Assembly: GCA_937891465.1 (NCBI GenBank)
Contig: CALAHF010000139.1
Coordinates: 1-64,000, forward strand
Length of the DNA stretch: 64,000 bases
Origin: an uncultured Verrucomicrobiales bacterium
Lineage (GTDB): Bacteria; Verrucomicrobiota; Verrucomicrobiia; Verrucomicrobiales; DEV007
Direction of reading: 5' to 3'
In this document: positions 1-64,000 of the stretch, one piece after another
Numbering within the stretch: the first letter of the stretch is position 1
Layout of the letters: every line of letters begins with the position of its first letter
Notes under the pieces: model-generated
Told to the model about the DNA's origin: nothing
What the model saw: only the letters and a program-made list of their open reading frames with translations
The model's database searches: none
Position numbers and translations under genes: made by a program

Positions 1-2602
1 ACATTCGTTCAACGGGAGCATCGGGCGAATCAGCTTTCGCGCGTTCAGCGATGAGCTTGGCCTGCTCGACAACAAAATCAGAATTCATCAAATTCAAAGC
101 CTGAAGCGGGGTTGTGGAGACCGGACGCTTGGCTCTCACTTGTCCACAATCTGGAAAATCAAAGGCTGTGAAAATTTTGTCATCCACCCGACGCATTCGC
201 TCCTGATAAATCATCCGACGCCAGGTTTCCGGTCCGTAGTTATTAACGACCTCCCATTGTGCATAGGTTTTTTTCACGTTGTGAATCCGAAAGCTTCGCC
301 CACCGATTTCGGGACTTAGCTTTCCGCTGGCTTGTAAAATTCCATCACGAATCACTTCGGCAGAAACCCGCTGAGGGGGGAAACGCCACAACAGCAAAGA
401 TCCAGCATCTGCGTTTAGCTTCGCCTCGTCAGGAAGGCTCGAACGTCGAAACGCATCCGTTAGAACAATCTGGCGAATCATTTTCTTCATCGACCACTCG
501 TTTTTCACAAAATCGACCGCCAGCCAATCCAGCAATTCGGGATGAGTCGGCAGAGCTCCGGCTTTTCCAAAATCACTCGGAGTCGGAACAATGCCCGTTC
601 CAAAAATGTGATGCCAAATACGGTTCACCATCACCCGGGCTGTAAGCGGATTTTCTTCGTTCACTACCCACTCGGCGAATTTCGCACGGCGCTGCGGATC
701 AGGTGTCGCGGAGGTCAAACCCAGATCGCCATTCATGATCGCAAACCCCGCAGGCATGACCTCGTCACGAGGGTTCTCCGGGCTACCGCGGTGCAACACT
801 TGCGTTACACTCGGCTTCTTCGTGAAGGCCCCCACAAAGCTGTGCCGCGGCCCCTCTTCACTCAGCAAGGCGATATTTTCCTGCAGTTGTGCATGGGCTT
901 TTTTGGCAACGTCGCTCTTTTGCAATAGCGCTTTCGCCCATCCAGTTTTGCCCACTTCCTTCCAACTGCCATCGGCTTGGAGCGCGGAAATTTTAAAGCC
1001 CGGAGCGAAGAACTTGGACTTCTTTTCGAGGTAATCGGTTTCGAAGAAATACTCACGATTACTGCTGAACCTGAACTTATTCACTTCGTGCGATTCTTCG
1101 AAATGCACCTCAACCCACGGCAATTCCTTGCTGCCCTTCGGCACACTCGTTCGCCACGCCATTGTCCCGAAAACTCCATCATTCGCTGTCGAGACAGGGT
1201 TGCCGGCTTTCGTTAGTTTATCATCGGCCACCAGTTTGGTTCCCGAAGAGGCGAGCGCGAGATTCTCCGAATAGTCTTTGGGGCCATAAACCTGCAACTC
1301 GTCGATTCCAAAGTTTGGCTTCGCGAATTCAATCCGCAGTGCCTTGGTTTCAGTTTTGGGGAAATGAAATTCTGCGTAACCGCCCCAGTCTTCCATCCAT
1401 TGCCCCACTTCCGCTCGGAGGCTCGAGCGGTCTTTAAACATTTTTGATCGCAACTCTTTTGCTCGTTGCTGAAGCGGATGGTCTTCGCCGTATTCCGGCC
1501 AGCGCCCACCGAATTCAACGCCTTGGAAGACTGCAGTGAGTGAGTAGTAATCCTGAATCGAAATCGGGTCGAATTTGTGATTGTGACAACGCGCGCAACT
1601 CACCGTCATTCCGAGCATCGACGCTCCAACGGTTTGCATAATTTCATCCATCCGGTCGGCTCTCGCCTGACGAATCGCACTGGGCTCGCGCCCCACTGTC
1701 GCAGCGGGGACATGAGGTCCAGCCACAAGGAATCCTGTCGCTTCACCCACTCCAAACTGATCTCCAGCAAGCTGCTCACGCACAAACTGATGGTAGGGAA
1801 TGTCTTCGTTGAACGCGCGAATAACGTAGTCGCGATAGACCCATGCATTTTTTCGATACAAATTTGCTTCCGACCCATTGGTCTCTGCCCACCGAATCAC
1901 ATCCAACCAATGCTGCGCCCAACGTTCACCAAAATGCTCCGAAGCCAGCAGCTCATCGACCAATGCCGCATAGGCTCCATCGGCGTCCTTTCCAAAATCG
2001 GAGGCAAATTTTTCAACGCGCTCAGGTTTAGGCGGAAGTCCCGTAAGCGTGATTGAGGCGCGTTGAATCAGAGAGCGAGCATTTGCTTGAGGGTTCGGCT
2101 CGATCTTAGTAGCCGCGAGTTTTTCCAACAAAAATCCATCGATCGGGCTCGACGCATCCGTTTTCGGTTCGCCCGGTTTTTTGATTGGAAGAAAAGACCA
2201 GTGATCGATTTTCGTTTCAATCACCGCATCCATTTGTCCCGGCCAATTGGCACCTTCTTCGATCCATTTACTGATCAAGGCCACTTCGCCTTTCGTGAGC
2301 GGATCCCCCTTTGGCGGCATCAACATGTCAGGATCACTGCCATCAATCACCTCGATGAGATAGCTTTTCAGAGGTTCACCCGGAACGAGCGACGCAATCC
2401 CAGAATCACCACCGCTCATCATAATCGGCCGCTGATCAACACGGAACTCTGATTTCTGTTTTTCAGGACCATGGCAATCGATGCAATTCTCCTGCAAAAT
2501 CGGTAGGATTTCTTTTTCAAAATCGACGGCCTGAATCGCAATCGGAAAAAAGGCGAAGCTCAGACAAAAGAGGAATGTGGACTGAAATGGGAGTTTCATC
2601 AT
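1..2602 (-). CDS. PSCyt1-DUF1549-DUF1553 protein, C-terminus cut by window edge
   Basis: This is a large exported protein of the planctomycete-cytochrome type; the family's biochemical role is not established. Translation of the minus strand from tandem ATGs at 2602 and 2599 gives a signal peptide (about residues 3-24), then a PSCyt1 haem-like motif CIDCH followed by GPEKQKSEFRVD. A DUF1549 region follows, including CARCHNHKFDP, and then a DUF1553 region with NPLTARVMVNRIWHHIFG and RAKRPVSTTPLQALNLMN. About 867 codons lie inside the window and the frame is still open at base 1, so only the last tens of residues are probably missing. The paralogues at 11260 and 45955 share the same architecture. 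The family assignment is strong; a role in polysaccharide degradation is inference from typical neighbours. Confidence 0.9.
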   Translation of the reverse strand, partial: MMKLPFQSTFLFCLSFAFFPIAIQAVDFEKEILPILQENCIDCHGPEKQKSEFRVDQRPIMMSGGDSGIASLVPGEPLKSYLIEVIDGSDPDMLMPPKGDPLTKGEVALISKWIEEGANWPGQMDAVIETKIDHWSFLPIKKPGEPKTDASSPIDGFLLEKLAATKIEPNPQANARSLIQRASITLTGLPPKPERVEKFASDFGKDADGAYAALVDELLASEHFGERWAQHWLDVIRWAETNGSEANLYRKNAWVYRDYVIRAFNEDIPYHQFVREQLAGDQFGVGEATGFLVAGPHVPAATVGREPSAIRQARADRMDEIMQTVGASMLGMTVSCARCHNHKFDPISIQDYYSLTAVFQGVEFGGRWPEYGEDHPLQQRAKELRSKMFKDRSSLRAEVGQWMEDWGGYAEFHFPKTETKALRIEFAKPNFGIDELQVYGPKDYSENLALASSGTKLVADDKLTKAGNPVSTANDGVFGTMAWRTSVPKGSKELPWVEVHFEESHEVNKFRFSSNREYFFETDYLEKKSKFFAPGFKISALQADGSWKEVGKTGWAKALLQKSDVAKKAHAQLQENIALLSEEGPRHSFVGAFTKKPSVTQVLHRGSPENPRDEVMPAGFAIMNGDLGLTSATPDPQRRAKFAEWVVNEENPLTARVMVNRIWHHIFGTGIVPTPSDFGKAGALPTHPELLDWLAVDFVKNEWSMKKMIRQIVLTDAFRRSSLPDEAKLNADAGSLLLWRFPPQRVSAEVIRDGILQASGKLSPEIGGRSFRIHNVKKTYAQWEVVNNYGPETWRRMIYQERMRRVDDKIFTAFDFPDCGQVRAKRPVSTTPLQALNLMNSDFVVEQAKLIAERAKADSPDAPVERM

Positions 2603-2660
2603 TTTAATACTGCCGACGCTAAAAAATTCTAACTGGATCTGAAGAATAAAGTTTGAAGCC

Positions 2661-3602
2661 TCACTTGGCGAGTTCCTTCAATCGTCCCGCTGTCCACTTG
2701 GCGTCGTCGGCGAGTTCATGTTTTTCAAAAAATGTCTTCATCTGCTGGTATCGCTTTCGGGGTTCAAACGCCTTAGCCGAATGGAGCTTCCGAAGGCAAA
2801 CCGGACACAGGTGCAGCGGAGCGGAATCAGTTTCTGAAAGACTGTTACTGCCATTCATCAAACATTGAAAATGAATGCAGTGACGGACGCCGAACATGTG
2901 TCCTGTTTCGTGGGTGAATACTTTCAAACATCGCTGCAGATACTTTGGATCACCTGCCTCGCCATAACGGGCAAAGCTAAAAACGCCGACCCGTTCCTGA
3001 ATTGACGCCTGGCCAAAAACAAAATTCCAGCTCTCTTCAGGATACAAATCCGTCATCGTGATGGCCAAAATTGAATAGCCGTCCGCAGGAAGCTCGTCGC
3101 GAAGCAGAGTTAAAATATCCGTCGACAAAAATTGAGTGTTCCCACTACCAGGGTTTTTCCGCGATGTGATTTGATGCTTCGCGGGGTCGATTACCGGTCT
3201 CATTTCGACTGGCATTTGGAAAAATATCTTTGCGAATGCTTTTACCTGTTCCAACACCGCTTTCTCCTTGTCCGAAAATTCACCAATCGGCTGCACATAC
3301 AGCTTCGTTCGTGGCGGCTGAACCAGATTTCGCCGGGCACTCAGAAATTGCTCGAACGTCTGCCCCGGCTCGTCATGATTGGCCAACCAGTCGATTCCCT
3401 CAGCTTCTGACTTCGGAGAAAATGAGCGGGTTTCGGAGAATGCTTTTTGTTGATCCCCCGGGAGAAACCGCGTTTCTCCGATCGCGAATTTTCGGGTCAC
3501 CGCATCCGGAGGAGTGAACGCTCTTTCTTGAGCAATAATTCCGATAAAACCGATCCCCATCAAAACGAGGATCGGGAATAACGGATTCAACCTCGCCCGC
3601 AT
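2661..3602 (-). CDS. Exported archaemetzincin-like zinc protease (M54-like)
   Basis: This is a predicted zinc metalloprotease of 313 residues. Residues 231-247 carry HETGHMFGVRHC and a further Cys, giving zinc ligands H231, H235 and H241 with E232 as catalytic base. Cysteines 242, 247, 266 and 269 form the second zinc site typical of archaemetzincins, with the conserved Met at 249. Known archaemetzincins are shorter and cytosolic. This one has a hydrophobic segment at residues 8-24 and about 60 extra residues before the protease domain. The ATG at 3602 is chosen because it overlaps the stop of the ABC transporter gene (TGATG), implying translational coupling. A TTG at 3692 is open in frame but would only add sequence inside the upstream gene. 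Confidence 0.82.
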   Translation of the reverse strand: MRARLNPLFPILVLMGIGFIGIIAQERAFTPPDAVTRKFAIGETRFLPGDQQKAFSETRSFSPKSEAEGIDWLANHDEPGQTFEQFLSARRNLVQPPRTKLYVQPIGEFSDKEKAVLEQVKAFAKIFFQMPVEMRPVIDPAKHQITSRKNPGSGNTQFLSTDILTLLRDELPADGYSILAITMTDLYPEESWNFVFGQASIQERVGVFSFARYGEAGDPKYLQRCLKVFTHETGHMFGVRHCIHFQCLMNGSNSLSETDSAPLHLCPVCLRKLHSAKAFEPRKRYQQMKTFFEKHELADDAKWTAGRLKELAK

Positions 3603-5344
3603 CAGTGCTGCCAGCGTGGTTTTTTGACGCCGACATACGCTAAGATCAATCCAAACATAACGTGTGCCAGCAAAACCACCGCACAAATCCAACCGGGAAC
3701 AAATGGTGTATCGGTGACGTCTTTAACGTATTCCAAATAATTGGCATCCAACGAGTCGACCACTCCCGCCCAACTCCAGTATGCGGAAATAAATGGACGT
3801 GTGATCCAACCAACCAACTCCGGCAATGCCAAAACGGCACCGGAAAGCGGCAGCTGAAATCCGACGAGATAAATACTCAGCAACGACGCCTGATCGGCCG
3901 TTCGAGCCTGGGCTGAGATACCCAGACAGATTGCGGTCATGGCAGCATTCACCAGAAACAGAAAGCTAAATTGGGCCATAAACGGAGCTGGAATTTCACA
4001 AATGACGTCGACAAAAGCTGCCATCCATAACGACTGGATGAATACAAAAATCGAAAGGAATGCGACCTTGCTGACGATATACACCAGTGGACGGACACCC
4101 CCGAGTTTCTCTTTTTCAAAAATCGGACGTTCACCCGCGATTTCGCGCGCCGAATTGTTCGAACCCATCAACGTCAACAAAACGACCTGAAACATCACCA
4201 GACCCGAAACGAGACCGGCCAGATTCAGGTTTTTTGTGATGACTTCCGTATCCTGTTTAAAATCGGCAGGCGTTTGCGGAAGCGTTTCACGGAGACGCTC
4301 TAATTGATCCACTCCATCGAGATCGAATAAAATCACGAGAATCGGAAATCCGATCATGATCGCGATTTGGAGCGTGAGCTGTCCTCCATCGCGAACAAAA
4401 TTCTTACAGCGTCGGAAAAACAGCGCAAAAAACTGAGCCAGCATTCCCGGAGTCTGGGCAGAGCGACTTACTTTCGGTTGTTCAACCAATTGCCCCTCCT
4501 CGTCATAAACCGGAGGCGGTGGCGGGGTTTGGTTCGCCGCTGAAGCCGCCAACATTGACGAATAGTAATCCGTCTTGTGCTTGTTCCAGCTTTTCTGCCA
4601 ATCCGTGCTGCTCCGCTTTGCGAGCCGTGGATAGACATCTTCAGCCTCCTCAACATTAAAATAGTGATCCAACGCCCTGGGTTGACCGTGATAGACAACT
4701 TTGCCCTCGTGCAAAACGAGAACGGAATCATACAATTCAAGATTCGCGAGACTGTGCGTCACGTTCATCACGATCCGGTTTTGTTTCCGGCTCAGTTGAT
4801 GAAGCAACTTTACAATTTCATTCTCCGATTTGGGATCCAGTCCACTCGTCACCTCGTCGGCGAGAAGTAAAACCGGCTCAGTCACCAATTCCAGGGCAAG
4901 CGAAAGGCGACGCTTTTGGCCGCCGGAAAGCACCTTTACCGGACGGCTCCGAATGGGTTCCATGCCTGTTTGCATCAGGACTTTATCGACCAAATCGTAA
5001 AATTCATCCCGTCCCCGAGTCTTCACCCGCAAACGCACCGCGCTCTCGATGTTTTCCTCAACCGTGAGATTTTCGTAAGCGATCGAAAACTGCGGAACGT
5101 ACCCAATTTCTGAAGGCTCCAGATCTCCGTCTTCCGAAAGATCGCGCTCCTCCCAGAAAATGTTCCCGTCGGATTCAATATTGATTCCAGCCACCAATTT
5201 CAAAAGCGTGGACTTTCCGCACCCGGAAGGTCCCACAATCGCCATGAAATGTCCTTGGGGCACCGAAATGGACGCTGCATCAATCAAATGAACATCCTCG
5301 TCGTCCTTCTGAATCGTGAAAAATATGTCTTTTAGCTCAAGCAC
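3602..5344 (-). CDS. ABCG-type ABC transporter, ATPase fused to ABC-2 permease
   Basis: This is a half-transporter of 580 residues with the ATPase first. The Walker A motif GPSGCGKS is at residues 38-45, the signature LSGGQ at 139-143 and Walker B LLLADE at 159-164. A linker of about 60 residues leads to a C-terminal permease (about residue 305 on) with six hydrophobic segments. The order ATPase then membrane domain is that of the ABCG/White family. The start is GTG at 5344; no in-frame ATG lies close by. The gene is coupled to the downstream exported metalloprotease, which suggests a joint role at the envelope. The substrate cannot be told from sequence. Confidence 0.9.
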   Translation of the reverse strand: MLELKDIFFTIQKDDEDVHLIDAASISVPQGHFMAIVGPSGCGKSTLLKLVAGINIESDGNIFWEERDLSEDGDLEPSEIGYVPQFSIAYENLTVEENIESAVRLRVKTRGRDEFYDLVDKVLMQTGMEPIRSRPVKVLSGGQKRRLSLALELVTEPVLLLADEVTSGLDPKSENEIVKLLHQLSRKQNRIVMNVTHSLANLELYDSVLVLHEGKVVYHGQPRALDHYFNVEEAEDVYPRLAKRSSTDWQKSWNKHKTDYYSSMLAASAANQTPPPPPVYDEEGQLVEQPKVSRSAQTPGMLAQFFALFFRRCKNFVRDGGQLTLQIAIMIGFPILVILFDLDGVDQLERLRETLPQTPADFKQDTEVITKNLNLAGLVSGLVMFQVVLLTLMGSNNSAREIAGERPIFEKEKLGGVRPLVYIVSKVAFLSIFVFIQSLWMAAFVDVICEIPAPFMAQFSFLFLVNAAMTAICLGISAQARTADQASLLSIYLVGFQLPLSGAVLALPELVGWITRPFISAYWSWAGVVDSLDANYLEYVKDVTDTPFVPGWICAVVLLAHVMFGLILAYVGVKKPRWQH

Positions 5345-5467
5345 AGCGCGACATTAAGAGGTTTCCATGCCGCTGGCAATAACGCGTTTGATGGCTCGGT
5401 CGAGTCAGTGGTTGAAAATCAGGAGAGAATCCGTTCCTTCACGCGATTTTTGGAGCGCCCACCTTTA

Positions 5468-5510
5468 CGATCCAATAGGGTAAGTTCATCGAACTGACCC
5501 TGCTTGATCG
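5468..5510. repeat. 43-nt palindromic repeat, copy 1
   Basis: This copy has left arm CGATCCAATAGGGT, centre AAGTTCATCGAACTG and right arm ACCCTGCTTGATCG. It lies between the end of the ArsR gene and the start of the ABC transporter gene, both on the minus strand. The central GTTC-ATC-GAAC stem is perfect. The remaining intergenic sequence (5345-5467) shows nothing else I recognise. Confidence 0.9.
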
Positions 5511-5536
5511 AAAAAATTGGTTTTCTGAATCGCGCA

Positions 5537-5878
5537 TCAGATTTGGAATGTGAACTCCTGAGCCGCTCGGGATTCGCGATTCAATTTGTCGCAGACGAGT
5601 TCACACATTGAGAAAACCATCTCATCAGCAATGGAATAAGTCACCCGGTTGCCTTCTTTTTTTCGATCCAACAAACCGGCGTCATTCAGCAACTGTAGTT
5701 GTTTCGAAACGTTTCCCTGAGACCCGCCAACGCCTTCCACCAACTCGCCAACCGTTCGGGGGCCAACCATCAACTCCTGTAAAATCGCCAGACGAGTAGC
5801 ATCAGAAAAGGCACTAAAGACCTTTGATACTTTTTCAAGCGCAGCGCGATCCAGTTTGGGTTTTTTGTTTTGGTTCAT
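5537..5878 (-). CDS. ArsR-family transcriptional regulator
   Basis: This is a winged-helix repressor of 113 residues with the ArsR core: FSAFSDATRLAILQEL, then TVGELVEGVGGSQGNVSKQLQLLNDAGLL as recognition helices, then the wing RKKEGNRVTYSIAD. Two cysteines (MCELVCDKL) sit in the last helix. There is no classical ELCVCD metal site. The gene is divergent from a YeeE/YedE transporter pair, the arrangement known for sulfide- or persulfide-sensing ArsR proteins of the BigR/YgaV group. Thiol sensing is therefore a plausible inference. ATG at 5878 is preferred to the TTG at 5890. Regulation probably works through the AT-rich palindrome at 5965-5992. Confidence 0.85.
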   Translation of the reverse strand: MNQNKKPKLDRAALEKVSKVFSAFSDATRLAILQELMVGPRTVGELVEGVGGSQGNVSKQLQLLNDAGLLDRKKEGNRVTYSIADEMVFSMCELVCDKLNRESRAAQEFTFQI

Positions 5879-5964
5879 TGATTGCTGCAAGATAGGTTTT
5901 TGCGGAGGATTTTCAAAGACTACACCTCTATCAGTAATTTGGAATCATCCGTAATTATTTTTAT

Positions 5965-5992
5965 TTGCATATTTCTATATTTGAATATGCAA
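5965..5992. promoter_or_regulatory. AT-rich operator-like palindrome in ArsR/YeeE divergent promoter
   Basis: Arms TTGCATATT and AATATGCAA are perfect 9-base inverted repeats separated by 10 bases, and ATATTTGAATAT within the span is a second, smaller palindrome. The site is 27 bases upstream of the YeeE-like start and about 90 bases upstream of arsR. AT-rich dyads of this kind are typical ArsR-family operators. Binding is inferred. Confidence 0.5.
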
Positions 5993-6019
5993 TAGTTTAC
6001 GAGCTTAACAACCAAATCT

Positions 6020-6577
6020 ATGAAAACAGAATCAAACGCATCTACTTCCGGACTTTCGTTGTCCCAAAAAGGATGGAACCCCTACATCGTCGGTATCGGC
6101 ATCGGTGTTCTAAGTTGGTTGGCTTTCCTGGTCGTCAACAAACCGATTGGAATGTCGACTGAAATCTCCAAATTCTCCGGTTGGGTCGTGGAACTCTTCG
6201 CCGGGAAAGAAGCTGTCACGAATAACGCCTATTGGGGAAGCAAGGCACCGGCCTTCGGATACAGCACGGTGTTTTTGCTTTTCACCGCTGTCGGTGCATT
6301 TCTCAGCGCGAAACTGGGAAAAGATATCTCATTCGAGAAAGTCCCCGAGGTTTGGGAACAATATCAGGGGCCGAGTGTCGCAAAACGGATGATCGCTGCA
6401 TTCTTCGGTGGCGCTATTTTACTCTTCGGTGCTCGACTCGCGGGAGGCTGCACCAGCGGACATGGAATTAGCGGCACGATGCAATTGGCCCTCTCCAGCT
6501 GGATCTTTTTCCCCGTCATGTTTATCGGCGGCATCGTCGCAGCGCGACTCTTGTTTCGCAAAAAAGCCAACGCCTGA
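6020..6577 (+). CDS. YeeE/YedE-family membrane protein, first half (sulfur transport)
   Basis: This 185-residue protein has about five membrane segments and the family motif LAGGCTSGHGISG (about residues 140-152), whose Cys is central to thiosulfate transport in characterised YeeE (TsuA). Full-length YeeE carries two such halves in one chain; here they are two genes, the second starting 38 bases downstream. The neighbouring divergent ArsR regulator points to control by a sulfur species. ATG at 6020 follows AACAACCAAATCT, so the ribosome binding site is weak. Uptake of thiosulfate or another sulfur compound is inferred from the family. Confidence 0.88.
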   Translation: MKTESNASTSGLSLSQKGWNPYIVGIGIGVLSWLAFLVVNKPIGMSTEISKFSGWVVELFAGKEAVTNNAYWGSKAPAFGYSTVFLLFTAVGAFLSAKLGKDISFEKVPEVWEQYQGPSVAKRMIAAFFGGAILLFGARLAGGCTSGHGISGTMQLALSSWIFFPVMFIGGIVAARLLFRKKANA

Positions 6578-6615
6578 TTTCACTTTCAACCTTCAATTTT
6601 AACGAAACAAACCTC

Positions 6616-7185
6616 ATGAATTTACCTATTCCAAAAGACTCAACCGGCGGCCTTGTCATTTCTGCGCTGTTCGGAATCATCTTCGGCGTTTTATTGAATA
6701 AGGGCCGTGTCAGCGACTACAATGTCATTGTAAATCAATTCCGCTTTAAGGATTTTACCGTTCTCAAAATCATGCTCACTGCGATTATCGTGGGTGGTCT
6801 TGGAGTTTTCGCCATGAAAGGCTTTGGATGGATCGAAGCCTATCAAGTCGAAGACGCCAACGTCCTGGGGCTTGTGATCGGAAGTCTGATCTTTGGCGTC
6901 GGCATGGTGCTTTACGGCTATTGCCCGGGAACTGCAGTCGCAGCCATCGCAACCGGGCGACTTCATGCCATGGTCGGATTTCTCGGGATGCTGCTCGGCG
7001 GAATCGTCTACGCCTTCAGTTACCCATGGTTAAAAGCAAACATCCTTTCCATTGGCCAATTGGGCAAAGTCCGGCTCGATGAGGTGACTGGCCTGCCTTC
7101 GATTGTGTGGTGGGTGATCCTTCCCGTTGTGGCGTTGTTTACGTTCCGTTTTATCGAACGAAAAGCCACCGCCGCAAAAGCCTAA
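6616..7185 (+). CDS. YeeE/YedE-family membrane protein, second half
   Basis: This 189-residue membrane protein carries the second-half motif YGYCPGTAVAAIATG (about residues 101-115) with the conserved Cys. Membrane segments are near residues 10-25, 50-70, 80-105, 115-140 and 160-180. It almost certainly forms one transporter with the product of 6020-6577. The two genes are in one operon and no sulfurtransferase or dioxygenase gene accompanies them here. It ends just before a convergent DUF1501 gene. Confidence 0.88.
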   Translation: MNLPIPKDSTGGLVISALFGIIFGVLLNKGRVSDYNVIVNQFRFKDFTVLKIMLTAIIVGGLGVFAMKGFGWIEAYQVEDANVLGLVIGSLIFGVGMVLYGYCPGTAVAAIATGRLHAMVGFLGMLLGGIVYAFSYPWLKANILSIGQLGKVRLDEVTGLPSIVWWVILPVVALFTFRFIERKATAAKA

Positions 7186-7227
7186 TTTCGTAAATGTCCT
7201 CTCCTCTCCAGTAGGGGTGCGTTGGAG

Positions 7228-7262
7228 GTTCCATTGTCGCGGGTCACCTGTGGCAATGGGAC
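7228..7262. terminator. Possible bidirectional hairpin between convergent genes
   Basis: GTTCCATTG and CAATGGGAC form a 9-pair stem with one G-T pair around a 17-base loop. It sits between the convergent YeeE-like and DUF1501 genes. There is no U-tract, so a classical intrinsic terminator is not demonstrated. Confidence 0.3.
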
Positions 7263-7307
7263 CGACAATCGTTCAGTGCAAAAATTAAGTCGAAAGAACA
7301 GATAGCT

Positions 7308-8744
7308 TCACGCCACGCCACCCAATTCAGCAATTGGCTTTCCGGACGGCAAAATCTGCAGAGGCAGACCTTCGAGATTGGTCAAATACGCGGTGTGATC
7401 AATCCCCAAATGCTGATAAACCGTGGCCCACAGATCATTTGGCGACATGATCCGCTCGACAGGATGCTCACCTTTTGAATTCGTTGCGCCAATGACTTGT
7501 CCCATGTTCATGCCGCCACCGGAAACGAGGATCGACATCGACTTCGGCCAGTGATCGCGACCGGGCTGCATCACGCCGCTTTTGGTTCCGCGACGCTCAG
7601 AGATTTTCGGGGTGTGTCCAAAATCAGAACCCAGAACAATCAGCGTTTTTTTATCGAGCCCACGATCGTAGACGTCTTCAATTAAAGCTGTGAGCGCCTG
7701 GTCGAACACATCGGCACGCCAGCGAAAATCGTCGAACACGTGGCAGTTCACCGCGTGGCAATCCCAGTTGTAAGCGCAGTTTTTTGGAGTGGGTTTTCCC
7801 GGAAATGGATTTTCCCACACCATCGTGACAAATCGGCTTCCTGCCTCAACCAGTCGGCGGCCCATCAAGGCGCGCTGCCCATACGCCGTCATTCCGTAAC
7901 GTTCGCGGGTCTTCTTTGACTCTTTAGAAAGGTCGAAGGCTTCACGGACCTTGTCGCTCGTTAGCATTTCCATGGCTTGCTGATTAAAGCTATCCATCGC
8001 TTCCATCGCGCCAGTCTTGTCAATTTCCCGACGAAATTTGTCCATCCCTTCGAGCATCGCGAGTCGGTCATCGATCCGCGTTTCCATCTCGTTTTTCACC
8101 CCAATGTTATCGACTTTAAAATCAGCCGCACTTGGATCACCTGAAACCATAAAAGGCGTATTCGCTGCCCCAAGCCAGGCAGATCCCATTGCAAAGGTAT
8201 CAATCGCGCTTCGTCCGCTGTCAGCTTCAGCCACGCATACCGGCATGTCCACTTTTCCGCCGCGACCTTCCAGCATTTTCTTCACGATCGAAGAAACCGC
8301 AGGCGCATCGTTCACAGTTCCGGTCGGCGTTTTCGGTGCACGACCCGTCATCATCCGTTTGTGAGCCCCACCATGATCCGCAAACTCGTGATGAATCGAT
8401 CGGATGATAGAAAATTTGTCAGCGATTTTGGCATGACGCGGAAGCAGTTCACACACTTCAATCCCGGAAACATTGGTCTTAACCGGATTGAAAACACCCC
8501 GATATTCAGACGGCGCGTCCGGCTTCATGTCATACGTTTCCATGTGCGGAAGTCCGCCGGGAAGCCAAACGAAAATCACGGACGTATCCTTATCCACCAC
8601 CGCATCATTGCCAGCCTTCGCCTGGGCCTGCAGCTTCAAGAAATCACTCATCCCCAAACCGAGAACGCTGAGTCCGCCCGCTTCGAGAAATGAGCGACGC
8701 CCAATTGGGCCGGAACAACGCTGAATGGGAGATGTTAGATCCAT
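7308..8744 (-). CDS. DUF1501 protein with Tat signal
   Basis: This is a 478-residue exported protein of the DUF1501 family, which has a sulfatase/alkaline-phosphatase-like fold. The N-terminus carries a twin-arginine motif GRRSFLEAGG (about residues 15-24) followed by a short hydrophobic stretch. Typical family features are VIFVWLPGGLPHMETYDMKPDAP, TGRAPKTPTG and LGSDFGHTPK. In Planctomycetota and Verrucomicrobiota DUF1501 genes usually accompany DUF1549/DUF1553 genes, and one lies 2.5 kb away at 11260 on the other strand. ATG at 8744. The enzymatic role is unproven. Confidence 0.92.
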   Translation of the reverse strand: MDLTSPIQRCSGPIGRRSFLEAGGLSVLGLGMSDFLKLQAQAKAGNDAVVDKDTSVIFVWLPGGLPHMETYDMKPDAPSEYRGVFNPVKTNVSGIEVCELLPRHAKIADKFSIIRSIHHEFADHGGAHKRMMTGRAPKTPTGTVNDAPAVSSIVKKMLEGRGGKVDMPVCVAEADSGRSAIDTFAMGSAWLGAANTPFMVSGDPSAADFKVDNIGVKNEMETRIDDRLAMLEGMDKFRREIDKTGAMEAMDSFNQQAMEMLTSDKVREAFDLSKESKKTRERYGMTAYGQRALMGRRLVEAGSRFVTMVWENPFPGKPTPKNCAYNWDCHAVNCHVFDDFRWRADVFDQALTALIEDVYDRGLDKKTLIVLGSDFGHTPKISERRGTKSGVMQPGRDHWPKSMSILVSGGGMNMGQVIGATNSKGEHPVERIMSPNDLWATVYQHLGIDHTAYLTNLEGLPLQILPSGKPIAELGGVA

Positions 8745-8808
8745 GATTACGAAACCGTAGGGTATTTTCGACTGCTACGGCAGGGGCGGAATCAAGCCAT
8801 GATCTGGA

Positions 8809-11103
8809 TCATTCTGCCTTGGCCGCTTCTTTTTTCTTAGGCTCAGGCGTGCTATTCAAAATCGCTTTTTCGAGCTCTTTATCCAAAAGCGCGACCACTT
8901 CAGATGACGGCAGCGTGTAAGTTTTGATCCGACCCGCTCGCGAGATATTCAGCCCAATCACATTCCCATCAAGATCGACAACCGGGCCCCCACATTGCTG
9001 CGGCGAGATCGGCAAGTCCGTTTGGATTGCATTTTGAAAACCAGTGCTTTTGTCACTCACTCGGGTTCCGAATTTATTCATTTTCCCGTTTCGATCCTTC
9101 GCCCCATCATCAATTTTACCGCGATCGCCAAGTGTCACTTCCAACGAAGAAGCCTGCCCATCACGAAGGTAATCGATTTTGATCGCTGTCCCCGGCTTGG
9201 TGCTGCTGACCATTTTATTCAGCTTCTCCGGGGTATCGCAGATCTTTCCTTCGATCTTCTGAATCACATCGTTCACTTCCAATCCATCCCGCCGCGCCGG
9301 GCCATTCTGGGGCATCCGAGACACCCGAACCCCTTTGGAATGGTGCTCTGCAATGATCCCGATGTAACCCCGATTTTGTCCGGCAAGCGTCCGCGTCATC
9401 ACACTAATGACGCCAATCGCAACCGGATCAGGACTCGATCCAACCGCTGCAATGAAGGTCCCGATCGGCAAATCGTCTTCAGGCTGATACCATGCCACAA
9501 CCGCCATTTTTTCTTTCATATCGAGCTTGATCAGCGCGAGATCATTTTTTGGAAACTGCTTCACCACTTTTGCGGGAATCATTTTCCCCTTAGCAATCAT
9601 CACCGTCAGCTTCTGGTTATTTTTTGTATCAAGTTCGCTCGCTTTTGTCAGCGCATAGCCATCTTCATGCACGATGGTGCATAAACTCTTCAGGTCACGG
9701 CCGCGGAAAACGAGATGAGTTGCCTCGGCGGAAGCTTCCACCGACGGGTGGAACGCATTCAAGACATCCCGAAAGAATTTCTCTTCAAATTCAATGAGCG
9801 CATCCGGATCATATTTTTCGATATCCACAGGGGGTGGTGCATCCGCCATTTTCTGAAATTTGGCGCGATCCTCTTTTGAAAGCCCACCCATAAATTTATT
9901 CATCAATTTGCTATAATTTTTTGGCCCGCCATAGGATTCCACCTCTTTGTCTTCAATTTTCAAAATCCCGTCTTTCAAAGCCTGCTTCATCCGCTTATCA
10001 AATTTCGGCTGCATCTTTCCAAGTTCAGCGTCTTCCTTTTTTGGCTTAGGTTGGGGCCTAGACTTGGACGACGATCGTGGAAAACCGCGAAGATTTTTGG
10101 CGGCCACCAGCTTTACTGACATTCCCCGCTCCGTCTCGCCATTCTTCACAATCAGAATCACCCGATCTCCGGGCGCTTTTTCGTTCAAAACCTCTTTCAA
10201 ATTTTCTGCTTTTTTGATTTCAGAGTCGTCCGCTTTGACAACACGATCTCCTTTTTTCAAACCTGCCATCGCAGCAGGTGAGCGCTGCATCACCGCTTGA
10301 ATAAGCGCACCCGAATCATTTTTTGCATTGCCGAGGCTGGCTCCCAATGCCGCGCGATCCGGGTTTGCCAGAAACCCACCGACGTGAGAGCCGCCATAGC
10401 GACTTCCATTTTTGAGCTGATCCCAGTGTTCGACAAATGTAGAAATCGGCACGTGACGATTCTCTGAAAGCTGCTGTCCGATGTTCGAGTGAATCCCAAT
10501 CAGCTTGCCTTCTAAATTAAAAAGCGGCCCGCCCGAATCTCCCCCAATTAAGGTGCAGTCAGATGTGATCCATTTTTTGTCATCATTCGTCAAAATTCGC
10601 CCCAACCGAACCGGAGGTGAACGATCACTTTGAAAACCGCCGGCATGTCCGAGCGCGATGCACCAGTCATTCGGCTTCAGCGGCTTCGATTCTCCAAGCT
10701 CAACAAAAGGGTATTCTCCCTTGTCTGTAATTTGAACCATGGCGGAATCCCGTGTAAAATCCATCCCCAACACCACGCCCCGCGCCCGATCGCCATTTGG
10801 GAAAATCACAGTGACTCGATCGTTCATTTCGACCGTTACGTGTGCCGCAGTCAAGATCAGGCCGTCCTTATTTACAATCACTCCCGTTCCAGAACCACCG
10901 CGCCCGACGGGTCCATCGGGAACCAATGACACCACTGCAGGCAATACCTCGCTCGACAGTTTTTTCACCTTTGCCTCTGTCTCTTTCAAACTCTTCGGAT
11001 TGATGTCAAATGCATCAGCGATCATTGCCAAAGCAAAAATGCATAAAACCGAAGTAGTGAGGCGATTTATGAATCGGGAACTGGCAGACATTGGCAAAAG
11101 CAT
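8809..11103 (-). CDS. HtrA-like protein with active protease, PDZ, and degenerate second protease with nested PDZ
   Basis: This 764-residue exported protein has a signal peptide at residues 12-31. The first trypsin-like domain (about 45-235) has a full triad: H88 in LTAAH, D119 in TRDSA and S190 in GGDSGGP. PDZ1 is at about 250-332, followed by a charged linker. A second trypsin-like domain (about 455-750) lacks the triad His and has CGGP in place of GDSGGP, so it should be inactive. A second PDZ domain (GVRVSRMPQNGPARRDGLEVNDVI onward) is inserted inside it. ATG at 11103; ATG at 11091 is an alternative. Periplasmic quality control is the general HtrA role; the gene is divergent from a DUF1549/DUF1553 gene. 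Confidence 0.85.
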   Translation of the reverse strand: MLLPMSASSRFINRLTTSVLCIFALAMIADAFDINPKSLKETEAKVKKLSSEVLPAVVSLVPDGPVGRGGSGTGVIVNKDGLILTAAHVTVEMNDRVTVIFPNGDRARGVVLGMDFTRDSAMVQITDKGEYPFVELGESKPLKPNDWCIALGHAGGFQSDRSPPVRLGRILTNDDKKWITSDCTLIGGDSGGPLFNLEGKLIGIHSNIGQQLSENRHVPISTFVEHWDQLKNGSRYGGSHVGGFLANPDRAALGASLGNAKNDSGALIQAVMQRSPAAMAGLKKGDRVVKADDSEIKKAENLKEVLNEKAPGDRVILIVKNGETERGMSVKLVAAKNLRGFPRSSSKSRPQPKPKKEDAELGKMQPKFDKRMKQALKDGILKIEDKEVESYGGPKNYSKLMNKFMGGLSKEDRAKFQKMADAPPPVDIEKYDPDALIEFEEKFFRDVLNAFHPSVEASAEATHLVFRGRDLKSLCTIVHEDGYALTKASELDTKNNQKLTVMIAKGKMIPAKVVKQFPKNDLALIKLDMKEKMAVVAWYQPEDDLPIGTFIAAVGSSPDPVAIGVISVMTRTLAGQNRGYIGIIAEHHSKGVRVSRMPQNGPARRDGLEVNDVIQKIEGKICDTPEKLNKMVSSTKPGTAIKIDYLRDGQASSLEVTLGDRGKIDDGAKDRNGKMNKFGTRVSDKSTGFQNAIQTDLPISPQQCGGPVVDLDGNVIGLNISRAGRIKTYTLPSSEVVALLDKELEKAILNSTPEPKKKEAAKAE

Positions 11104-11159
11104 AACAAGTTTCAGAGCAAAAGGAAAGCGTCACCGAAAGATTCGTTTTTCAATTTTTT

Positions 11160-11202
11160 CGATCCAACAGGGTACGATCGATGAACATACCCTATTGGAT
11201 CG
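11160..11202. repeat. 43-nt palindromic repeat, copy 2
   Basis: This copy has left arm CGATCCAACAGGGT, centre ACGATCGATGAACAT and right arm ACCCTATTGGATCG. It lies in the divergent region between the HtrA-like gene and the Big/DUF1549 gene. The outer arms are nearly perfect (one mismatch); the central stem is degenerate. Confidence 0.92.
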
Positions 11203-11259
11203 TAGAGGCCTGTATACGGACCCCGAAAACTTTCACCACTTCGGTTACGCTTTAAAATC

Positions 11260-13740
11260 GTGATACGTTTCATCAAGTTTTTCAAACTACTCGTAGCGTT
11301 CCTTCCGGTTCTTGTATCAATCAACGGGCTGGCCGGGGAAATTACGATTACAGCGCACCCGAGCCTGGACTCGGTAAAAATGCGCGGGCCTGACTCCCGC
11401 CAACAAATGGTGGTGATGTCGGAAAAAAATACGGACGTCACACGTACGGTTACATTTTCTGCAAAGCCTGAAGGAATTGTAACCGTCAGCAAAAGCGGTC
11501 TCATCGCACCGTTAGCAAATGGAACCGCAACCATTCTGGCGGCGAAAACAGGAGACACCCCAGCTTCTATTTCCGTAACCGTTTCCGATTTTGAAAAGCC
11601 GCAACCGATCAGTTTTCCGAATGACATTGTCCCCGTGATTACTCGAAATAACTGCAATGCCGGCGCTTGCCACGCAAAAGCGGAAGGGCAAAACGGATTC
11701 AGCCTCTCGCTTTTCGGATACGATCCCGAAATCGATTTTGAGACGCTGGTGAAAAATTCTCGAGGCCGCCGCGTCATGCCGACCGCACCCGACCACAGCA
11801 TTCTGTTAATGAAGGCTTCGGGAAACCTTCCGCATGGAGGTGGTGCTCGGCTGGACTCCGAATCTGCCGACTATGCCTTAATTCGTCGTTGGATTGCGGA
11901 AGGCGCTGAATACGGGCCCGAAAACGATCCAACCGTTGAACGGATTGAAATTTTCCCACGCGATCTCGTGGTCAAAGCCGGTTCCAACCAGCAATTGCTC
12001 GTCACCGCTTTTTTCGACGACGGCTCGGTCCGCGACATTTCGCGTGCCGCCCAATTCGAACCCAATCAGGAAGAGATGGCTCACGTCGACGAAAATGGTC
12101 TCGTCACCTTCGAAAATAAGACAGGCAGCACGTCCGTGATGGTTCGGTTTCAAGAACACGTCGATGTCTTTCGAGCCACCATTCCGCTGGGAGAAACGAT
12201 CACTGAATTGCCAAAACCGGAGAATTTCATCGACGAAGAGATTTTCAAAAAACTGAGCGTGCTTGGACTTCCCCCATCTAAATTAAGCGATGACGCCTCG
12301 TTTCTTCGACGTGTCACAATCGATATTACGGGCCGAATTCCGACACTCGACGAGACTAATCAATTTATGGCTTCAACTGATCCTGGTAAACGAGCCAAAC
12401 GAATTGATGCGCTGCTCAACACCTCGGAATACGGCGATTACTTCGCAGGAAAATGGGCCGGCCTGCTTCGCAACAAATCGAATCGCGGCCTCGCCTGGGT
12501 TTCGCGCGACACCTTTGCCTTTCACTCCTGGATTCGAACCAGCCTAATCGAAAACAAGCCGTTCGACGAATTGGTCGGTGAGCTGATTACCGCTTCGGGA
12601 ACAACCAGCGAAAACCCGGCAGCAAGTTGGTATCGTGCGGTAACCGATCCGAAAGAACGCATGCAGGACATTGCCCAGGTTTTTCTCGGGATTCGAATGC
12701 AATGCGCCCAATGCCATCACCATCCGTATGAACGCTGGAGCCAGGATGACTACTATGGATTCACCGCTTTCTTTTCCACAATCGACCGCAAAGAAGTCTA
12801 CCGCCTTCCCGAGGATGACATCATTTTTCACAATCGGAAACTGGCTCAGGTGCTCAATCCGGCGACGCAAGTGAACCTGAAGCCAACCGCTCCCGGAGGC
12901 GAACCTCTCGACATCCCCGCAGAAATCGATCCCCGGCACGATCTCGCGGAGTGGGTCCGTGACAAAGAAAATCCGTGGTTCGCAACGGTTTTAGCAAACC
13001 GGTATTGGAAACATTTTTTCAGCCAGGGACTCGTCGAACCCGAGGATGATATTCGCCCGACCAATCCCGCGACTCATCCGGAATTGCTCGAACGACTCGC
13101 AGATCATTTTGTAGAAAGCGGCTACGATCTAAAATCCCTCATCCGCGTAATTTGCAATAGCCGGACCTATCAGCTTGAAGCCATTCCGAATGAAGTGAAC
13201 GCCGATGACACGCAGAATTACGCGCGCTTCTATCCGAAACGCCTCCAAGCCGAGGTTCTGCTCGATGCGTTCAACGATGTCACAGGCGCGAAAAATTCAT
13301 TCAATCAGCAGCCGGCGGGAGTTCGCGCAATCGCCTTGCCCGATGACAATTCAAACAAAGAGAGCGAGTTTCTGACGATGTTCGGACGCCCTCAGATGGA
13401 CAGCGCCTGTGAATGTGAACGCACGGGCGAAGCGAATCTGGGGCAAAGCCTGCACCTGATTAACGCCGACTTGATTCAGAAAAAATTGAGCGTTGGCGAT
13501 GGTCGAGCCCTCACGCTCGCCAAGGCGATGGATCGCTCTGACGACGACCGATTAACTGAACTTTATCTCACTGCACTATCGCGAAAACCAAATGCTGACG
13601 AACTGAACATAGCCAAAGCCCATCTCGTAAAAAAACGGAAAGCAGCTGAAAAACCAGCCGATCCAATCGCCGAACAGCAAGCCTTCGAAGACATCATTTG
13701 GGTACTGGTGAACACGAAAGAATTTTTGTTCAACCACTAA
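11260..13740 (+). CDS. Big-domain, PSCyt1-like, DUF1549-DUF1553 protein
   Basis: This 826-residue exported protein has a signal peptide ending near residue 27 (INGLAG). An N-terminal Ig-like Big2 domain (about 28-110) is followed by a PSCyt1-like segment with NCNAGACHAKAEGQNGF (about 130-145), a second Big-like domain (about 225-310), then DUF1549 with MQCAQCHHHPYERW and DUF1553 ending in a typical TKEFLFNH tail. The start is GTG at 11260; no in-frame ATG gives the signal peptide. It is followed 56 bases later by a PPC-domain protein. DUF1549/1553 plus PPC gene pairs are common in Planctomycetota, and together with the nearby DUF1501 gene they form a recognisable set of unknown biochemical role. 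Confidence 0.92.
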   Translation: MIRFIKFFKLLVAFLPVLVSINGLAGEITITAHPSLDSVKMRGPDSRQQMVVMSEKNTDVTRTVTFSAKPEGIVTVSKSGLIAPLANGTATILAAKTGDTPASISVTVSDFEKPQPISFPNDIVPVITRNNCNAGACHAKAEGQNGFSLSLFGYDPEIDFETLVKNSRGRRVMPTAPDHSILLMKASGNLPHGGGARLDSESADYALIRRWIAEGAEYGPENDPTVERIEIFPRDLVVKAGSNQQLLVTAFFDDGSVRDISRAAQFEPNQEEMAHVDENGLVTFENKTGSTSVMVRFQEHVDVFRATIPLGETITELPKPENFIDEEIFKKLSVLGLPPSKLSDDASFLRRVTIDITGRIPTLDETNQFMASTDPGKRAKRIDALLNTSEYGDYFAGKWAGLLRNKSNRGLAWVSRDTFAFHSWIRTSLIENKPFDELVGELITASGTTSENPAASWYRAVTDPKERMQDIAQVFLGIRMQCAQCHHHPYERWSQDDYYGFTAFFSTIDRKEVYRLPEDDIIFHNRKLAQVLNPATQVNLKPTAPGGEPLDIPAEIDPRHDLAEWVRDKENPWFATVLANRYWKHFFSQGLVEPEDDIRPTNPATHPELLERLADHFVESGYDLKSLIRVICNSRTYQLEAIPNEVNADDTQNYARFYPKRLQAEVLLDAFNDVTGAKNSFNQQPAGVRAIALPDDNSNKESEFLTMFGRPQMDSACECERTGEANLGQSLHLINADLIQKKLSVGDGRALTLAKAMDRSDDDRLTELYLTALSRKPNADELNIAKAHLVKKRKAAEKPADPIAEQQAFEDIIWVLVNTKEFLFNH

Positions 13741-13775
13741 AAAACGAACCTACCGGGCGAAGGAAGATAGCCCTA

Positions 13776-13818
13776 ACAACCAACAGTATTGAATCGATGA
13801 ATCAACAGGGTTGGATCG
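13776..13818. repeat. 43-nt palindromic repeat, degenerate copy 3 with inverted right core
   Basis: The left side (ACAACCAACAGTAT) resembles copy 6 and the right end TTGGATCG is canonical, but the inner right segment reads AACAGGGT instead of ACCCTGTT, its exact reverse complement. The ATG of the PPC-domain gene at 13797 lies inside, so the first residues MNQQGWI are repeat-encoded. Confidence 0.6.
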
Positions 13819-16262
13819 TGAAATTGTTTTTCCCCGCGTTTTTGCTCAGCTTCGCGACGGCAAATGCGCAGCTGCCGAACAGCGATTTCCAAATGATCTC
13901 TCCGGCTTTCGCGAAAGCGGGCTCAACCGTTGAAGTGACTGTTTCTGGAACCAATTTGGAGGAGCTGACATCGCTTCGGTTCAATGATGTGAGGATCAAA
14001 GGTGAGCCGGTTATGCTGCCGAAGGATGAAATTTATCCTGACGGGAAACAAGTCGCGAACAAGTTCACCGTAAAAATTCCACCGGGCGTGAAACCGGGAA
14101 TCGTCGAAGCGCGGACGCAGGGATATTTCGGATTGTCGACCGCTCGCCCATTTATGATTTTACCGGCAGACGCCGCGGAAATTCCCGAAGAAGGCGATCA
14201 TTCTACGCAGGATAAAGCCATGCCGCTCGCGATCGAAACCGGCGTGTCAGGCACGTTGGATAGTCGCGGAACCGATTGGTATAAAGTCGCTGCAAAAAAA
14301 GGCGAGCAACTCATGATTCAAGTCTGGGCCGAACGATTGGATTCAAAAGCCGACGCGCAACTGTCTATCTTCAATAGCTCAGGGCAAGAGCTTGAAACCA
14401 ATCGCCTCCACTTCGTTCGCGATCCGTTCATCGATTTTACGGCACCAGAGGACGGAGACTATTTCATCGCCGTTTCCGAAATTTTATATCGGGGTGGCAG
14501 CCAGTATTTTTACCGACTAAAAGTCTCGAAAGTTCCGATCATCGATTTCGTTTGGCCGCCGGCCGGTGTCCCCGGAACCAAAACAAAATTCACGATCTTT
14601 GGAAGAAATTTACCGGGCGGCAGCCTCGGTGAAGGCGTCGAACTGGATGGAAAGGCTCTCGAGTCTGTCGAAGTAGAAATCGATGTTCCACCCATAGCGA
14701 CCGTTTCAAAAAGGTTTTCGGCAAGCACACCCCGGCAAGCGACCTTGCCCGGATTTGAACACCAGATCGGAAATTCCAATGCCCTCAAGATTGGCTTTGC
14801 AACGGCGCCGGTGATTTTTGAAGTTCGGGATTCTATTTCACAGACCGTTCAGGCGCCTTGTGAAATTGCGGCAAAATTTGATGTAAAGGGAGACAGCGAC
14901 ACCTTTCGGTTTTCGGCAAAAAAGGACACCACCTATTTCATCGAATCGATTTCAGATCGAATGAAGGTGAACTCCGACACCGTCCTGATTCTTCGGAAAG
15001 TCGGCGATGACAAAATCGTCGCTGAAAACGACGACACCCCATCGTTTTTCAGCGCCGACCGGTTTGATTCGACCAATCTCGACACGACGGATGCAATGCT
15101 GAATTTCACAGCCGATGCTGATAGCGAGTATGAAGTAACAGTGATCAATCAAGCGGGCGGCGGAAGCGCGGCCCACCTCTACCGACTCGCCATTCGCGAG
15201 GCCCAGCACGACTTTCAACTCTTCACCACGACGGAACGAACCATTACCGCCACCAATGGCCGCGCAGGATTTCCCGCCGCGCCCATAATCCGAAAAAACG
15301 GAACGATCGTCTATCGCGTGGTCGCTCCCCGACAAGACGGATTCGAAGGTGACATTGTAGTTAGAGCCAGTGGATTACCCGAGGGCGTGTCCGCTCCGCA
15401 ACTAACTTTGAGCGGCGATTCCACCACTGGATTTTTGGTCATAAAAGCCGCCGCGAATGCCGCCGCCTGGTCGGGCCCGATAACCATTTCAGGCAGGGCA
15501 ACAATTGGCGAAAATAACATCCGACGAGTCGCACAAAATGCATCGCTTGTTTGGGGAGTAATTTTTTCCGACAGCTTCCGGGTCCGCTCGAGGCTCGATT
15601 TAGAAATCGTGCTTTCGGTGATTTCTGAAGAAAGCACGCCCACCACACTTACTTCGATCGATCCCAATAAAGTCTGGGAAGTAGAATTGAATCAGAAGCT
15701 CGAAATTCCAATCAAGACGACTGAATTCAATGCATTACGAAAAGGGAACCTCACCGTGCAGCCTCACGGTTTTCCGGGAATGCAAAAGAGTCCTCCAACT
15801 GTGGCCATTGCTGAAACCGCAACCGACGGAAAATTGGTCATCGATTTTAAGCCAAACGGAAATTTCGCTGCCAAACCCGGAGATTTTCAATTCGCGCTTC
15901 AGGGCACCGGACTCGCAAAATATCAGCATAATCCTAAATTAGGACTCGCTGCAACTAAAGAACACAAACGGCTGGAAGCGCTCGAAAAAATAATCGTTGA
16001 ACGGATTCAAGTAGGGAACAAGCGAGTCATCGAGCTTGAGCGAAGCAGTGCGACCGAGGTCGAACTTGCAGCAGCAAAAAAAGCCCTCGAAGCTGATAAG
16101 GCTCTCCTTAAACGGGTAACTGTAGCCAGAGGTGCGGCCGATACCGCCGCAAAAGCAGCAAGGGCAAAAGCAGTCGCGAAGGACACCAAATTCGTGACCT
16201 ATTCCACACCGGTTTCCGTGAAAGTGAATCCCGTTCCGGAAAAAGCACCCGCGAAAAAATAA
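13797..16262 (+). CDS. Exported PPC-domain protein
   Basis: This protein has 821 residues counted from ATG 13797, which gives a clean signal peptide (VKLFFPAFLLSFATANAQ). An open frame to 13698 overlaps the upstream gene and is not needed. An IPT/Big-like N-terminal domain (ISPAFAKAGSTVEVTVSGTN) is followed by two pre-peptidase C-terminal (PPC) type domains. The first contains GVSGTLDSRGTDWYKVAAKKGEQ; the second contains KFDVKGDSDTFRFSAKKDTTYFIE. The last 110 residues are a charged, Ala/Lys-rich coiled coil. No enzymatic domain is visible. It is probably cotranscribed with the DUF1549/DUF1553 gene. Its N-terminal residues come from a 43-nt repeat copy. Confidence 0.88.
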   Translation: MNQQGWIVKLFFPAFLLSFATANAQLPNSDFQMISPAFAKAGSTVEVTVSGTNLEELTSLRFNDVRIKGEPVMLPKDEIYPDGKQVANKFTVKIPPGVKPGIVEARTQGYFGLSTARPFMILPADAAEIPEEGDHSTQDKAMPLAIETGVSGTLDSRGTDWYKVAAKKGEQLMIQVWAERLDSKADAQLSIFNSSGQELETNRLHFVRDPFIDFTAPEDGDYFIAVSEILYRGGSQYFYRLKVSKVPIIDFVWPPAGVPGTKTKFTIFGRNLPGGSLGEGVELDGKALESVEVEIDVPPIATVSKRFSASTPRQATLPGFEHQIGNSNALKIGFATAPVIFEVRDSISQTVQAPCEIAAKFDVKGDSDTFRFSAKKDTTYFIESISDRMKVNSDTVLILRKVGDDKIVAENDDTPSFFSADRFDSTNLDTTDAMLNFTADADSEYEVTVINQAGGGSAAHLYRLAIREAQHDFQLFTTTERTITATNGRAGFPAAPIIRKNGTIVYRVVAPRQDGFEGDIVVRASGLPEGVSAPQLTLSGDSTTGFLVIKAAANAAAWSGPITISGRATIGENNIRRVAQNASLVWGVIFSDSFRVRSRLDLEIVLSVISEESTPTTLTSIDPNKVWEVELNQKLEIPIKTTEFNALRKGNLTVQPHGFPGMQKSPPTVAIAETATDGKLVIDFKPNGNFAAKPGDFQFALQGTGLAKYQHNPKLGLAATKEHKRLEALEKIIVERIQVGNKRVIELERSSATEVELAAAKKALEADKALLKRVTVARGAADTAAKAARAKAVAKDTKFVTYSTPVSVKVNPVPEKAPAKK

Positions 16263-16283
16263 ATCCCTGAAAAAACAACGTTT

Positions 16284-16634
16284 TCAGCTGCGAAACCGCT
16301 TTTTCAACTCCAGCAGAGCGACCATGAGCAATCGGTTGGGTGCCCGATTTTCCAAATACGCATCATCGGCTTCACGACGCGCCACATCCAACAGCGTGGT
16401 CGTATCGATCCAATCAGGGGTATCGAGTATTTGTTCACGAATAGAGTGATCCGCAATCTTCGGCTCATTGGCCGGATTGGCCGTAATATTGAAAGAAACT
16501 GATGGCTCACGAAAACGAACGTTATCCGTGCTGGTTTCTCCATGCACCAGCCAATTTGCTTCCACCGACAGAAATTCTGCCAGGCGCGTCAAATTCTCCC
16601 CCTTAGGAATCGTACCGGAAAACCAACGGCTCAC
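16284..16634 (-). CDS. XRE-type HTH regulator without an obvious start codon
   Basis: From GTG 16634 the product is 116 residues beginning SRWFSGTIPKGENLTRLAEFLSV, which is only the second half of a Cro/C1 helix-turn-helix. The same frame stays open upstream to 16742 and encodes the missing half (LYRAWKESGISKGEIAGSLG, then VAPGSVSRWF), yet contains no ATG, GTG or TTG before the TAA at 16743-16745. So either a rare start (ATT, ACG) is used, or the start has been lost. The C-terminal 60 residues (from about DTPDWIDTTTLLDVARREAD) match nothing I recognise. It is divergent from another small HTH gene, like a phage or plasmid switch. Confidence 0.65.
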   Translation of the reverse strand: MSRWFSGTIPKGENLTRLAEFLSVEANWLVHGETSTDNVRFREPSVSFNITANPANEPKIADHSIREQILDTPDWIDTTTLLDVARREADDAYLENRAPNRLLMVALLELKKRFRS

Positions 16635-16734
16635 AGACCCGGGAGCAACCCCAAGCGAACCCGCAATTTCGCCTTTCGAAATCCCCGATTCTTTCCAAGC
16701 TCGATAAAGTCTGTCAGTAAAATCTTTTACTTGC

Positions 16735-16760
16735 GTTAAGTTTTAACTGTAGTGAACACT
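16735..16760. promoter_or_regulatory. Two adjacent short palindromes between divergent HTH genes
   Basis: GTTAAGTTTTAAC (16735-16747, arms GTTAA/TTAAC) and AGTGAACACT (16751-16760) are adjacent dyads in the region separating the two HTH genes. They are plausible operators. The first overlaps the 5' end of the open frame on the minus strand. Confidence 0.4.
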
Positions 16761-16811
16761 TAAAGATACCATCCCCGTTAAAAAGTAACCTTTACAAGGG
16801 GATGATCATAT

Positions 16812-17027
16812 ATGTCCCTTCAAAGTCACAAAACACAACTAGTCACTCAAAGAGCATTTAAATTGCGTAAACTGTTAAAAAGACATGGAGTTACTCAAAG
16901 TGAAATCGCCACGTCGCTGGGAGTATCGCGCGTCCACCTCAATATGGTTCTAAATTCCCGAAGAGTGAGTGAGCCACTTCTCAATCGTATTGAAACCTTG
17001 ATTGTCCCCTCCCAGCCTTCTGCATAA
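16812..17027 (+). CDS. Small Cro/C1-type HTH protein
   Basis: This 71-residue protein is almost entirely one helix-turn-helix: RKLLKRHGVTQSEIATSLG followed by VSRVHLNMVLNSRR. ATG at 16812 has AAGGGG about ten bases upstream. It is divergent from the larger HTH gene at 16284, so the pair resembles a repressor/Cro arrangement. It could be a degraded prophage or island control region; no phage structural gene is nearby. Its target is unknown. Confidence 0.75.
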   Translation: MSLQSHKTQLVTQRAFKLRKLLKRHGVTQSEIATSLGVSRVHLNMVLNSRRVSEPLLNRIETLIVPSQPSA

Positions 17028-17044
17028 ACAAATACCCGCAATTT

Positions 17045-17314
17045 TTGTTTCCTTCAGCTCTGTCTCCCCATCCCGCTCGCCCGTCAGTTAATCCTGACAG
17101 ATCTACTTCTGATTGGCAGGATTTTATAGACGACATCGAAGACAATGGAATTACCGAACCCATTCTATTTGTTGATGGACAAGAGGGACGCCGGCTGATT
17201 GTTGACGGCGTTCGGCGCTGGAATGCAGCAAAAGAAATTCCTCTGACTGATGTTCCGGCAAATCGGCTTTTTCAAGAAGAAGCCGCCATGATTTTGGCTG
17301 AAAAAGCACACTAA
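17045..17314 (+). CDS. ParB/Srx-like domain protein, short
   Basis: This 89-residue open frame contains a ParB-like N-terminal fold: WQDFIDDIEDNGITEPILFV, then GRRLIVDGVRRWNAAKEIPLTDVPA, which matches the usual pattern of I-x-E-x-G-I-x-x-P-I and the DGxRRxxAA motif (D-G-x-x-R-x-x-A). The expected downstream HTH and C-terminal domains of a partition ParB are absent. The start is TTG at 17045, poorly supported, so the true 5' end is uncertain. It follows the small HTH gene by 17 bases and precedes an ABC permease. It may be a regulator fragment or part of a small mobile-element control cassette. Confidence 0.6.
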   Translation: MFPSALSPHPARPSVNPDRSTSDWQDFIDDIEDNGITEPILFVDGQEGRRLIVDGVRRWNAAKEIPLTDVPANRLFQEEAAMILAEKAH

Positions 17315-17364
17315 CAACGGTCGTTGTAGTCGACAATCGCCCAAATTTCGGCTATGACGAACCC

Positions 17365-18159
17365 GTGAACGGCTCGTCCTCGACTTCCTCAAAATTTGCC
17401 TTCGTTAGCTGGATTGTCGGTTTTTCGATTTTGGGGTTCCTCTATTTCCTATTCTGGACGCTTGCCAGTCACGATTACAATTGGAAAGCGATTCAACCCT
17501 ACCAAAGCAACATGCTCAAAGGATGGGGCATGACGTTGCTTATCTCCGCAATCGCCGCTGGTATCAGCATCCTTCTCGGTGCGATCCTGACGGCAGCTCA
17601 GCTCGCTTCCGTTAAAATGACCCGCCTCCTCGCCCGCGGATACATTGAATTGATTCGCGGAACGCCACTCATCACCCAAATCGTGATCGGTTATTACGTA
17701 TTTTCCGTCGCACTTGAGGAGAAAATTCTAATCTTATTTTCGGTGCGAGTGGAATTCGCCCCATTTTGGGTTGGCATCGTAATTCTCTCCGCTTTTTCCG
17801 CCGCCTATCTATCGGAAATCTTTCGAGGCGGCATTGAATCCATCGGAAAAACTCAATGGGAATCCGGCCGTGCAATCGGACTTTCCGATTTTCAAATTTA
17901 CCGATTCGTCGTCATTCCACAGGCAATTCGCCGTGTCCTTCCTGCATCAGCTGGCCTCTTCGCAGACTTGGTGAAAAATTCGTCGTTGCTCTACATCATT
18001 GCTGTTCACGAATTTTTCATGCAAACCCGAGGGGCTGTCGCAAATTCCTACGCGTCCATCGAAGGTTACATTCCGCTCGCCATCGGATACCTCATCATCA
18101 CCCTGCCAATTTCACTCATCAGCAGAAAACTGGAGGCTCGTTTCAAATATGAACATTGA
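17365..18159 (+). CDS. Polar amino-acid ABC transporter permease
   Basis: This 264-residue inner-membrane permease belongs to the HisM/GlnP family: an N-terminal hydrophobic helix, then MLKGWGMTLLISAIAAGISILLG, the family motif YIELIRGTPLITQI, and the EAA loop ESGRAIGLSDFQIYRFVVIPQAIRRVLPA that contacts the ATPase. The start is GTG at 17365; the ATG at 17354 is out of frame. It overlaps the ATPase gene by 11 bases. No periplasmic binding protein is encoded nearby, so the substrate is not indicated. Confidence 0.9.
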   Translation: MNGSSSTSSKFAFVSWIVGFSILGFLYFLFWTLASHDYNWKAIQPYQSNMLKGWGMTLLISAIAAGISILLGAILTAAQLASVKMTRLLARGYIELIRGTPLITQIVIGYYVFSVALEEKILILFSVRVEFAPFWVGIVILSAFSAAYLSEIFRGGIESIGKTQWESGRAIGLSDFQIYRFVVIPQAIRRVLPASAGLFADLVKNSSLLYIIAVHEFFMQTRGAVANSYASIEGYIPLAIGYLIITLPISLISRKLEARFKYEH

Positions 18160-18886
18160 AGTCCGCGATCTTTCCAAAATCTACGCCCCATCGAGCGTGG
18201 CATTGCAGGACGTAAATTTCGCAACGGCGGCGGACACGCAAGTTCTCGTGTTCATCGGCCCATCCGGCGGCGGAAAGTCGACGCTGCTTCGGTTGCTCGG
18301 CGGTTTGGAATCGCCAACAACCGGAGAAATTTTTCACGATCATACCCAGTTGGATCAGCGAACAGCCCCTCTTCGATCATTCCGGCAGAAAAACGGATTT
18401 CTCTTTCAGCAATTCAATTTGTTTCCTCATCTCACTGCTCTGGAAAATATCTTACTTCCGTTAGTCGAGGTTCATGGGCAAACTTCAGCCAACGCGGAAA
18501 AAACAGCCCTCGCCGGTCTCGACCGATTTGGACTCGCAGATCATTCTGAAAAACGACCCGGAGAACTTTCCGGCGGGCAGCAGCAGCGCGTCGGATTAGC
18601 TCGAGCCATGGCTCACGAACCGGAACTACTCATTCTCGACGAACCCACGTCTGCCCTCGACCCGGAAATGAAAGCCGAGGTTCTCGAAGTCATCGAGGAA
18701 CTCTGCGAATCAGGCCAACGCATCATTTTTTCGACTCACGAAATGGGATTCGCTAAAGCGGCGGCCGACGAAGTCCTTTTTCTAGCAGAAGGAACCGTTC
18801 TTGCCACAGCGACGCCGAAGGAAATTTTCGAGAATCCATCAGACCCACGGATCGCAACATTTCTCGAACGCGTCATGAAATGGTGA
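18149..18886 (+). CDS. Polar amino-acid ABC transporter ATP-binding protein
   Basis: This 245-residue ATPase is of the GlnQ/HisP type. It has Walker A GPSGGGKS, a Q-loop FQQFNLFPHLTALEN, signature LSGGQQQR, Walker B LLILDEPTSALDPE and the switch histidine in STHEMGFA. ATG 18149 overlaps the permease end by 11 bases, so the two are translated together. A longer open frame to 17999 merely overlaps the permease gene. It ends with a normal GlnQ-like tail (PSDPRIATFLERVMKW). Confidence 0.92.
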   Translation: MNIEVRDLSKIYAPSSVALQDVNFATAADTQVLVFIGPSGGGKSTLLRLLGGLESPTTGEIFHDHTQLDQRTAPLRSFRQKNGFLFQQFNLFPHLTALENILLPLVEVHGQTSANAEKTALAGLDRFGLADHSEKRPGELSGGQQQRVGLARAMAHEPELLILDEPTSALDPEMKAEVLEVIEELCESGQRIIFSTHEMGFAKAAADEVLFLAEGTVLATATPKEIFENPSDPRIATFLERVMKW

Positions 18887-18944
18887 CATAGCCGTGACAT
18901 TTTAAGTTCGCCGGAACGTCCAAGTCTTTGTAACTTACTAAATT

Positions 18945-19209
18945 ATGGACAACTGGAGGTATATGCTCGGGCTCGAGCTTAATCGCCGGCATTATTGGAA
19001 AATTTCTCACCCCCTGAAGAGATCCCGGCGGCTGAACCATTACGATCATCATAGGAATTGCCGGCTCTTTCCTTGGCGGCTACATCGCCAGCCTATTGGG
19101 CTGGGGCGGCATCACCGGTGCACTCGACCTGCGCAGCACCGGTATTTCTGTTCTTGGCGTCGTTGTTCTATTGCTAATCTTCCGAATGTTTTCCGGGAAG
19201 AAAAAGTAG
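18945..19209 (+). pseudogene. Decayed GlsB/YeaQ/YmgE-family membrane protein gene
   Basis: One frame encodes SLIAGIIGKFLTP, stop, RDPGG, stop, TITIIIGIAGSFLGGYIASL, then LGWGGITG, to a final TAG at 19207. This matches the family pattern GLIAG-K-x-x-PG-K/R-D-GGG-x-x-x-TI-LGI-GA. The two in-frame TGA codons are at 19015 (replacing the conserved Gly) and 19033 (replacing the residue after GG). The N-terminal MLGL continues into this frame only if one base is removed near 18974. Hence there are two nonsense codons plus a frameshift. It probably once encoded a three-helix general stress membrane protein. Confidence 0.75.
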
Positions 19210-19229
19210 TGACCGATTAGCTTAAGAAC

Positions 19230-20363
19230 TCAGGCGCTCAATTCAAAGCTGAGCGTCCCAAAATCCTGTCCGTTCACCTGCAGCGTGATCGAATGCGTTC
19301 CAGCGTAGAGCGTCCGAGTCGTCATCAATTTCATCGGATGCCGCTTTAGGATCTTTAAAATTGCATCCGCTTTCACGTCTTCGATCTGTTTCAGCTTAAA
19401 GACCTTTTGTCCACCGCGTTTGCCGCCACCCGCGAATTGCATTCGGTAATCAATCAATAAATTCTGATTAGATTGTGATTCAATCGCCAGCACAAATTTA
19501 AGCACCTCACCAACTTTCACCTCCGGAGTTAGAATTGAAAATTCGCGAATCCTTATCCGCGGCGTTTCGCCAAATCCCATCAATGCCAACGCGGCGTTGC
19601 TCCCCTGCTTAACCAGCGTTCGAGTCGCGTGACGGATGATGAATCCCATTTCTTTCTCATCCTGCGCTCCTCTCTTTTTCCAGCGAGCCAACGTCGCAAT
19701 GACCAACTCCGGATCGAGCTTGCTGATGTCGTTCAAATGATTCGCCACCGAGCGAGTCACATAACGGGTTTCATCAGAAAACAGCGCATCGAGAATTTCA
19801 ATCGGCTCGCGATAATCGATCCCTATTTTCTGGCACCATGGCAACTTCGGCCTCGTCCCTTCGCTCGCCAAACGTCGCACATGATAATTTTCATCCCCGG
19901 CACATTTTGCCAGAAATGACATCGTAGACTCAGGGAACGCATTGATAAAAAAGCGAATAGAGTCTTCCGCCGAAAATCGCTGCGTCATTTCATAAAGAGC
20001 AGCCAGGGAGACCTCCAATTGCTCAGCATTACAGCCACGCGTCGCCACAAAATGAGACAACGGAGCAATGATGAAATCGCCAAAATCGTCATCCCGTTTT
20101 TTTGGATCGAGCGGGTCCGGCAGCGCTTTTAAAATGATCGCCACAGCCTCCTGGAAATCATCCGGCAAACTCACCGCGAGGCATTCAGTGATGTGAGCGA
20201 GCCGCTGTTTCAACTCCAATGTCGGGAACTCGGAGACGACTGCTTTGCAAAATTCTGGTTTAGGGAAATCGGGATATGCCCCAACAAAGCGCAATGCGAG
20301 CCATTCGACTTTCTCAGCATTAAAAAGCTGATCGTTCAGCGAAAAAGTCGTTTCAGCTTTCAT
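19230..20363 (-). CDS. alkC: AlkC-type DNA alkylation repair glycosylase
   Basis: This 377-residue protein has an all-helical HEAT-like repeat region (about residues 1-260), including HVRRLASEGTRPKLPW and RYVTRSVANHLNDISKLDPELV, and a C-terminal Ig-like beta domain (about 280-377: RIREFSILTPEVKVGEVLKF to SITLQVNGQDFGTLSFEL). This two-part layout is that of AlkC, which excises alkylated bases such as 3-methylcytosine; AlkD lacks the Ig-like domain. ATG 20363 overlaps the stop of the upstream DUF1592-type gene (TGATG), so the two are translationally coupled, an odd pairing. The subtype assignment is good but made by eye. Confidence 0.82.
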   Translation of the reverse strand: MKAETTFSLNDQLFNAEKVEWLALRFVGAYPDFPKPEFCKAVVSEFPTLELKQRLAHITECLAVSLPDDFQEAVAIILKALPDPLDPKKRDDDFGDFIIAPLSHFVATRGCNAEQLEVSLAALYEMTQRFSAEDSIRFFINAFPESTMSFLAKCAGDENYHVRRLASEGTRPKLPWCQKIGIDYREPIEILDALFSDETRYVTRSVANHLNDISKLDPELVIATLARWKKRGAQDEKEMGFIIRHATRTLVKQGSNAALALMGFGETPRIRIREFSILTPEVKVGEVLKFVLAIESQSNQNLLIDYRMQFAGGGKRGGQKVFKLKQIEDVKADAILKILKRHPMKLMTTRTLYAGTHSITLQVNGQDFGTLSFELSA

Positions 20364-22717
20364 CAATTTTTAGCGAGGGCATTCCCCTCACCTCGTCGCC
20401 TTTGGAAAGGCGCCGATTCAATCACTCCAATCAAAATCTCCTTCAGCGTTCCACCTTTCTTCTCCGCTTTTGCAACAATCTGATCAATCGTCGGCGCATC
20501 AAAATACTCAACCCCACGACCAATTCCGTAGGTCAGCATTTTCCCGGCAAGGCAGCGCTGCACATCGGTTTTACGTTCCGTGGCGAGGACTTGAGCGAGC
20601 TTTCCTACAGAATCAAATCTCTCACCCGTCACCAATTCCCCTGACGAATCAATCGGCTTGCCATTTTCTTCAACTCGGAATTGACCCACTGGATTGTATT
20701 TTTCCAAGGCCAATCCAATCGGATCCATTCGCTTATGACAACTGGCGCACACGGATTTTTCCCGATGCACTTCCATCATTTCACGCATTGTTCGCTTCTC
20801 CTTCTTCGACTTCGACGCCTCAAGTTCTGGCACATCCGCTGGCGCCGGCGGCGGCGGGGTCCCCAGCAAATTCTCCAAGACGAAGAGTCCACGCTTCACG
20901 GGCGAAGTTCGCGTCGGATTCGAAGTCACCACCAGAAAATTTCCCTGAGTCAAAACCCCGCCGTTCCGATTGTATTCAGGCTTCAGTGCGACTTTTTGAT
21001 GCTCTTTCCCTTTCACGTCCGGAATTCCATACCACTTCGCCAGTTCTTCATTCACAAACGCATAATCTGCCGTCAGCAATTCCGTTGCAGGTCGATTTTC
21101 CCGCAAAATGTGTCCGAAGAGCATTTCAGTTTCCTCCTTCATTTCACCTCGCAACCGGACCGAAAACATTTTTAACGCCGTGCTCAGGTCGCGAATTTTC
21201 AAAATCTGCCTCGCATCAATATTGATCGTCTCCACGTCGCGGGCCTGCAGCCATTGTCCGACAAAGTTTTTCACAAACCTCTCGGATTTGTCATCGCTCA
21301 GCATCCGATCAACTTCAGACCGGAGGTTTTTGCGAAGCTCGTTTTTGCCCGCCAACTCTATTAGTTTTTCATCCGGGCAACTGCTCCACAAAAAATAGGA
21401 CAGCCGCGAAGCGAGCGCATATTCATCAATGGGGATCACCTTGACGGGATTGTCCGGCTCCGCCTGAATTTCAGCCCGAAACAAAAATTTAGGCGACACC
21501 AAAATCGCCGTCATTGCCTGCCGGATCGCTTCTTCAAAACTCGTCTCCGGTTGTGCATCCGCAAACATTGTGATCGTAACCAACCGATCCAACGTTGCCT
21601 CATCAACCGGACGACGGAATGCTCGCGTTGCCTGCCTTTTCAGAATTTCATAAGCGTATTTCTTGCGCCCTTCTGCATCCGGAGGAGCGATTCCATTAAA
21701 GAAAATTCGCCTCATTGCCGTCGAGTACTCTCTCATTGAACCATCCAGCGGCCCCGTAAAAATCACCCGTCGGACTTTCAACCCCAAACGCTCCTCCCCT
21801 TCTCCGGGAGGCTGCTCCGCATTCATTCTCAGTCCAATCACATGCTCCCCTTTTGTCACATGGAGATTTTTCTTAAACTTGAGCGTTTTCGAAAACTCCC
21901 ACCCTAAGTTTTGCTCACCTACTTTTTTCCCATCAACCAAGATTTCGGCCCTGGCCGTATTTTCAGTAGAATCGTTAGATCCGCCGATCGCATATTCGAT
22001 CACCAATTCATGTTCGCCAGTTCCCGGAATCCAAATTTTAGCTTCAACCGTTCGCTCATGGCGAAAATCCAGCCAAGCCCCATCAATTTTTGGATTTTCC
22101 GGCTGCTTCAAATCTTTGCCTTCTCGCGACCGAATCGGAATCCGCCCGCCATCTCCAGAAATCACATCGTCGACAATCGTATCCGCCGCCGTCATGTATT
22201 TCTCCATCAACAGTGGCGAAAGCGACAGCACGTCACCAATTGTATCAAAGCCATAACCTGTGTCGTCCGGAGGAAATTCCTCATCCACATCGAAATTCAC
22301 ATCATACAAATCCTGAATCGTATTTTCGTATTCTGTTCGATTGAGTCGACGAATGGTGACTCTGCCCGGATCGGGGTTTTTCGGGTCCAATTTAAAAACT
22401 TTTGACTCGATCCAACTCGAAATCAGGGCCTTCTCGGCAGCTGTCGGCTGCTTTTTCTCAGCCGGTGGCATGACCGATCCCCGAAGATTTCGCCACACTT
22501 TCAGCCAGTGAACATGATCATTGGCGTGTTCATCGATAGATTCCCACTCATCCATCGCAAAATCACCTTTCAGAATGCCATCTGAATGACAATCAAAGCA
22601 ATACGTCGCCAGCAACGGCTCGATTTTGTCATCAAAATCAGAACCCGCCTCGGCCGTTCCCACGAAAAAGCTCAGAGCCACGAGCCCTGAGCCGATTTTT
22701 TTAAGCAGTGCGCTCAT
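20363..22717 (-). CDS. PSCyt1-DUF1587-DUF1592-DUF1588-DUF1585 protein
   Basis: This 784-residue exported protein has a signal peptide at residues 1-24. PSCyt1 contains YCFDCHSDG (about 38-46), and DUF1587 begins TIRRLNRTEYENTIQDLYDV. A carbohydrate-binding-like beta region follows (about 205-320), then DUF1592 (RAFRRPVDEATLDRLVTI to SRLSYFLWSSCPDEKL). DUF1588 contains VLTQGNFLVVTSNPTRTSPVKRG and CASCHKRMDPIGLALE, and DUF1585 forms the C-terminus. Two CxxCH motifs suggest haem attachment. The order is the standard one for this family; function is unproven. ATG at 22717. The gene is coupled to alkC downstream. Confidence 0.93.
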   Translation of the reverse strand: MSALLKKIGSGLVALSFFVGTAEAGSDFDDKIEPLLATYCFDCHSDGILKGDFAMDEWESIDEHANDHVHWLKVWRNLRGSVMPPAEKKQPTAAEKALISSWIESKVFKLDPKNPDPGRVTIRRLNRTEYENTIQDLYDVNFDVDEEFPPDDTGYGFDTIGDVLSLSPLLMEKYMTAADTIVDDVISGDGGRIPIRSREGKDLKQPENPKIDGAWLDFRHERTVEAKIWIPGTGEHELVIEYAIGGSNDSTENTARAEILVDGKKVGEQNLGWEFSKTLKFKKNLHVTKGEHVIGLRMNAEQPPGEGEERLGLKVRRVIFTGPLDGSMREYSTAMRRIFFNGIAPPDAEGRKKYAYEILKRQATRAFRRPVDEATLDRLVTITMFADAQPETSFEEAIRQAMTAILVSPKFLFRAEIQAEPDNPVKVIPIDEYALASRLSYFLWSSCPDEKLIELAGKNELRKNLRSEVDRMLSDDKSERFVKNFVGQWLQARDVETINIDARQILKIRDLSTALKMFSVRLRGEMKEETEMLFGHILRENRPATELLTADYAFVNEELAKWYGIPDVKGKEHQKVALKPEYNRNGGVLTQGNFLVVTSNPTRTSPVKRGLFVLENLLGTPPPPAPADVPELEASKSKKEKRTMREMMEVHREKSVCASCHKRMDPIGLALEKYNPVGQFRVEENGKPIDSSGELVTGERFDSVGKLAQVLATERKTDVQRCLAGKMLTYGIGRGVEYFDAPTIDQIVAKAEKKGGTLKEILIGVIESAPFQRRRGEGNALAKN

Positions 22718-22796
22718 TAGAAATAGTTACGATTAATCTATCTTCGAGGACACCATGACCAATCCGCGTGATCGTGGTTTTCCCGTTTGGAGATTT

Positions 22797-22839
22797 CGAT
22801 CGAACAGGGTACGTTCATCGAACGTACCCTGTTGATTCG
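22797..22839. repeat. 43-nt palindromic repeat, copy 4 (best inner palindrome)
   Basis: This copy has left arm CGATCGAACAGGGT, centre ACGTTCATCGAACGT and right arm ACCCTGTTGATTCG. AACAGGGTACGTTC and GAACGTACCCTGTT are a perfect 14-base inverted repeat around ATC. It lies between divergent genes, and its last base is the first base of the rlmN GTG start. Confidence 0.95.
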
Positions 22840-23945
22840 TGGAAACTGAACCTTCATCTCCCCAAAAATCTGTGGCCTGTGGGCTGACGGATGCGGACTG
22901 GATTGCCTGGCTGGCGGAACGCGGCGAGCCCAAATTTCGTGCGAAGCAAATCCTCGATTGGATCTTCAAAAAACGCGTCTCGAATTTCGAATCGATGTCA
23001 AATTTGTCGCCGGAGTTGCGCGAAGCCCTCACTGATCAATTTACGCTGGCTCCGCTGACTCATGTTCGGTTAAACGGATCGACTGACACGACTCGAAAAT
23101 TTCTGTTTCGCCTCGAAGATGATGGTCGTCTCATCGAGACCGTCTTGATTCCAGCGTCGCGAGCACTCTATGGCGGCCGAAGTGATCGACTTACCCTGTG
23201 CGTTTCGAGCCAGGTTGGCTGTGCGTTTGATTGCAAATTTTGCGCCAGCGGATTGGCCGGCTTCACCCGAAATCTCACTGCTGGAGAAATCGTCTCGCAA
23301 GTGCTGATGGCGGAGGCTGAAACCGGTGAGCGCGTCAACAATCTCGTTTTTATGGGGATGGGAGAACCGCTCGCGAACCTGAATAATCTGACGCAAGCCA
23401 TCCAGATTCTGAATGCGGAATGGGGAGTCACCCTTGGGGCTCGCCAGATGACGGTTTCAACGAGCGGACTCGCTCCGATGATCGAAAAGCTGTCTGATAT
23501 CCCAATTCAGATCCGGTTAGCGATTTCTCTCCATGGAGCAACCGATGACGTTCGCTCACAAATCATGCCCGTGAACGAACGCTACAATTTACAGCGCCTT
23601 TTCGAAGCGCTCAATATTTGGAACGAGAAAAAAAAGCAGAAAATCACCTTTGAATACATTCTGATCAAAGGCGTCAATGACGGGTTGGATCAAGCAAAAG
23701 CACTGACGCACCGCGCGCTCGGGCTGGGCGCAAAAGTAAATCTGATTCCCTACAACACAGTTGACGGCTTGGAGTGGGAACGGCCAACTGAAGACGTTCA
23801 GGAAAAATTTCTCGATGTCCTCGTGAACGCGGGAGTCCAAGCCACTCTCCGTCGTGAGAAAGGCCACGACATCGATGCTGCCTGTGGGCAGTTACGATTG
23901 CGCGAAGAAACGGCCGAAGGCATCATTGAAGTTGCTCCCGTGTAA
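22839..23945 (+). CDS. rlmN: Dual-specificity RNA methyltransferase RlmN
   Basis: This 368-residue radical SAM enzyme methylates C2 of A2503 in 23S rRNA and A37 in certain tRNAs. The radical SAM cluster motif is C128-x3-C132-x2-C135 in VGCAFDCKFCASG. The SAM-binding MGMGEPLAN is present, and the C-terminal Cys in AACGQLR is the second catalytic cysteine. The start is GTG at 22839, whose G is the last base of a 43-nt repeat copy. No internal ATG would keep the conserved N-terminal helical domain (LAERGEPKFRAKQILDWIF), so the GTG start is favoured. The gene is complete. Confidence 0.96.
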   Translation: METEPSSPQKSVACGLTDADWIAWLAERGEPKFRAKQILDWIFKKRVSNFESMSNLSPELREALTDQFTLAPLTHVRLNGSTDTTRKFLFRLEDDGRLIETVLIPASRALYGGRSDRLTLCVSSQVGCAFDCKFCASGLAGFTRNLTAGEIVSQVLMAEAETGERVNNLVFMGMGEPLANLNNLTQAIQILNAEWGVTLGARQMTVSTSGLAPMIEKLSDIPIQIRLAISLHGATDDVRSQIMPVNERYNLQRLFEALNIWNEKKKQKITFEYILIKGVNDGLDQAKALTHRALGLGAKVNLIPYNTVDGLEWERPTEDVQEKFLDVLVNAGVQATLRREKGHDIDAACGQLRLREETAEGIIEVAPV

Positions 23946-23946
23946 C

Positions 23947-25389
23947 TTACGAAAGACGCAAGGTAGCGTCTGCCCCGGTGCTATCGTCGCGATTTTTCAC
24001 ATCGATGGATCCGCCGTGCAATTCGGCGGCTTCTTTTACAAAACAGAGGCCCAGCCCCGAACCTTTTCGCCCTTCTTTTGTGGCGTTGTGTTTCAGCGAA
24101 TAAAAACGCTCAAATATTTTCTCTGTCGCGTACTCGGGAATCCCCGGTCCTGCGTCTGAAACGGTGAGGACCTTTTCACCATTGTGCATCGCAAGCGAAA
24201 CATCGATTGTTGCCTCTTGATTTTCTGGCGAGAAATCAATTGCATTGGAAAACAAATTTCGAACTGCAATTTGAAGCATGAGGGGATCTCCCTCAATTTC
24301 GACCGGAAACTCCAGTCCGGTGGCATTGAGCGAAATCCCTTTTGCTTCGATCCGATTTCTGCACTCCGCGATTTCGCCGGAAATCAATGCAACCAAATCC
24401 AGCGATTCCGTTTTCGCCAATCCCGTCTGGCTTTCCAGCGCAGCGAGTTGAACCAATCGACGAACCAAGTCTTCGCTTCGTGAGGTCTCAGCCAAAATAT
24501 TCGCCAGAAACCGATCCCGTTTATCAGGCGGCATATTGTCGTCGATCAGCTCAGCTGCTCCCCGAATCCCCGCCAACGGGCTTTTCAATTCATGAGTCAA
24601 TGCCTGAACATAATTTTCCACATAGTGCTTGCCCTCCAACTCGCGACGCATGTTTTCGATCGCATGACTCAGCGATCGAATTTCAGCTCTCCCTGTTTCA
24701 GGAACAAAGGTTCGCTCCCCTTTCGCAACCATTCTCGCTAAATTTGTTAATCCGCCGATCGGACTGAGCAACGCGTAGGTCCACAACGCCCCGAGGATAA
24801 AAACCGCTGCAGCAGCGATCAAACTCCATTCTAAAATCTTCCGACGCGACTCTTCAGCAAACGGAGCCATCGCCGTTTCGGGGCGGGAAACCGTTAGCGT
24901 GCCAATCATTTCACCCTCGAAGTTGATTGGTGCAGCGATGTAAAAGACCGAACTGTGAGCATCTTCGAGATCCGTCCGCGAAGAACGAACGCCATATTTC
25001 CCCTGACGAGCAAGATAGACGTCATTGTATTCGGAATAGTTTTCGCCCTCGCGTTTTCCATTTTCAGAATCAAAAATCACGATTCCCTCTTTGTCGGTGA
25101 CGTAGATGTTTGACTGAATTTCTTCTTTGTTCAGTTGATAAATCTTCGCCGAAAATTCGCGGGCGAATGCATTTTTGAAAGACTCCCGAAAACGATTCGG
25201 TTCGATCTTCCCATCGATGATGTCCTGTTCGATCAACGATGCAAAAAGGTGTGCAAAATCAACGAGAGGCTCTTCCGCGGCTTGCGAATATATTTGCTCC
25301 ACATCTTCGCGAAGCGTTTTCATTAATACGAAAAATCCTCCCCCCGCGATGGCGAGGAATCCGGCGATGATGAGAAGCGTGATGCGCAT
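23947..25389 (-). CDS. creC: CreC-like sensor histidine kinase
   Basis: This 480-residue inner-membrane kinase has a transmembrane helix at 5-24, a periplasmic CreC-type sensor region (IYVTDKEGIVIFDSENG, YLARQGKYGVRSSRTD, VFYIAAPI) and a second helix at about 190-210. A HAMP-like linker leads to an H-box ALTHELKSPLAGIRGAAE, an N-box NLFSNAIDFSPE and G-boxes DAGPGIPEYATEKIFERFYS and GSGLGLCFV. Similarity to E. coli CreC runs over the full length by eye. It starts 6 bases after creB ends. The partner genes creA and creD are not in the window. Confidence 0.88.
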   Translation of the reverse strand: MRITLLIIAGFLAIAGGGFFVLMKTLREDVEQIYSQAAEEPLVDFAHLFASLIEQDIIDGKIEPNRFRESFKNAFAREFSAKIYQLNKEEIQSNIYVTDKEGIVIFDSENGKREGENYSEYNDVYLARQGKYGVRSSRTDLEDAHSSVFYIAAPINFEGEMIGTLTVSRPETAMAPFAEESRRKILEWSLIAAAAVFILGALWTYALLSPIGGLTNLARMVAKGERTFVPETGRAEIRSLSHAIENMRRELEGKHYVENYVQALTHELKSPLAGIRGAAELIDDNMPPDKRDRFLANILAETSRSEDLVRRLVQLAALESQTGLAKTESLDLVALISGEIAECRNRIEAKGISLNATGLEFPVEIEGDPLMLQIAVRNLFSNAIDFSPENQEATIDVSLAMHNGEKVLTVSDAGPGIPEYATEKIFERFYSLKHNATKEGRKGSGLGLCFVKEAAELHGGSIDVKNRDDSTGADATLRLS

Positions 25390-25395
25390 ATCAAC

Positions 25396-26091
25396 TCACA
25401 GTTCCTCCCGCAAACTATACCCAACACCCCGATGCGTGACAATCGCATCCAGCTCTGAATCAGCCTCGCGGAGTTTCGCCCGAAGGCCTTTAATATGTGC
25501 GTCCACGGTCCGGTCCAACGAAGCCTCAGGCTCATCCCAGACCAAATCCATGAGCTGATCCCGAGTGTAAACGCGGCCGGGGTGTTGCAGGAAAACTTTG
25601 AGCAACCCAAATTCGTAGCGAGATAAATTGAGAGACGTTTTCTGCCAATGCGCCTGCATCCGGTCGCAATCAATTTGCAGTTCACCAACCCGGATCAGTT
25701 CACCGTTCGCATTTGCCGTTTGGTTTTGACTACGACGCAAAATGGCTCGAACCCGCGCAACCAGTTCGCGCGGGCTGAATGGTTTGACGACATAATCATC
25801 AGCTCCGATTTCAAGGCCGACAACGCGATCGATTTCGCTTTCGCGCGCAGTCAGGAAAAGCACAGGAACGTTCGAGGTTTTGCGAATTTCGCGACACACC
25901 TCGAACCCGCTGATGTCGGGCAGCCCCACATCCAGAATGATGAAATCAGGAGCATTTCCCAAAAAATACTCCAACCCTTCGCCACCAGTCCCTGCCAATT
26001 GAACCGCGAACCCCTCAGATTGGAGAGAATATTCGAGGGTCTCAGCAATGGACGGTTCGTCTTCGACAACGAGGACTCGGGGATGACTCAT
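25396..26091 (-). CDS. creB: CreB-like response regulator
   Basis: This 231-residue OmpR-type response regulator has a receiver domain with phosphoacceptor D54 in IILDVGLPDISGFE, switch Thr in FLTARESEIDR and Lys in VVKPFSPRE. The winged-helix DNA-binding domain is at about 130-228 (LSRYEFGLLKVFLQHPGRVYTRDQLMD to THRGVGYSLR). Sequence blocks match E. coli CreB closely. It is the first gene of a creB-creC operon; ATG at 26091. A 43-nt repeat copy lies 13 bases upstream of the start. CreB targets in this organism are unknown. Confidence 0.9.
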   Translation of the reverse strand: MSHPRVLVVEDEPSIAETLEYSLQSEGFAVQLAGTGGEGLEYFLGNAPDFIILDVGLPDISGFEVCREIRKTSNVPVLFLTARESEIDRVVGLEIGADDYVVKPFSPRELVARVRAILRRSQNQTANANGELIRVGELQIDCDRMQAHWQKTSLNLSRYEFGLLKVFLQHPGRVYTRDQLMDLVWDEPEASLDRTVDAHIKGLRAKLREADSELDAIVTHRGVGYSLREEL

Positions 26092-26103
26092 GGTGGCCAG
26101 TAT

Positions 26104-26146
26104 CGAACCGATAGGGTCTGTTCGTCAACCTAACCCTGTTGATTCG
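26104..26146. repeat. 43-nt palindromic repeat, copy 5
   Basis: This copy has left arm CGAACCGATAGGGT, centre CTGTTCGTCAACCTA and right arm ACCCTGTTGATTCG. It sits between the decayed toxin gene and creB. The right arm is identical to that of copy 4. Confidence 0.9.
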
Positions 26147-26167
26147 TAGCGGCTGAATGATTTGAGT

Positions 26168-26476
26168 TCAGCGCTTCCGTTTCAAACCAAAATTCTCTTT
26201 CCGTTTATTGTGACGAACCACAAATACAAAAATGAAATCGCCGTAAGTGTCGTAGAGGAAATGATAGGGAAAGCGCTTCAAATTCACTCGGCGAGCGCCT
26301 GAATAAACATCGAAGTGATTTCGAAGCGGGAACTCGGCCGTATTTTGAATGGCAGCCAACAGTTCAGCATAAAAATCGTCAGCGAGTTGCTGGCCGGACT
26401 CTCCTTTGTAAAAACGCTCTGCGATTTACAGGTCACGAGAAACACTCGGGCTAAAACGAATTTCACGACTGCTCAT
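26168..26476 (-). pseudogene. RelE/ParE-family toxin gene with internal TAA
   Basis: From ATG 26476 the frame reads SSREIRFSPSVSRDL, stop, IAERFYKGESGQQLADDF, then YAELLAAIQN and on to a complete RelE/ParE C-terminus (RRVNLKRFPYHFLYD, VFVVRHNKRKENFG). The TAA at 26426-26428 is the 17th codon, at a place where a Gln or similar residue would fit. The reading frame overlaps the antitoxin frame by 14 bases, as in ordinary modules. The toxin would be cut to 16 residues, so it should be inactive unless restarted internally. Confidence 0.8.
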
Positions 26477-26687
26477 CACGGAGCTTTTCGACCTCACTCA
26501 TCAGTTCTTCCCAAGTCAGTCGTTTAGAAGGATCGCTTTCCATTTCAGCGCGTCTTTCGGCAACTTCTTCGTCCACGAAATCAGCACCTTATTCCGAAAC
26601 AGATTCAAGAAGCTGCTCACCCAACTCTGCGCGCTCTTCCTTGGAAAGATCGTGGGCTAGTGGTGAGACTTCTGCAATCGTGGCCAT
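26463..26687 (-). pseudogene. Addiction-module antitoxin gene with internal TAA
   Basis: ATG 26687 opens MATIAEVSPLAHDLSKEERA, then ELGEQLLESVSE, stop (TAA 26589-26591), then GADFVDEEVAERRAEME and a tail KRLTWEELMSEVEKLRDEQS. The pattern of a short helical N-terminus (LSKEERAELGEQLLES) and a WEEL tail is that of the putative addiction module component family paired with RelE/ParE toxins. Both genes of the pair carry exactly one nonsense codon and no frameshift. The product would be 32 residues. Confidence 0.72.
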
Positions 26688-26693
26688 GTTTTA

Positions 26694-26721
26694 AAGATAC
26701 CTTGTCAAGATACAGAGTCAA
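26694..26721 (-). promoter_or_regulatory. Candidate sigma-70 promoter of toxin-antitoxin pair
   Basis: On the minus strand TTGACT (26721-26716) and TATCTT (26699-26694) are separated by 16 bases and end seven bases before the antitoxin ATG. This would give a very short leader or leaderless message. It is pattern-based only. Confidence 0.35.
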
Positions 26722-26734
26722 TATCCACAAAAAC

Positions 26735-29700
26735 TCAATACTCCTGCAACGGTGTCACACCGATTTCCTCGGCGTTCATCGAACGAATCGCCTTCACGCT
26801 GGCTTCGGCAGCACGGAGCGTTGTCAAAATCGGCACGCGATTAGCGAGTGCTCCACTCCGAATGCGAACTTCATCGCGTCGCGGATCACGACCACTCGGC
26901 GTGTTGATCACAAGGGCGATTTCGCCGTTTTTGATCATGTCGAGCACGTTGGGACGGCCTTCGGACAGCTTGTGCAATTTGTTCACCGGAACGCCAGCTT
27001 CTTTCATTTGCTTGGCCGTGCCGGAAGTCGAATAGATCGAAAATCCGAGTTCGGAGAATTCGCGAGCGAGCTCGATCGCTTGAGCTTTATCGCGGTCCTT
27101 CACCGATACAAAAATGTTTCCACTGGATGGTAATGGAGCTGACGCCGCCATTTGCGATTTCGCGTAGGCCATCCCGAATTCAGGATCGAGGCCCATGACT
27201 TCGCCGGTTGATTTCATCTCAGGTCCCAATCCGATGTCTACGCCGGGGAATTTCGCGAATGGAAAGACGGCTTCTTTCACCGAATAATGCGGCGGAATAA
27301 TTGGCTCGGTAAATCCAAGATCGACAAGTTTTTCACCGGCCATCACTTTCGCGGCGAGTTTAGCCAGAGGGACACCGATCGCTTTTGAAACAAATGGGAC
27401 TGTCCGAGACGCACGAGGGTTCACCTCGATCACGAAAAGCTCATCATCTTTCACTGCGAATTGGATATTCATCAGACCGCGCACTTCGAGCGCTTTCGCG
27501 AGATTTTTCGCAGCTATTGAAATTCGCTCCAGCATGTCAGCACTGAGCGAAAACGGCGGGATGACACAGGCACTATCGCCCGAGTGAATCCCTGCTTCCT
27601 CGATGTGCTCCATGATAGAACCAACAACCGTCGTTTCTCCGTCGGAAATACAATCGACATCGACCTCGGTCGCGTCTTCGAGAAACTGATCAACCAAGAC
27701 AGGACGATTCGGGCTCACGTCGACCGCAGTAGTCATGTATTGACTCAATTCGTCGTCGTTGTAGACGATCATCATAGCGCGACCACCGAGGACAAACGAC
27801 GGGCGAACCAGAACCGGGTAGCCAATACGATCGGCAATTACGACTGCTTCGTCAGCGGAAACCGCAGTTCCCGCAGGCGCCTGCTTCAGCTCCAATTTGT
27901 CGAGAAGGGCTGAGAAAAACTTCCGGTCTTCAGCTTGCTCAATGCTTTTTGGCGAAGTGCCGATCACATTACAGCCGAGACGTTCGAGATCAGCCGCCAA
28001 GTTCAGCGGCGTTTGACCACCAAACTGAACGATAATTCCCCAGGCTTCTTCCTGTTCGTAAATGTTGAGAACGTCTTCCAGCGTGAGCGGCTCAAAATAG
28101 AGTTTGTCGCTCGTGTCGTAGTCGGTCGAAACGGTTTCGGGGTTCGAATTGACCATGATAGTCTCGAAGCCCAACTCCTTCAGCGCAAAGGATGCGTGAA
28201 CACAGCAGTAATCAAATTCGATTCCCTGACCAATCCGGTTAGGGCCGCCGCCGAGAATCATGATCCGGCGTTTGTCGGAGTCGCGCGCCTCGTTTTCGAT
28301 CCCGTAGGTTGAGTAATAATAAGGCGTGTAAGCCTCGAACTCTGCCGCACAGGTGTCGACGAGTCGGTAGGTTGGGATAACTCCAGCCGCTTTGCGTTTC
28401 TCGCGAACCGTGTCCTCATGCGTATCGGTGAGGTGCGCCAGTTGGCGATCCGAAAAACCAAGACGTTTAGCCCGACGAAAGTCTACGGCGTCGATTGAGC
28501 CCTTGAAATCATCCGCCGATTTCCAGATGTCCTCAAGATTTTTCAGGAACCAAATGTCGATTTTGGTCAGCTCAAAAATCTCATCAATGCTGAATCCAGC
28601 GTCGAACGCGTATTTCAGATAGAAAATCCGATCGGCATTTGGCGTCGCCAACTTTTCGCGAATCTCCCCAACTTCGGGCGTGAGATCTTTTCCATCGAAA
28701 CCAAATCCAAAACGGCCGACTTCGAGCGAACGGAGCGCTTTTTGCATCGATTCTTTGAAAGTCCGGCCGATCGCCATCGCTTCCCCTACACTCTTCATCT
28801 GTGTGGTCAGGGTCGAATCCGCGTCAGCAAATTTCTCGAACGTAAAACGCGGCAGCTTCGTGACCACATAGTCAATGGTCGGCTCGAAACTCGCGGGCGT
28901 CTTGCGGGTAATGTCGTTCGGGATTTCGTCCAGCGTGTAACCCACTGCCAGTTTTGCGGCGATTTTTGCGATCGGGAAACCGGTCGCTTTTGAAGCCAGC
29001 GCAGATGAACGCGAAACCCGCGGATTCATCTCGATCACGATCATTCGGCCGTTTTCGGGATTGATCGAAAACTGAATATTGGATCCACCAGTCTCCACGC
29101 CGATTTCACGAATCACTGCGAAAGACGCATCTCGCATCAGCTGATACTCCCGATCCGTCAACGTCTGAGCCGGAGCCACCGTGATGGAATCACCCGTGTG
29201 AACGCCCATCGGATCGAAGTTCTCGATCGAGCAAATGACCACGCAGTTGTCCGCGTGATCCCGCATGACTTCCATCTCGTATTCCTTCCAACCGAGGAGC
29301 GATTCCTCGACCAAAACCTCCGTCACCGGCGACAAATCAAGTCCGCGCGAGACGATCGTTTCAAATTCTTCTTTGTTATACGCAATTCCACCACCGCTTC
29401 CACCGAGAGTAAACGCAGGACGGATAATCAGCGGAAAACTGCCAATTTCTTCAGCGAACCCATGCGCTTCATCCATCGTATGAGCCACGCCGGAATGCGG
29501 CATATCGAGGCCGATTTTCTGCATCGCATCCTTAAAAAGCAGCCGGTCCTCGCCCTTATCGATCGCATCCGCTTTCGCGCCGATCATCCTCACGTTGTAC
29601 TTGTCGAGCACACCGGATTTGAAAAGATCCATCGACGCGTTCAGAGCCGTTTGGCCGCCCAACGTTGGTAAAAGCGCATCCGGCTTTTCCTTTGCGATGA

Positions 29701-29929
29701 TTTTTTCAATAATCTCCGGCGTAATCGGCTCAATATAAGTGCGATCCGCAAATTCCGGATCGGTCATAATAGTAGCCGGATTTGAATTCACCAGAATCAC
29801 CTCATAGCCCTCTTCCTGAAGGGCTTTGCAGGCTTGAACGCCGGAATAGTCGAATTCACAGCCTTGCCCAATAACAATGGGGCCAGAGCCGATGAGGAGA
29901 ATTTTTTTGATCGAGTTGTCGCGAGGCAT
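26735..29929 (-). CDS. carB: Carbamoyl-phosphate synthase large subunit
   Basis: This 1064-residue enzyme makes carbamoyl phosphate for pyrimidine and arginine synthesis, together with CarA, which is not in this window. The start [17 protein letters not shown] at ATG 29929 is the standard CarB N-terminus; a TTG at 29968 adds 13 unneeded residues. Two ATP-grasp halves are visible (first: ERTYIEP-like [29 protein letters not shown]; second: [16 protein letters not shown]). The C-terminal MGS-like allosteric domain ([17 protein letters not shown]) is also present. The gene is uninterrupted over more than 3 kb. The RBS is weak. Confidence 0.97.
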
Positions 29930-30005
29930 AGCTGCTTCAGTTTCGTTTGGCGAAATTGACACAATCAACGGGCGAGTAAAGCGGAAAGGCGTCGTGATAA
30001 ATTTG

Positions 30006-30779
30006 TTAGGCAGGACTCATCTCTCGAAAACGGCGTTTCCAGAGGACTTTACCAATGCAAATGCAAGTTCCGATAACGAGAGCTATGAAAATTCCAATGA
30101 GCGAAACAATGGTCTTATATTTGGTGTTTTCGACGCGACGGCTCAGCATTTCACCCATTTCAAAATCGAATTCGTAGAATTCTTGAAAGCCGATTTCCCA
30201 CTCGGTCCATTGAGAAAACTTCTGAGGCCTGTATGAAATTTGACGTGGGGCAGTTGCTACTTTTATCAAAGGATCCGATTTCTCAAAAGAGGTGTAGTCA
30301 AGCCAGTCGTAAAACCAATTCCAAGTTCGATACGGCAGCCACTTCTTATTTTTAAAAGCAGTCAGCAGATCATCAGACGCGTATTTTTTGATAATTTTTC
30401 CATTCCGGGCAAACGCGAGCGCCCAATCACCGGGATAGTGGGCGTCGAACTCATTTGAAGCGGCAATTGACGAAAAATCGTCGTTCCAGAGCATATCGGT
30501 CACAAACCAATCGATTTCAGCAACGCGTTGAAACGTTTTGAGGTCATAGATGCCGGAAGTCTTGAATTGATTCCGGAGTTCCACCACACGACCGTCGGGG
30601 AGCGCCAAGGATTCAGCAACATCACCACGAGCGGAGGGATGCAGCCTTACCAAAAGTCGGGTTCCGTCAGGAGAAATTTCCGCAAACGACTTGGGAGCCG
30701 TCATAATCGCGAAAGAAGTCGTTCCGTTAAACCAAATACCGACAGAGAACATTATGAGAATTAGAGTCCGGCTCCGCAT
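30006..30779 (-). CDS. Uncharacterised exported protein with C-terminal membrane anchor
   Basis: This 257-residue protein is of no family I recognise. It has an N-terminal signal peptide (about residues 5-25), an extracytoplasmic region of about 190 residues rich in Trp and Phe, and one C-terminal transmembrane helix (about 222-245) followed by a basic tail KRRFREM. The region [16 protein letters not shown] and [20 protein letters not shown] looks like beta-propeller-type strands, but this is not conclusive. ATG at 30779. It is downstream of nothing on the same strand within 5 kb except the SNF2 gene, so it is likely monocistronic. Confidence 0.75.
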
Positions 30780-30829
30780 TGCGTTATGACCTTACCTAAA
30801 TTTCAGGTATTTTGGCAATCCCTCACTCA

Positions 30830-30872
30830 CGAGCCAACAGTATCTGTTCGCCAAACCAACCCTGTTCGTTCG
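30830..30872. repeat. 43-nt palindromic repeat, copy 6
   Basis: This copy has left arm CGAGCCAACAGTAT, centre CTGTTCGCCAAACCA and right arm ACCCTGTTCGTTCG. It is between divergent genes, 47 bases upstream of the ATG at 30920. It is one of the more diverged copies. Confidence 0.82.
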
Positions 30873-30919
30873 TTGGATCGTTCTTGCGGCTTCTCGCATC
30901 TCACGCTAATCTTTTTACC

Positions 30920-32518
30920 ATGAGTAATTCGGATCGGGAAAAAGTGTGGCGGTCTTTGGCGGGCCGTTTGGTCCGGAAGGTGAATGTTGGGTGGTGGTTG
31001 CAACTTTTAACACCGCTTCTTGTCGTCGGCAGCTTGGTGATTGGCTCGGCGATATTGATCATGCGTTCGATGTGGCTGCCAATTGAAAATACATGGTTTT
31101 TGATTGGTACTGGCACCCTTATCGTAATCATGCTGATCGTGGCGGGCATTTTTGCAAAGCGCCGTTTTATCGAGCAAAAAGATGGACTCGTTCGGCTGGA
31201 AGAAGGGCTTTCGCTGCGAAATGCGCTAACGGCTGCGGATCACGGAGTGGGTCAATGGCCCGCACCACCGCGCGATGAATCATCCGCAATGAAGTGGGCT
31301 GGCTTTCAATGGCGCTGGCCGGTAGTGATTACTCCTTTTGCGATCGCAACGCTTTCAATTGCAGCGGCACTGCTGATTCCAATTCCAGATTTGAAAGCTG
31401 CTGCAGATCTTCCTCCTGCGGAGCCAAGTGCCTGGGAACAGGTCGAAAAAATGCTGGATACGCTCGAAGATCAGGAAGTTATCGAGGAAGAAGCAATCGA
31501 AGAAGTTCGTGATAAAATTGTCGAACTTCGCGCTCAGCCGGAAGACGATTGGTTCAGCCACAGCAGCATGGAAGCGACGGATACGCTTCGCGAGACGTTG
31601 CGACAGCAGATCAACAGTCTCGGAGCGGAAATGCAAACAGCCGAGCGGGATCTGAATGCGTTGCAGAATTTTTCCTCGCAGATGAGCGAAGAGGCGAAGG
31701 ACATGATCATTTCGGAGTTCGAAGAAGCGCTCAAAAACATGGAACTGAGCGGCTTGGAAATGAATCAGGAACTCCTCAAGCAGCTTCAACAAATGGATCC
31801 CAAGCAACTCATGGCGATGAGTAAGTTCATTGATGCGTTGAAAGACATGGGATTTACGGAGGAAGAGTTGAACGAGGATTTTGTGAGAGATATGAAAGCG
31901 CTCGATCCCGACAAACTTGCCGAAGCTCAGAAGAAGCTCGATCCCGATGAGTTGAAGGAAATGCTGAAGCAGGCCGGCTTTGCTGAAGAGGATCTGACCG
32001 AAGAGATGCTCGAAAAAATGCAGAAGCTTGATCCTCAGACTTTGAAAAATGCTCAGGAAGCCCAGCTTTCGAAAGAGCAAATGGATGCCCTTCGCGAACA
32101 ACTGAAAAAAGCGGGTGAAGCGATGAAGGAAATGCAGGGTCTTGGCGGTGGGGAAGAAGCGCGGTTAGCCGAGCTCGAAGCGTGGATGATGAAAATGCAG
32201 GGACAGGGCCCTCCCGGCCAGGGCCAAGGTGCTGGAAATGGCGGAATCAATCGTGGCCCTGGAACCGCCCCATTATTTTTCGGAGCCGAAACCGATTTGA
32301 ATACGAAAAACATCGAGCAGGTCAAAAACCTCGATCTCTCCAAGGCAGCCCCGGGAGAATTGCTCGGAGTCGGCGAAACAGAGCATGACATTGACGAACT
32401 CAAAGTCGGGCCAAAAGAAGCCGGCAAGGTGAAGTCCAAAGGTCAGGGTGGAGACACCGTGTGGCGTGAGTCTTTGATGCCGGAAGAGAAGGCCGTGTTG
32501 AAGCGGTATTTTAAGTGA
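30920..32518 (+). CDS. Membrane protein with acidic Met-rich helical repeats
   Basis: This 532-residue protein of unknown function has three transmembrane segments in the first 170 residues (LLTPLLVVGSLVIGSAILIM, LIGTGTLIVIMLIVAGIF, VVITPFAIATLSIAAALLI) and then a long acidic cytoplasmic or periplasmic helix. Residues of about 285-415 contain three units of about 40 residues, each with a K/M-x-LDP-x-x-L core (MDPKQLMAM, LDPDKLAEAQ, LDPQTLKNAQ) and a GFTEEEL/GFAEEDL partner. A Gly/Pro/Gln-rich linker precedes a conserved-looking tail TVWRESLMPEEKAVLKRYFK. ATG 30920 is preferred; the longer frame from 30812 passes through repeat copy 6. Confidence 0.75.
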   Translation: MSNSDREKVWRSLAGRLVRKVNVGWWLQLLTPLLVVGSLVIGSAILIMRSMWLPIENTWFLIGTGTLIVIMLIVAGIFAKRRFIEQKDGLVRLEEGLSLRNALTAADHGVGQWPAPPRDESSAMKWAGFQWRWPVVITPFAIATLSIAAALLIPIPDLKAAADLPPAEPSAWEQVEKMLDTLEDQEVIEEEAIEEVRDKIVELRAQPEDDWFSHSSMEATDTLRETLRQQINSLGAEMQTAERDLNALQNFSSQMSEEAKDMIISEFEEALKNMELSGLEMNQELLKQLQQMDPKQLMAMSKFIDALKDMGFTEEELNEDFVRDMKALDPDKLAEAQKKLDPDELKEMLKQAGFAEEDLTEEMLEKMQKLDPQTLKNAQEAQLSKEQMDALREQLKKAGEAMKEMQGLGGGEEARLAELEAWMMKMQGQGPPGQGQGAGNGGINRGPGTAPLFFGAETDLNTKNIEQVKNLDLSKAAPGELLGVGETEHDIDELKVGPKEAGKVKSKGQGGDTVWRESLMPEEKAVLKRYFK

Positions 32519-32569
32519 GGCTCTGAGTTTTCTCCTAATTTCCGTTTGAGGTCATCCGTAATTATTCGG

Positions 32570-33169
32570 ATGACGACCTCGAGATTTTATAATCCCCGCA
32601 TCGCTTGGTGCTGCGTCGTAGCACTGGTGATCGCTCCCTGCTTTTGGCCTATTTATCGGTATACGATCAGTAATTGCAGCAAATTGGTGGATTCTTCCAG
32701 AATTACGCTCACTCAAGACATGCCACATTACAGAGGGACTGAAGCGTTTTTAAACCACGCAGATTCGACCGTTACAATCCGATTCAAACGATATCGATGG
32801 GAAAAAGAAGCCCGCCATGCACTCGATCATCGTGTGGATCTTCCCGTGGGTGAAAATTCAATTGTGAGCCCAGGTGAAATTCAATTCCGTCGACACAACT
32901 TAATCGTCACTATTTACGGGTGGAGAGGCCCCGACGGCCGTGATTTCAGAAAAGCAGACGAACTTGAAATGATCAAACTTGCCAAATCGATCGATTCAAA
33001 TATTCAAAATCTCGAAGGAACTCGCCTGAGTATCGACACCTACGGAAACAAAGCCTTCCTCGAATTGATCAAGCCAGTGCTCGAAGATGCTGGCGACATG
33101 TATGATGAGATTGAAAGGAAATTGGAAGAACTGGAACGCGAGTTTAAAAGGGCACGAAAGCGCGTCTGA
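32570..33169 (+). CDS. Uncharacterised membrane-anchored protein
   Basis: This 199-residue protein has one N-terminal hydrophobic helix (WCCVVALVIAPCFWPIYRY), a beta-rich middle (TVTIRFKRYRWEKEARHAL, LIVTIYGWRGPDG) and a C-terminal coiled coil (MYDEIERKLEELEREFKRAR). No family was recognised. ATG 32570 is preferred over TTG 32546. It follows the Met-rich repeat protein by 51 bases and may be in its operon. It ends two bases before the convergent SNF2 gene. Confidence 0.65.
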   Translation: MTTSRFYNPRIAWCCVVALVIAPCFWPIYRYTISNCSKLVDSSRITLTQDMPHYRGTEAFLNHADSTVTIRFKRYRWEKEARHALDHRVDLPVGENSIVSPGEIQFRRHNLIVTIYGWRGPDGRDFRKADELEMIKLAKSIDSNIQNLEGTRLSIDTYGNKAFLELIKPVLEDAGDMYDEIERKLEELEREFKRARKRV

Positions 33170-33170
33170 C

Positions 33171-35762
33171 TCACGTAATCGGAGCCAACAAATCTTCCAA
33201 ATCGTTCTCGGTGAACTCCAACTTCTGCGGAGCCCCTTCTAAAATCCCGTCGAACAACGCGCGTTTTTTCTGCTGCAATTTGAGAATTTTCTCTTCGATC
33301 GTTCCCTGACAAATCAGCTTGTAAACGAACACGGGATTTTTCTGGCCGATCCGATAGGCGCGGTCGGTTGCCTGCGATTCCAGCGCCGGATTCCACCACG
33401 GATCGTAGTGAATCACGGTGTCAGCTTTCGTCAGCGTGATGCCAGTTCCCCCTGCACGAAGCGAAATGAGGAACACGGGAACTTTGCCGGCCTGAAAATC
33501 ATCGCACAACTTGCCGCGATCTTTCGACTTGCCGGTCAGGGTCTGATATTCGATTTTTTCCTTATCCAACTCCTTCTCAATGAGGTCCAGCATTCCTGTG
33601 AACTGAGAAAAAATCAGAATGCGACGCCCTTCCTCAACCATCGTAGGCAAAAGCTCCATCAGGAGATCCATTTTCGCGGAATTTTGGGCTTTTTGGGCGC
33701 TGGGCAACTTCAGAAGTTTCGGATGATTGCAAATCTGACGCAATTTCATCAGCGCTTCGAGCACAATAATTTTCGACGCTTCAAATCCACGACGATGAAT
33801 TTCATCGCGCAATTCACGGCTGACACTGGCCCGAACCGCTTCGTAGAGATCGACCTGCTTTGGATTGAGCTCAATCGTTCGCACAATCTCCGTTTTCGGC
33901 GGCAAATCCTTCGCCACCTTGTCTTTCGTGCGCCGCAGCATCAACGGCGCAACGCGATCCGCGAGGCGTTTGCGGCGACCTTCGTCACGAAATTTTTCAA
34001 TCGGCTTGCGGTAGCAACGAGTGAAACTGTCTTCACTGCCAAGGAATCCCGGCATCAAAAAGTGAAACTGCGACCACAACTCACCGAGATGGTTTTCAAT
34101 CGGCGTTCCCGAAAGACAAAGCCGGTGTCGCGCGTTGATTTTGTAGGCAGCTTGCGTAATCCGAGACCGCGCATTCTTAATCGTATGCGCCTCATCAAGA
34201 ACGACATAATGAAACTCCTGCTCAAGTAATTCAGGATCACGCAACAACACCGGATAGGATGTCACCACGAGATCGGAATATCCCAATACGCTGTAATATT
34301 TTTTCCGATGCGGTCCCTGCAATGTCAGCACCTTTAACGACGGAGCAAATTTTGCAGCTTCCTTCGCCCAACCTGGAACCACACTTTTCGGAGCCAAAAT
34401 CAGCGTCGGCAAATCAGCTCGACCGCTGGCCTTTTCTTCATGCAAATGACAGAGCGTTTGGATCGTTTTACCAAGCCCCATGTCATCGGCCAAAATACCG
34501 CAAAGCCCCTGTTCACGAAGGAACTGCAACCACTCAAAACCATCCTGCTGATATGGTCGAAGCGTTGCCTGAAATCCTTTCGGCACGTCCATGACTTCAG
34601 CTGGTTTCAGCGATTCAAGATCATCCGCAGCCCGCAACAAATAGTCTGGAGCTTGATCCACCATTCGCGGACCGCCTTTTCGATGCTCGATGGTCAGTTG
34701 CGCAGCGCGAACTTTATGGAGCTTCAAATGCCCTTCTGAATTCATCGGATCCTTCTCAAAAAGTTCCGTCAAGATTCCCAAAATTTCGTGCAACTTCGCT
34801 GCCTCCACGACGAAAAATTTCCCTGAATCATTAAGACGAATCGGGACCTTTTTCTTCGGCGGCAGCTCCGCCATGTCTTCGAGCCGAAAACTCACCGGCT
34901 GGCTTTCTAAATATTTCACCAAACACGGCAGCACGTTCAGTTTGGTGGGGCCGACCTGAATTCCGTATTCGAAACTGAACCAATCGGTTGCTTCGTCTTC
35001 ATCGGTCATCTCGCCGTAAAATTCGGTCGGCTCGAGGATTTGCAGCCCAAAACCATCATCGATATTCACATCGCATCCTAAAACGCGGAGTTCATCGATC
35101 CGGTTCGCAAGGGTGTCGGCCCAGAACATTTCCTGTTCAGAGACCGTTTTTCCCGGGCAAACGTAACATTGACGGAAATCTACTTCCACTTCGTCCCACG
35201 GATAAACTTCGCTCAGTCGCTTCAACCCGAAACCGCGCAGCGCGGACTCAATTCGGGGATCCGTGCTATCAATCCGCGCCAACCGCAGATTTTCCAAAAC
35301 CGCTCGTTGATCAGGATTGTCCCAAAAAAGTGTTCCCGAACGGACTTCGGTACTTCGAAAAAGACTCACCCCAACTGCGGGCATCGCGATTCCGTGGTGA
35401 GATGCGGAATTGCCGCATTTTTCGCGGATCGCTTCGATCAAAAGCGCCACAACGTGCTCATTATTAGGTTTCGAATCCCCCGAACTGCGTCCATCGAGTT
35501 TCCAATCACCATTCGCAGACTGCTGTAAAACGATGCTGACCTCGGAACCACTGACCTGTCCAAAAATTCCCGCGAATCGTCCCTGCGAGTTGATTGTTAC
35601 GACCTTAACTGATTTATCATCAACCAGCGAATGGCCCTTCCGCAGGGTATCTGCGGAGAAAATCGAGCCACAAAACGGCGGTTCAGACAACGTGACTAGA
35701 GAAAGCACGTTGGTGTCCGATCGGGCAGGATTCAGTGGAGGAGATGTTGAAGTGTCGTTCAA
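33171..35762 (-). CDS. SNF2/RapA-family DEAD/DEAH-box helicase
   Basis: This 863-residue ATP-dependent DNA translocase has an N-terminal region of about 390 residues of unknown fold, then a SNF2 core. Motif I is ADDMGLGKTIQ, motif II VLDEAHTIKN and motif III LSGTPIENHLGELWSQ. The helicase C domain contains LIFSQFTGMLDLIEKEL and motif VI QATDRAYRIGQKNPV. Unlike RapA it has no clear Tudor-like domain. The start is TTG at 35762; GTG at residue 19 is an alternative. It probably acts in chromatin or RNA-polymerase remodelling, as is common for bacterial SNF2 proteins; no restriction or BREX genes flank it. Confidence 0.92.
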   Translation of the reverse strand: MNDTSTSPPLNPARSDTNVLSLVTLSEPPFCGSIFSADTLRKGHSLVDDKSVKVVTINSQGRFAGIFGQVSGSEVSIVLQQSANGDWKLDGRSSGDSKPNNEHVVALLIEAIREKCGNSASHHGIAMPAVGVSLFRSTEVRSGTLFWDNPDQRAVLENLRLARIDSTDPRIESALRGFGLKRLSEVYPWDEVEVDFRQCYVCPGKTVSEQEMFWADTLANRIDELRVLGCDVNIDDGFGLQILEPTEFYGEMTDEDEATDWFSFEYGIQVGPTKLNVLPCLVKYLESQPVSFRLEDMAELPPKKKVPIRLNDSGKFFVVEAAKLHEILGILTELFEKDPMNSEGHLKLHKVRAAQLTIEHRKGGPRMVDQAPDYLLRAADDLESLKPAEVMDVPKGFQATLRPYQQDGFEWLQFLREQGLCGILADDMGLGKTIQTLCHLHEEKASGRADLPTLILAPKSVVPGWAKEAAKFAPSLKVLTLQGPHRKKYYSVLGYSDLVVTSYPVLLRDPELLEQEFHYVVLDEAHTIKNARSRITQAAYKINARHRLCLSGTPIENHLGELWSQFHFLMPGFLGSEDSFTRCYRKPIEKFRDEGRRKRLADRVAPLMLRRTKDKVAKDLPPKTEIVRTIELNPKQVDLYEAVRASVSRELRDEIHRRGFEASKIIVLEALMKLRQICNHPKLLKLPSAQKAQNSAKMDLLMELLPTMVEEGRRILIFSQFTGMLDLIEKELDKEKIEYQTLTGKSKDRGKLCDDFQAGKVPVFLISLRAGGTGITLTKADTVIHYDPWWNPALESQATDRAYRIGQKNPVFVYKLICQGTIEEKILKLQQKKRALFDGILEGAPQKLEFTENDLEDLLAPIT

Positions 35763-35840
35763 AAATTGAGGGCGAACAGAATGACTAACTTCGTCAAAAA
35801 ATCAATATATGCGAAGCTAATCTGCGACTTTTTTCTTTTT

Positions 35841-35883
35841 CGATCGAACAGGGTTGATTTTCCGAACACACCCCATTACCTCA
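35841..35883. repeat. 43-nt palindromic repeat, copy 7 (right arm decayed)
   Basis: The left arm CGATCGAACAGGGT is intact, the centre is TGATTTTCCGAACAC and the right arm is decayed to ACCCCATTACCTCA. It is paired with copy 8 twelve bases downstream. Both lie in the 408-base region between the divergent SNF2 and glyS genes, the rest of which holds the GC-rich palindrome at 35990-36083. Confidence 0.75.
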
Positions 35884-35894
35884 TAACTCGCTCT

Positions 35895-35937
35895 ATATCA
35901 AAATTTATTGATTCATCGAACGTACCCTGCACGATCG
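35895..35937. repeat. 43-nt palindromic repeat, copy 8 (left arm decayed)
   Basis: The left arm is decayed (ATATCAAAATTTAT), the centre is TGATTCATCGAACGT and the right arm is ACCCTGCACGATCG. Its intact right arm can pair with the intact left arm of copy 7, so the two could also be one copy with a 54-base expansion of its middle. Confidence 0.72.
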
Positions 35938-35989
35938 TAAAATGCCAACTTCGCGGGTGCTGAAAAAGCCGACCCGGGCTTTTGGGATG

Positions 35990-36083
35990 GCCGCAAAAAA
36001 GCGCAAACGTCGCAAAAACCCTTTCTTCTGCCCCATTCATTCGAAAAGCTAAAATATTTGCGTTTTCTGCGCCTTTTTGCGGC
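35990..36083. repeat. Long imperfect inverted repeat upstream of glyS
   Basis: GCCGCAAAAAAGCGCA (35990-36005) and TGCGCCTTTTTGCGGC (36068-36083) are complementary over 16 bases with one mismatch. They enclose 62 bases that contain a second CGCAAA/TTTGCG pair. It starts about 180 bases before the glyS ATG. There is no T-box-like feature that I can identify, so its role is open. Confidence 0.6.
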
Positions 36084-36170
36084 AATTCAACTGTCGGATC
36101 GGTCGACTTTCCCCTTGCGGAGAATTGAGGCACGGCGTTTCTTTGCCGCCCTTTAAAAACCAACAAAATC

Positions 36171-37760
36171 ATGAGTGACAAGGAAATCTCCGAAAAGAAT
36201 GCAGAGTTGATGAAAACTATCGTCAGCCACTGCAAAGAATGCGGTTTCATCTTTCAATCGGCAGAGATCTACGGCGGGCTGAATGGTTGCTGGGACTACG
36301 GTCCGCTCGGCGCTGAGCTGAAGCGGAATCTGAAAGATTACTGGTGGCGGGTGAATGTCCAGGAGCGCGACGACATTTTGGGAATGGATGGTTCTATTTT
36401 GACCCACCGTTCGGTTCTTGAAGCTTCCGGTCACCTCGGCGGATTTTCCGATCCGATGTGTGATTGCCTGCTTTCCAATGCTCGTCTCCGCGCGGATCAG
36501 ATCGAGCCACAATCAGGAACCATTTATTGGTATACCGGCGCGACCCATGCCGAATCTGATTGGTCTACTGAGCGCGAATACGGCGTGTTGATTCAGGAAA
36601 GTCAGGATGAGAAAAAGGCCCGCAAAACGGCGCGGCTTTTCTTCTCCAAATTCCTCAGCGACAAGCAGATTTCACCGAAAAAACTCGAGCTTCAGGGCGA
36701 GCGCACCGAGGAGGTGACTGACACCATCCGTTTCAACCCGGAGAACGGATCGCTGTTGACCGAAGCCCGTGATTTCAATCTGATGTTCAAAACCCAAATG
36801 GGTGCGTCTTCCGACGAAAATGACATCAATGCCGAGGCCTATCTCCGCCCCGAAACCGCGCAGTCCATTTTTGTGCAGTTCAAAAACGTTGTTGATACCA
36901 ACCGCGTGAAATTGCCTTTCGGAATTGCTCAGATCGGAAAATCGTTCCGCAACGAAATCAACCCGCGTAACTTCACCTTCCGCTCGCGTGAGTTTGAGCA
37001 GATGGAAGTCGAATATTTTTGTCGCGCCGAAGACGGATCGCGCCTGACAGATGAATGGCTTGAGCTGCGTCTGAAATTCTACGAAGCGATCGGTGTTCCT
37101 CGCGAAAAACTTCACGTGATCGACATTCCAGACGGCGAACGTGCTCACTACTCATCAAAGACCTACGACATCGAATACGAATTCCCATTTGGAATTCAGG
37201 AACTCGAAGGTGTGGCTTATCGAACTGATCACGATCTGAAGGCTCACAAAGAGCACTCGAAAAAGCCGATTGATTACATCGATCAGGAAAATGGCGGTCA
37301 GAAATTGATTCCGCACGTGGTTGAGCCAAGTGCCGGTTGCGATCGCACGATCCTTGCGATGATTTGCGAAGCTTACGACGAAGAAACTATCACCGACGAG
37401 AAGGGCAAAGAAGCCGTTCGCAAAGTGATGCGCTTCGATCCGAAGATGGCGCCAATCAAAGTGGGTGTATTCCCGCTTCTGAAGAACAAACCAGAGCTCG
37501 TTGAAAAAGCGCGCGAGGTTCAGAAGCTGCTTGTGAAGCACATGAACGTTTTCTACGACGAGACCGCAGCAATCGGTCGTCGTTATCGTCGTCAGGATGA
37601 AATCGGAACGCCGTTTGGTGTGACGATCGATTTCGATACACTCGGCGACAGCGGTGATGAACTGAAAGACACCGTGACCCTTCGTGAACGTGATTCGATG
37701 GAGCAAACCCGGATGCCGATTTCAGAATTGCTTCCGTTTTTGCTCGATAAGATTCACTAA
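36171..37760 (+). CDS. glyS: Glycyl-tRNA synthetase, single-chain type
   Basis: This 529-residue class II synthetase is of the alpha-2 (GlyQS) kind, which charges tRNA-Gly. The N-terminus KECGFIFQSAEIYGGLNGCWDYGPLG is diagnostic. Class II motif 2 is FRNEINPRNFTFRSREFEQMEVEYF, and motif 3 lies in VEPSAGCDRTILAMI. The anticodon-binding domain covers about 420-529 (KVGVFPLLKNKPELVEKAREV). ATG at 36171. The gene is complete and uninterrupted. Confidence 0.97.
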   Translation: MSDKEISEKNAELMKTIVSHCKECGFIFQSAEIYGGLNGCWDYGPLGAELKRNLKDYWWRVNVQERDDILGMDGSILTHRSVLEASGHLGGFSDPMCDCLLSNARLRADQIEPQSGTIYWYTGATHAESDWSTEREYGVLIQESQDEKKARKTARLFFSKFLSDKQISPKKLELQGERTEEVTDTIRFNPENGSLLTEARDFNLMFKTQMGASSDENDINAEAYLRPETAQSIFVQFKNVVDTNRVKLPFGIAQIGKSFRNEINPRNFTFRSREFEQMEVEYFCRAEDGSRLTDEWLELRLKFYEAIGVPREKLHVIDIPDGERAHYSSKTYDIEYEFPFGIQELEGVAYRTDHDLKAHKEHSKKPIDYIDQENGGQKLIPHVVEPSAGCDRTILAMICEAYDEETITDEKGKEAVRKVMRFDPKMAPIKVGVFPLLKNKPELVEKAREVQKLLVKHMNVFYDETAAIGRRYRRQDEIGTPFGVTIDFDTLGDSGDELKDTVTLRERDSMEQTRMPISELLPFLLDKIH

Positions 37761-37776
37761 AACTTGCTGATCATTC

Positions 37777-38307
37777 ATGAATTTTAAAATCGCAGCTTGG
37801 CTTCTCGGTCTTGCTGCGATTTTTCTTTTCGGCTGCGGAGAAAAGTCGGCGACAGCTTCACTAAAACGGGATGCGAAAGCCACGGTTGAATCGTGGCCCA
37901 GAACGCGCGGCGTGTTTTCACCGGAGGAATTGACTGCGATGGAAGGATTCGCCACTCCCTCAATGATCGACGCATGGCGACGGGCCGCTGATGTGCAAAA
38001 GCGTTACGGAATTGCCTTTGGCAAGAAATTGAACGCCGAACTCCAGAAACCGCCCTATCTCGGCGCATGGGATTATTTTTCGGGAACTTACCAAGGATTT
38101 ACCTCTTACGAAATCGCCAGTGTTTCGGAAAAAAACGGACACGGGGATGTAGATGTCGATTTCAGCTGCATAAGGGGAAGCATCCTACGCCAACCTTACG
38201 AGCACTTTAAATTTTCGGGGAATCTTGATTTGAAATTAGAAGGTGAAGTCTGGAAACTAGATAACATCACGTGGCATGACGGCAGAAATATGCGGGATTT
38301 TTTGTAG
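37777..38307 (+). CDS. Small lipoprotein, function unknown
   Basis: This 176-residue predicted lipoprotein has the signal peptide MNFKIAAWLLGLAAIFLFGCG with lipobox LFGC and Cys20 as the lipidated residue. The mature part has KRDAKATVESWPRTRGVFSPEEL and an ending DNITWHDGRNMRDFL. No family was recognised. It starts 16 bases after glyS and may be cotranscribed. Confidence 0.75.
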   Translation: MNFKIAAWLLGLAAIFLFGCGEKSATASLKRDAKATVESWPRTRGVFSPEELTAMEGFATPSMIDAWRRAADVQKRYGIAFGKKLNAELQKPPYLGAWDYFSGTYQGFTSYEIASVSEKNGHGDVDVDFSCIRGSILRQPYEHFKFSGNLDLKLEGEVWKLDNITWHDGRNMRDFL

Positions 38308-38403
38308 GAACACGTCAGAGTTTTAGAGATTGGATTGAAGAATGTAGATCCCAGTTCTGCGCCATTGCCAAAATGCTATAACTTCGCAACCATCAGGGAA
38401 GTC

Positions 38404-39714
38404 ATGAAAACGAAAAACCGCCGTCATTTTCTTAAAACCGCTACCTCTGCGGCGATTGCTCCTCTCTTTCTGCCAAATCGAGCACGAGGCGCGAATGACA
38501 AAATTAATCTCGGCGTGGTCGGGTGTGGAGCGCAGGGCACGTCGAACTTGCTGAACTTTCTAAAACTTGATGACACCCGCGTTGTTGCCGTCTGCGATGT
38601 GGATAAATTTCATTACCGCGAGCACACCACGCGACACGGCAAAGCCTACGGTCTCGATCCTGCAAAATTAACCGTCGAGCAGCACTACGGAGGAAATTCC
38701 AAATGCGATACAACGTCTGATTTCCGTGAGATCTGTTCGCGCGACGATATCGACGCTGTTCTCGTGGCAACGCCTGATCACTGGCATGCCTTGGCCACGC
38801 TCGAAGCCGTGAGAAACGGCAAAGACGTTTACTGCGAAAAACCGGTGACGCACACCTTTGCTGAAGGTCAGGCCGTGGTTGCGGAAATCGCCAAACAGAA
38901 GGCAATTTTCCAAGTTGGATCTCAGCAGCGTTCGGAAGCGAATTTTAGAAACGCGATCAACATCGTTCGAAACGGATTGATCGGCGCTGTGAAAAAAGTC
39001 GAAGTCGGTCTGCCCGGCGGCTATGGCGAAACCGTTTCCAGCACGGAGGCGGAGGAGCCGCCTAAACAGCTCGATTATGATTTTTGGTGCGGGCCAGCTC
39101 CCGTCATGCCTTACATGCGGGCGCGGCATCATCGCTGGTGGCGTGGTCATACCAATTATGGCGGAGGCACGTTGATGGACTGGATTGGCCATCACAACGA
39201 CATCGCGCATTGGGGGCTTGGAATGGATGAGAGCGGGCCCATTTCGGTCGTCGCAGAAGGTTGGACTGAGTCGGCGCTCGATTGCTACGACACGCCATTG
39301 GATTACTCAATTCGCAGCGAGTACGCCGGTGGGATCGAAGTGGTGATCAGTCCGAAAAACACCATGGGAACCAAGTGGATTGGCGAAAACGGCTGGGTTT
39401 ACGTGACTCGCGGCAAACTCGAGGCCTCCAATCCCGCATGGCTGGCGAAAGGTTTTTCAGCCGGCGATTTCGAAGCCTACCAAAGCCCCGGACATCACAA
39501 AAATTTTGCCGAAAGTATTCGAAGCCGGAAGCCCTGCATTTGCGCAGCCGAAACCGGGCATCGCTCAATCACTCCTGGACATCTCGGATACGTTTCGAAC
39601 CAACTTGGACGAGCGCTGAAATGGGATGCCGCGAAGGAAACTGTGATCGGAGATGACGAAGCGCAAAAGCTTCTGACGACGGTCAATTATCGGGGCGATT
39701 GGAAGTTGGGGTGA
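38404..39714 (+). CDS. Tat-exported Gfo/Idh/MocA-family oxidoreductase
   Basis: This 436-residue protein has a twin-arginine-like signal NRRHFLKTATSAAIAPLF and then an N-terminal Rossmann fold with INLGVVGCGAQG. The catalytic motif CEKPVTH is that of the family (EKP), followed by a C-terminal alpha/beta substrate domain with WWRGHTNYGGGTLMDWIGHHNDIAHWG. Secreted members of this family in Planctomycetota and Verrucomicrobiota are thought to act on sugars; the substrate here is unknown. ATG 38404 is chosen because it gives the signal peptide; the frame is open back to 38335 without need. Confidence 0.9.
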   Translation: MKTKNRRHFLKTATSAAIAPLFLPNRARGANDKINLGVVGCGAQGTSNLLNFLKLDDTRVVAVCDVDKFHYREHTTRHGKAYGLDPAKLTVEQHYGGNSKCDTTSDFREICSRDDIDAVLVATPDHWHALATLEAVRNGKDVYCEKPVTHTFAEGQAVVAEIAKQKAIFQVGSQQRSEANFRNAINIVRNGLIGAVKKVEVGLPGGYGETVSSTEAEEPPKQLDYDFWCGPAPVMPYMRARHHRWWRGHTNYGGGTLMDWIGHHNDIAHWGLGMDESGPISVVAEGWTESALDCYDTPLDYSIRSEYAGGIEVVISPKNTMGTKWIGENGWVYVTRGKLEASNPAWLAKGFSAGDFEAYQSPGHHKNFAESIRSRKPCICAAETGHRSITPGHLGYVSNQLGRALKWDAAKETVIGDDEAQKLLTTVNYRGDWKLG

Positions 39715-39787
39715 TTTCGAAAACTTGCGTTTTACGACGTAATTTCCTTTGGCCGAGAAGTCAGTTGAAACGTAGACTTCGTTGGCA

Positions 39788-40629
39788 ATGTCCCCCTCCC
39801 CTCAGCTCTTTCGAACCCTAGTTCTTCTCATCGCGCTGAGCGCTGTGGGAATCAGCCATGCTCAGTTCGAAAAGTCGCCGGTCCTCGATGCGCAGACGAT
39901 TCTTCGTCCGGAAATTCTATCTGGAAAATCGTATCGAATTGCCGATGCGGTTGAGACCGTTGGGTTTCTCAATCGTTACTCAATTGAATTTGATTTTGGC
40001 AACCTCAGCGCCCTTGGAAACGAACAATTAATCCAACGCATCGGTGAGTTCGAAGCGATCGGGATGCTGCGGGAATACAAGCAGTCAGAAGAGTTTGGAA
40101 AAACGCTGGAGCAAACGCTGGAGCAAACGGTTCAACGGGCTCTGAACCTTGTTTTGAAACCCGGGAAGTCACTGGCGAACATTGGTTCAGGTGCGAGCAA
40201 AACAGTGATTCGCGCTCGCGAAACGATGCGACGTGGGTTGGAAAAAAGCGGGGCGGAAAAAAGCTGTTGATTGCGCGCGCCAGCGATGCCAAAAATGAAA
40301 CCGACGTCAATTTCTTCGCGCGCACGTTTTCACTTTTGGCTCGCTACGAAGTTCAAGAGAAAACGAAATTTTCCAAACTGATACTCGTAAAGGGATTTCC
40401 CGCTGGAGTGACTGCAGGCAATAAACCGGTCATTCCCCTCGATATCGATTTGCTGGCATGGACGCCTCAGATCGCGGCTCAAATAACGAACTTTAGGGCG
40501 CCGCGCGGAACCGTTCTTTATCTCAGTGGACGCGCTACAAAGCTATCGAAGCAGCAAATTGCAGCAGCTGGACTTGTTCTACGCGAAGATTCAATTCCCG
40601 GCTTTTATCAGAAAAGTTGGAGGCCCTGA
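39788..40629 (+). pseudogene. Secreted protein gene split by a frameshift at an A6 run
   Basis: The first frame (ATG 39788 to TGA 40270) encodes a signal peptide MSPSPQLFRTLVLLIALSAV ending HAQ, then YSIEFDFGNLSALGNEQLIQRIGEFEAI. The second frame (to 40629) begins in the overlapping TTGA and reads LIARASDAKNETDVNFFART, then FSLLARYEVQEKTKFSKL. One extra A in the run at 40257-40262 joins them as GAEKKLLIARASD. The second part has no signal peptide or ribosome binding site of its own. I read it as one ancestral secreted protein. Slippage on the A6 run or a sequencing error could also explain the break. Confidence 0.65.
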
Positions 40630-40636
40630 TTCAGAT

Positions 40637-41902
40637 TTATCCACACGCTCGAAAGATCCCGGCCGCTTTATGCAGCGTTTCTTCCCACTCTTTTTGTGGC
40701 TCTGAATCAGCAACAATTCCTGCGCCAACGTGAAAATGGAGATCTCCGTTTTCGACGATCGCAGTGCGAATCGCAATGTTGAATCGGCTTTCGCCGTTAA
40801 ATCCAAAAATCCCGATCGATCCGGTGTAAAGGCCACGCGGCTCGGGTTCGAGTTCGGCAATGATTTCGCGAGCCCGTTTTTTGGGAGCCCCAGTGATCGA
40901 ACCACCCGGATAACATTCGGCCAATGCATCAATGTGATCAATTTCAGGACGCAACTCGCCCGTCACGGTCGAGACGAGGTGAAAAACTTGCTCAAATCGC
41001 TCTAACTTCAACAAATCGGTCGCCTCGACGCTTCCAAATTCACAAATTTGGCCCAAATCATTGCGCTCGAGATCGGTGATCATTATTAACTCGGCAATTT
41101 CCTTCGGCGATGTGATCAGATCGTAAGCAGACTTTTCATCCATCTCCAAATCGCGAAATCGAGGACGAGTCCCTTTGATCGGACGAGTCTGAATTGCCGA
41201 TCCGGACATCCGCAAAAACTGCTCGGGCGAAGTCGATAAAATATGCCGACCGCTCATTTCCAGAAATGCTGAAAACGGTGCCGGCGAAGCCTCGCGCAGC
41301 CGTTCATATAGTCCGAACCGATCCATCGAATCAGGAATATCAGTCCGAAACCGGTGCGATAAATTGACCTGATAAATGTCTCCTGCCGCAATGTATTCTT
41401 GAACCTTTTCGACAGCCGCACAAAAAGAATCCCGATCCATCGTTCCAGAAAAATCGAATCTGTTTTCCGAAAACTCCTCCATCTCGGCGAGACAATTAAT
41501 CTCTTCGCTCAACGTTCCCAGCTCATGCCACGTCTCCCGTGAGTGATTAAAAACCAGCATTTCAGGGTAAACACCGAACTCAAATTTTCCGTCGTATTCC
41601 ACCGCACCAATAAGACCACCGCAGGGAAACCCGAAATCGGGAAACGAATCAGGAACGGCATGTTGCGCCAACACCCGTCGCAATTCAACGCGGTCAGCCT
41701 CGACAAAAATATCACCGGCAATTTTCTCTATCGGACACGCCGCCACAATCGAGATGGGCGAATCATTTCCCGAGGCCGTGGATGAGGAATCAAAAAACAC
41801 CAATCCGGGCAAATGCCTAAGACCTCGCGCAACCATAGCCGGCGTTGCATCAAGATCGATCAGTTGCGGCGTCGAAGACGCGATTTTTGGTTCGGGAACC
41901 AT
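40637..41902 (-). CDS. pabB: Aminodeoxychorismate synthase component I (PabB-like)
   Basis: This 421-residue chorismate-utilising enzyme converts chorismate with ammonia from a PabA-type amidotransferase to aminodeoxychorismate for folate synthesis. It has SFCAAVEKVQEYIAAGDIYQVNLSHRF, the PabB-type motif PIKGTRPR with the active-site Lys, then KEIAELIMITDLERNDLGQIC, CYPGGSITGAPKKRAREII and GLYTGSIGIFGF. The N-terminal domain is shorter than in TrpE and lacks a tryptophan site motif. PIKGT supports PabB over TrpE (PIAGT). ATG at 41902. No pabA or pabC is adjacent. Confidence 0.9.
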   Translation of the reverse strand: MVPEPKIASSTPQLIDLDATPAMVARGLRHLPGLVFFDSSSTASGNDSPISIVAACPIEKIAGDIFVEADRVELRRVLAQHAVPDSFPDFGFPCGGLIGAVEYDGKFEFGVYPEMLVFNHSRETWHELGTLSEEINCLAEMEEFSENRFDFSGTMDRDSFCAAVEKVQEYIAAGDIYQVNLSHRFRTDIPDSMDRFGLYERLREASPAPFSAFLEMSGRHILSTSPEQFLRMSGSAIQTRPIKGTRPRFRDLEMDEKSAYDLITSPKEIAELIMITDLERNDLGQICEFGSVEATDLLKLERFEQVFHLVSTVTGELRPEIDHIDALAECYPGGSITGAPKKRAREIIAELEPEPRGLYTGSIGIFGFNGESRFNIAIRTAIVENGDLHFHVGAGIVADSEPQKEWEETLHKAAGIFRACG

Positions 41903-41971
41903 TCGCCATTACTGTGTGTCCGAATTGCACTTCGTTCAAATTTTGAGTTGAAAAACTACCATTTCGAATTC

Positions 41972-41985
41972 TGTTATTTTGAACA
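41972..41985. promoter_or_regulatory. LexA-like box abutting the dinB start
   Basis: TGTTATTTTGAACA fits TGTTC-N4-GAACA, the motif reported for Verrucomicrobia LexA, with one mismatch. Extended by one base on each side (41971-41986) it also reads CTGT-N8-ACAG, the E. coli-type consensus. It ends directly at the GTG start of dinB, a classic SOS gene. Binding is inferred. Confidence 0.65.
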
Positions 41986-43065
41986 GTGAACCCTTCACCT
42001 GAAACTGCCACACGTAAAATCATCCATGTCGATATGGACTGTTTTTACGCGGCGATTGAGCTTCGCGAACGTCCGGAACTTGTCGGCCAGCCGGTCGCAG
42101 TCGGCGGCAGCACCGGTCGAGGCGTGTTGACGACCTGCAATTACGAAGCGCGAAAGTTTGGCTGTCATTCGGCGATGCCGGTTTTCAAGGCGCTTCGCAA
42201 ATGCCCGAACCTCGTGCTCTTACCCGTCCGGTCCGATTTATATCGGGAAGAAAGCCACCGCATTCGGGGAATTTTTCATAGCTTCACGGACCTCGTCGAG
42301 CCGCTTTCGCTAGATGAAGCCTACCTCGATGTTTCGCATCTCGATTCCGAAACTGCGACGATTGCGGCGGAGGTTCGCGATCGAATTCGTGAAGAAACCA
42401 AACTGACAGCATCTGCAGGAATCGCCCCGAACAAATTTCTCGCAAAGATCGCCAGCGACTGGGAAAAGCCGGACGGCCAATTTGAAGTTCTCGAATCGGA
42501 GATCGATGACTTTGTTTATTCCCTTCCAGTCGAAAAAATCTGGGGTGTTGGGAAACGTACCGCAGAAAAAATTCACGCGATTGGCGCCAAAACCTGCGGG
42601 GATTTACAGAAGCTGACCCTCGTCGAGTTGGATCGTCGATTTGGAAAATTTGGCCACGAGCTGTATCGCCTTAGCCGCGGCATCGACGAGCGGCACGTGA
42701 ATCCCAATCGGGAGCGAAAGTCGGTCAGCAACGAGCGAACCTATCGCGAAAACATCGAGTCAATCGAAGAAGGCAGCGAAAAGTTGCGTCCCCTGATTGA
42801 TGAACTCCTCGACGATGTGGGCGGAAAACACAGCAATCGGCAGATTCGCGAAGGCGTCGTGAAACTAAAATTCGAAGACTTTTCGATCACGTCAGCGCAA
42901 CGACCGATGGATAAAATCGAGCCTCACGTTTTCGAAGAACTCATTCAGGAAGCCTGGGTTCGCGGCGAAGGAAAATCGGTTCGCCTCATCGGCGCAGGAG
43001 TTCGTTTCGTTTCCGAGCAGAAAAAAGAGGCGACCGGTCCTCAACTCGAAATGTTTGACGTGTAA
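41986..43065 (+). CDS. dinB: DNA polymerase IV
   Basis: This 359-residue Y-family translesion polymerase has metal-binding motif HVDMDCFYAAIE with D16, and SLDEAYLDVS with the paired acidic residues. The palm and thumb contain TASAGIAPNKFLAKIASDW and helix-hairpin-helix VEKIWGVGKRTAEKI, and a little-finger domain follows. The C-terminus QLEMFDV resembles a beta-clamp binding motif (QLxMF). The start is GTG at 41986, directly after a LexA-like box, so SOS control is likely. It is followed at once by repeat copy 9. Confidence 0.96.
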   Translation: MNPSPETATRKIIHVDMDCFYAAIELRERPELVGQPVAVGGSTGRGVLTTCNYEARKFGCHSAMPVFKALRKCPNLVLLPVRSDLYREESHRIRGIFHSFTDLVEPLSLDEAYLDVSHLDSETATIAAEVRDRIREETKLTASAGIAPNKFLAKIASDWEKPDGQFEVLESEIDDFVYSLPVEKIWGVGKRTAEKIHAIGAKTCGDLQKLTLVELDRRFGKFGHELYRLSRGIDERHVNPNRERKSVSNERTYRENIESIEEGSEKLRPLIDELLDDVGGKHSNRQIREGVVKLKFEDFSITSAQRPMDKIEPHVFEELIQEAWVRGEGKSVRLIGAGVRFVSEQKKEATGPQLEMFDV

Positions 43066-43108
43066 CGATCAAATAGGGTTGGTTCATCAATCATACCCTG
43101 CCAGATGG
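43066..43108. repeat. 43-nt palindromic repeat, copy 9 (supplies a stop codon)
   Basis: This copy has left arm CGATCAAATAGGGT, centre TGGTTCATCAATCAT and right arm ACCCTGCCAGATGG. It begins at the base after the dinB stop codon. It contains the last codons and TGA stop (43091-43093) of the convergent membrane protein gene, whose final residues SGRV come from the right arm. Confidence 0.88.
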
Positions 43109-44068
43109 TTCCAGAGTCGAGGGAGCAAAAATCTTTGCTCCCACCCACATCATCCAGAACGGGATGTTGACGAAGAAAATCAGGACGACCAATTCATGAT
43201 TTAAGAAATCGAGATTCATCACCGCGGCAATCGAGCGGTGCATTGCGATCAACGATATCCCAATGAGAAGAGCCCACTTCCGGCTGTGAAGCGCAGCGAG
43301 TGCTGCGAATTCCAGGAAAAAGCCCGTGCCAAACAGCGCCCGCGTCAACCATGTGTGATCAACCATCCACGCAGCAATTGGGTCAATGCCCGAAAAGGCG
43401 GGATCGAGAGAACGATAAAATTCCTGGGCCCTCGATTTTTGTTGATCAACGGCCATGTAACCCGTTTTCCACAACCACAGCCCTTTCGAATTGATCAGCT
43501 TACTGACGACTGAGGTCACATACGTCGCGGCGATCATGCCTTTCGAATAATACACGACCCACCCCCGCAACATATCCGCAGAAAGGGGATTTTCTCTTTT
43601 CTGCCGGAACCACTTCGCGTAATTCACAACAACTGCCTGAGCCAAAATCGTCAGCGTGATCAGTTGAAATTTGTGCAAAATATAGCCCTGCGAATTTTGC
43701 AACGAATGTGGAAGCGTAAACACGAGAACCAATAACGGCAGAACGATCCACAACCCGCGTCCCACCACATAAAAAATCAGCAGCACTACCGTGACGGCCG
43801 CAAAAATGTCCCACAAGCCCGGATTGTTAAAAGGACTCTCCCACGGAAGATCATCACTAAGCCAGGTCAGGTCAACCAGGTTCGCCAGTCCGTTCGCATG
43901 CTTTTGCGTTTCCAGCGCAAATGGCCGGGCGTCCTCCAGCATGTATCCAATCACGCAGGCAAAACTTAGCCGCATAAAAAACCATTCCGACCGACCGACC
44001 GCTTCGGGACGGAAACCAGACCGGATCCAGTTTCGAAAAACTGATTTCAATTTAAGGACCACACTCAA
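43091..44068 (-). CDS. HTTM-like polytopic membrane protein
   Basis: This 325-residue protein has about eight hydrophobic segments. The pattern (AEWFFMRLSFACVIGYMLED-like opening, HSLQNSQGYILHKFQLITLTIL, SKLINSKGLWLWKTGYMAV, FFVNIPFWMMWVGAKIF) resembles HTTM-type proteins, a family with distant similarity to vitamin-K-dependent gamma-carboxylase membrane domains. No catalytic residues can be assigned. Its TTG start at 44068 overlaps the upstream TGA (TTGA); GTG 44062 is an alternative. It is the last gene of the sulfatase operon. Its stop codon lies inside repeat copy 9. Confidence 0.65.
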   Translation of the reverse strand: MSVVLKLKSVFRNWIRSGFRPEAVGRSEWFFMRLSFACVIGYMLEDARPFALETQKHANGLANLVDLTWLSDDLPWESPFNNPGLWDIFAAVTVVLLIFYVVGRGLWIVLPLLVLVFTLPHSLQNSQGYILHKFQLITLTILAQAVVVNYAKWFRQKRENPLSADMLRGWVVYYSKGMIAATYVTSVVSKLINSKGLWLWKTGYMAVDQQKSRAQEFYRSLDPAFSGIDPIAAWMVDHTWLTRALFGTGFFLEFAALAALHSRKWALLIGISLIAMHRSIAAVMNLDFLNHELVVLIFFVNIPFWMMWVGAKIFAPSTLEPSGRV

Positions 44069-44553
44069 GGCGTTACCTCCGGAAGTTGTGCCATCAATTT
44101 CCTGTCTTCAACCAACTGGCCATCACGAACCAAAATCGTCATTTCGATAAGCTGGATCGGACCGGTCAACTCCCGTTTACGCCGCTTCATCGAAAGTGCG
44201 CGAACCGCCTCCAAAACATACTCACCAGCCTCCCGGTTAATCTCATCAATAACATCAGAAGCATCCAAATCTCTCCCCGCTTTCTTCGCCGTATTTTCAA
44301 GCGGTGTCCGTTCGCGATTGAGAGTTTTCGATACTTTTGAAGTGCTCAAACCCGTATGATACAATATTGGAAGCGGCTCTCCTTTCTCGTCAGTAATGTA
44401 AGCCAAGCGAACCGATTTCTTCGGATTCGAATACATCGAAAAATGTGAAAACGGATAATTTTCTTTAATGATCGAAGCGAGCACTATGAAAGCGAGCACC
44501 GGAAAAATCGGGTGCTTTCGAAGAATCTTAAAATGTTCTTTAAAACGTCCCAT
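44065..44553 (-). CDS. Uncharacterised membrane-anchored protein of sulfatase operon
   Basis: This 162-residue protein has one hydrophobic helix (HPIFPVLAFIVLASIIKE) followed by the notable motif ENYPFSHFSMYSNP and a soluble domain of about 110 residues with KKAGRDLDASDVIDEINREAGEYV. No named family was recognised. ATG 44553 overlaps the sulfatase stop (TGATG), and its own end overlaps the start of the HTTM-like gene by four bases. All four genes of this operon are therefore coupled or tightly spaced, and the two small membrane proteins probably work together. Confidence 0.72.
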   Translation of the reverse strand: MGRFKEHFKILRKHPIFPVLAFIVLASIIKENYPFSHFSMYSNPKKSVRLAYITDEKGEPLPILYHTGLSTSKVSKTLNRERTPLENTAKKAGRDLDASDVIDEINREAGEYVLEAVRALSMKRRKRELTGPIQLIEMTILVRDGQLVEDRKLMAQLPEVTP

Positions 44554-45902
44554 CACCGCATTGGCAAAACTTCATTCTCCCACGCCATCATTTTTTGACG
44601 AAGCGCCCTTGCGTCATCCGGGCGTTTTTTTAGAATATCAACCGACTCTCCCGGATCGACTTTGAGATCAAACATCCATTCTTCAACGTGGCCACCTTCC
44701 ATCTTACGAACCAGTTTCAGATTCGCATCACGAACAGCCCACCAGGTTCGATCTCCCCGCTTCGCCCGCCAATATAGGCTGCGTTGAAAGTCAGCAGCTC
44801 CTGATTCGACATGCTTGAGCAAATCAATTCCATCCAGTGGTTTGCCATCAGGGACTTCGGCACCGGCAATTCGCAGAAAGCTCGACGTCAAATCCATCAG
44901 CGATCCCACCTGCTCGCTAACGGTTCCCGGTTTTAAAACACCCGGCCAGCGAACCATCAGCGGGACCCGAATCCCTCCGTCGAAAAGGGTGCCTTTGTAA
45001 TCGCGAAACGGCGTATTCAGGCCCGGCTTCATCGCTCCGTGATCACTGGCGAAAACGACTATCGTGTTTTCCGCCTGTCCGTTTTCTCGCAACGTCGCCA
45101 ACACTTTTCCCACATCCCGATCCAAATCTTCCAGCATGGAGACATACGTCATTCGCGTTCCCTGAGTCCATTCTTCCGCACTTGGCAATGCAGGATCATC
45201 CTTCGGTCCTTGAAAAGGAAAATGCGGCGAAGCGTGAGGAAGATACAGAAAGAACGGTTCATCCGGCCGCTTTTTTGCCTGCTTGTTTAGAAATTTCACG
45301 GCATCTTCCGTGATCAGATGCGTGGTATATCCTTCGCGATGGATCGGCTTACGCCCCTCTAAATAGACGTCCAAATCGGAGAGCTCAACGTGATCAAAAT
45401 AATCCACATTGCCGCCGAGAAATCCGGTGAACTCATCAAACCCTTGATCCAGCGGAGAGAATTTATCCTCATAACCAAGATGCCATTTCCCAAAAACCGC
45501 GTTCCGATAACCTACCGATTTTAAAGCCGGAGCCATTACCGCCAACCGTGATGGCAGACCCAACTCCGATTTTTCTGCCAGCGCGATCGCTTCGTCGTAT
45601 CGCCCAACGTTTCCGGTTCCAATCGCGCATTCCATCCCGCCGGCCCGCTGCGGATACCGTCCCGTTAACAATGACGTTCGAGACGGGGTGCATTCCTGTC
45701 CCATCGCGTAGGCATTGGTGAATTTCACGCCGGATGCCGCCAAAGCATCAATGTTTGGAGTCTTTGCATCGGGAGCCCCGTAGCAACCCAAATCGGCATA
45801 TCCCATGTCGTCCGCCAGAAAAAAGACGAGGTTCGGTTTCTCCGCCGCGAACGATCCGGCAGCGGCGACAATCAAGAACAAAATAGGTTTCAGGAAACTC
45901 AT
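44553..45902 (-). CDS. Exported Cys-type sulfatase
   Basis: This 449-residue arylsulfatase-family enzyme has the signal peptide SFLKPILFLIVAAAGSFAA and then PNLVFFLADDMGYADLGCYGAP with the metal-binding Asp pair D31/D32. The formylglycine site is C71 in CTPSRTSLLTGRYP (consensus CxPxR), and FGKWHLGY is a further active-site motif. A formylglycine-generating enzyme is required but not encoded here. ATG 45902 gives a good signal peptide; frame upstream to 45977 overlaps the DUF1553 gene. It is the second gene of a minus-strand operon after a DUF1549/DUF1553 protein, consistent with degradation of sulfated polysaccharide. Confidence 0.93.
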   Translation of the reverse strand: MSFLKPILFLIVAAAGSFAAEKPNLVFFLADDMGYADLGCYGAPDAKTPNIDALAASGVKFTNAYAMGQECTPSRTSLLTGRYPQRAGGMECAIGTGNVGRYDEAIALAEKSELGLPSRLAVMAPALKSVGYRNAVFGKWHLGYEDKFSPLDQGFDEFTGFLGGNVDYFDHVELSDLDVYLEGRKPIHREGYTTHLITEDAVKFLNKQAKKRPDEPFFLYLPHASPHFPFQGPKDDPALPSAEEWTQGTRMTYVSMLEDLDRDVGKVLATLRENGQAENTIVVFASDHGAMKPGLNTPFRDYKGTLFDGGIRVPLMVRWPGVLKPGTVSEQVGSLMDLTSSFLRIAGAEVPDGKPLDGIDLLKHVESGAADFQRSLYWRAKRGDRTWWAVRDANLKLVRKMEGGHVEEWMFDLKVDPGESVDILKKRPDDARALRQKMMAWENEVLPMR

Positions 45903-45954
45903 CGGACCTGAATCATAGCGCAGCATTTCAATTGCGAAAGGTTCGGGAAAGGAA

Positions 45955-48900
45955 TCACTCCAAAGTGATGGTCTCATCCAAATTCAAAACCAGATGAGCG
46001 ACCGACGCCCACGCAGCATGTTCGGTGACATCCAATGTTTCGTTTTTCTTCGATTCACCTGCAGAGAGAAATTTTGTCGCCCCTTCCTGATTCTTAGAAA
46101 AGTGCTCCCGAAAGAAACTCAGATTGTCGCTCAAAATTTTCACCTGCTCAGGACGAACCTCTCTCGACGTTACCAGCTTGTAGGTGTGTCCGATTTTTTC
46201 AGCATCGGTTTTCAAATCAGCATTCGTCAAAACCCGCTCAGCCACATGCCGAGCTGATTCGACAAAGGTTACATCGTTCATCAAAGCCAATGCCTGCAAC
46301 GGGGTATTGGTCCGACGTGTATTCACTAGGCAGACTTCTCGACCTCCCGCATCAAAAATGATTTGGCGCGGAGGATTCACCGCGCGCTTCCAGTAGGTGT
46401 ACATGCTCTTCCGATACAAATCTGCCCCCTTAGAAGGCTGATAACGAGTTCCCGCACCCGCACTGACCGCATTCCACAAACCTTCCGGCTGATACGGTTT
46501 TGCAGGGGCACCGCCGACTGTTTCGTTCAGCAATCCCGATGCTCGAAGCGCAACATCACGAATCGCAAATCCATCAAGGCGATACCGCGAACCCCGAGAA
46601 AGAAGTCGGTTTTCAGGATCACGATCGAATAGGGTTGGTTCGATGAACGAACCCTGTTGGAACGTGGCGCTTGTCAAAATCAGACGAAACATTTCTTTCA
46701 CATCCCAGCCGCTGTCGATGAACTCCACGGCCAGCCAATCGAGCAATTCCTGATACTCGGGAATTTCTCCCTGAACTCCGAAATCACCAACCGATTTCAC
46801 TAACCCAACACCGAAAATATCCTGCCACATCCGGTTCACCGTCACTCGCGCAGTCAGCGGGTTATCGCGACTCACTATCCAATTCGCCAATTCCAATCGG
46901 TCCTTCGGCATCGCTTTGGGATCTCCCGAATAAATCGCCAGCGGCAACGAGCGCGGCAAATTTTCAGACTTATCCGGTTCGGTATAAACACCCCGATTCA
47001 GCAAATAGGTTTCCACCGGCTTGCCTTCACGTTCCTTCATCACCATCACCGGAACTTCCGTAAACCCGCGAGTCACTTTTTCTTTCTCAACCGCTGCCAG
47101 CGCGGCATTTGCTTTGGCCAGATCCGGATCAATCGACGCGTGATAATCGGTGATGGTTTTCTTCTGCTTGGCATTGCGTTTTTCAGCGGGAGCTCGCAAA
47201 GCCGCCGCAACCTGCCGCCCCACTCCGGTTTCGGCTGGAGTATGAAGTTCAGGGTTTTTCTCTTCGGTAAGCCCCAACGCTAACCGACCAATGTTGTGGC
47301 TCCCAAATCCAGATTCATGACGAAAGACAAACTGAATCAAATCTTTTTCCCCAGCTGCAATAGGTTCAGCCAAAGTAAAGTAGGCACTTACAGTTTCCGC
47401 TTTTGTTTCGCCACCAAAGACCGCCCAACCTGTTTTTGTGTTCCCATCGAGTAGGTTTTTCACTGGATAATTTTCCTGAGAGTAGGTCGCTGTTACCGAT
47501 TTAATTTTCACCGGTTTGCCACCGTGCTTCACAATCAATTCGCTTAACACAAAATTGCCATTCGTGCTTCGGGCCAGCTGTCGCGGTTTTGTGAGCGAAT
47601 CGTGCGGCAAAGCCTCAATTGAAAAACCCGTGATCACCTGCCCTTTTTTGGGCTCGACGTCCACCGTGTAAGTGGCCTTCGCTAACTTCTTACCTGTCAG
47701 CAAATAGGAGCCGTCCAGTTGCTTTACCAATTTTGCGCCGCCGCTTGACGTTGCTTTGGTAATTTTTGCGTCAAACCAGGCTTTTGCTTCTCCGGATTCA
47801 TCTTCAAAACTTGCCACCGTTTCAGCCGCCCAGGCCGTCATCCGATCGGGCGCTGATTTTTTTGCCGCGCTGACGGCTGCTATTGCGGTCTCTATTTTTG
47901 CGCTCAATTCCGGCGGCATTTCCATCAGAGGTGATCCCATTTTCTGGACGGGATTTGCCGAAATGCCTTTCCCGATTCCTTTTTCGCCGATGTTATTGAA
48001 ATAGGCGAACATCTGATAAAATTCGCGCTGGCTCAGCGGGTCGTATTTGTGATCGTGACAGCGAGCGCAACCCAAGGTCAACCCAAGCCAAACGGTGCTG
48101 GTGGTCTCAACGCGATCAATAACGTTCTCGACAAGAAATTCAGGGGCAAGCGCTCCACCTTCAGAATTCTGACGATGATTCCGATTAAAAGCTGATGCGA
48201 GAATTTGGTCACCCGTCGGATTTTCCAGCATGTCACCCGCGAGCTGTTCAATCGTAAATTCATTGAACGGCTTGTTTTCGTGAAACGCCTTGATGACCCA
48301 GTCACGCCACGGCCAATTGCTTCGCTCTGCATCGTTTTGAAAGCCATCTGTGTCCGCATAGCGCGACGCGTCCAGCCACCGCAACCCCTGCCTTTCGGCA
48401 TAAGCCATCGTTCCAAGCAAACGATCGACTTCCGAATCAAAACCCTTAAAATTCGCAATTTCTTCAGGAGTCGGTTGCAGCCCGGTCAAGGCAAGCGACG
48501 CCCGCCGACGAAGCGTTTCATCCGTGGCCGGCTTGGAGGGCTCGAGCCCTTTCTCATATAATTTTTCGGCCACAAAATGATCGATCGGATTCTTCGCCCA
48601 CGATTTTTGCCACGCATGCATCAACTCCGGCAATTCTAATTTCCGCGGGATTTCAAACGCCCAGTGCTTGGCATACGGAGCGCCCTGCTTGATCCATTCA
48701 TCAAGAATTTTCTTTTGTTTGTCGCTCAACGATCGATTCGAATCCCGTGGCGGCATTTCATCATCGGGATCATCGGAGTTGATTCGCCAATGCATTTCAG
48801 ACGCTTTTAGATCACCAGGCACCACCGCTTTGACGCCCTCATAGTCGGCGAAAAGGCGCTCTTCACTATCGAACCGCAGGTTAGATTTTTGATTTTTGGA

Positions 48901-49038
48901 ATCCGGCCCGTGACAATGAAAACACTTGTCGGACAAAATCGGCCGCACATCACGATTGAAATCGATCTTATCGTCGGAAAAACCAACGACCGGGAAAAGG
49001 CTGAATACTAGAAAAAGACTGAGGTTACGAGGACTCAT
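45955..49038 (-). CDS. PSCyt1-DUF1549-DUF1553 protein containing an in-frame 43-nt repeat copy
   Basis: This 1027-residue exported protein has a signal peptide at residues 1-21 and PSCyt1 with CFHCHGPDSKNQKSNLRFDS (about 38-57). DUF1549 includes RWLDASRYADTDGFQ and LGCARCHDHKYDPLSQ. A central insert of about 270 residues has a discoidin-like beta domain (KIKSVTATYSQENYPVKNLL). DUF1553 begins NPLTARVTVNRMWQDIFG and ends RRTNTPLQALALMND. Around residues 791-806 the text ATFQQGSFIEPTLFDRD is encoded by a repeat copy, yet aligns in length with the usual ATFQQSSKVTPEMLERD of homologues as I know them. It leads the sulfatase operon. Confidence 0.92.
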   Translation of the reverse strand: MSPRNLSLFLVFSLFPVVGFSDDKIDFNRDVRPILSDKCFHCHGPDSKNQKSNLRFDSEERLFADYEGVKAVVPGDLKASEMHWRINSDDPDDEMPPRDSNRSLSDKQKKILDEWIKQGAPYAKHWAFEIPRKLELPELMHAWQKSWAKNPIDHFVAEKLYEKGLEPSKPATDETLRRRASLALTGLQPTPEEIANFKGFDSEVDRLLGTMAYAERQGLRWLDASRYADTDGFQNDAERSNWPWRDWVIKAFHENKPFNEFTIEQLAGDMLENPTGDQILASAFNRNHRQNSEGGALAPEFLVENVIDRVETTSTVWLGLTLGCARCHDHKYDPLSQREFYQMFAYFNNIGEKGIGKGISANPVQKMGSPLMEMPPELSAKIETAIAAVSAAKKSAPDRMTAWAAETVASFEDESGEAKAWFDAKITKATSSGGAKLVKQLDGSYLLTGKKLAKATYTVDVEPKKGQVITGFSIEALPHDSLTKPRQLARSTNGNFVLSELIVKHGGKPVKIKSVTATYSQENYPVKNLLDGNTKTGWAVFGGETKAETVSAYFTLAEPIAAGEKDLIQFVFRHESGFGSHNIGRLALGLTEEKNPELHTPAETGVGRQVAAALRAPAEKRNAKQKKTITDYHASIDPDLAKANAALAAVEKEKVTRGFTEVPVMVMKEREGKPVETYLLNRGVYTEPDKSENLPRSLPLAIYSGDPKAMPKDRLELANWIVSRDNPLTARVTVNRMWQDIFGVGLVKSVGDFGVQGEIPEYQELLDWLAVEFIDSGWDVKEMFRLILTSATFQQGSFIEPTLFDRDPENRLLSRGSRYRLDGFAIRDVALRASGLLNETVGGAPAKPYQPEGLWNAVSAGAGTRYQPSKGADLYRKSMYTYWKRAVNPPRQIIFDAGGREVCLVNTRRTNTPLQALALMNDVTFVESARHVAERVLTNADLKTDAEKIGHTYKLVTSREVRPEQVKILSDNLSFFREHFSKNQEGATKFLSAGESKKNETLDVTEHAAWASVAHLVLNLDETITLE
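46622..46664. repeat. 43-nt palindromic repeat, copy 10, inside a coding sequence
   Basis: This copy has left arm CGATCGAATAGGGT, centre TGGTTCGATGAACGA and right arm ACCCTGTTGGAACG. It is fully inside the DUF1549/DUF1553 gene and, read on the minus strand, encodes FQQGSFIEPTLFDR without a stop. It is the only full copy wholly within an intact gene. Confidence 0.9.
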
Positions 49039-49190
49039 AAGAATTCTTGACCTCCAAGGTAGAGTCCAACGGAGATTTCGTCCATTCCCGCAAAAATGAA
49101 AATTTTAAGGGTAAGATAAGTGCGAGCTCGCCATTTCAGATTTTTGATTTGAAAGTCGTTTATTTGCGGGAAACTTAAGCTTCCTTAGCT

Positions 49191-49720
49191 ATGTCAGAAA
49201 AACCCATCATCGACGGTCGCGCCCCTCTCATCGTCAGGCGGGAAAAGTCCGGTGGTGTAGCTTTTTATGGATTGCGACAGCAGCGGCATTTCTGGCCGGC
49301 CTAGGAACGATGGGTTACGGATTTTTCAACCGCGAGATCTTCATGGTCAAGATCGGTTTGATAACATTGGCTTCGACCCTGATCCTTTTCGGAATCTCGC
49401 TTTTAAGCTCGGCTGGATTAAATTGCGCCATCTGCGCAAACCCCGTTTTTTCATCATGCCCCTGCAAAAAACACGCGCGAGCCACCCGTTTTCTCGGTAT
49501 CAGCTATCGACTGGGCATCGCAATTCCAGCGCTGTTCACCAGTCGATTTCGCTGCATGTATTGCGGCGAAAAAATGACGTTATCAGCCGCGAAACAAGCA
49601 CAGGAAGGGGTTTCAGTAATCAAACCACGTTCTGACCGCCCTATTTGTAGCCCCGGCACTCTGCCTTCCGTTCGTTCGACAGAGCAATTGCGGGGCCTGT
49701 CGGTCACGACTAAAAAGTGA
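49191..49720 (+). pseudogene. Zn-ribbon-like two-helix membrane protein gene with a frameshift
   Basis: ATG 49191 starts SEKPIIDGRAPLIVRREKSGG. One missing T in the T5 run at 49262-49266 would join this to FLWIATAAAFLAGLGTMGYG (first helix), then FMVKIGLITLASTLILFGIS (second helix) and a soluble part with CAICANPVFSSCPC and FRCMYCGEKM, a likely zinc-binding site of CxxC pairs. Without the correction the protein could only start at ATG 49310, losing the first helix. The gene is otherwise intact to its stop at 49720. Sequencing error is a real alternative. Confidence 0.6.
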
Positions 49721-49722
49721 AG

Positions 49723-50178
49723 TCATTTCCATTGCCCCTTCTTACCTCCAATCGCGAAATCGGTGTACTTCGGCAAGTTGCCGTCATCATATTTGTAGAG
49801 AGAAATCTCTTGGCCTGTTGGCGAAACCGTGATTTCACAGCGCTCGGTCTCGCCGCTCGTTTCAATTTGAAATTCCAGCGCCCATTCCAACGACACCAGT
49901 TGTCCTGAAAATGAAGGCGGACTGGCCTCTGGGATTTTCATGCGAAATTCGCTTTCACCAGACTCTCCGATCCCTTCCATCCGGTGGGTTGCGACGATCT
50001 CGACATCCCGACTTCCTTTTCCTGACGTGTAAAAAAATAGCCTCACTTCAGCTGATACCTGCCTATTCGGATCCACTGAAGAATCACCTCCGCTCCATTC
50101 CACGCGACCCGAGATCTCCTCTCCGGGAACAAACACCCGATTGTCGAGTTCGGTGAAAATTTTCCGTTCGATAGCCAT
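49723..50178 (-). CDS. Arrestin-like beta-sandwich protein
   Basis: This 151-residue soluble protein has no signal peptide. The opening LDNRVFVPGEEISGRVEW and the middle PPSFSGQLVSLEWALEFQIE follow the pattern of arrestin-like or Spo0M-like beta sandwiches, in which proteins with DUF3592 neighbours are often found. It is 18 bases downstream of the DUF3592 gene, whose own C-terminal 120 residues have the same look (DIIWQIKVNGDIPFFPDV), so the two may interact. Function is unknown. Confidence 0.65.
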   Translation of the reverse strand: MAIERKIFTELDNRVFVPGEEISGRVEWSGGDSSVDPNRQVSAEVRLFFYTSGKGSRDVEIVATHRMEGIGESGESEFRMKIPEASPPSFSGQLVSLEWALEFQIETSGETERCEITVSPTGQEISLYKYDDGNLPKYTDFAIGGKKGQWK

Positions 50179-50196
50179 TTTTCTAAAAGGGAGAGT

Positions 50197-51891
50197 TTAC
50201 GAAAATCCCACCGGTAACACTTCGATTTTGTAAGAGTCTTGAACGTCCGGAAAAAATGGAATATCCCCATTCACCTTGATTTGCCAGATGATGTCATTAC
50301 TGCCCAAATTCATCGACGGAACCAAATCCTCCGGCAATTGAAATTGGGCACGACCACTGGCGATATCCCCACCATCAACAGAGTCCGCGAGCGTCCGTTG
50401 AAAGAACACTTTTTTATCCGTCACCGTCTTAGTGCCCCGTCGATACGTCGCTGATTCAATCCCCCACACTTCAATCTTGAACCGTGAAATCCGCCGCGCG
50501 TTTCCAATAATTTTCCACGACAGCCAGGTCTCTTCGCCCAGTCTCGGCTGCCCCTGATCCAAGGTGATCTCGGGTCTGGCATTCGCGAGCGAAAGCAATT
50601 TATACAGGAAAAACAGAATGAAAATCAAGCCGACGATCACAAATGGAATCATGAAAATCGTCAGAAACCACTCAGGCCGATCCCGCTTAAAACCATCGAA
50701 AACCTGAACCAGAAACACGCTGACAATGCCGTTCCAAAAAAGAGCCATAAATAACACTACCAAGACACCGGCGATGCGTCCGCCGCCGGGCTTCAATGTT
50801 TTCGGCCCTCGCATCTCATTGATGGAATCGGGTTCCGAAATCCCGCGAACGGCCTTCTTTTTTCCAGAGCGGCGCCATCCAATCAGCATTGCAATTCCGG
50901 CCCCGAAAAATACCAGCGGAATCAGCCCGAGTAAAACCCAAGGCGTGAAACCGCGCACCAACGTCGCCTGCTCAGAAATTTTTGGATTCACAAAACAAAC
51001 CTTCTTCGAACCTTTCCGGTATTGCCTCACCACATCTTGCTTCCCCTTTCGACCGCTCGACGAGCCCGTCATGAAACCGTAGCGGTTGCTGCGATGTTCC
51101 GCGCCATCGAAATCGTATTTGTAAAAAATGTCGATGCTGTAAGTCGTTGAATCATCCCCGCGATGAGAAATTACCCGACTCCAAATCACCTCGCACGGCG
51201 TCTCAACCCATTGCTTCGATTCCATCATCCGCGTTAACGGAACTAGCCCCAAAAACACCGAAAGGCCGCCGCCAACCAGGGTGAAAATGACACCCATGAT
51301 TAGCAAGACAACACGGCCGCCCCGATCTTTCGCTGCATTCGAAATGGAACCCAACCGCTCATTCTTTTTCGCAGCTTTTGTTTTTCGAAGGGAGGCAAAT
51401 CCCCCAATTGCCAGAGCAAGGCCAACCACAACAAACACCAACGGGAATAAGGCAATCAACCCTTTCGAAAGCGCTTCCCGCTTTACGACTGCCTCTGCGG
51501 GATTTTTCGGATTCACAAAACAAACCGTCCCGTCAGCCGCGTTTAGCAATGCTTTCCGTTTCAGTGCAAGCGGCTCAAAGTCGCCTGACCAATGCTCCTT
51601 CAACGTATACTGCGTCGATGTATAATTCTTTCCATCGACGATATATCCATATTCGATATTCAATCGAAACGGCGATTTCTCCTTTTTTTGATTCGCCTCG
51701 ATATTGACCGATCGGATTTCACACAGCGTCTCCGTCCATTGATAAGTCGCGGCTTCATCCGCAAATTCAGACAGCACAAAATACATAAAAACGCCGCCCA
51801 TTCCGGCAAAGATAAGGCCGAACGGAATCAGGCAAGCCCCGCCGTTTACCGCTTTACCCCGCGAAGATGAAATGGAATTTTTTGAACCCAC
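50197..51891 (-). CDS. Membrane protein with two DUF3592-like units
   Basis: This 564-residue protein contains two similar units: helix, extracytoplasmic beta domain with CFVNPKNPAEAVVKRE (about 120) and CFVNPKISEQATLVRG (about 305), then a second helix. Each unit matches the DUF3592 pattern, in which the CxVNPxNP motif is typical. A C-terminal pair of helices and an arrestin-like cytosolic domain (about 440-560) follow. The start is GTG at 51891. It is the first gene of an operon with the arrestin-like protein. No function is known for the family. Confidence 0.8.
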   Translation of the reverse strand: MGSKNSISSSRGKAVNGGACLIPFGLIFAGMGGVFMYFVLSEFADEAATYQWTETLCEIRSVNIEANQKKEKSPFRLNIEYGYIVDGKNYTSTQYTLKEHWSGDFEPLALKRKALLNAADGTVCFVNPKNPAEAVVKREALSKGLIALFPLVFVVVGLALAIGGFASLRKTKAAKKNERLGSISNAAKDRGGRVVLLIMGVIFTLVGGGLSVFLGLVPLTRMMESKQWVETPCEVIWSRVISHRGDDSTTYSIDIFYKYDFDGAEHRSNRYGFMTGSSSGRKGKQDVVRQYRKGSKKVCFVNPKISEQATLVRGFTPWVLLGLIPLVFFGAGIAMLIGWRRSGKKKAVRGISEPDSINEMRGPKTLKPGGGRIAGVLVVLFMALFWNGIVSVFLVQVFDGFKRDRPEWFLTIFMIPFVIVGLIFILFFLYKLLSLANARPEITLDQGQPRLGEETWLSWKIIGNARRISRFKIEVWGIESATYRRGTKTVTDKKVFFQRTLADSVDGGDIASGRAQFQLPEDLVPSMNLGSNDIIWQIKVNGDIPFFPDVQDSYKIEVLPVGFS

Positions 51892-51959
51892 GATCTGATG
51901 ATTGTGGGGCGAATCCGAATCGTTTCAATTCCAATCTTGAGTGAAAAAACAAAACGCAA

Positions 51960-52002
51960 CGATCCGATAGGGTCTGTTCGATGAACGCATACTATTGGAT
52001 CG
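51960..52002. repeat. 43-nt palindromic repeat, copy 11
   Basis: This copy has left arm CGATCCGATAGGGT, centre CTGTTCGATGAACGC and right arm ATACTATTGGATCG. It lies 69 bases upstream of the DUF3592 gene start, at the edge of a 647-base stretch whose other content is the rtcR remnant. Confidence 0.9.
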
Positions 52003-52229
52003 TGGAATTCAATCTCTCAATTTTCCCCAAGAAAATCAGTGAACGAAAGCGAGAGAGTGAACGTCGCCCAGCTGATGACTGGGTCTTTTTCAACGTCAAT
52101 CACTGAATCGGGAAATGAATACGGTTTTGTTCGGACTTCCTTCATGCACTTGTCTCTTACATCGGCTCGATCGACAAAAAGCGCGACCAACTTTCGCTGA
52201 TCGCGCGGCTTCAGCGATTATAGTGCCGC

Positions 52230-52483
52230 GAAGACACGCTCGAAACCGGTTTCGAGCCCAGTGTGTTCGACGAATTCTTTATCCCCGAGCAACTCCTTGA
52301 AATCGACCGCTTTGATCAAGTTCAGCTAGCCGAAGCTCAGTGTGCCGGAAATCGAAGTCGCTCTCCGAAGCCGGTCGGGCGCTTTTCGCCCCCTCCCGCG
52401 CCCGCCGCAAAGCCACCAACGACAGCGATCAGGTCTGCAAATACCTCGCGAAATTCGATTTGGATTGGGATTTCCTACGATAA
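52230..52483 (+). pseudogene. rtcR: C-terminal remnant of an rtcR-type sigma-54 regulator
   Basis: One frame gives EDTLETGFEPSVFDEFFIPE and EQLLEIDRFDQVQLAE; the adjacent frame continues with RKSKSLSEAGRALFAPSRAR, then NDSDQVCKYLAKFDLDWDF to TAA 52481. Together these match the C-terminal end of RtcR (DRFDxVQLxxVLxVCRxSxSLSxAGRxLFxxSRxxKxxxNDADRLRKYLARFxLxW), which activates RNA-repair rtcBA genes. At least one frameshift lies near 52340. A preceding fragment (52146-52222) has a further open stretch ending in TAG. The N-terminal and AAA+ domains are missing. A long frame starting 52263 that runs into the next gene is an artefact. Confidence 0.7.
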
Positions 52484-52538
52484 AGTATCCCAAGATCGAC
52501 CTTGTCGAATTCGACCCTATTTCATATTTTCATTTTCC

Positions 52539-53078
52539 ATGAAGGCCCTCTCCTCCCTCATACTTGTTTCTGTTTTTACCTTGATCCAGACCAGCTTCGC
52601 CCAAGAAGAAGAGTGGAAAGAGATCACCAGTATGGACAGGAAAATTACGGCGGTGGCTCCGGGCGAAGCTGAGAACCTCGTCATGACAAAGCGGACGTTG
52701 GCGGGGAAAATGACGACTAACATCAAACGATTTGCGACGGACTCTATCATTATTGATCTGAGCTACACCGCCGTCTCGCCCAAAGTGATTAAATTTGCCG
52801 GCAAAGAAGGAATTTACAAAAACTCAAAAGGAAAAGTGCTTCAGGAATCCATGGGCAAAGAAAAGTCGTTCGCAGACTACGAGGTGAACGGAGTCACCTG
52901 CAAACTACTGCGATATCACATGATTCATCCAGATGATAAAAATCACGAAGACTACGAAGGATTGGCCCTGATGCTGGCGATGGACGACGGACTTTATGTG
53001 GCCAACGGTGTCGTTTTAAAAGAGGACGGAATGGAAGCCGTCGTAAAATTCCGCGATTCGATTGTTATTCGGCCATAG
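52539..53078 (+). CDS. Small exported protein, function unknown
   Basis: This 179-residue protein has signal peptide KALSSLILVSVFTLIQTSFAQ followed by a domain beginning EEEWKEITSMDRKITAVAPGE and containing YEVNGVTCKLLRYHMIHPDD. No family was recognised. ATG 52539 is chosen for the signal peptide; the open frame continues upstream only through the rtcR remnant. Its upstream neighbourhood contains no obvious promoter. Confidence 0.72.
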   Translation: MKALSSLILVSVFTLIQTSFAQEEEWKEITSMDRKITAVAPGEAENLVMTKRTLAGKMTTNIKRFATDSIIIDLSYTAVSPKVIKFAGKEGIYKNSKGKVLQESMGKEKSFADYEVNGVTCKLLRYHMIHPDDKNHEDYEGLALMLAMDDGLYVANGVVLKEDGMEAVVKFRDSIVIRP

Positions 53079-53142
53079 AAAAATTCCAAAATCTTGGTCA
53101 CTTTGTAATCGCTCCAATACGCTCCCGCTGCCACTTTAAAGA

Positions 53143-54513
53143 ATGGAGTTTGTTTGTCTAATTTTCGGAGCCGCCATTGTAGTCGGAGCATTTGTTTTCT
53201 GGAATGTGAAACGCGTCGATAATTCGTGGTCCGACGCGGCCGCGAGAATGCGAATACGCTACGAAAAAGAGGGGTTTGGTGACCGCTCGATTTTTGGTGA
53301 ACACGCCGGCTTTCAAGTCCGCGTTTCGACGTATCGAACCGTCGTCGACAACTCTACCAAGACGTTTACTGGCTATCATATCGCATTGCGAGAGTCGTTG
53401 GGGCTTGACCTGAACATGGAACGCCAAAAGGCGGGAGCACGTTCATCAGCTGCCAGAAGACGTCAGGACGTCATCGTTGGTGACCCCGTTTTTGATCCCA
53501 AAGCGATCATCACGGGTTCGGACGAGAATGTGATTCGCGACTTTCTGAATGCAGATCGTCGAAAAATCCTGCTGCGACTTTTTAGACAATTCGACGAATT
53601 CGAACTCGATGCGAAAGGCATTCACGTCGCCAAAAGCGGAACGCAAACGAACGCATCGTTCATTGAAAGCAATGTCAATTTGTTGATTCAAACGGTCAAC
53701 CAGCTGGGGAGGCATCAACCGGTAGTAGTCGAGGAACCAAACGAAGTCGTTCCACCACCATTGCCGGAACGTCCCCGCGAGCCGGTCGACATGGACGCCG
53801 AAATCGAACTTCAGCCAACCGCGATTGCCGAAGCTGAAATCGAAGCCGCTCACATTGCGGAAATCGCTGCATTAGAGTCAGCGCAAATTGAAGAAGTAAA
53901 AATCGCCGAAATTGAAGCAACCCGGAAAGCAGAAGCAGCGGAAGCCAAAATCGCCGAAGAATGCGCGATTTTGGCGAGACGGGTTGAAGAAGCGAAATTT
54001 GCCGCAAGCCAGATTTCAGAACCTGTTAAGATTGCGGACTCCATTCGGATCGATAATTCTGAAGCCCGTGAAAAAACCGCACCAGTATCGGTTTCCGCGT
54101 CAGCAGAAGAACCCCACGTCGAGGTGACGCCGGATCCAGTCAGCGACTCGGATGCCGATGAGTTCGCGATGCTCTGCAGTGAAGTGTTCGACTCTGGATA
54201 CAGCCGGTTCGAAATCGGAAAGCAGTTTGATACTCACTTGAAAGGACAAACGAAATCCGGATCGGGAACGCTGAAGAAAGTGGACAAATTTCATTCCGAC
54301 ATCGTTTTTGGACGCAGTCCTGGAATCATCGCGCAAATCGATGTGATCCCTCTCGAAGGAGGCAAAACGGTGGCCGCCCATGTCGAATTTTCCGTCGATG
54401 ACACCGATATCACGGCTCTCAAATCCAAGATTGGCGAGCGCATTGGCTTCGCCGGAGAACTCTTGAAATGCGATGTGTTCAATTTCCGGATTTATGTTGG
54501 AAAAGCAGACTGA
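53143..54513 (+). CDS. Membrane-anchored protein with long Ala/Glu/Ile coiled coil
   Basis: This 456-residue protein is anchored by one N-terminal helix (VCLIFGAAIVVGAFVFWNV). A globular domain (about 30-190) is followed by a Pro-rich linker and a low-complexity helix of about 80 residues built on A-E-I-E-A repeats (IAEAEIEAAHIAEIAALESA). A C-terminal domain of about 130 residues follows (DEFAMLCSEVFDSGYSRFEI to FRIYVGKAD). Nothing identifies a family. It overlaps no other gene; the nuclease-like gene begins 17 bases downstream. Confidence 0.7.
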   Translation: MEFVCLIFGAAIVVGAFVFWNVKRVDNSWSDAAARMRIRYEKEGFGDRSIFGEHAGFQVRVSTYRTVVDNSTKTFTGYHIALRESLGLDLNMERQKAGARSSAARRRQDVIVGDPVFDPKAIITGSDENVIRDFLNADRRKILLRLFRQFDEFELDAKGIHVAKSGTQTNASFIESNVNLLIQTVNQLGRHQPVVVEEPNEVVPPPLPERPREPVDMDAEIELQPTAIAEAEIEAAHIAEIAALESAQIEEVKIAEIEATRKAEAAEAKIAEECAILARRVEEAKFAASQISEPVKIADSIRIDNSEAREKTAPVSVSASAEEPHVEVTPDPVSDSDADEFAMLCSEVFDSGYSRFEIGKQFDTHLKGQTKSGSGTLKKVDKFHSDIVFGRSPGIIAQIDVIPLEGGKTVAAHVEFSVDDTDITALKSKIGERIGFAGELLKCDVFNFRIYVGKAD

Positions 54514-54530
54514 TCCCGTATTTTTCCGTC

Positions 54531-55298
54531 ATGTCGAAAACGGGAGGCGAATCGCGCGCGCACAAATCGCTCAAAGAAGCGGCGTTGCTGTGGGCTCAGC
54601 AACACGGCTATCGCGCAGCGGGATTTGAAATCCGTGTCCCGAAATCCCGTTACCGCGCCGACGTTGCTGCCGCGCGAATGGAACGACCCCGTTCGCAAGA
54701 AGTCGCCATTACCCAGACCGCCGTTTTCGAATGCAAACAGGCGCGCCCTGATTTTTTAAACGACTCCAAGCCGGAAGCGGAATCAAAGTCGCGCCTTCTC
54801 GATTTGAACCGTCGCCGACAAAAACTCGAAGAACTCATAGGCTCGCATTACCCGAATCTTCGGGTGGGAGATTCGCTGTTTCCGGAATTTCAGTCCGCGG
54901 ATCTCAGCACAATCAATCACGAGGGATACAGCAAGGTAATTGCCGAAATTGCCCTTCTAGAGCGCGCCGTTTTTGGCAGAACCAAATTCGACAAACTGAT
55001 CCGCTACCGTTCTGCAGACGCCTGTTATCTCGTGATTCGACGGGGAATTCTCAAGCCCGAAGAAGCCCCTTCCGCGTGGGGAATTCTCGAAGCCGACACC
55101 GACGAACTCGACGATTGCGAATCGGACCCAGATTTAAAACTGATTCGCCAACCCGCGCGGATCGATGTTTCCGAGGCGCTCCGAACCGAGTTGCTCCATC
55201 AAATCGCCGTATCAGCCACGTGGAAACTCAATCGAGAATCCGGAATTGACAAGCAACTCGCATTCACCAAAAAAGGCGGAACGATTCAACAGGGGTAG
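54531..55298 (+). CDS. MmcB-like PD-(D/E)xK nuclease family protein
   Basis: This 255-residue protein has a nuclease core near the N-terminus: SRYRADVAAARM (catalytic Asp) and TAVFECKQARPDFLND, where ECK is the E-x-K of PD-(D/E)xK enzymes and the following RPDFLND matches the RADFLxD of the MmcB DNA-repair family. The rest (helical, with YLVIRRGILKPEEAPSAWGIL) is longer than in MmcB. ATG 54531 is preferred to upstream starts at 54468. The last residues TIQQG and the stop TAG are encoded by a half copy of the 43-nt repeat, so the C-terminus may have been altered by the element. Confidence 0.68.
   Translation: MSKTGGESRAHKSLKEAALLWAQQHGYRAAGFEIRVPKSRYRADVAAARMERPRSQEVAITQTAVFECKQARPDFLNDSKPEAESKSRLLDLNRRRQKLEELIGSHYPNLRVGDSLFPEFQSADLSTINHEGYSKVIAEIALLERAVFGRTKFDKLIRYRSADACYLVIRRGILKPEEAPSAWGILEADTDELDDCESDPDLKLIRQPARIDVSEALRTELLHQIAVSATWKLNRESGIDKQLAFTKKGGTIQQG
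55282..55295. repeat. Half copy of the 43-nt repeat (left arm only)
   Basis: CGATTCAACAGGGG matches the left arm at 12 of 14 positions against CGATCSAACAGGGT; no centre or right arm follows. It supplies the last codons of the nuclease-like gene; the TAG stop begins directly after it at 55296. Confidence 0.5.
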
Positions 55299-55471
55299 CG
55301 GCTCGAAGGTTCGCAAAATTTTATGCAAGTTCGTCTACATTTGAGATTCTTTGAACCAGCAGGGGCTCAGCTGAAAAAGAAGAAAAAGGCGGCAAAACGA
55401 CAGACCTGAGAGGTCGAATTGTATGCCATACCCGCGCAAAAAATTCGCGTGTAATCCGGCGATCGGAGCGT

Positions 55472-56440
55472 TTGGTTCGCCAAGTGAATTCTGAATCGTC
55501 CAACTCCGACTCGCTGTCGGTTCCTCACCTCATCGGTTTGATCGGGGGTGCACTCTGCATCTCCTTCGCACCGATTTTCGCAGTGTTGAGCACGGACCTC
55601 TCGCACGTTGGAATGTGGGACTCCGCATTTTGGCGGGTCTGTATCGGGGCCATCGCGATGGGGATTTTCATGGCGGTGACTGGGGGATTTCGGATCAGAA
55701 AACGAGAGTCCGCTTCCGGGAAATCGGGCGGGCTTTGGCTTGGCTGGCTCTGGTTTCCGGGGGTCATTTTCGCCGCTGACTTCTGGGCATGGCACTGGTC
55801 TTTCGAGAATACATCCGTCGCAAATTCAACCTTACTGGCGAACACCGCGATCTTGTGGGTGACACTTTTTGCGTGGTTGGTTTGGAAAGAGAAAATTACA
55901 AAACGCTTTGTCTTCGGGGCCTCAATTGCTTTTGGAGGTATGATTCTACTAATGCTTAGCTCAACGAATCGCGAACCTCCCCGAGCGGGAAATCCGGTTT
56001 TCGGTGATTTCCTGGCGCTACTCACGGCCGTTTTTTACGCAACCTATCAGCTTTCGATGAAGCGCTATCGGCGAGAGAGATCGGCGCCGCTACTGATGTT
56101 TTGCGCGAGTGCCGTCGCTGCAATCGTTTTGTTTCCGCTCGCTTTTTTTCACAAGGCGCCGCTTCTCCCTGACAGCCTCATTGGTTGGCTTCCATTGATT
56201 GGATTGGGAGTCATCTCACATGCTTGCGGACAAGGCTTGATCGCATGGGCGCTTGGCAGCCTTCCTTCAAGCTCCGCATCAGTCATCCTTCTTGTTCAAC
56301 CGGTCGCGACAGCTTTTCTGGGGAAATGGATTCTAAATCAGCCACTTGTGCCATGGCAAATCGCTGGAGCTACCTTGGTCTTAGTCGGCTTATTCTTCGC
56401 CATTCAGGGCCAAGTTCGACGCCCCCGCCGAGCGACTTGA
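55472..56440 (+). CDS. EamA/DMT-family transporter
   Basis: This 322-residue inner-membrane protein has about ten helices arranged as two EamA repeats (first: LIGLIGGALCISFAPIFAVLS, FWRVCIGAIAMGIFMA; second: FGDFLALLTAVFYATYQLSMK, SSASVILLVQPVATAFLGKWI). It is probably a metabolite exporter of the drug/metabolite transporter superfamily; the substrate is unknown. The start is TTG 55472 or GTG 55484. The TetR gene begins 168 bases downstream on the same strand. Confidence 0.85.
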   Translation: MVRQVNSESSNSDSLSVPHLIGLIGGALCISFAPIFAVLSTDLSHVGMWDSAFWRVCIGAIAMGIFMAVTGGFRIRKRESASGKSGGLWLGWLWFPGVIFAADFWAWHWSFENTSVANSTLLANTAILWVTLFAWLVWKEKITKRFVFGASIAFGGMILLMLSSTNREPPRAGNPVFGDFLALLTAVFYATYQLSMKRYRRERSAPLLMFCASAVAAIVLFPLAFFHKAPLLPDSLIGWLPLIGLGVISHACGQGLIAWALGSLPSSSASVILLVQPVATAFLGKWILNQPLVPWQIAGATLVLVGLFFAIQGQVRRPRRAT

Positions 56441-56574
56441 TTCCCAAATTCGGGTTTATTGGCTTCTTTGGACGCGGAATTCTTATTTTATGAAGAAAAA
56501 TTAGGACGGCGTATTCCATTCTTGATCAATGCTTTGTGTTGACTCTCCCGAAACAACTTAAGAAAAACCACTTT

Positions 56575-56592
56575 ACAGACCGACTTGTCTGT
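56575..56592. promoter_or_regulatory. Operator-like palindrome upstream of tetR
   Basis: ACAGAC and GTCTGT are perfect 6-base arms around CGACTT, 17 bases upstream of the TetR-family ATG. A related dyad sharing ACAGACCG precedes the sigma-factor gene at 57216. TetR autoregulation is inferred. Confidence 0.45.
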
Positions 56593-56608
56593 ATACAGTG
56601 ATCTCACA

Positions 56609-57187
56609 ATGAGGAAAGCAAACGCTAAAGATCGAATCCTCACAACCGCAGGCCAGCTCTTCAACGAGCGAGGTTACTCTGAGGTTGGGATTAATGAGAT
56701 CATCAAAACCGCCGAAACGGCGAAGGCGAGTTTTTATCAGCATTTTGCATCAAAAGAAGCGCTCTGCGAGGCTTGGCTCGACGCGATTCACGACCGATCC
56801 GAAAAAGGACGCGAAAATATCTTAGCTTCCTCTGGAGATCCTTGTGAGAAAATCGCGAACTACTTTAAGACCCTCGAAGATTATCTAGTCGAAAGTAACT
56901 TTCGTGGCTGCCCTTTTTCAAACACCGCAACGGTGACAGGAGAAAGCTGCTGCGGAATTCGTAAACGAGTTGAAGACCACAAAGTTTCAATTCGTGAATT
57001 TTTTCAGACATTAGTGGCTCAGTTTGTCGCTTCTAAAGAAAGAGCCCATGAAATCGGAGACCGCTTATTTATCATCTACTCAGGAGCTGGCAGCGAAACT
57101 CAAAACGTAAGGGAGATGTGGCCGATTCAGACAGCTCGCCGAGCAGCGGTAGAGATCTGCCAAGCTGAAAGAAAGACGAAGGAGTAA
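56609..57187 (+). CDS. TetR/AcrR-family transcriptional regulator
   Basis: This 192-residue repressor has an N-terminal HTH with RILTTAGQLFNERGYSEVGIN, then EIIKTAETAKASFYQHFASKEALCEAWL, the standard TetR pattern. The ligand domain has FRGCPFSNTATVTGESCCGIR with three cysteines, a pattern seen in TetR regulators of the YxaF/LmrA-like branch. ATG 56609 is preferred over TTG 56585, which would overlap the palindrome. Likely targets are its own promoter and the sigma-factor gene downstream, where related palindromes occur. Confidence 0.9.
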   Translation: MRKANAKDRILTTAGQLFNERGYSEVGINEIIKTAETAKASFYQHFASKEALCEAWLDAIHDRSEKGRENILASSGDPCEKIANYFKTLEDYLVESNFRGCPFSNTATVTGESCCGIRKRVEDHKVSIREFFQTLVAQFVASKERAHEIGDRLFIIYSGAGSETQNVREMWPIQTARRAAVEICQAERKTKE

Positions 57188-57215
57188 CCCTCCCTTTTTT
57201 TGCTCCACAAAACAG

Positions 57216-57229
57216 ACAGACCGTTCTGT
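57216..57229. promoter_or_regulatory. Operator-like palindrome upstream of sigma-factor gene
   Basis: ACAGA-CCGT-TCTGT has perfect 5-base arms and shares ACAGACCG with the dyad at 56575. It is 55 bases upstream of the sigma-factor ATG and 29 bases after the tetR stop. Confidence 0.42.
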
Positions 57230-57283
57230 AAGTATCAAGAAAATAAAAAAATCAATCAACCCAATAACGAAAAGGAACAAGTG

Positions 57284-57907
57284 ATGAAGAACAACACAGT
57301 ATCCAATAAGCCGAAGCACACGCTAGATCCCGAAAACTGGATCTCGCAGTATCACGAGTATCTCGTCCGTTTTGCTTTGCAGCGTATTTCCGATTACGGC
57401 ACAGCCGAAGATCTTGTCCAGGACGCTTTCCTCGCAGGCTGGAATGGCCGTAAAAACTTCAGAGGCGATTGCACTGAACGCACGTGGTTGACCGGAATTC
57501 TTCGCAACAAAGTGATCGATCATTATCGTAAGACTGGTCGTCGCCCTTCGGTTTTGACCACCGATCTCGACGGCGCATTCGACAATGAAAACGGTGCGAA
57601 ATCAACGTGGCTCGATCGGCGGGCCGATGAAAGAACCGACCTTCAGCCTGTGGCTTCAGCTGAACGCCACGAGTTTATGACGGATCTTTCTGATGCAGTT
57701 GATCAACTTCCCGAAGCGATGGGCCGAGCTTTCCGGATGCGCGAAATGGAAGGTTACTCCACCGACGAAATCATAAATTTGCTGAATATTTCAAAAGGCA
57801 ACTTGTGGGTTTTGATCCATCGAGCCAAGCAAGCACTCAGTGAAGAACTCGCCGGCAACTGGCTCGGAAACTCCTCATTCGGCGATCCGATGCAAGTGGC
57901 TGCGTAA
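57284..57907 (+). CDS. ECF-family RNA polymerase sigma factor
   Basis: This 207-residue sigma-70 family protein has region 2 with YLVRFALQRISDYGTAEDLV, then QDAFLAGWNGRKNFRGDCTERTWLTGILRNKVIDHYRK. Region 4 contains LPEAMGRAFRMREMEGYSTDEIINLLNIS and KGNLWVLIHRAKQAL. ATG 57284 follows AAGGAACAAGTG, a good ribosome binding site. No anti-sigma gene is adjacent. It is upstream of the VIT-vWA/exosortase genes and may direct them; it is perhaps itself under the TetR protein. Confidence 0.9.
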   Translation: MKNNTVSNKPKHTLDPENWISQYHEYLVRFALQRISDYGTAEDLVQDAFLAGWNGRKNFRGDCTERTWLTGILRNKVIDHYRKTGRRPSVLTTDLDGAFDNENGAKSTWLDRRADERTDLQPVASAERHEFMTDLSDAVDQLPEAMGRAFRMREMEGYSTDEIINLLNISKGNLWVLIHRAKQALSEELAGNWLGNSSFGDPMQVAA

Positions 57908-57931
57908 TTTAACACCGACATTTCACCCAAA

Positions 57932-57974
57932 CGATCAGACCGGGTTGGTTCGATGAATCAATCCTGTCTTTTCG
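57932..57974. repeat. 43-nt palindromic repeat, copy 12
   Basis: This copy has left arm CGATCAGACCGGGT, centre TGGTTCGATGAATCA and right arm ATCCTGTCTTTTCG. It lies between the sigma-factor gene and the VIT-vWA gene and is among the more diverged copies. Confidence 0.85.
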
Positions 57975-58041
57975 TATTCACGGATCGAATTCACAAAGGT
58001 TTCACATTCGGTTCAACTCCACTTCACATTCACCACGCAGG

Positions 58042-60090
58042 ATGGTGAGTATTAAGAAACAGCTGATCACATTCCTGACACTAATTGTTGCCGTCACCAC
58101 CCACGCCAATTCTAGAGGCGGAAACGGCACTGGCGAAACCGGCGCCTTCGATCGCGAAAGCAAAACGCAGTCGCCCTATTTCGTCATTATCGAGGGCGGC
58201 GAAAATCAAACCGAAGGCAAATCCGAAAAGCTGCCCCTCAAATCAACCGACGTGGAAGTGAACATTTCAGGTGTGATCGCAGATGTCGAAATCAGGCAGC
58301 TCTACCAAAACACCGGGAAGAAGAAACTTGAATGTATCTACGTTTTTCCCAGCTCAACTCGAGCGGCTGTCCACGGCATGGAATTCACGATCGGTGGTCG
58401 CAAGGTGATTGCGAAGATTGAAAAGAAGTAAGTCGCCAAGGCGAACTACGAAAAGGCAAAAACGGAGAACAAAACCGCGGCGCTCCTCGAGCAAAAGCAA
58501 CCCAACGTTTTTCAAATGAGCGTTGGTCATATTCTTCCCGGTGACGAAATCGAAGTGACCCTTCGCTACACCGAGCACCTTTTAGCTACGGATAAAATCT
58601 ACGAGTTCGATTTCCCAACGGTAGTTGGGCCACGTTTTTCAAACGACAAGAACACAAGCGGTCCAGCTGATCAATGGGTCGCCAATCCGTATCTCACCAA
58701 AGACACTCCAAGCCCATCGACCTTCAATGTCACCGCGACGGTGAATGCAGGACTTCCGCTGAATTACATCGCCTGCGACACGTATCCGGTGAAGGTTGAT
58801 TTCGTTTCTGACTCCACTGCAAAGCTCAGCCTTCAACCGGGATCCGAAGCGACCGACGACCGCGACTTCATTCTCAAATACCGCCTCACCGGCGACAAAA
58901 TCATTACGGGGCTTTTGCTTCACGAAGACGAGAAACTCGGCGAAAACTTCTTTCTCCTCACCGTCCAACCGCCTGAGAAACCAAAGCTCACTGACATTCC
59001 TGATCGCGATTACGTTTTCGTTGTCGATGTGTCAGGATCGATGAACGGATTTCCACTCGACACGTCAAAGGAGCTTCTAGAAAATTTGATAGGCTCGCTT
59101 CGTCCGACTGATCATTTCAATATTCTCTTTTTCGCCGGAGGAAATAAAGTCCTTTCGCCAACTCCGCTTCCCGCAACTCAGGCAAACTTCCGCAAGGCAC
59201 TGCGGATGCTTGATGGCCAGTCCGGAAACGGCGCGACGCAACTGTTGCCTGCGTTAAAAGAAGCGTTCGCACTTCCAAAATCAGAGGGGACTAGCCGTTC
59301 GATGGTCGTGGTTAGCGATGGCTACGTTTCTTTCGAACGCGATGCATTTGGTCTCATTCGAGACAATCTGAACGACGCCAACGTTTTTACATTCGGGATT
59401 GGATCGAGCGTGAATCCCTTTTTGATTGAAAGCATGGCCCGAGCCGGACAGGGCGAGCCATTTATCGTCACCACCAAAAAACACGCCAAAGACGAAGCTA
59501 CCCGCCTTCGGAAACTCCTCACCTCGCCCGTTCTCACAGATGTTGAAATCACGTTCAATGATGAGTTCGAAGCCTACGACATCGAGCCACGAACCTATCC
59601 GGACGTCTTCGCTGATCGTCCCGTCGTGGTCTTTGGGAAATACCGGGGCAAGCCAACGGGCGCGATTGAAGTCGCCGGAATTTCCGGAAAAGAAAAAATA
59701 AAGCTTTCAGACACCATCTCCGCTCCCAACTCTGAAGAAGACAATGCTGCACTCCCCTATCTGTGAGCCGGAAATCGCATCGCGACGCTTTCAGACACCA
59801 TCTCAACAGATCAAAACCGGGATGAAATCGCAGAGGTTACCAACCTCGGGCTCGGATACAATTTGCTGACGCGTTACACAGCCTTCATCGCAATCGACGA
59901 CATGGTTCGCAAGGCCGATGGACTCGAAAGCGAGAAAGTAAAACAACCGCTTCCTCTACCAAAGAACGTTCCCAACTCCGCCGTCGGAGGAGGGTCGACC
60001 CCGGAACCAACCATGCCGCTGCTGTTGCTCGTTGGCGGATTGTTTCTGTTATTTCAGCGCAGCCGCCGTGAAGTCGCCGACTCCGTTTAA
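58042..60090 (+). pseudogene. VIT-vWA protein with PEP-CTERM signal, two in-frame stops
   Basis: One frame of 682 codons encodes a signal peptide (KKQLITFLTLIVAVTTHA), a VIT domain (VEVNISGVIADVEIRQLYQN), a vWA domain with MIDAS motif DVSGSMNG and a C-terminal sorting signal: PEP in STPEPTMP, hydrophobic LLLLVGGLFLLF and basic RSRREV. TAA at 58429 interrupts IEKK/VAKANYEKAKTENKTAALLEQ. TGA at 59764 interrupts LPYL/AGNRIATL, where homologues usually have Trp, so TGG to TGA is likely. No frameshift is present. The exosortase gene follows by 20 bases, so this is its dedicated substrate. It is broken unless the stops are read through. Confidence 0.82.
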
Positions 60091-60110
60091 TCTGATTCTT
60101 TCAGTCGACG

Positions 60111-61493
60111 ATGAATCCCATTACCGAAATCACCGCAGCTGATCGAGCCTTGCTTCAAGATACTCATCAGCCGCGTGTTCGGGTTCATCCGAGTGTGATC
60201 GCTGCAATCGCGATCACTGCTTTTTATCCGGTTTGGCAATGGTTTCTCCTTCGGCTGAACGACGGATCGCACGAATCCTGGGGACTGGTCGCGTTGCTGA
60301 CCGCAGCTATTTTCATCGGAAAGAAAATTCAGCGAAGTGGAAGGTTGGCCCTTGGATGGAATGCCGTCTCAATTTTTTCAGCCGCACTCTACGTCCTGGG
60401 GTTCAACGTGTTAAATCCAATGATTCAGGCAGCGGTCGCCATCGTGTTTCTTTGCGCATTTTTCCGAATCGACCGCATCGCACCCGGTATCTGTGGACTG
60501 CTTCTCATCTCATTGCCAGTTATCGCCAGCGCCCAATTCTATCTCGGCTATCCCTTGCGACTGATCACCGCAGTCAGCATGGAATTTCTTTTGAATTTGT
60601 GTTCGATCGACGGCGACATCTAGCGTCACGGCACTGTCTTGTGGTGGCAAAACGCGCCCATCGGTGTGGATCCTCCCTGCTCGGGTATCCGGATGCTGTG
60701 GGCGGGATTCTTTCTCCACTTTGTGCTCGCATCGTTTCATCGGCATTCATGGCGCGCCCTGATTTTTCTGACGCCGCTCGCTGGAATCGCCATCATCGTC
60801 GCGAACATCGCGCGCGGATTTTTACTCTTCTTCAAAGAGACCGAGATCGTATTGCTCCCTGATTGGACCCATGTTGGAATTGGAGTTGTGCTGTTTGCTG
60901 CGCTCGCACTCGGATGGTCAAAGCTCAGCGCACGATTCCAAAAAGTAGCAAACGACAACCCGATCCCCTATCAAAAACAAAAGTATGTTTCTTTCTCGCT
61001 GATTCTCGCAGCGATAGCAATTTCCCCACTCGCAATTTCTTCCTCGACTGAGCAGAGCCCGACAAACACCACCGCAATTGAATTTCCTGAAATCTTCGAA
61101 AACGAGCATCTTATTCCCATCCCACTCAGTGAAACGGAGCAACGATTTGCGAGCGCTTTTCCCGGAGAGATTGGTGTTTTCAAAACGACGACTGGAACGA
61201 GAATTATCCTTCGCCACGTTGAGAAACCGACTCGGAAGCTCCATTCCTCCGCAGACTGCCTCCGTGCGTCAGGATACCATTTGAAAAATCATTTTTCTGA
61301 AACCTTCAACGGCTGGAAGCATTGGAAAGCAACTCATCCTGATTGGGGAACGTGGCAAGTTCGTGAACAGATTTCTGAAATTCAATCCGCAGAAAACTGG
61401 TCGGACATTTCCAGTTGGTTTTGGGCGGCATCATTCAAGCAAACCAAAGGCCCCTGGCTTGCCGTCACCGTGATGGAACCCGTTTACGATTGA
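60111..61493 (+). pseudogene. Exosortase with EpsI-like C-terminal domain, one in-frame TAG
   Basis: One frame of 460 codons encodes about eight membrane helices and a C-terminal EpsI-like domain. The active-site Cys is in GVDPPCSGIRMLWAG, with Arg in VANIARGFLLFF and His in PDWTHVGIGVVL, the Cys-Arg-His set of exosortases. The C-terminal domain has TRKLHSSADCLRASGYHL. TAG at 60621-60623 splits it between SIDGDI and RHGTVLWWQ, a conserved place just before the active site. The downstream piece alone lacks the first half of the membrane domain. It would process the PEP-CTERM tail of the preceding VIT-vWA protein. The final codons fall within repeat copy 13. Confidence 0.82.
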
Positions 61494-61529
61494 ACCCTGT
61501 TGGTTCGACGAATGAATAGGGTACGTTCG
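61487..61529. repeat. 43-nt palindromic repeat, copy 13 with swapped core arms
   Basis: This copy reads CGATTGAACCCTGT, then TGGTTCGACGAATGA, then ATAGGGTACGTTCG: it has the usual length and centre, but ACCCTGT is on the left and AGGGT on the right, the reverse of other copies. The stop TGA (61491-61493) of the exosortase gene lies in its left arm. A standard copy follows 11 bases later. Confidence 0.78.
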
Positions 61530-61540
61530 AAACGCCACCA

Positions 61541-61583
61541 CGAACCAACAGGGTTGGTTTATCGTACAGACCCTATTGATTCG
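61541..61583. repeat. 43-nt palindromic repeat, copy 14
   Basis: This copy has left arm CGAACCAACAGGGT, centre TGGTTTATCGTACAG and right arm ACCCTATTGATTCG. With copy 13 it forms a tandem pair in the 332-base region between the exosortase gene and the next sigma-factor gene, which also holds the hairpin at 61661-61697. Confidence 0.9.
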
Positions 61584-61660
61584 TGAGTTGCCAGCGCAAA
61601 AAAGTCGGAACGGCAGATCTGATTGGTGATTCCTTCCCGTTAATTCCAAAAAATTCTTTT

Positions 61661-61697
61661 AAATTCCCGTTCAAATCGAAGGAGGGAACGGGAATTT
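61661..61697. promoter_or_regulatory. Strong 12-base inverted repeat upstream of ECF sigma gene
   Basis: AAATTCCCGTTC and GAACGGGAATTT are perfect 12-base arms around a 13-base loop containing GAAGGAGG. It ends 128 bases before the sigma-factor ATG. Related TTCC/GGAA motifs recur on both sides. It could be an operator or an RNA hairpin; no U-tract follows. Confidence 0.5.
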
Positions 61698-61825
61698 GAA
61701 GGAATTGATTTCAGGCCTAATTTTGTAAAGCCTGAGAATTCCATTTTTTGCGTCCGCATCTCGTAAAAATCACCATCTCTTCCTGTTAGTTTTTTTAGCC
61801 ACCGGCAGTGTTATGGTTGAGACCG

Positions 61826-62380
61826 ATGGCACATTCTGAAAATACTCCCAGCGCATTGGAAGACGCCCGCTACGAAATTTTCGTGGCTAAATTCGCGCAT
61901 TACGAGCCGGACCTGCGCCGATTTGTCCGCTCACTTTTACCAACAGCAACCGATGCGGATGACGTCCTTCAACAGACAGCGATCGTGATTTGGCGGAAAT
62001 TTGATCAATATGATCCGGAGACGAACTTCATGAAGTGGGCTTGTGTCATCGCCCGTTTCGAGTCCCTGGCTTATCGCCGAAAAATGGCGCGGGACCGACT
62101 CGTTTTCCGCGAAGATGTTCTCGAACTGATGGCTGATGAAGGTGTTGAAGAGATTGATTCGCGCCGCGCGGAACACGAAGCACTTGAAACCTGCCTCGCC
62201 GCGATGCCCGAGAAACAACGCAAGTTTGTCATGCTCGCCTACACCTCCAGCATAAAAATCAAAGAACTCGCTGAAGAAGCCGGCTCAAGCTCGGCCGCGT
62301 TTTACATGCGCTTGAAACGCTTTCGCCATCAACTGATGAAATGCGTCGAAGAAAAAACTCAACGGATGGAGAACGCATGA
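61826..62380 (+). CDS. ECF-family sigma factor coupled to a FecR-LamG gene
   Basis: This 184-residue sigma factor is of the kind common in Planctomycetota and Verrucomicrobiota: region 2 with RRFVRSLLPTATDADDVLQQ and YDPETNFMKWACVIARFESL, region 4 with AMPEKQRKFVMLAYTSSIKIKELAEEAG and SSAAFYMRLKRFRHQL. ATG 61826 is chosen over GTG 61808. Its TGA overlaps the ATG of the downstream gene (ATGATGA), so the pair is co-translated. The partner's N-terminal part probably binds it as an anti-sigma factor. Confidence 0.92.
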   Translation: MAHSENTPSALEDARYEIFVAKFAHYEPDLRRFVRSLLPTATDADDVLQQTAIVIWRKFDQYDPETNFMKWACVIARFESLAYRRKMARDRLVFREDVLELMADEGVEEIDSRRAEHEALETCLAAMPEKQRKFVMLAYTSSIKIKELAEEAGSSSAAFYMRLKRFRHQLMKCVEEKTQRMENA

Positions 62381-64000
62381 TGAAATCGAATCCAAAAATG
62401 AATTTTGACGATCTCCCATTCGAAGAGCAAGAATGGCTCGATGATTATCTCGACGGCACCATTTTGCCTGACGACTTCGCGGCGTTTCAGAACCGCTTGC
62501 ACGAAAGCCCCGAGCTTCGTGCCATCGCCCGTCGCTATCTCGCAATCGATGATTCATTGCGCCAGGGCATCGAATTCGATTCAAATGCGGCGGCGGCGGC
62601 AGCGGCAACCCCATGGTTGAAGCTCGAAGATGCACCGATGGAAGACGTTAAAGTCGTTCGTTTTCCAAAATTGATGCCAATAGCGGCAGCAGCGACGATT
62701 GCATTTTTGCTTGGCTCGGCGGCGATGATGGTTTTCCGACCTGGGGAAACGATCGCAACAGTGGACGGGCAATCGGCGGAAGGATTCGCCGTAGTCGAAC
62801 AGCTCTTCGATGCTGAGTGGCCAAACTCCGATTCACAATTTCGCGAAGGTGACACCATCGGTGCTGAAGTTTTCAGACTCGCGAGCGGCACTGCTGAGAT
62901 TCAATTTTTCTCCGGTGCCATGATGACGGTTGAAGGCCCCGCAGAAATTTCATTGAAGTCCGCGTGGGAAGCGGCCTGCATCGAAGGCTCCGTTCGCATG
63001 AATGTTCCGCCCGCAGCACGCGGCTTCAAACTTCAGGCACCCTCAACTGAAATCATCGATCTCGGCACCGAATTTGGACTCGAGGTTCGCAATGGAAAAG
63101 GCCATGTCGAAGTCTTCGATGGCGAAATCGCAATTCGGCATCATGGGGCGACCGAGCAGCAACTGGTGACCAAAGGAAACGCGCTTGGTCTTTCTCCCGA
63201 TGGACCCGGCGGCCCCTCGCCTATTGGCTCTGTGGAATTCCCCGATGCCCGCATGTTTGACTCGCAGGCCAAAGAACAGCAGCAATCTGATTTCGCACAC
63301 TGGCAGGCGCATCGTGATTCACTGGCGAAAGACGAACGACTCATCGCTTACTACACTTTCGATCGAGTTGCAGATGATTCGCTCATTCCTGATTTAAAGA
63401 TACCCCGTAATACCGAACTCGACGGAGCCGTCGTCATGGCAGAACCCGTTGATGGACGGTGGCCGGGAATGAAATCGGCTCTCGAATTCCGGCGTCCCAG
63501 CGCGCGGGTGCGGGTCAATATTCCCGGCGATTTTTCCGCCTTCACCTTTGCAACCTGGGTGCGCATCGACAGCCTCGATCGCAAATACAACGCGCTTTTC
63601 ATGGGCGACAGCTACGAAACAGGCGAACCACATTGGCAGATCCGAGACGACGGCGCTCTGATGCTTTCGGTCATGGTAGACAATTCAAAACCCAATCCCG
63701 GGGCACTAAATGACGCAGGGCTTCATCGCGTTTATTTTTCTCCGCCGATTTGGGAAATGTCGATGAGCGGTCAGTGGATGCACGTCGCCTCAGTCTACGA
63801 TCCGGTGGCGCGGGCCGTGTCTCACTATGTGAATGGGAAACAAATTTCGACTCAAGAAATCGTCGACAAATTTTTCATCAATACACTTCGCATCGGCAAT
63901 GCCGAGATCGGAAACTGGGGCCTTCCCTTCCGCGAAGATCCCTGGTTCGCGATCCGGAATTTGAATGGCCGGATGGATGAAATCGCGATTTTCGATGCTG
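62377..64000 (+). CDS. FecR-type anti-sigma/LamG-domain membrane protein, C-terminus cut
   Basis: This protein has 541 codons in the window and runs off the end. The N-terminal cytoplasmic part (about 1-85: FEEQEWLDDYLDGTILPDDF) resembles zinc-free anti-sigma helical domains. One transmembrane helix follows (LMPIAAAATIAFLLGSAAMM), then a FecR domain (about 140-260: LASGTAEIQFFSGAMMTVEGPAEI, LGTEFGLEVRNGKGHVEVFDG) and a LamG/concanavalin-like domain (about 330 on: AYYTFDRVADDSL, FTFATWVRIDSLDRKYNALF, WMHVASVYDP). This sigma/FecR/LamG set is widespread in Planctomycetota and Verrucomicrobiota. It starts at ATG 62377, overlapping the sigma stop. Confidence 0.92.
   Translation, partial: MMKSNPKMNFDDLPFEEQEWLDDYLDGTILPDDFAAFQNRLHESPELRAIARRYLAIDDSLRQGIEFDSNAAAAAAATPWLKLEDAPMEDVKVVRFPKLMPIAAAATIAFLLGSAAMMVFRPGETIATVDGQSAEGFAVVEQLFDAEWPNSDSQFREGDTIGAEVFRLASGTAEIQFFSGAMMTVEGPAEISLKSAWEAACIEGSVRMNVPPAARGFKLQAPSTEIIDLGTEFGLEVRNGKGHVEVFDGEIAIRHHGATEQQLVTKGNALGLSPDGPGGPSPIGSVEFPDARMFDSQAKEQQQSDFAHWQAHRDSLAKDERLIAYYTFDRVADDSLIPDLKIPRNTELDGAVVMAEPVDGRWPGMKSALEFRRPSARVRVNIPGDFSAFTFATWVRIDSLDRKYNALFMGDSYETGEPHWQIRDDGALMLSVMVDNSKPNPGALNDAGLHRVYFSPPIWEMSMSGQWMHVASVYDPVARAVSHYVNGKQISTQEIVDKFFINTLRIGNAEIGNWGLPFREDPWFAIRNLNGRMDEIAIFDA

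What the first reader, a model, noticed from the sequence alone, without database searches (positions are those of the whole stretch)
57284..61493. Exosortase and its PEP-CTERM VIT-vWA partner carry three stops, one of each type
The substrate gene has TAA (58429) and TGA (59764); the exosortase has TAG (60621). There is no frameshift, all three breaks are in conserved stretches and both proteins remain complete on either side, including the Cys-Arg-His residues and the PEP sorting tail. Either a dedicated sorting system is at an early stage of loss, or its production depends on readthrough. A similar VIT-protein/exosortase pairing is known for the XrtN system; this pair in Verrucomicrobiota, headed by TetR and an ECF sigma factor, deserves description.
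Basis: partly seen in the sequence, partly recalled or inferred. Interest (0 to 1): 0.7.

Follow-up and report, generated by a model that had tools for sequence, protein, structure and literature searches.

The report
Decaying exosortase and its surface-protein partner
A known two-gene module that sorts one large surface protein has been broken by recent stop mutations in this verrucomicrobial genome, and a second, parallel module there has lost its surface protein in the same way; this looks like ordinary gene loss rather than a new way of reading stop codons.

Summary
The VIT-vWA gene with a PEP-CTERM tail (58042-60091) has TAA at 58429 and TGA at 59764. The exosortase (60111-61493) has TAG at 60621. 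There is no frameshift.

The best reading is recent pseudogenisation, not readthrough. Eleven full-length copies in related genera are intact. None of about 150 sulfatase domains in the same genome contains a stop. No usable suppressor tRNA or PylS was found. The three stops are of three different types.

The genome has no other exosortase. A second PEP-CTERM gene, on C32, also has a stop and a frame break.

Both VIT-vWA sorting cassettes therefore lost their substrate through nonsense mutations.

The pair is not new as a type. A 2011 paper (PMC3237569) showed this family with GlyGly-CTERM, PEP-CTERM (Verrucomicrobium spinosum) and LPXTG tails. Relatives support a dedicated exosortase/substrate pair. 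The exosortase is closest to XrtQ but below that cut-off. TetR and ECF sigma are not conserved neighbours.

One loose end: the four C202 stops come with less missense decay than expected.

The parts
58042..60091 (+). VIT-vWA protein gene with N-terminal signal region and C-terminal PEP-CTERM tail; pseudogene with two in-frame stops
   Evidence: translation; VIT, VWA and TIGR02595 matches; 11 full-length intact homologues
58429..58431 (+). in-frame TAA inside the VIT domain
   Evidence: VIT profile continues on both sides
59764..59766 (+). in-frame TGA at a Trp invariant in 11 relatives
59995..60069 (+). PEP-CTERM sorting signal
   Evidence: TIGR02595 18.7 bits (cut-off 16); PF07589 15.2 bits, below cut-off 20.7
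60111..61493 (+). exosortase with C-terminal periplasmic-type extension; closest NCBIfam model XrtQ, below its cut-off; pseudogene with one in-frame stop
60621..60623 (+). in-frame TAG between the N-terminal membrane helices and the conserved CSGIR stretch
57284..57907 (+). ECF sigma factor upstream; intact, but not found beside other copies of the module
56609..57187 (+). TetR-type regulator; neighbour only

Best explanation
This is a recently inactivated dedicated sorting cassette. In its intact form the secreted VIT-vWA protein carries a PEP-CTERM tail, and the exosortase encoded next door cleaves and transfers that tail so the protein is anchored at the cell surface. This function is inferred from the known family and not tested here. 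In this lineage both genes have picked up nonsense mutations and are no longer made full length. The genome keeps no other exosortase, another PEP-CTERM gene is broken as well, and the parallel GlyGly-CTERM VIT-vWA gene is broken by four stops while its rhombosortase is still open. The whole class of surface-anchored VIT-vWA protein is therefore being lost. Shown: the stops, the intact relatives, the absence of a second exosortase in this 96%-complete assembly, and the parallel decay. Inferred: loss of product, recency, and a common cause.
For: Stops in frame with domains continuing across them. Eleven full-length copies in relatives are intact; only G027 is degenerate, with stops and a frame break. 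The only exosortase in the genome is the broken one. The C32 PEP-CTERM gene has a TAG plus a frame break. The C202 VIT gene has four stops and an adjacent rhombosortase, TIGR03902 89.1 against 84. No stop in about 150 sulfatase domains. A frame-aware survey of 1.63 Mb finds a low background of strong nonsense and frameshift candidates. Conserved-site deviations in the VIT gene are 9 of 130 against 0-5 in most relatives, consistent with some decay.
Against: No frameshift in three genes that carry seven stops. On C202 the missense excess over G029 is only 1-10, where about 89 (90% range 30-203) would be expected to accompany four stops. The assembly is fragmented and no reads are available, so a consensus error or mixed-strain effect at a base cannot be excluded one by one.
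Confidence: 0.88

Rival explanations
1. Stop readthrough or recoding: the organism suppresses stops in these surface proteins, so full-length products are still made.
For: Seven stops in three genes with no frameshift; little missense excess on C202. One degenerate tRNA-like element with an apparent CUA anticodon at C199:247-313.
Against: All three stop types occur, with unrelated contexts. No PylS match over cut-off. The tRNA-like has a 3-nt D loop and a mismatched anticodon stem, scores 30.7 against 29, has no full-length match in 115 genomes searched (only T-arm similarity to ordinary tRNAs), and would read only TAG. About 150 sulfatase domains have no internal stop. Other broken genes also carry frame breaks.
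Confidence: 0.03
2. Selected, coordinated shutdown: losing surface VIT-vWA proteins was advantageous, for example against phage or predation or after a change of lifestyle, so both cassettes were hit repeatedly and recently.
For: Both VIT genes of the genome are broken, with 2 and 4 stops plus one in the exosortase, against a low background of broken genes. On C202 the stops outnumber expectation from missense. The VIT locus decayed independently in G027.
Against: Simple relaxed constraint on one shared function explains joint loss equally well. Small counts. No population data.
Confidence: 0.2
3. Sequencing, assembly or consensus artefact in a metagenome-assembled genome.
For: The assembly has 229 contigs and its reads are not available here.
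Against: Errors would scatter. About 150 sulfatase domains (roughly 45,000 codons) have none, whereas stops cluster in functionally linked genes on two contigs.
Confidence: 0.05

Closest known systems
VIT-vWA ('vault protein') family with interchangeable sorting tails, PMC3237569 (2011)
   Same: Same domain family; the paper shows GlyGly-CTERM, PEP-CTERM (Verrucomicrobium spinosum exosortase) and LPXTG (class GN sortase) versions.
   Different: Here one genome carries both the exosortase and the rhombosortase version, and the substrate of each is nonsense-broken.
Marine proteobacterial sortase target TIGR03788 with class GN sortase
   Same: Best NCBIfam match of the protein along its length; intact relatives score about 420 bits.
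   Different: Below the equivalog cut-off of 551.65; the tail is PEP-CTERM rather than LPXTG and the enzyme is an exosortase.
Exosortase Q, XrtQ (NF012182)
   Same: Best exosortase model for this enzyme and for its intact relatives, 145-196 bits.
   Different: All below the cut-off of 270; many relatives have a C-terminal extension, or a separate neighbouring ORF, matching the C-terminal part of XrtT.
XrtN / VIT protein system
   Same: An exosortase paired with a VIT-domain substrate (from memory, not tested).
   Different: XrtN scores only 27.7 bits here and 32-53 in intact relatives, against a cut-off of 200.
Rhombosortase / GlyGly-CTERM (TIGR03902)
   Same: The C202 enzyme passes the rhombosortase cut-off and its neighbour ends in a Gly-rich tail, TM segment and basic end.
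   Different: The substrate has four internal stops.

Membership tests
PEP-CTERM / exosortase dedicated pair | Substrate with PEP motif, TM segment and basic end | tested here: met
   TIGR02595 18.7 bits over cut-off 16
PEP-CTERM / exosortase dedicated pair | Adjacent transmembrane exosortase with Cys, Arg and His | tested here: met
   PF09721 69.9 bits across the stop; CSGIR, NIARG and WTHVG stretches aligned with relatives
PEP-CTERM / exosortase dedicated pair | Single target per enzyme | tested here: met
   In relatives G029, G035 and G013, which have only this exosortase, there are 0, 0 and 1 PF07589 hits. G000 itself has two extra PEP-CTERM tails, one in a broken gene
PEP-CTERM / exosortase dedicated pair | Both genes encode complete proteins | tested here: not met
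   Three in-frame stops
Exosortase Q (XrtQ) | Score above the NF012182 cut-off | tested here: not met
   The two halves give 82.7 and 61.5; intact relatives 145-196, cut-off 270
Exosortase N (XrtN) | Score above the TIGR04476 cut-off | tested here: not met
   27.7 here and 32-53 in intact relatives, cut-off 200
Marine sortase target TIGR03788 | Equivalog score and LPXTG tail | tested here: not met
   About 420 bits in intact relatives, cut-off 551.65; tail is PEP-CTERM
Stop-codon recoding | One reassigned stop with a matching tRNA, seen genome-wide | tested here: not met
   All three stops involved; 34 ordinary tRNAs plus one degenerate tRNA-like; no stops in about 150 sulfatase domains
Rhombosortase (C202) | TIGR03902 above cut-off beside a GlyGly-CTERM protein | tested here: met
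   89.1 over 84; SGGSGGGGGGAFP tail read by eye

The most novel reading that the evidence does not exclude
Surface VIT-vWA proteins in this lineage are kept behind in-frame stops of all three types and are made only by readthrough or suppression, so both sorting cassettes are conditionally silenced rather than dead.
Probability: 0.03. Interest if true: 0.85.

Novelty: new member of a known kind. Interest (0 to 1): 0.3.

Why it matters
It gives a clear snapshot of a protein-sorting module being dismantled: enzyme, substrate and one further candidate substrate carry fresh lesions while the reading frames are otherwise largely preserved. Two biochemically unrelated sorting enzymes (exosortase and rhombosortase) served two VIT-vWA proteins in the same cell, and both substrates were hit. 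That suggests the VIT-vWA surface protein itself, rather than one sorting enzyme, is what the lineage no longer needs, which is testable by comparing strains. The system's biology is otherwise unknown, so natural losses are one of few clues to its function.

Tried and rejected
General genetic-code change or widespread sequencing error: rejected, because no stop was found in about 150 sulfatase domains. Suppressor tRNA: 34 ordinary tRNAs and one poor tRNA-like element with an apparent CUA anticodon; rejected as an explanation because it could read only TAG and is structurally degenerate. Pyrrolysine: no PylS match over cut-off. ECF/TetR as part of the module: no conserved neighbours in 23 related loci, one weak distant ECF match. 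Natural split of the exosortase at the TAG: rejected. Some relatives encode the C-terminal domain as a separate ORF, but that boundary lies near residue 260-290 and not at residue 171. Papers on exosortase with VIT domain: none held. A first coding-potential scan missed the exosortase stop and one C202 stop, so survey counts are lower bounds. Some scan hits turned out to be ordinary adjacent genes in the same frame or antisense frames.

Full report
Observation. The window is part of contig C139 of a fragmented genome (5.97 Mb, 229 contigs, 95.6% complete). Gene 58042-60091 reads as a signal region, VIT domain, vWA domain and PEP-CTERM tail with two in-frame stops: TAA at 58429 and TGA at 59764. 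Gene 60111-61493 reads as an exosortase with one stop, TAG at 60621. Pfam and NCBIfam profiles continue in the same frame across each stop. Nothing suggests a frameshift.

Conservation around the stops. An alignment with 11 full-length relatives from other genera (about 47-54% identical) shows that the TGA falls on a Trp that is the same in all of them. The TAA and TAG fall on positions that vary within conserved stretches. All 11 are intact. A twelfth copy, in G027, is degenerate with several stops and a frame break. At 130 columns that are invariant in the other sequences, this protein deviates at nine, compared with 0-5 in most relatives and 10-12 in the two most divergent. This is consistent with limited recent decay.

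Is it a general property of the genome? No. A search with the sulfatase family scored about 150 domains in this genome and none contains a stop. A frame-aware coding-potential survey of 1.63 Mb found a low background of strong candidates, seven nonsense and five frameshift, not all of which are confirmed genes. Followed-up examples include a P-type ATPase on C18 (stop plus frame break), a secretin on C97 (stop plus frame break, read directly) and a PEP-CTERM gene on C32 (below). Ordinary pseudogenes of both kinds therefore exist at low frequency.

The rest of the sorting system. The broken exosortase is the only one found. Two other PEP-CTERM tails pass the Pfam cut-off. One belongs to an open 213-residue protein on C97. 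The other, on C32, belongs to a gene that has a TAG and then a frame break before the tail. In relatives that carry only this type of exosortase (G029, G035, G013) there are 0, 0 and 1 PEP-CTERM hits, while genomes with additional exosortases have up to 62. This supports a dedicated enzyme/substrate pair. The same-genus genome G001 has a different, intact exosortase and four PEP-CTERM hits, but not this pair.

A second cassette. The genome's only other VIT gene lies on C202. It has four in-frame stops (14364 TAG, 14769 TAG, 14922 TGA, 15201 TAG), ends in a glycine-rich tail with a membrane segment and basic end, and is followed directly by an open gene that passes the rhombosortase cut-off, 89.1 against 84. 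Its homologues in G029 (76% over the searched C-terminal half, 75% over the full alignment), G051, G008 and G005 are intact. One genome thus carried two parallel VIT-vWA cassettes with unrelated sorting enzymes, and both substrates are nonsense-broken.

Readthrough. All three stop types occur and their contexts share nothing obvious. Of 37 tRNA matches, 34 are ordinary tRNAs. One tRNA-like element on C199 was called with a CUA anticodon. It has a 3-nt D loop and a mismatched anticodon stem, scores just above threshold, and shows only T-arm similarity to tRNAs of relatives. It could read only TAG. No PylS match passed its cut-off. Readthrough is therefore unlikely.

A loose end. Four stops on C202 would normally come with about 89 missense changes (90% range 30-203). 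The excess over G029 is only 10, 1 and 4 with three outgroups, each with an uncertainty of about 9-10 by counting statistics. There are also no frameshifts in the three stop-bearing VIT and exosortase genes. This mild excess of nonsense could be small numbers, slow evolution before the loss, or selection for inactivation. It is reported as unexplained.

What is known. A 2011 paper (PMC3237569) showed that this vault/VIT-vWA family occurs with GlyGly-CTERM, PEP-CTERM (an exosortase in Verrucomicrobium spinosum) and LPXTG tails. Among the 80 loci kept, nearly all copies with a PEP- or PGP-type tail have an exosortase next door; in one, L226, none was detected. The exosortase is closest to XrtQ but it and its intact relatives fall below that cut-off. 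It may be an unnamed subgroup. The ECF and TetR genes upstream are not conserved neighbours.

Conclusion. A known type of dedicated sorting pair caught in recent decay, with a striking parallel decay of a second VIT-vWA cassette. Interest is modest. Function is inferred from the families and was not tested.

Noticed in passing
L050 (G000:C202) 14181-16211: Second VIT-vWA gene of the genome, GlyGly-CTERM tail, four in-frame stops (14364, 14769, 14922, 15201), followed by an intact rhombosortase at 16212-16844.
   Followed up: yes
L085 641-1596 (G000:C32 near 6717): Matrixin-like PEP-CTERM gene with an in-frame TAG at 1268 and a frame break before its PEP-CTERM tail.
   Followed up: partly
L308 (G000:C199) 247-313, minus strand: Degenerate tRNA-like element called by ARAGORN as having a CUA anticodon; perfect acceptor and T arms, 3-nt D loop, poor anticodon stem.
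   Followed up: partly
L084 2121-3069 minus (G000:C97): Secretin-like gene with an in-frame TGA and a frame break, beside an open PEP-CTERM protein gene.
   Followed up: partly
L095 19424 minus (G000:C18): P-type ATPase gene with an in-frame TAG and later loss of frame.
   Followed up: partly
L058 6499-7912, L216 8635-9947, L177 3383-4701: In several relatives the exosortase core and its C-terminal domain are two overlapping ORFs, whereas in others they are fused.
   Followed up: partly
L309 (G000:C119) 1-71: 3' fragment of a tRNA-Leu-like sequence at a contig end, with what looks like an integrase-type reading frame just inside: probable integration site.
   Followed up: no
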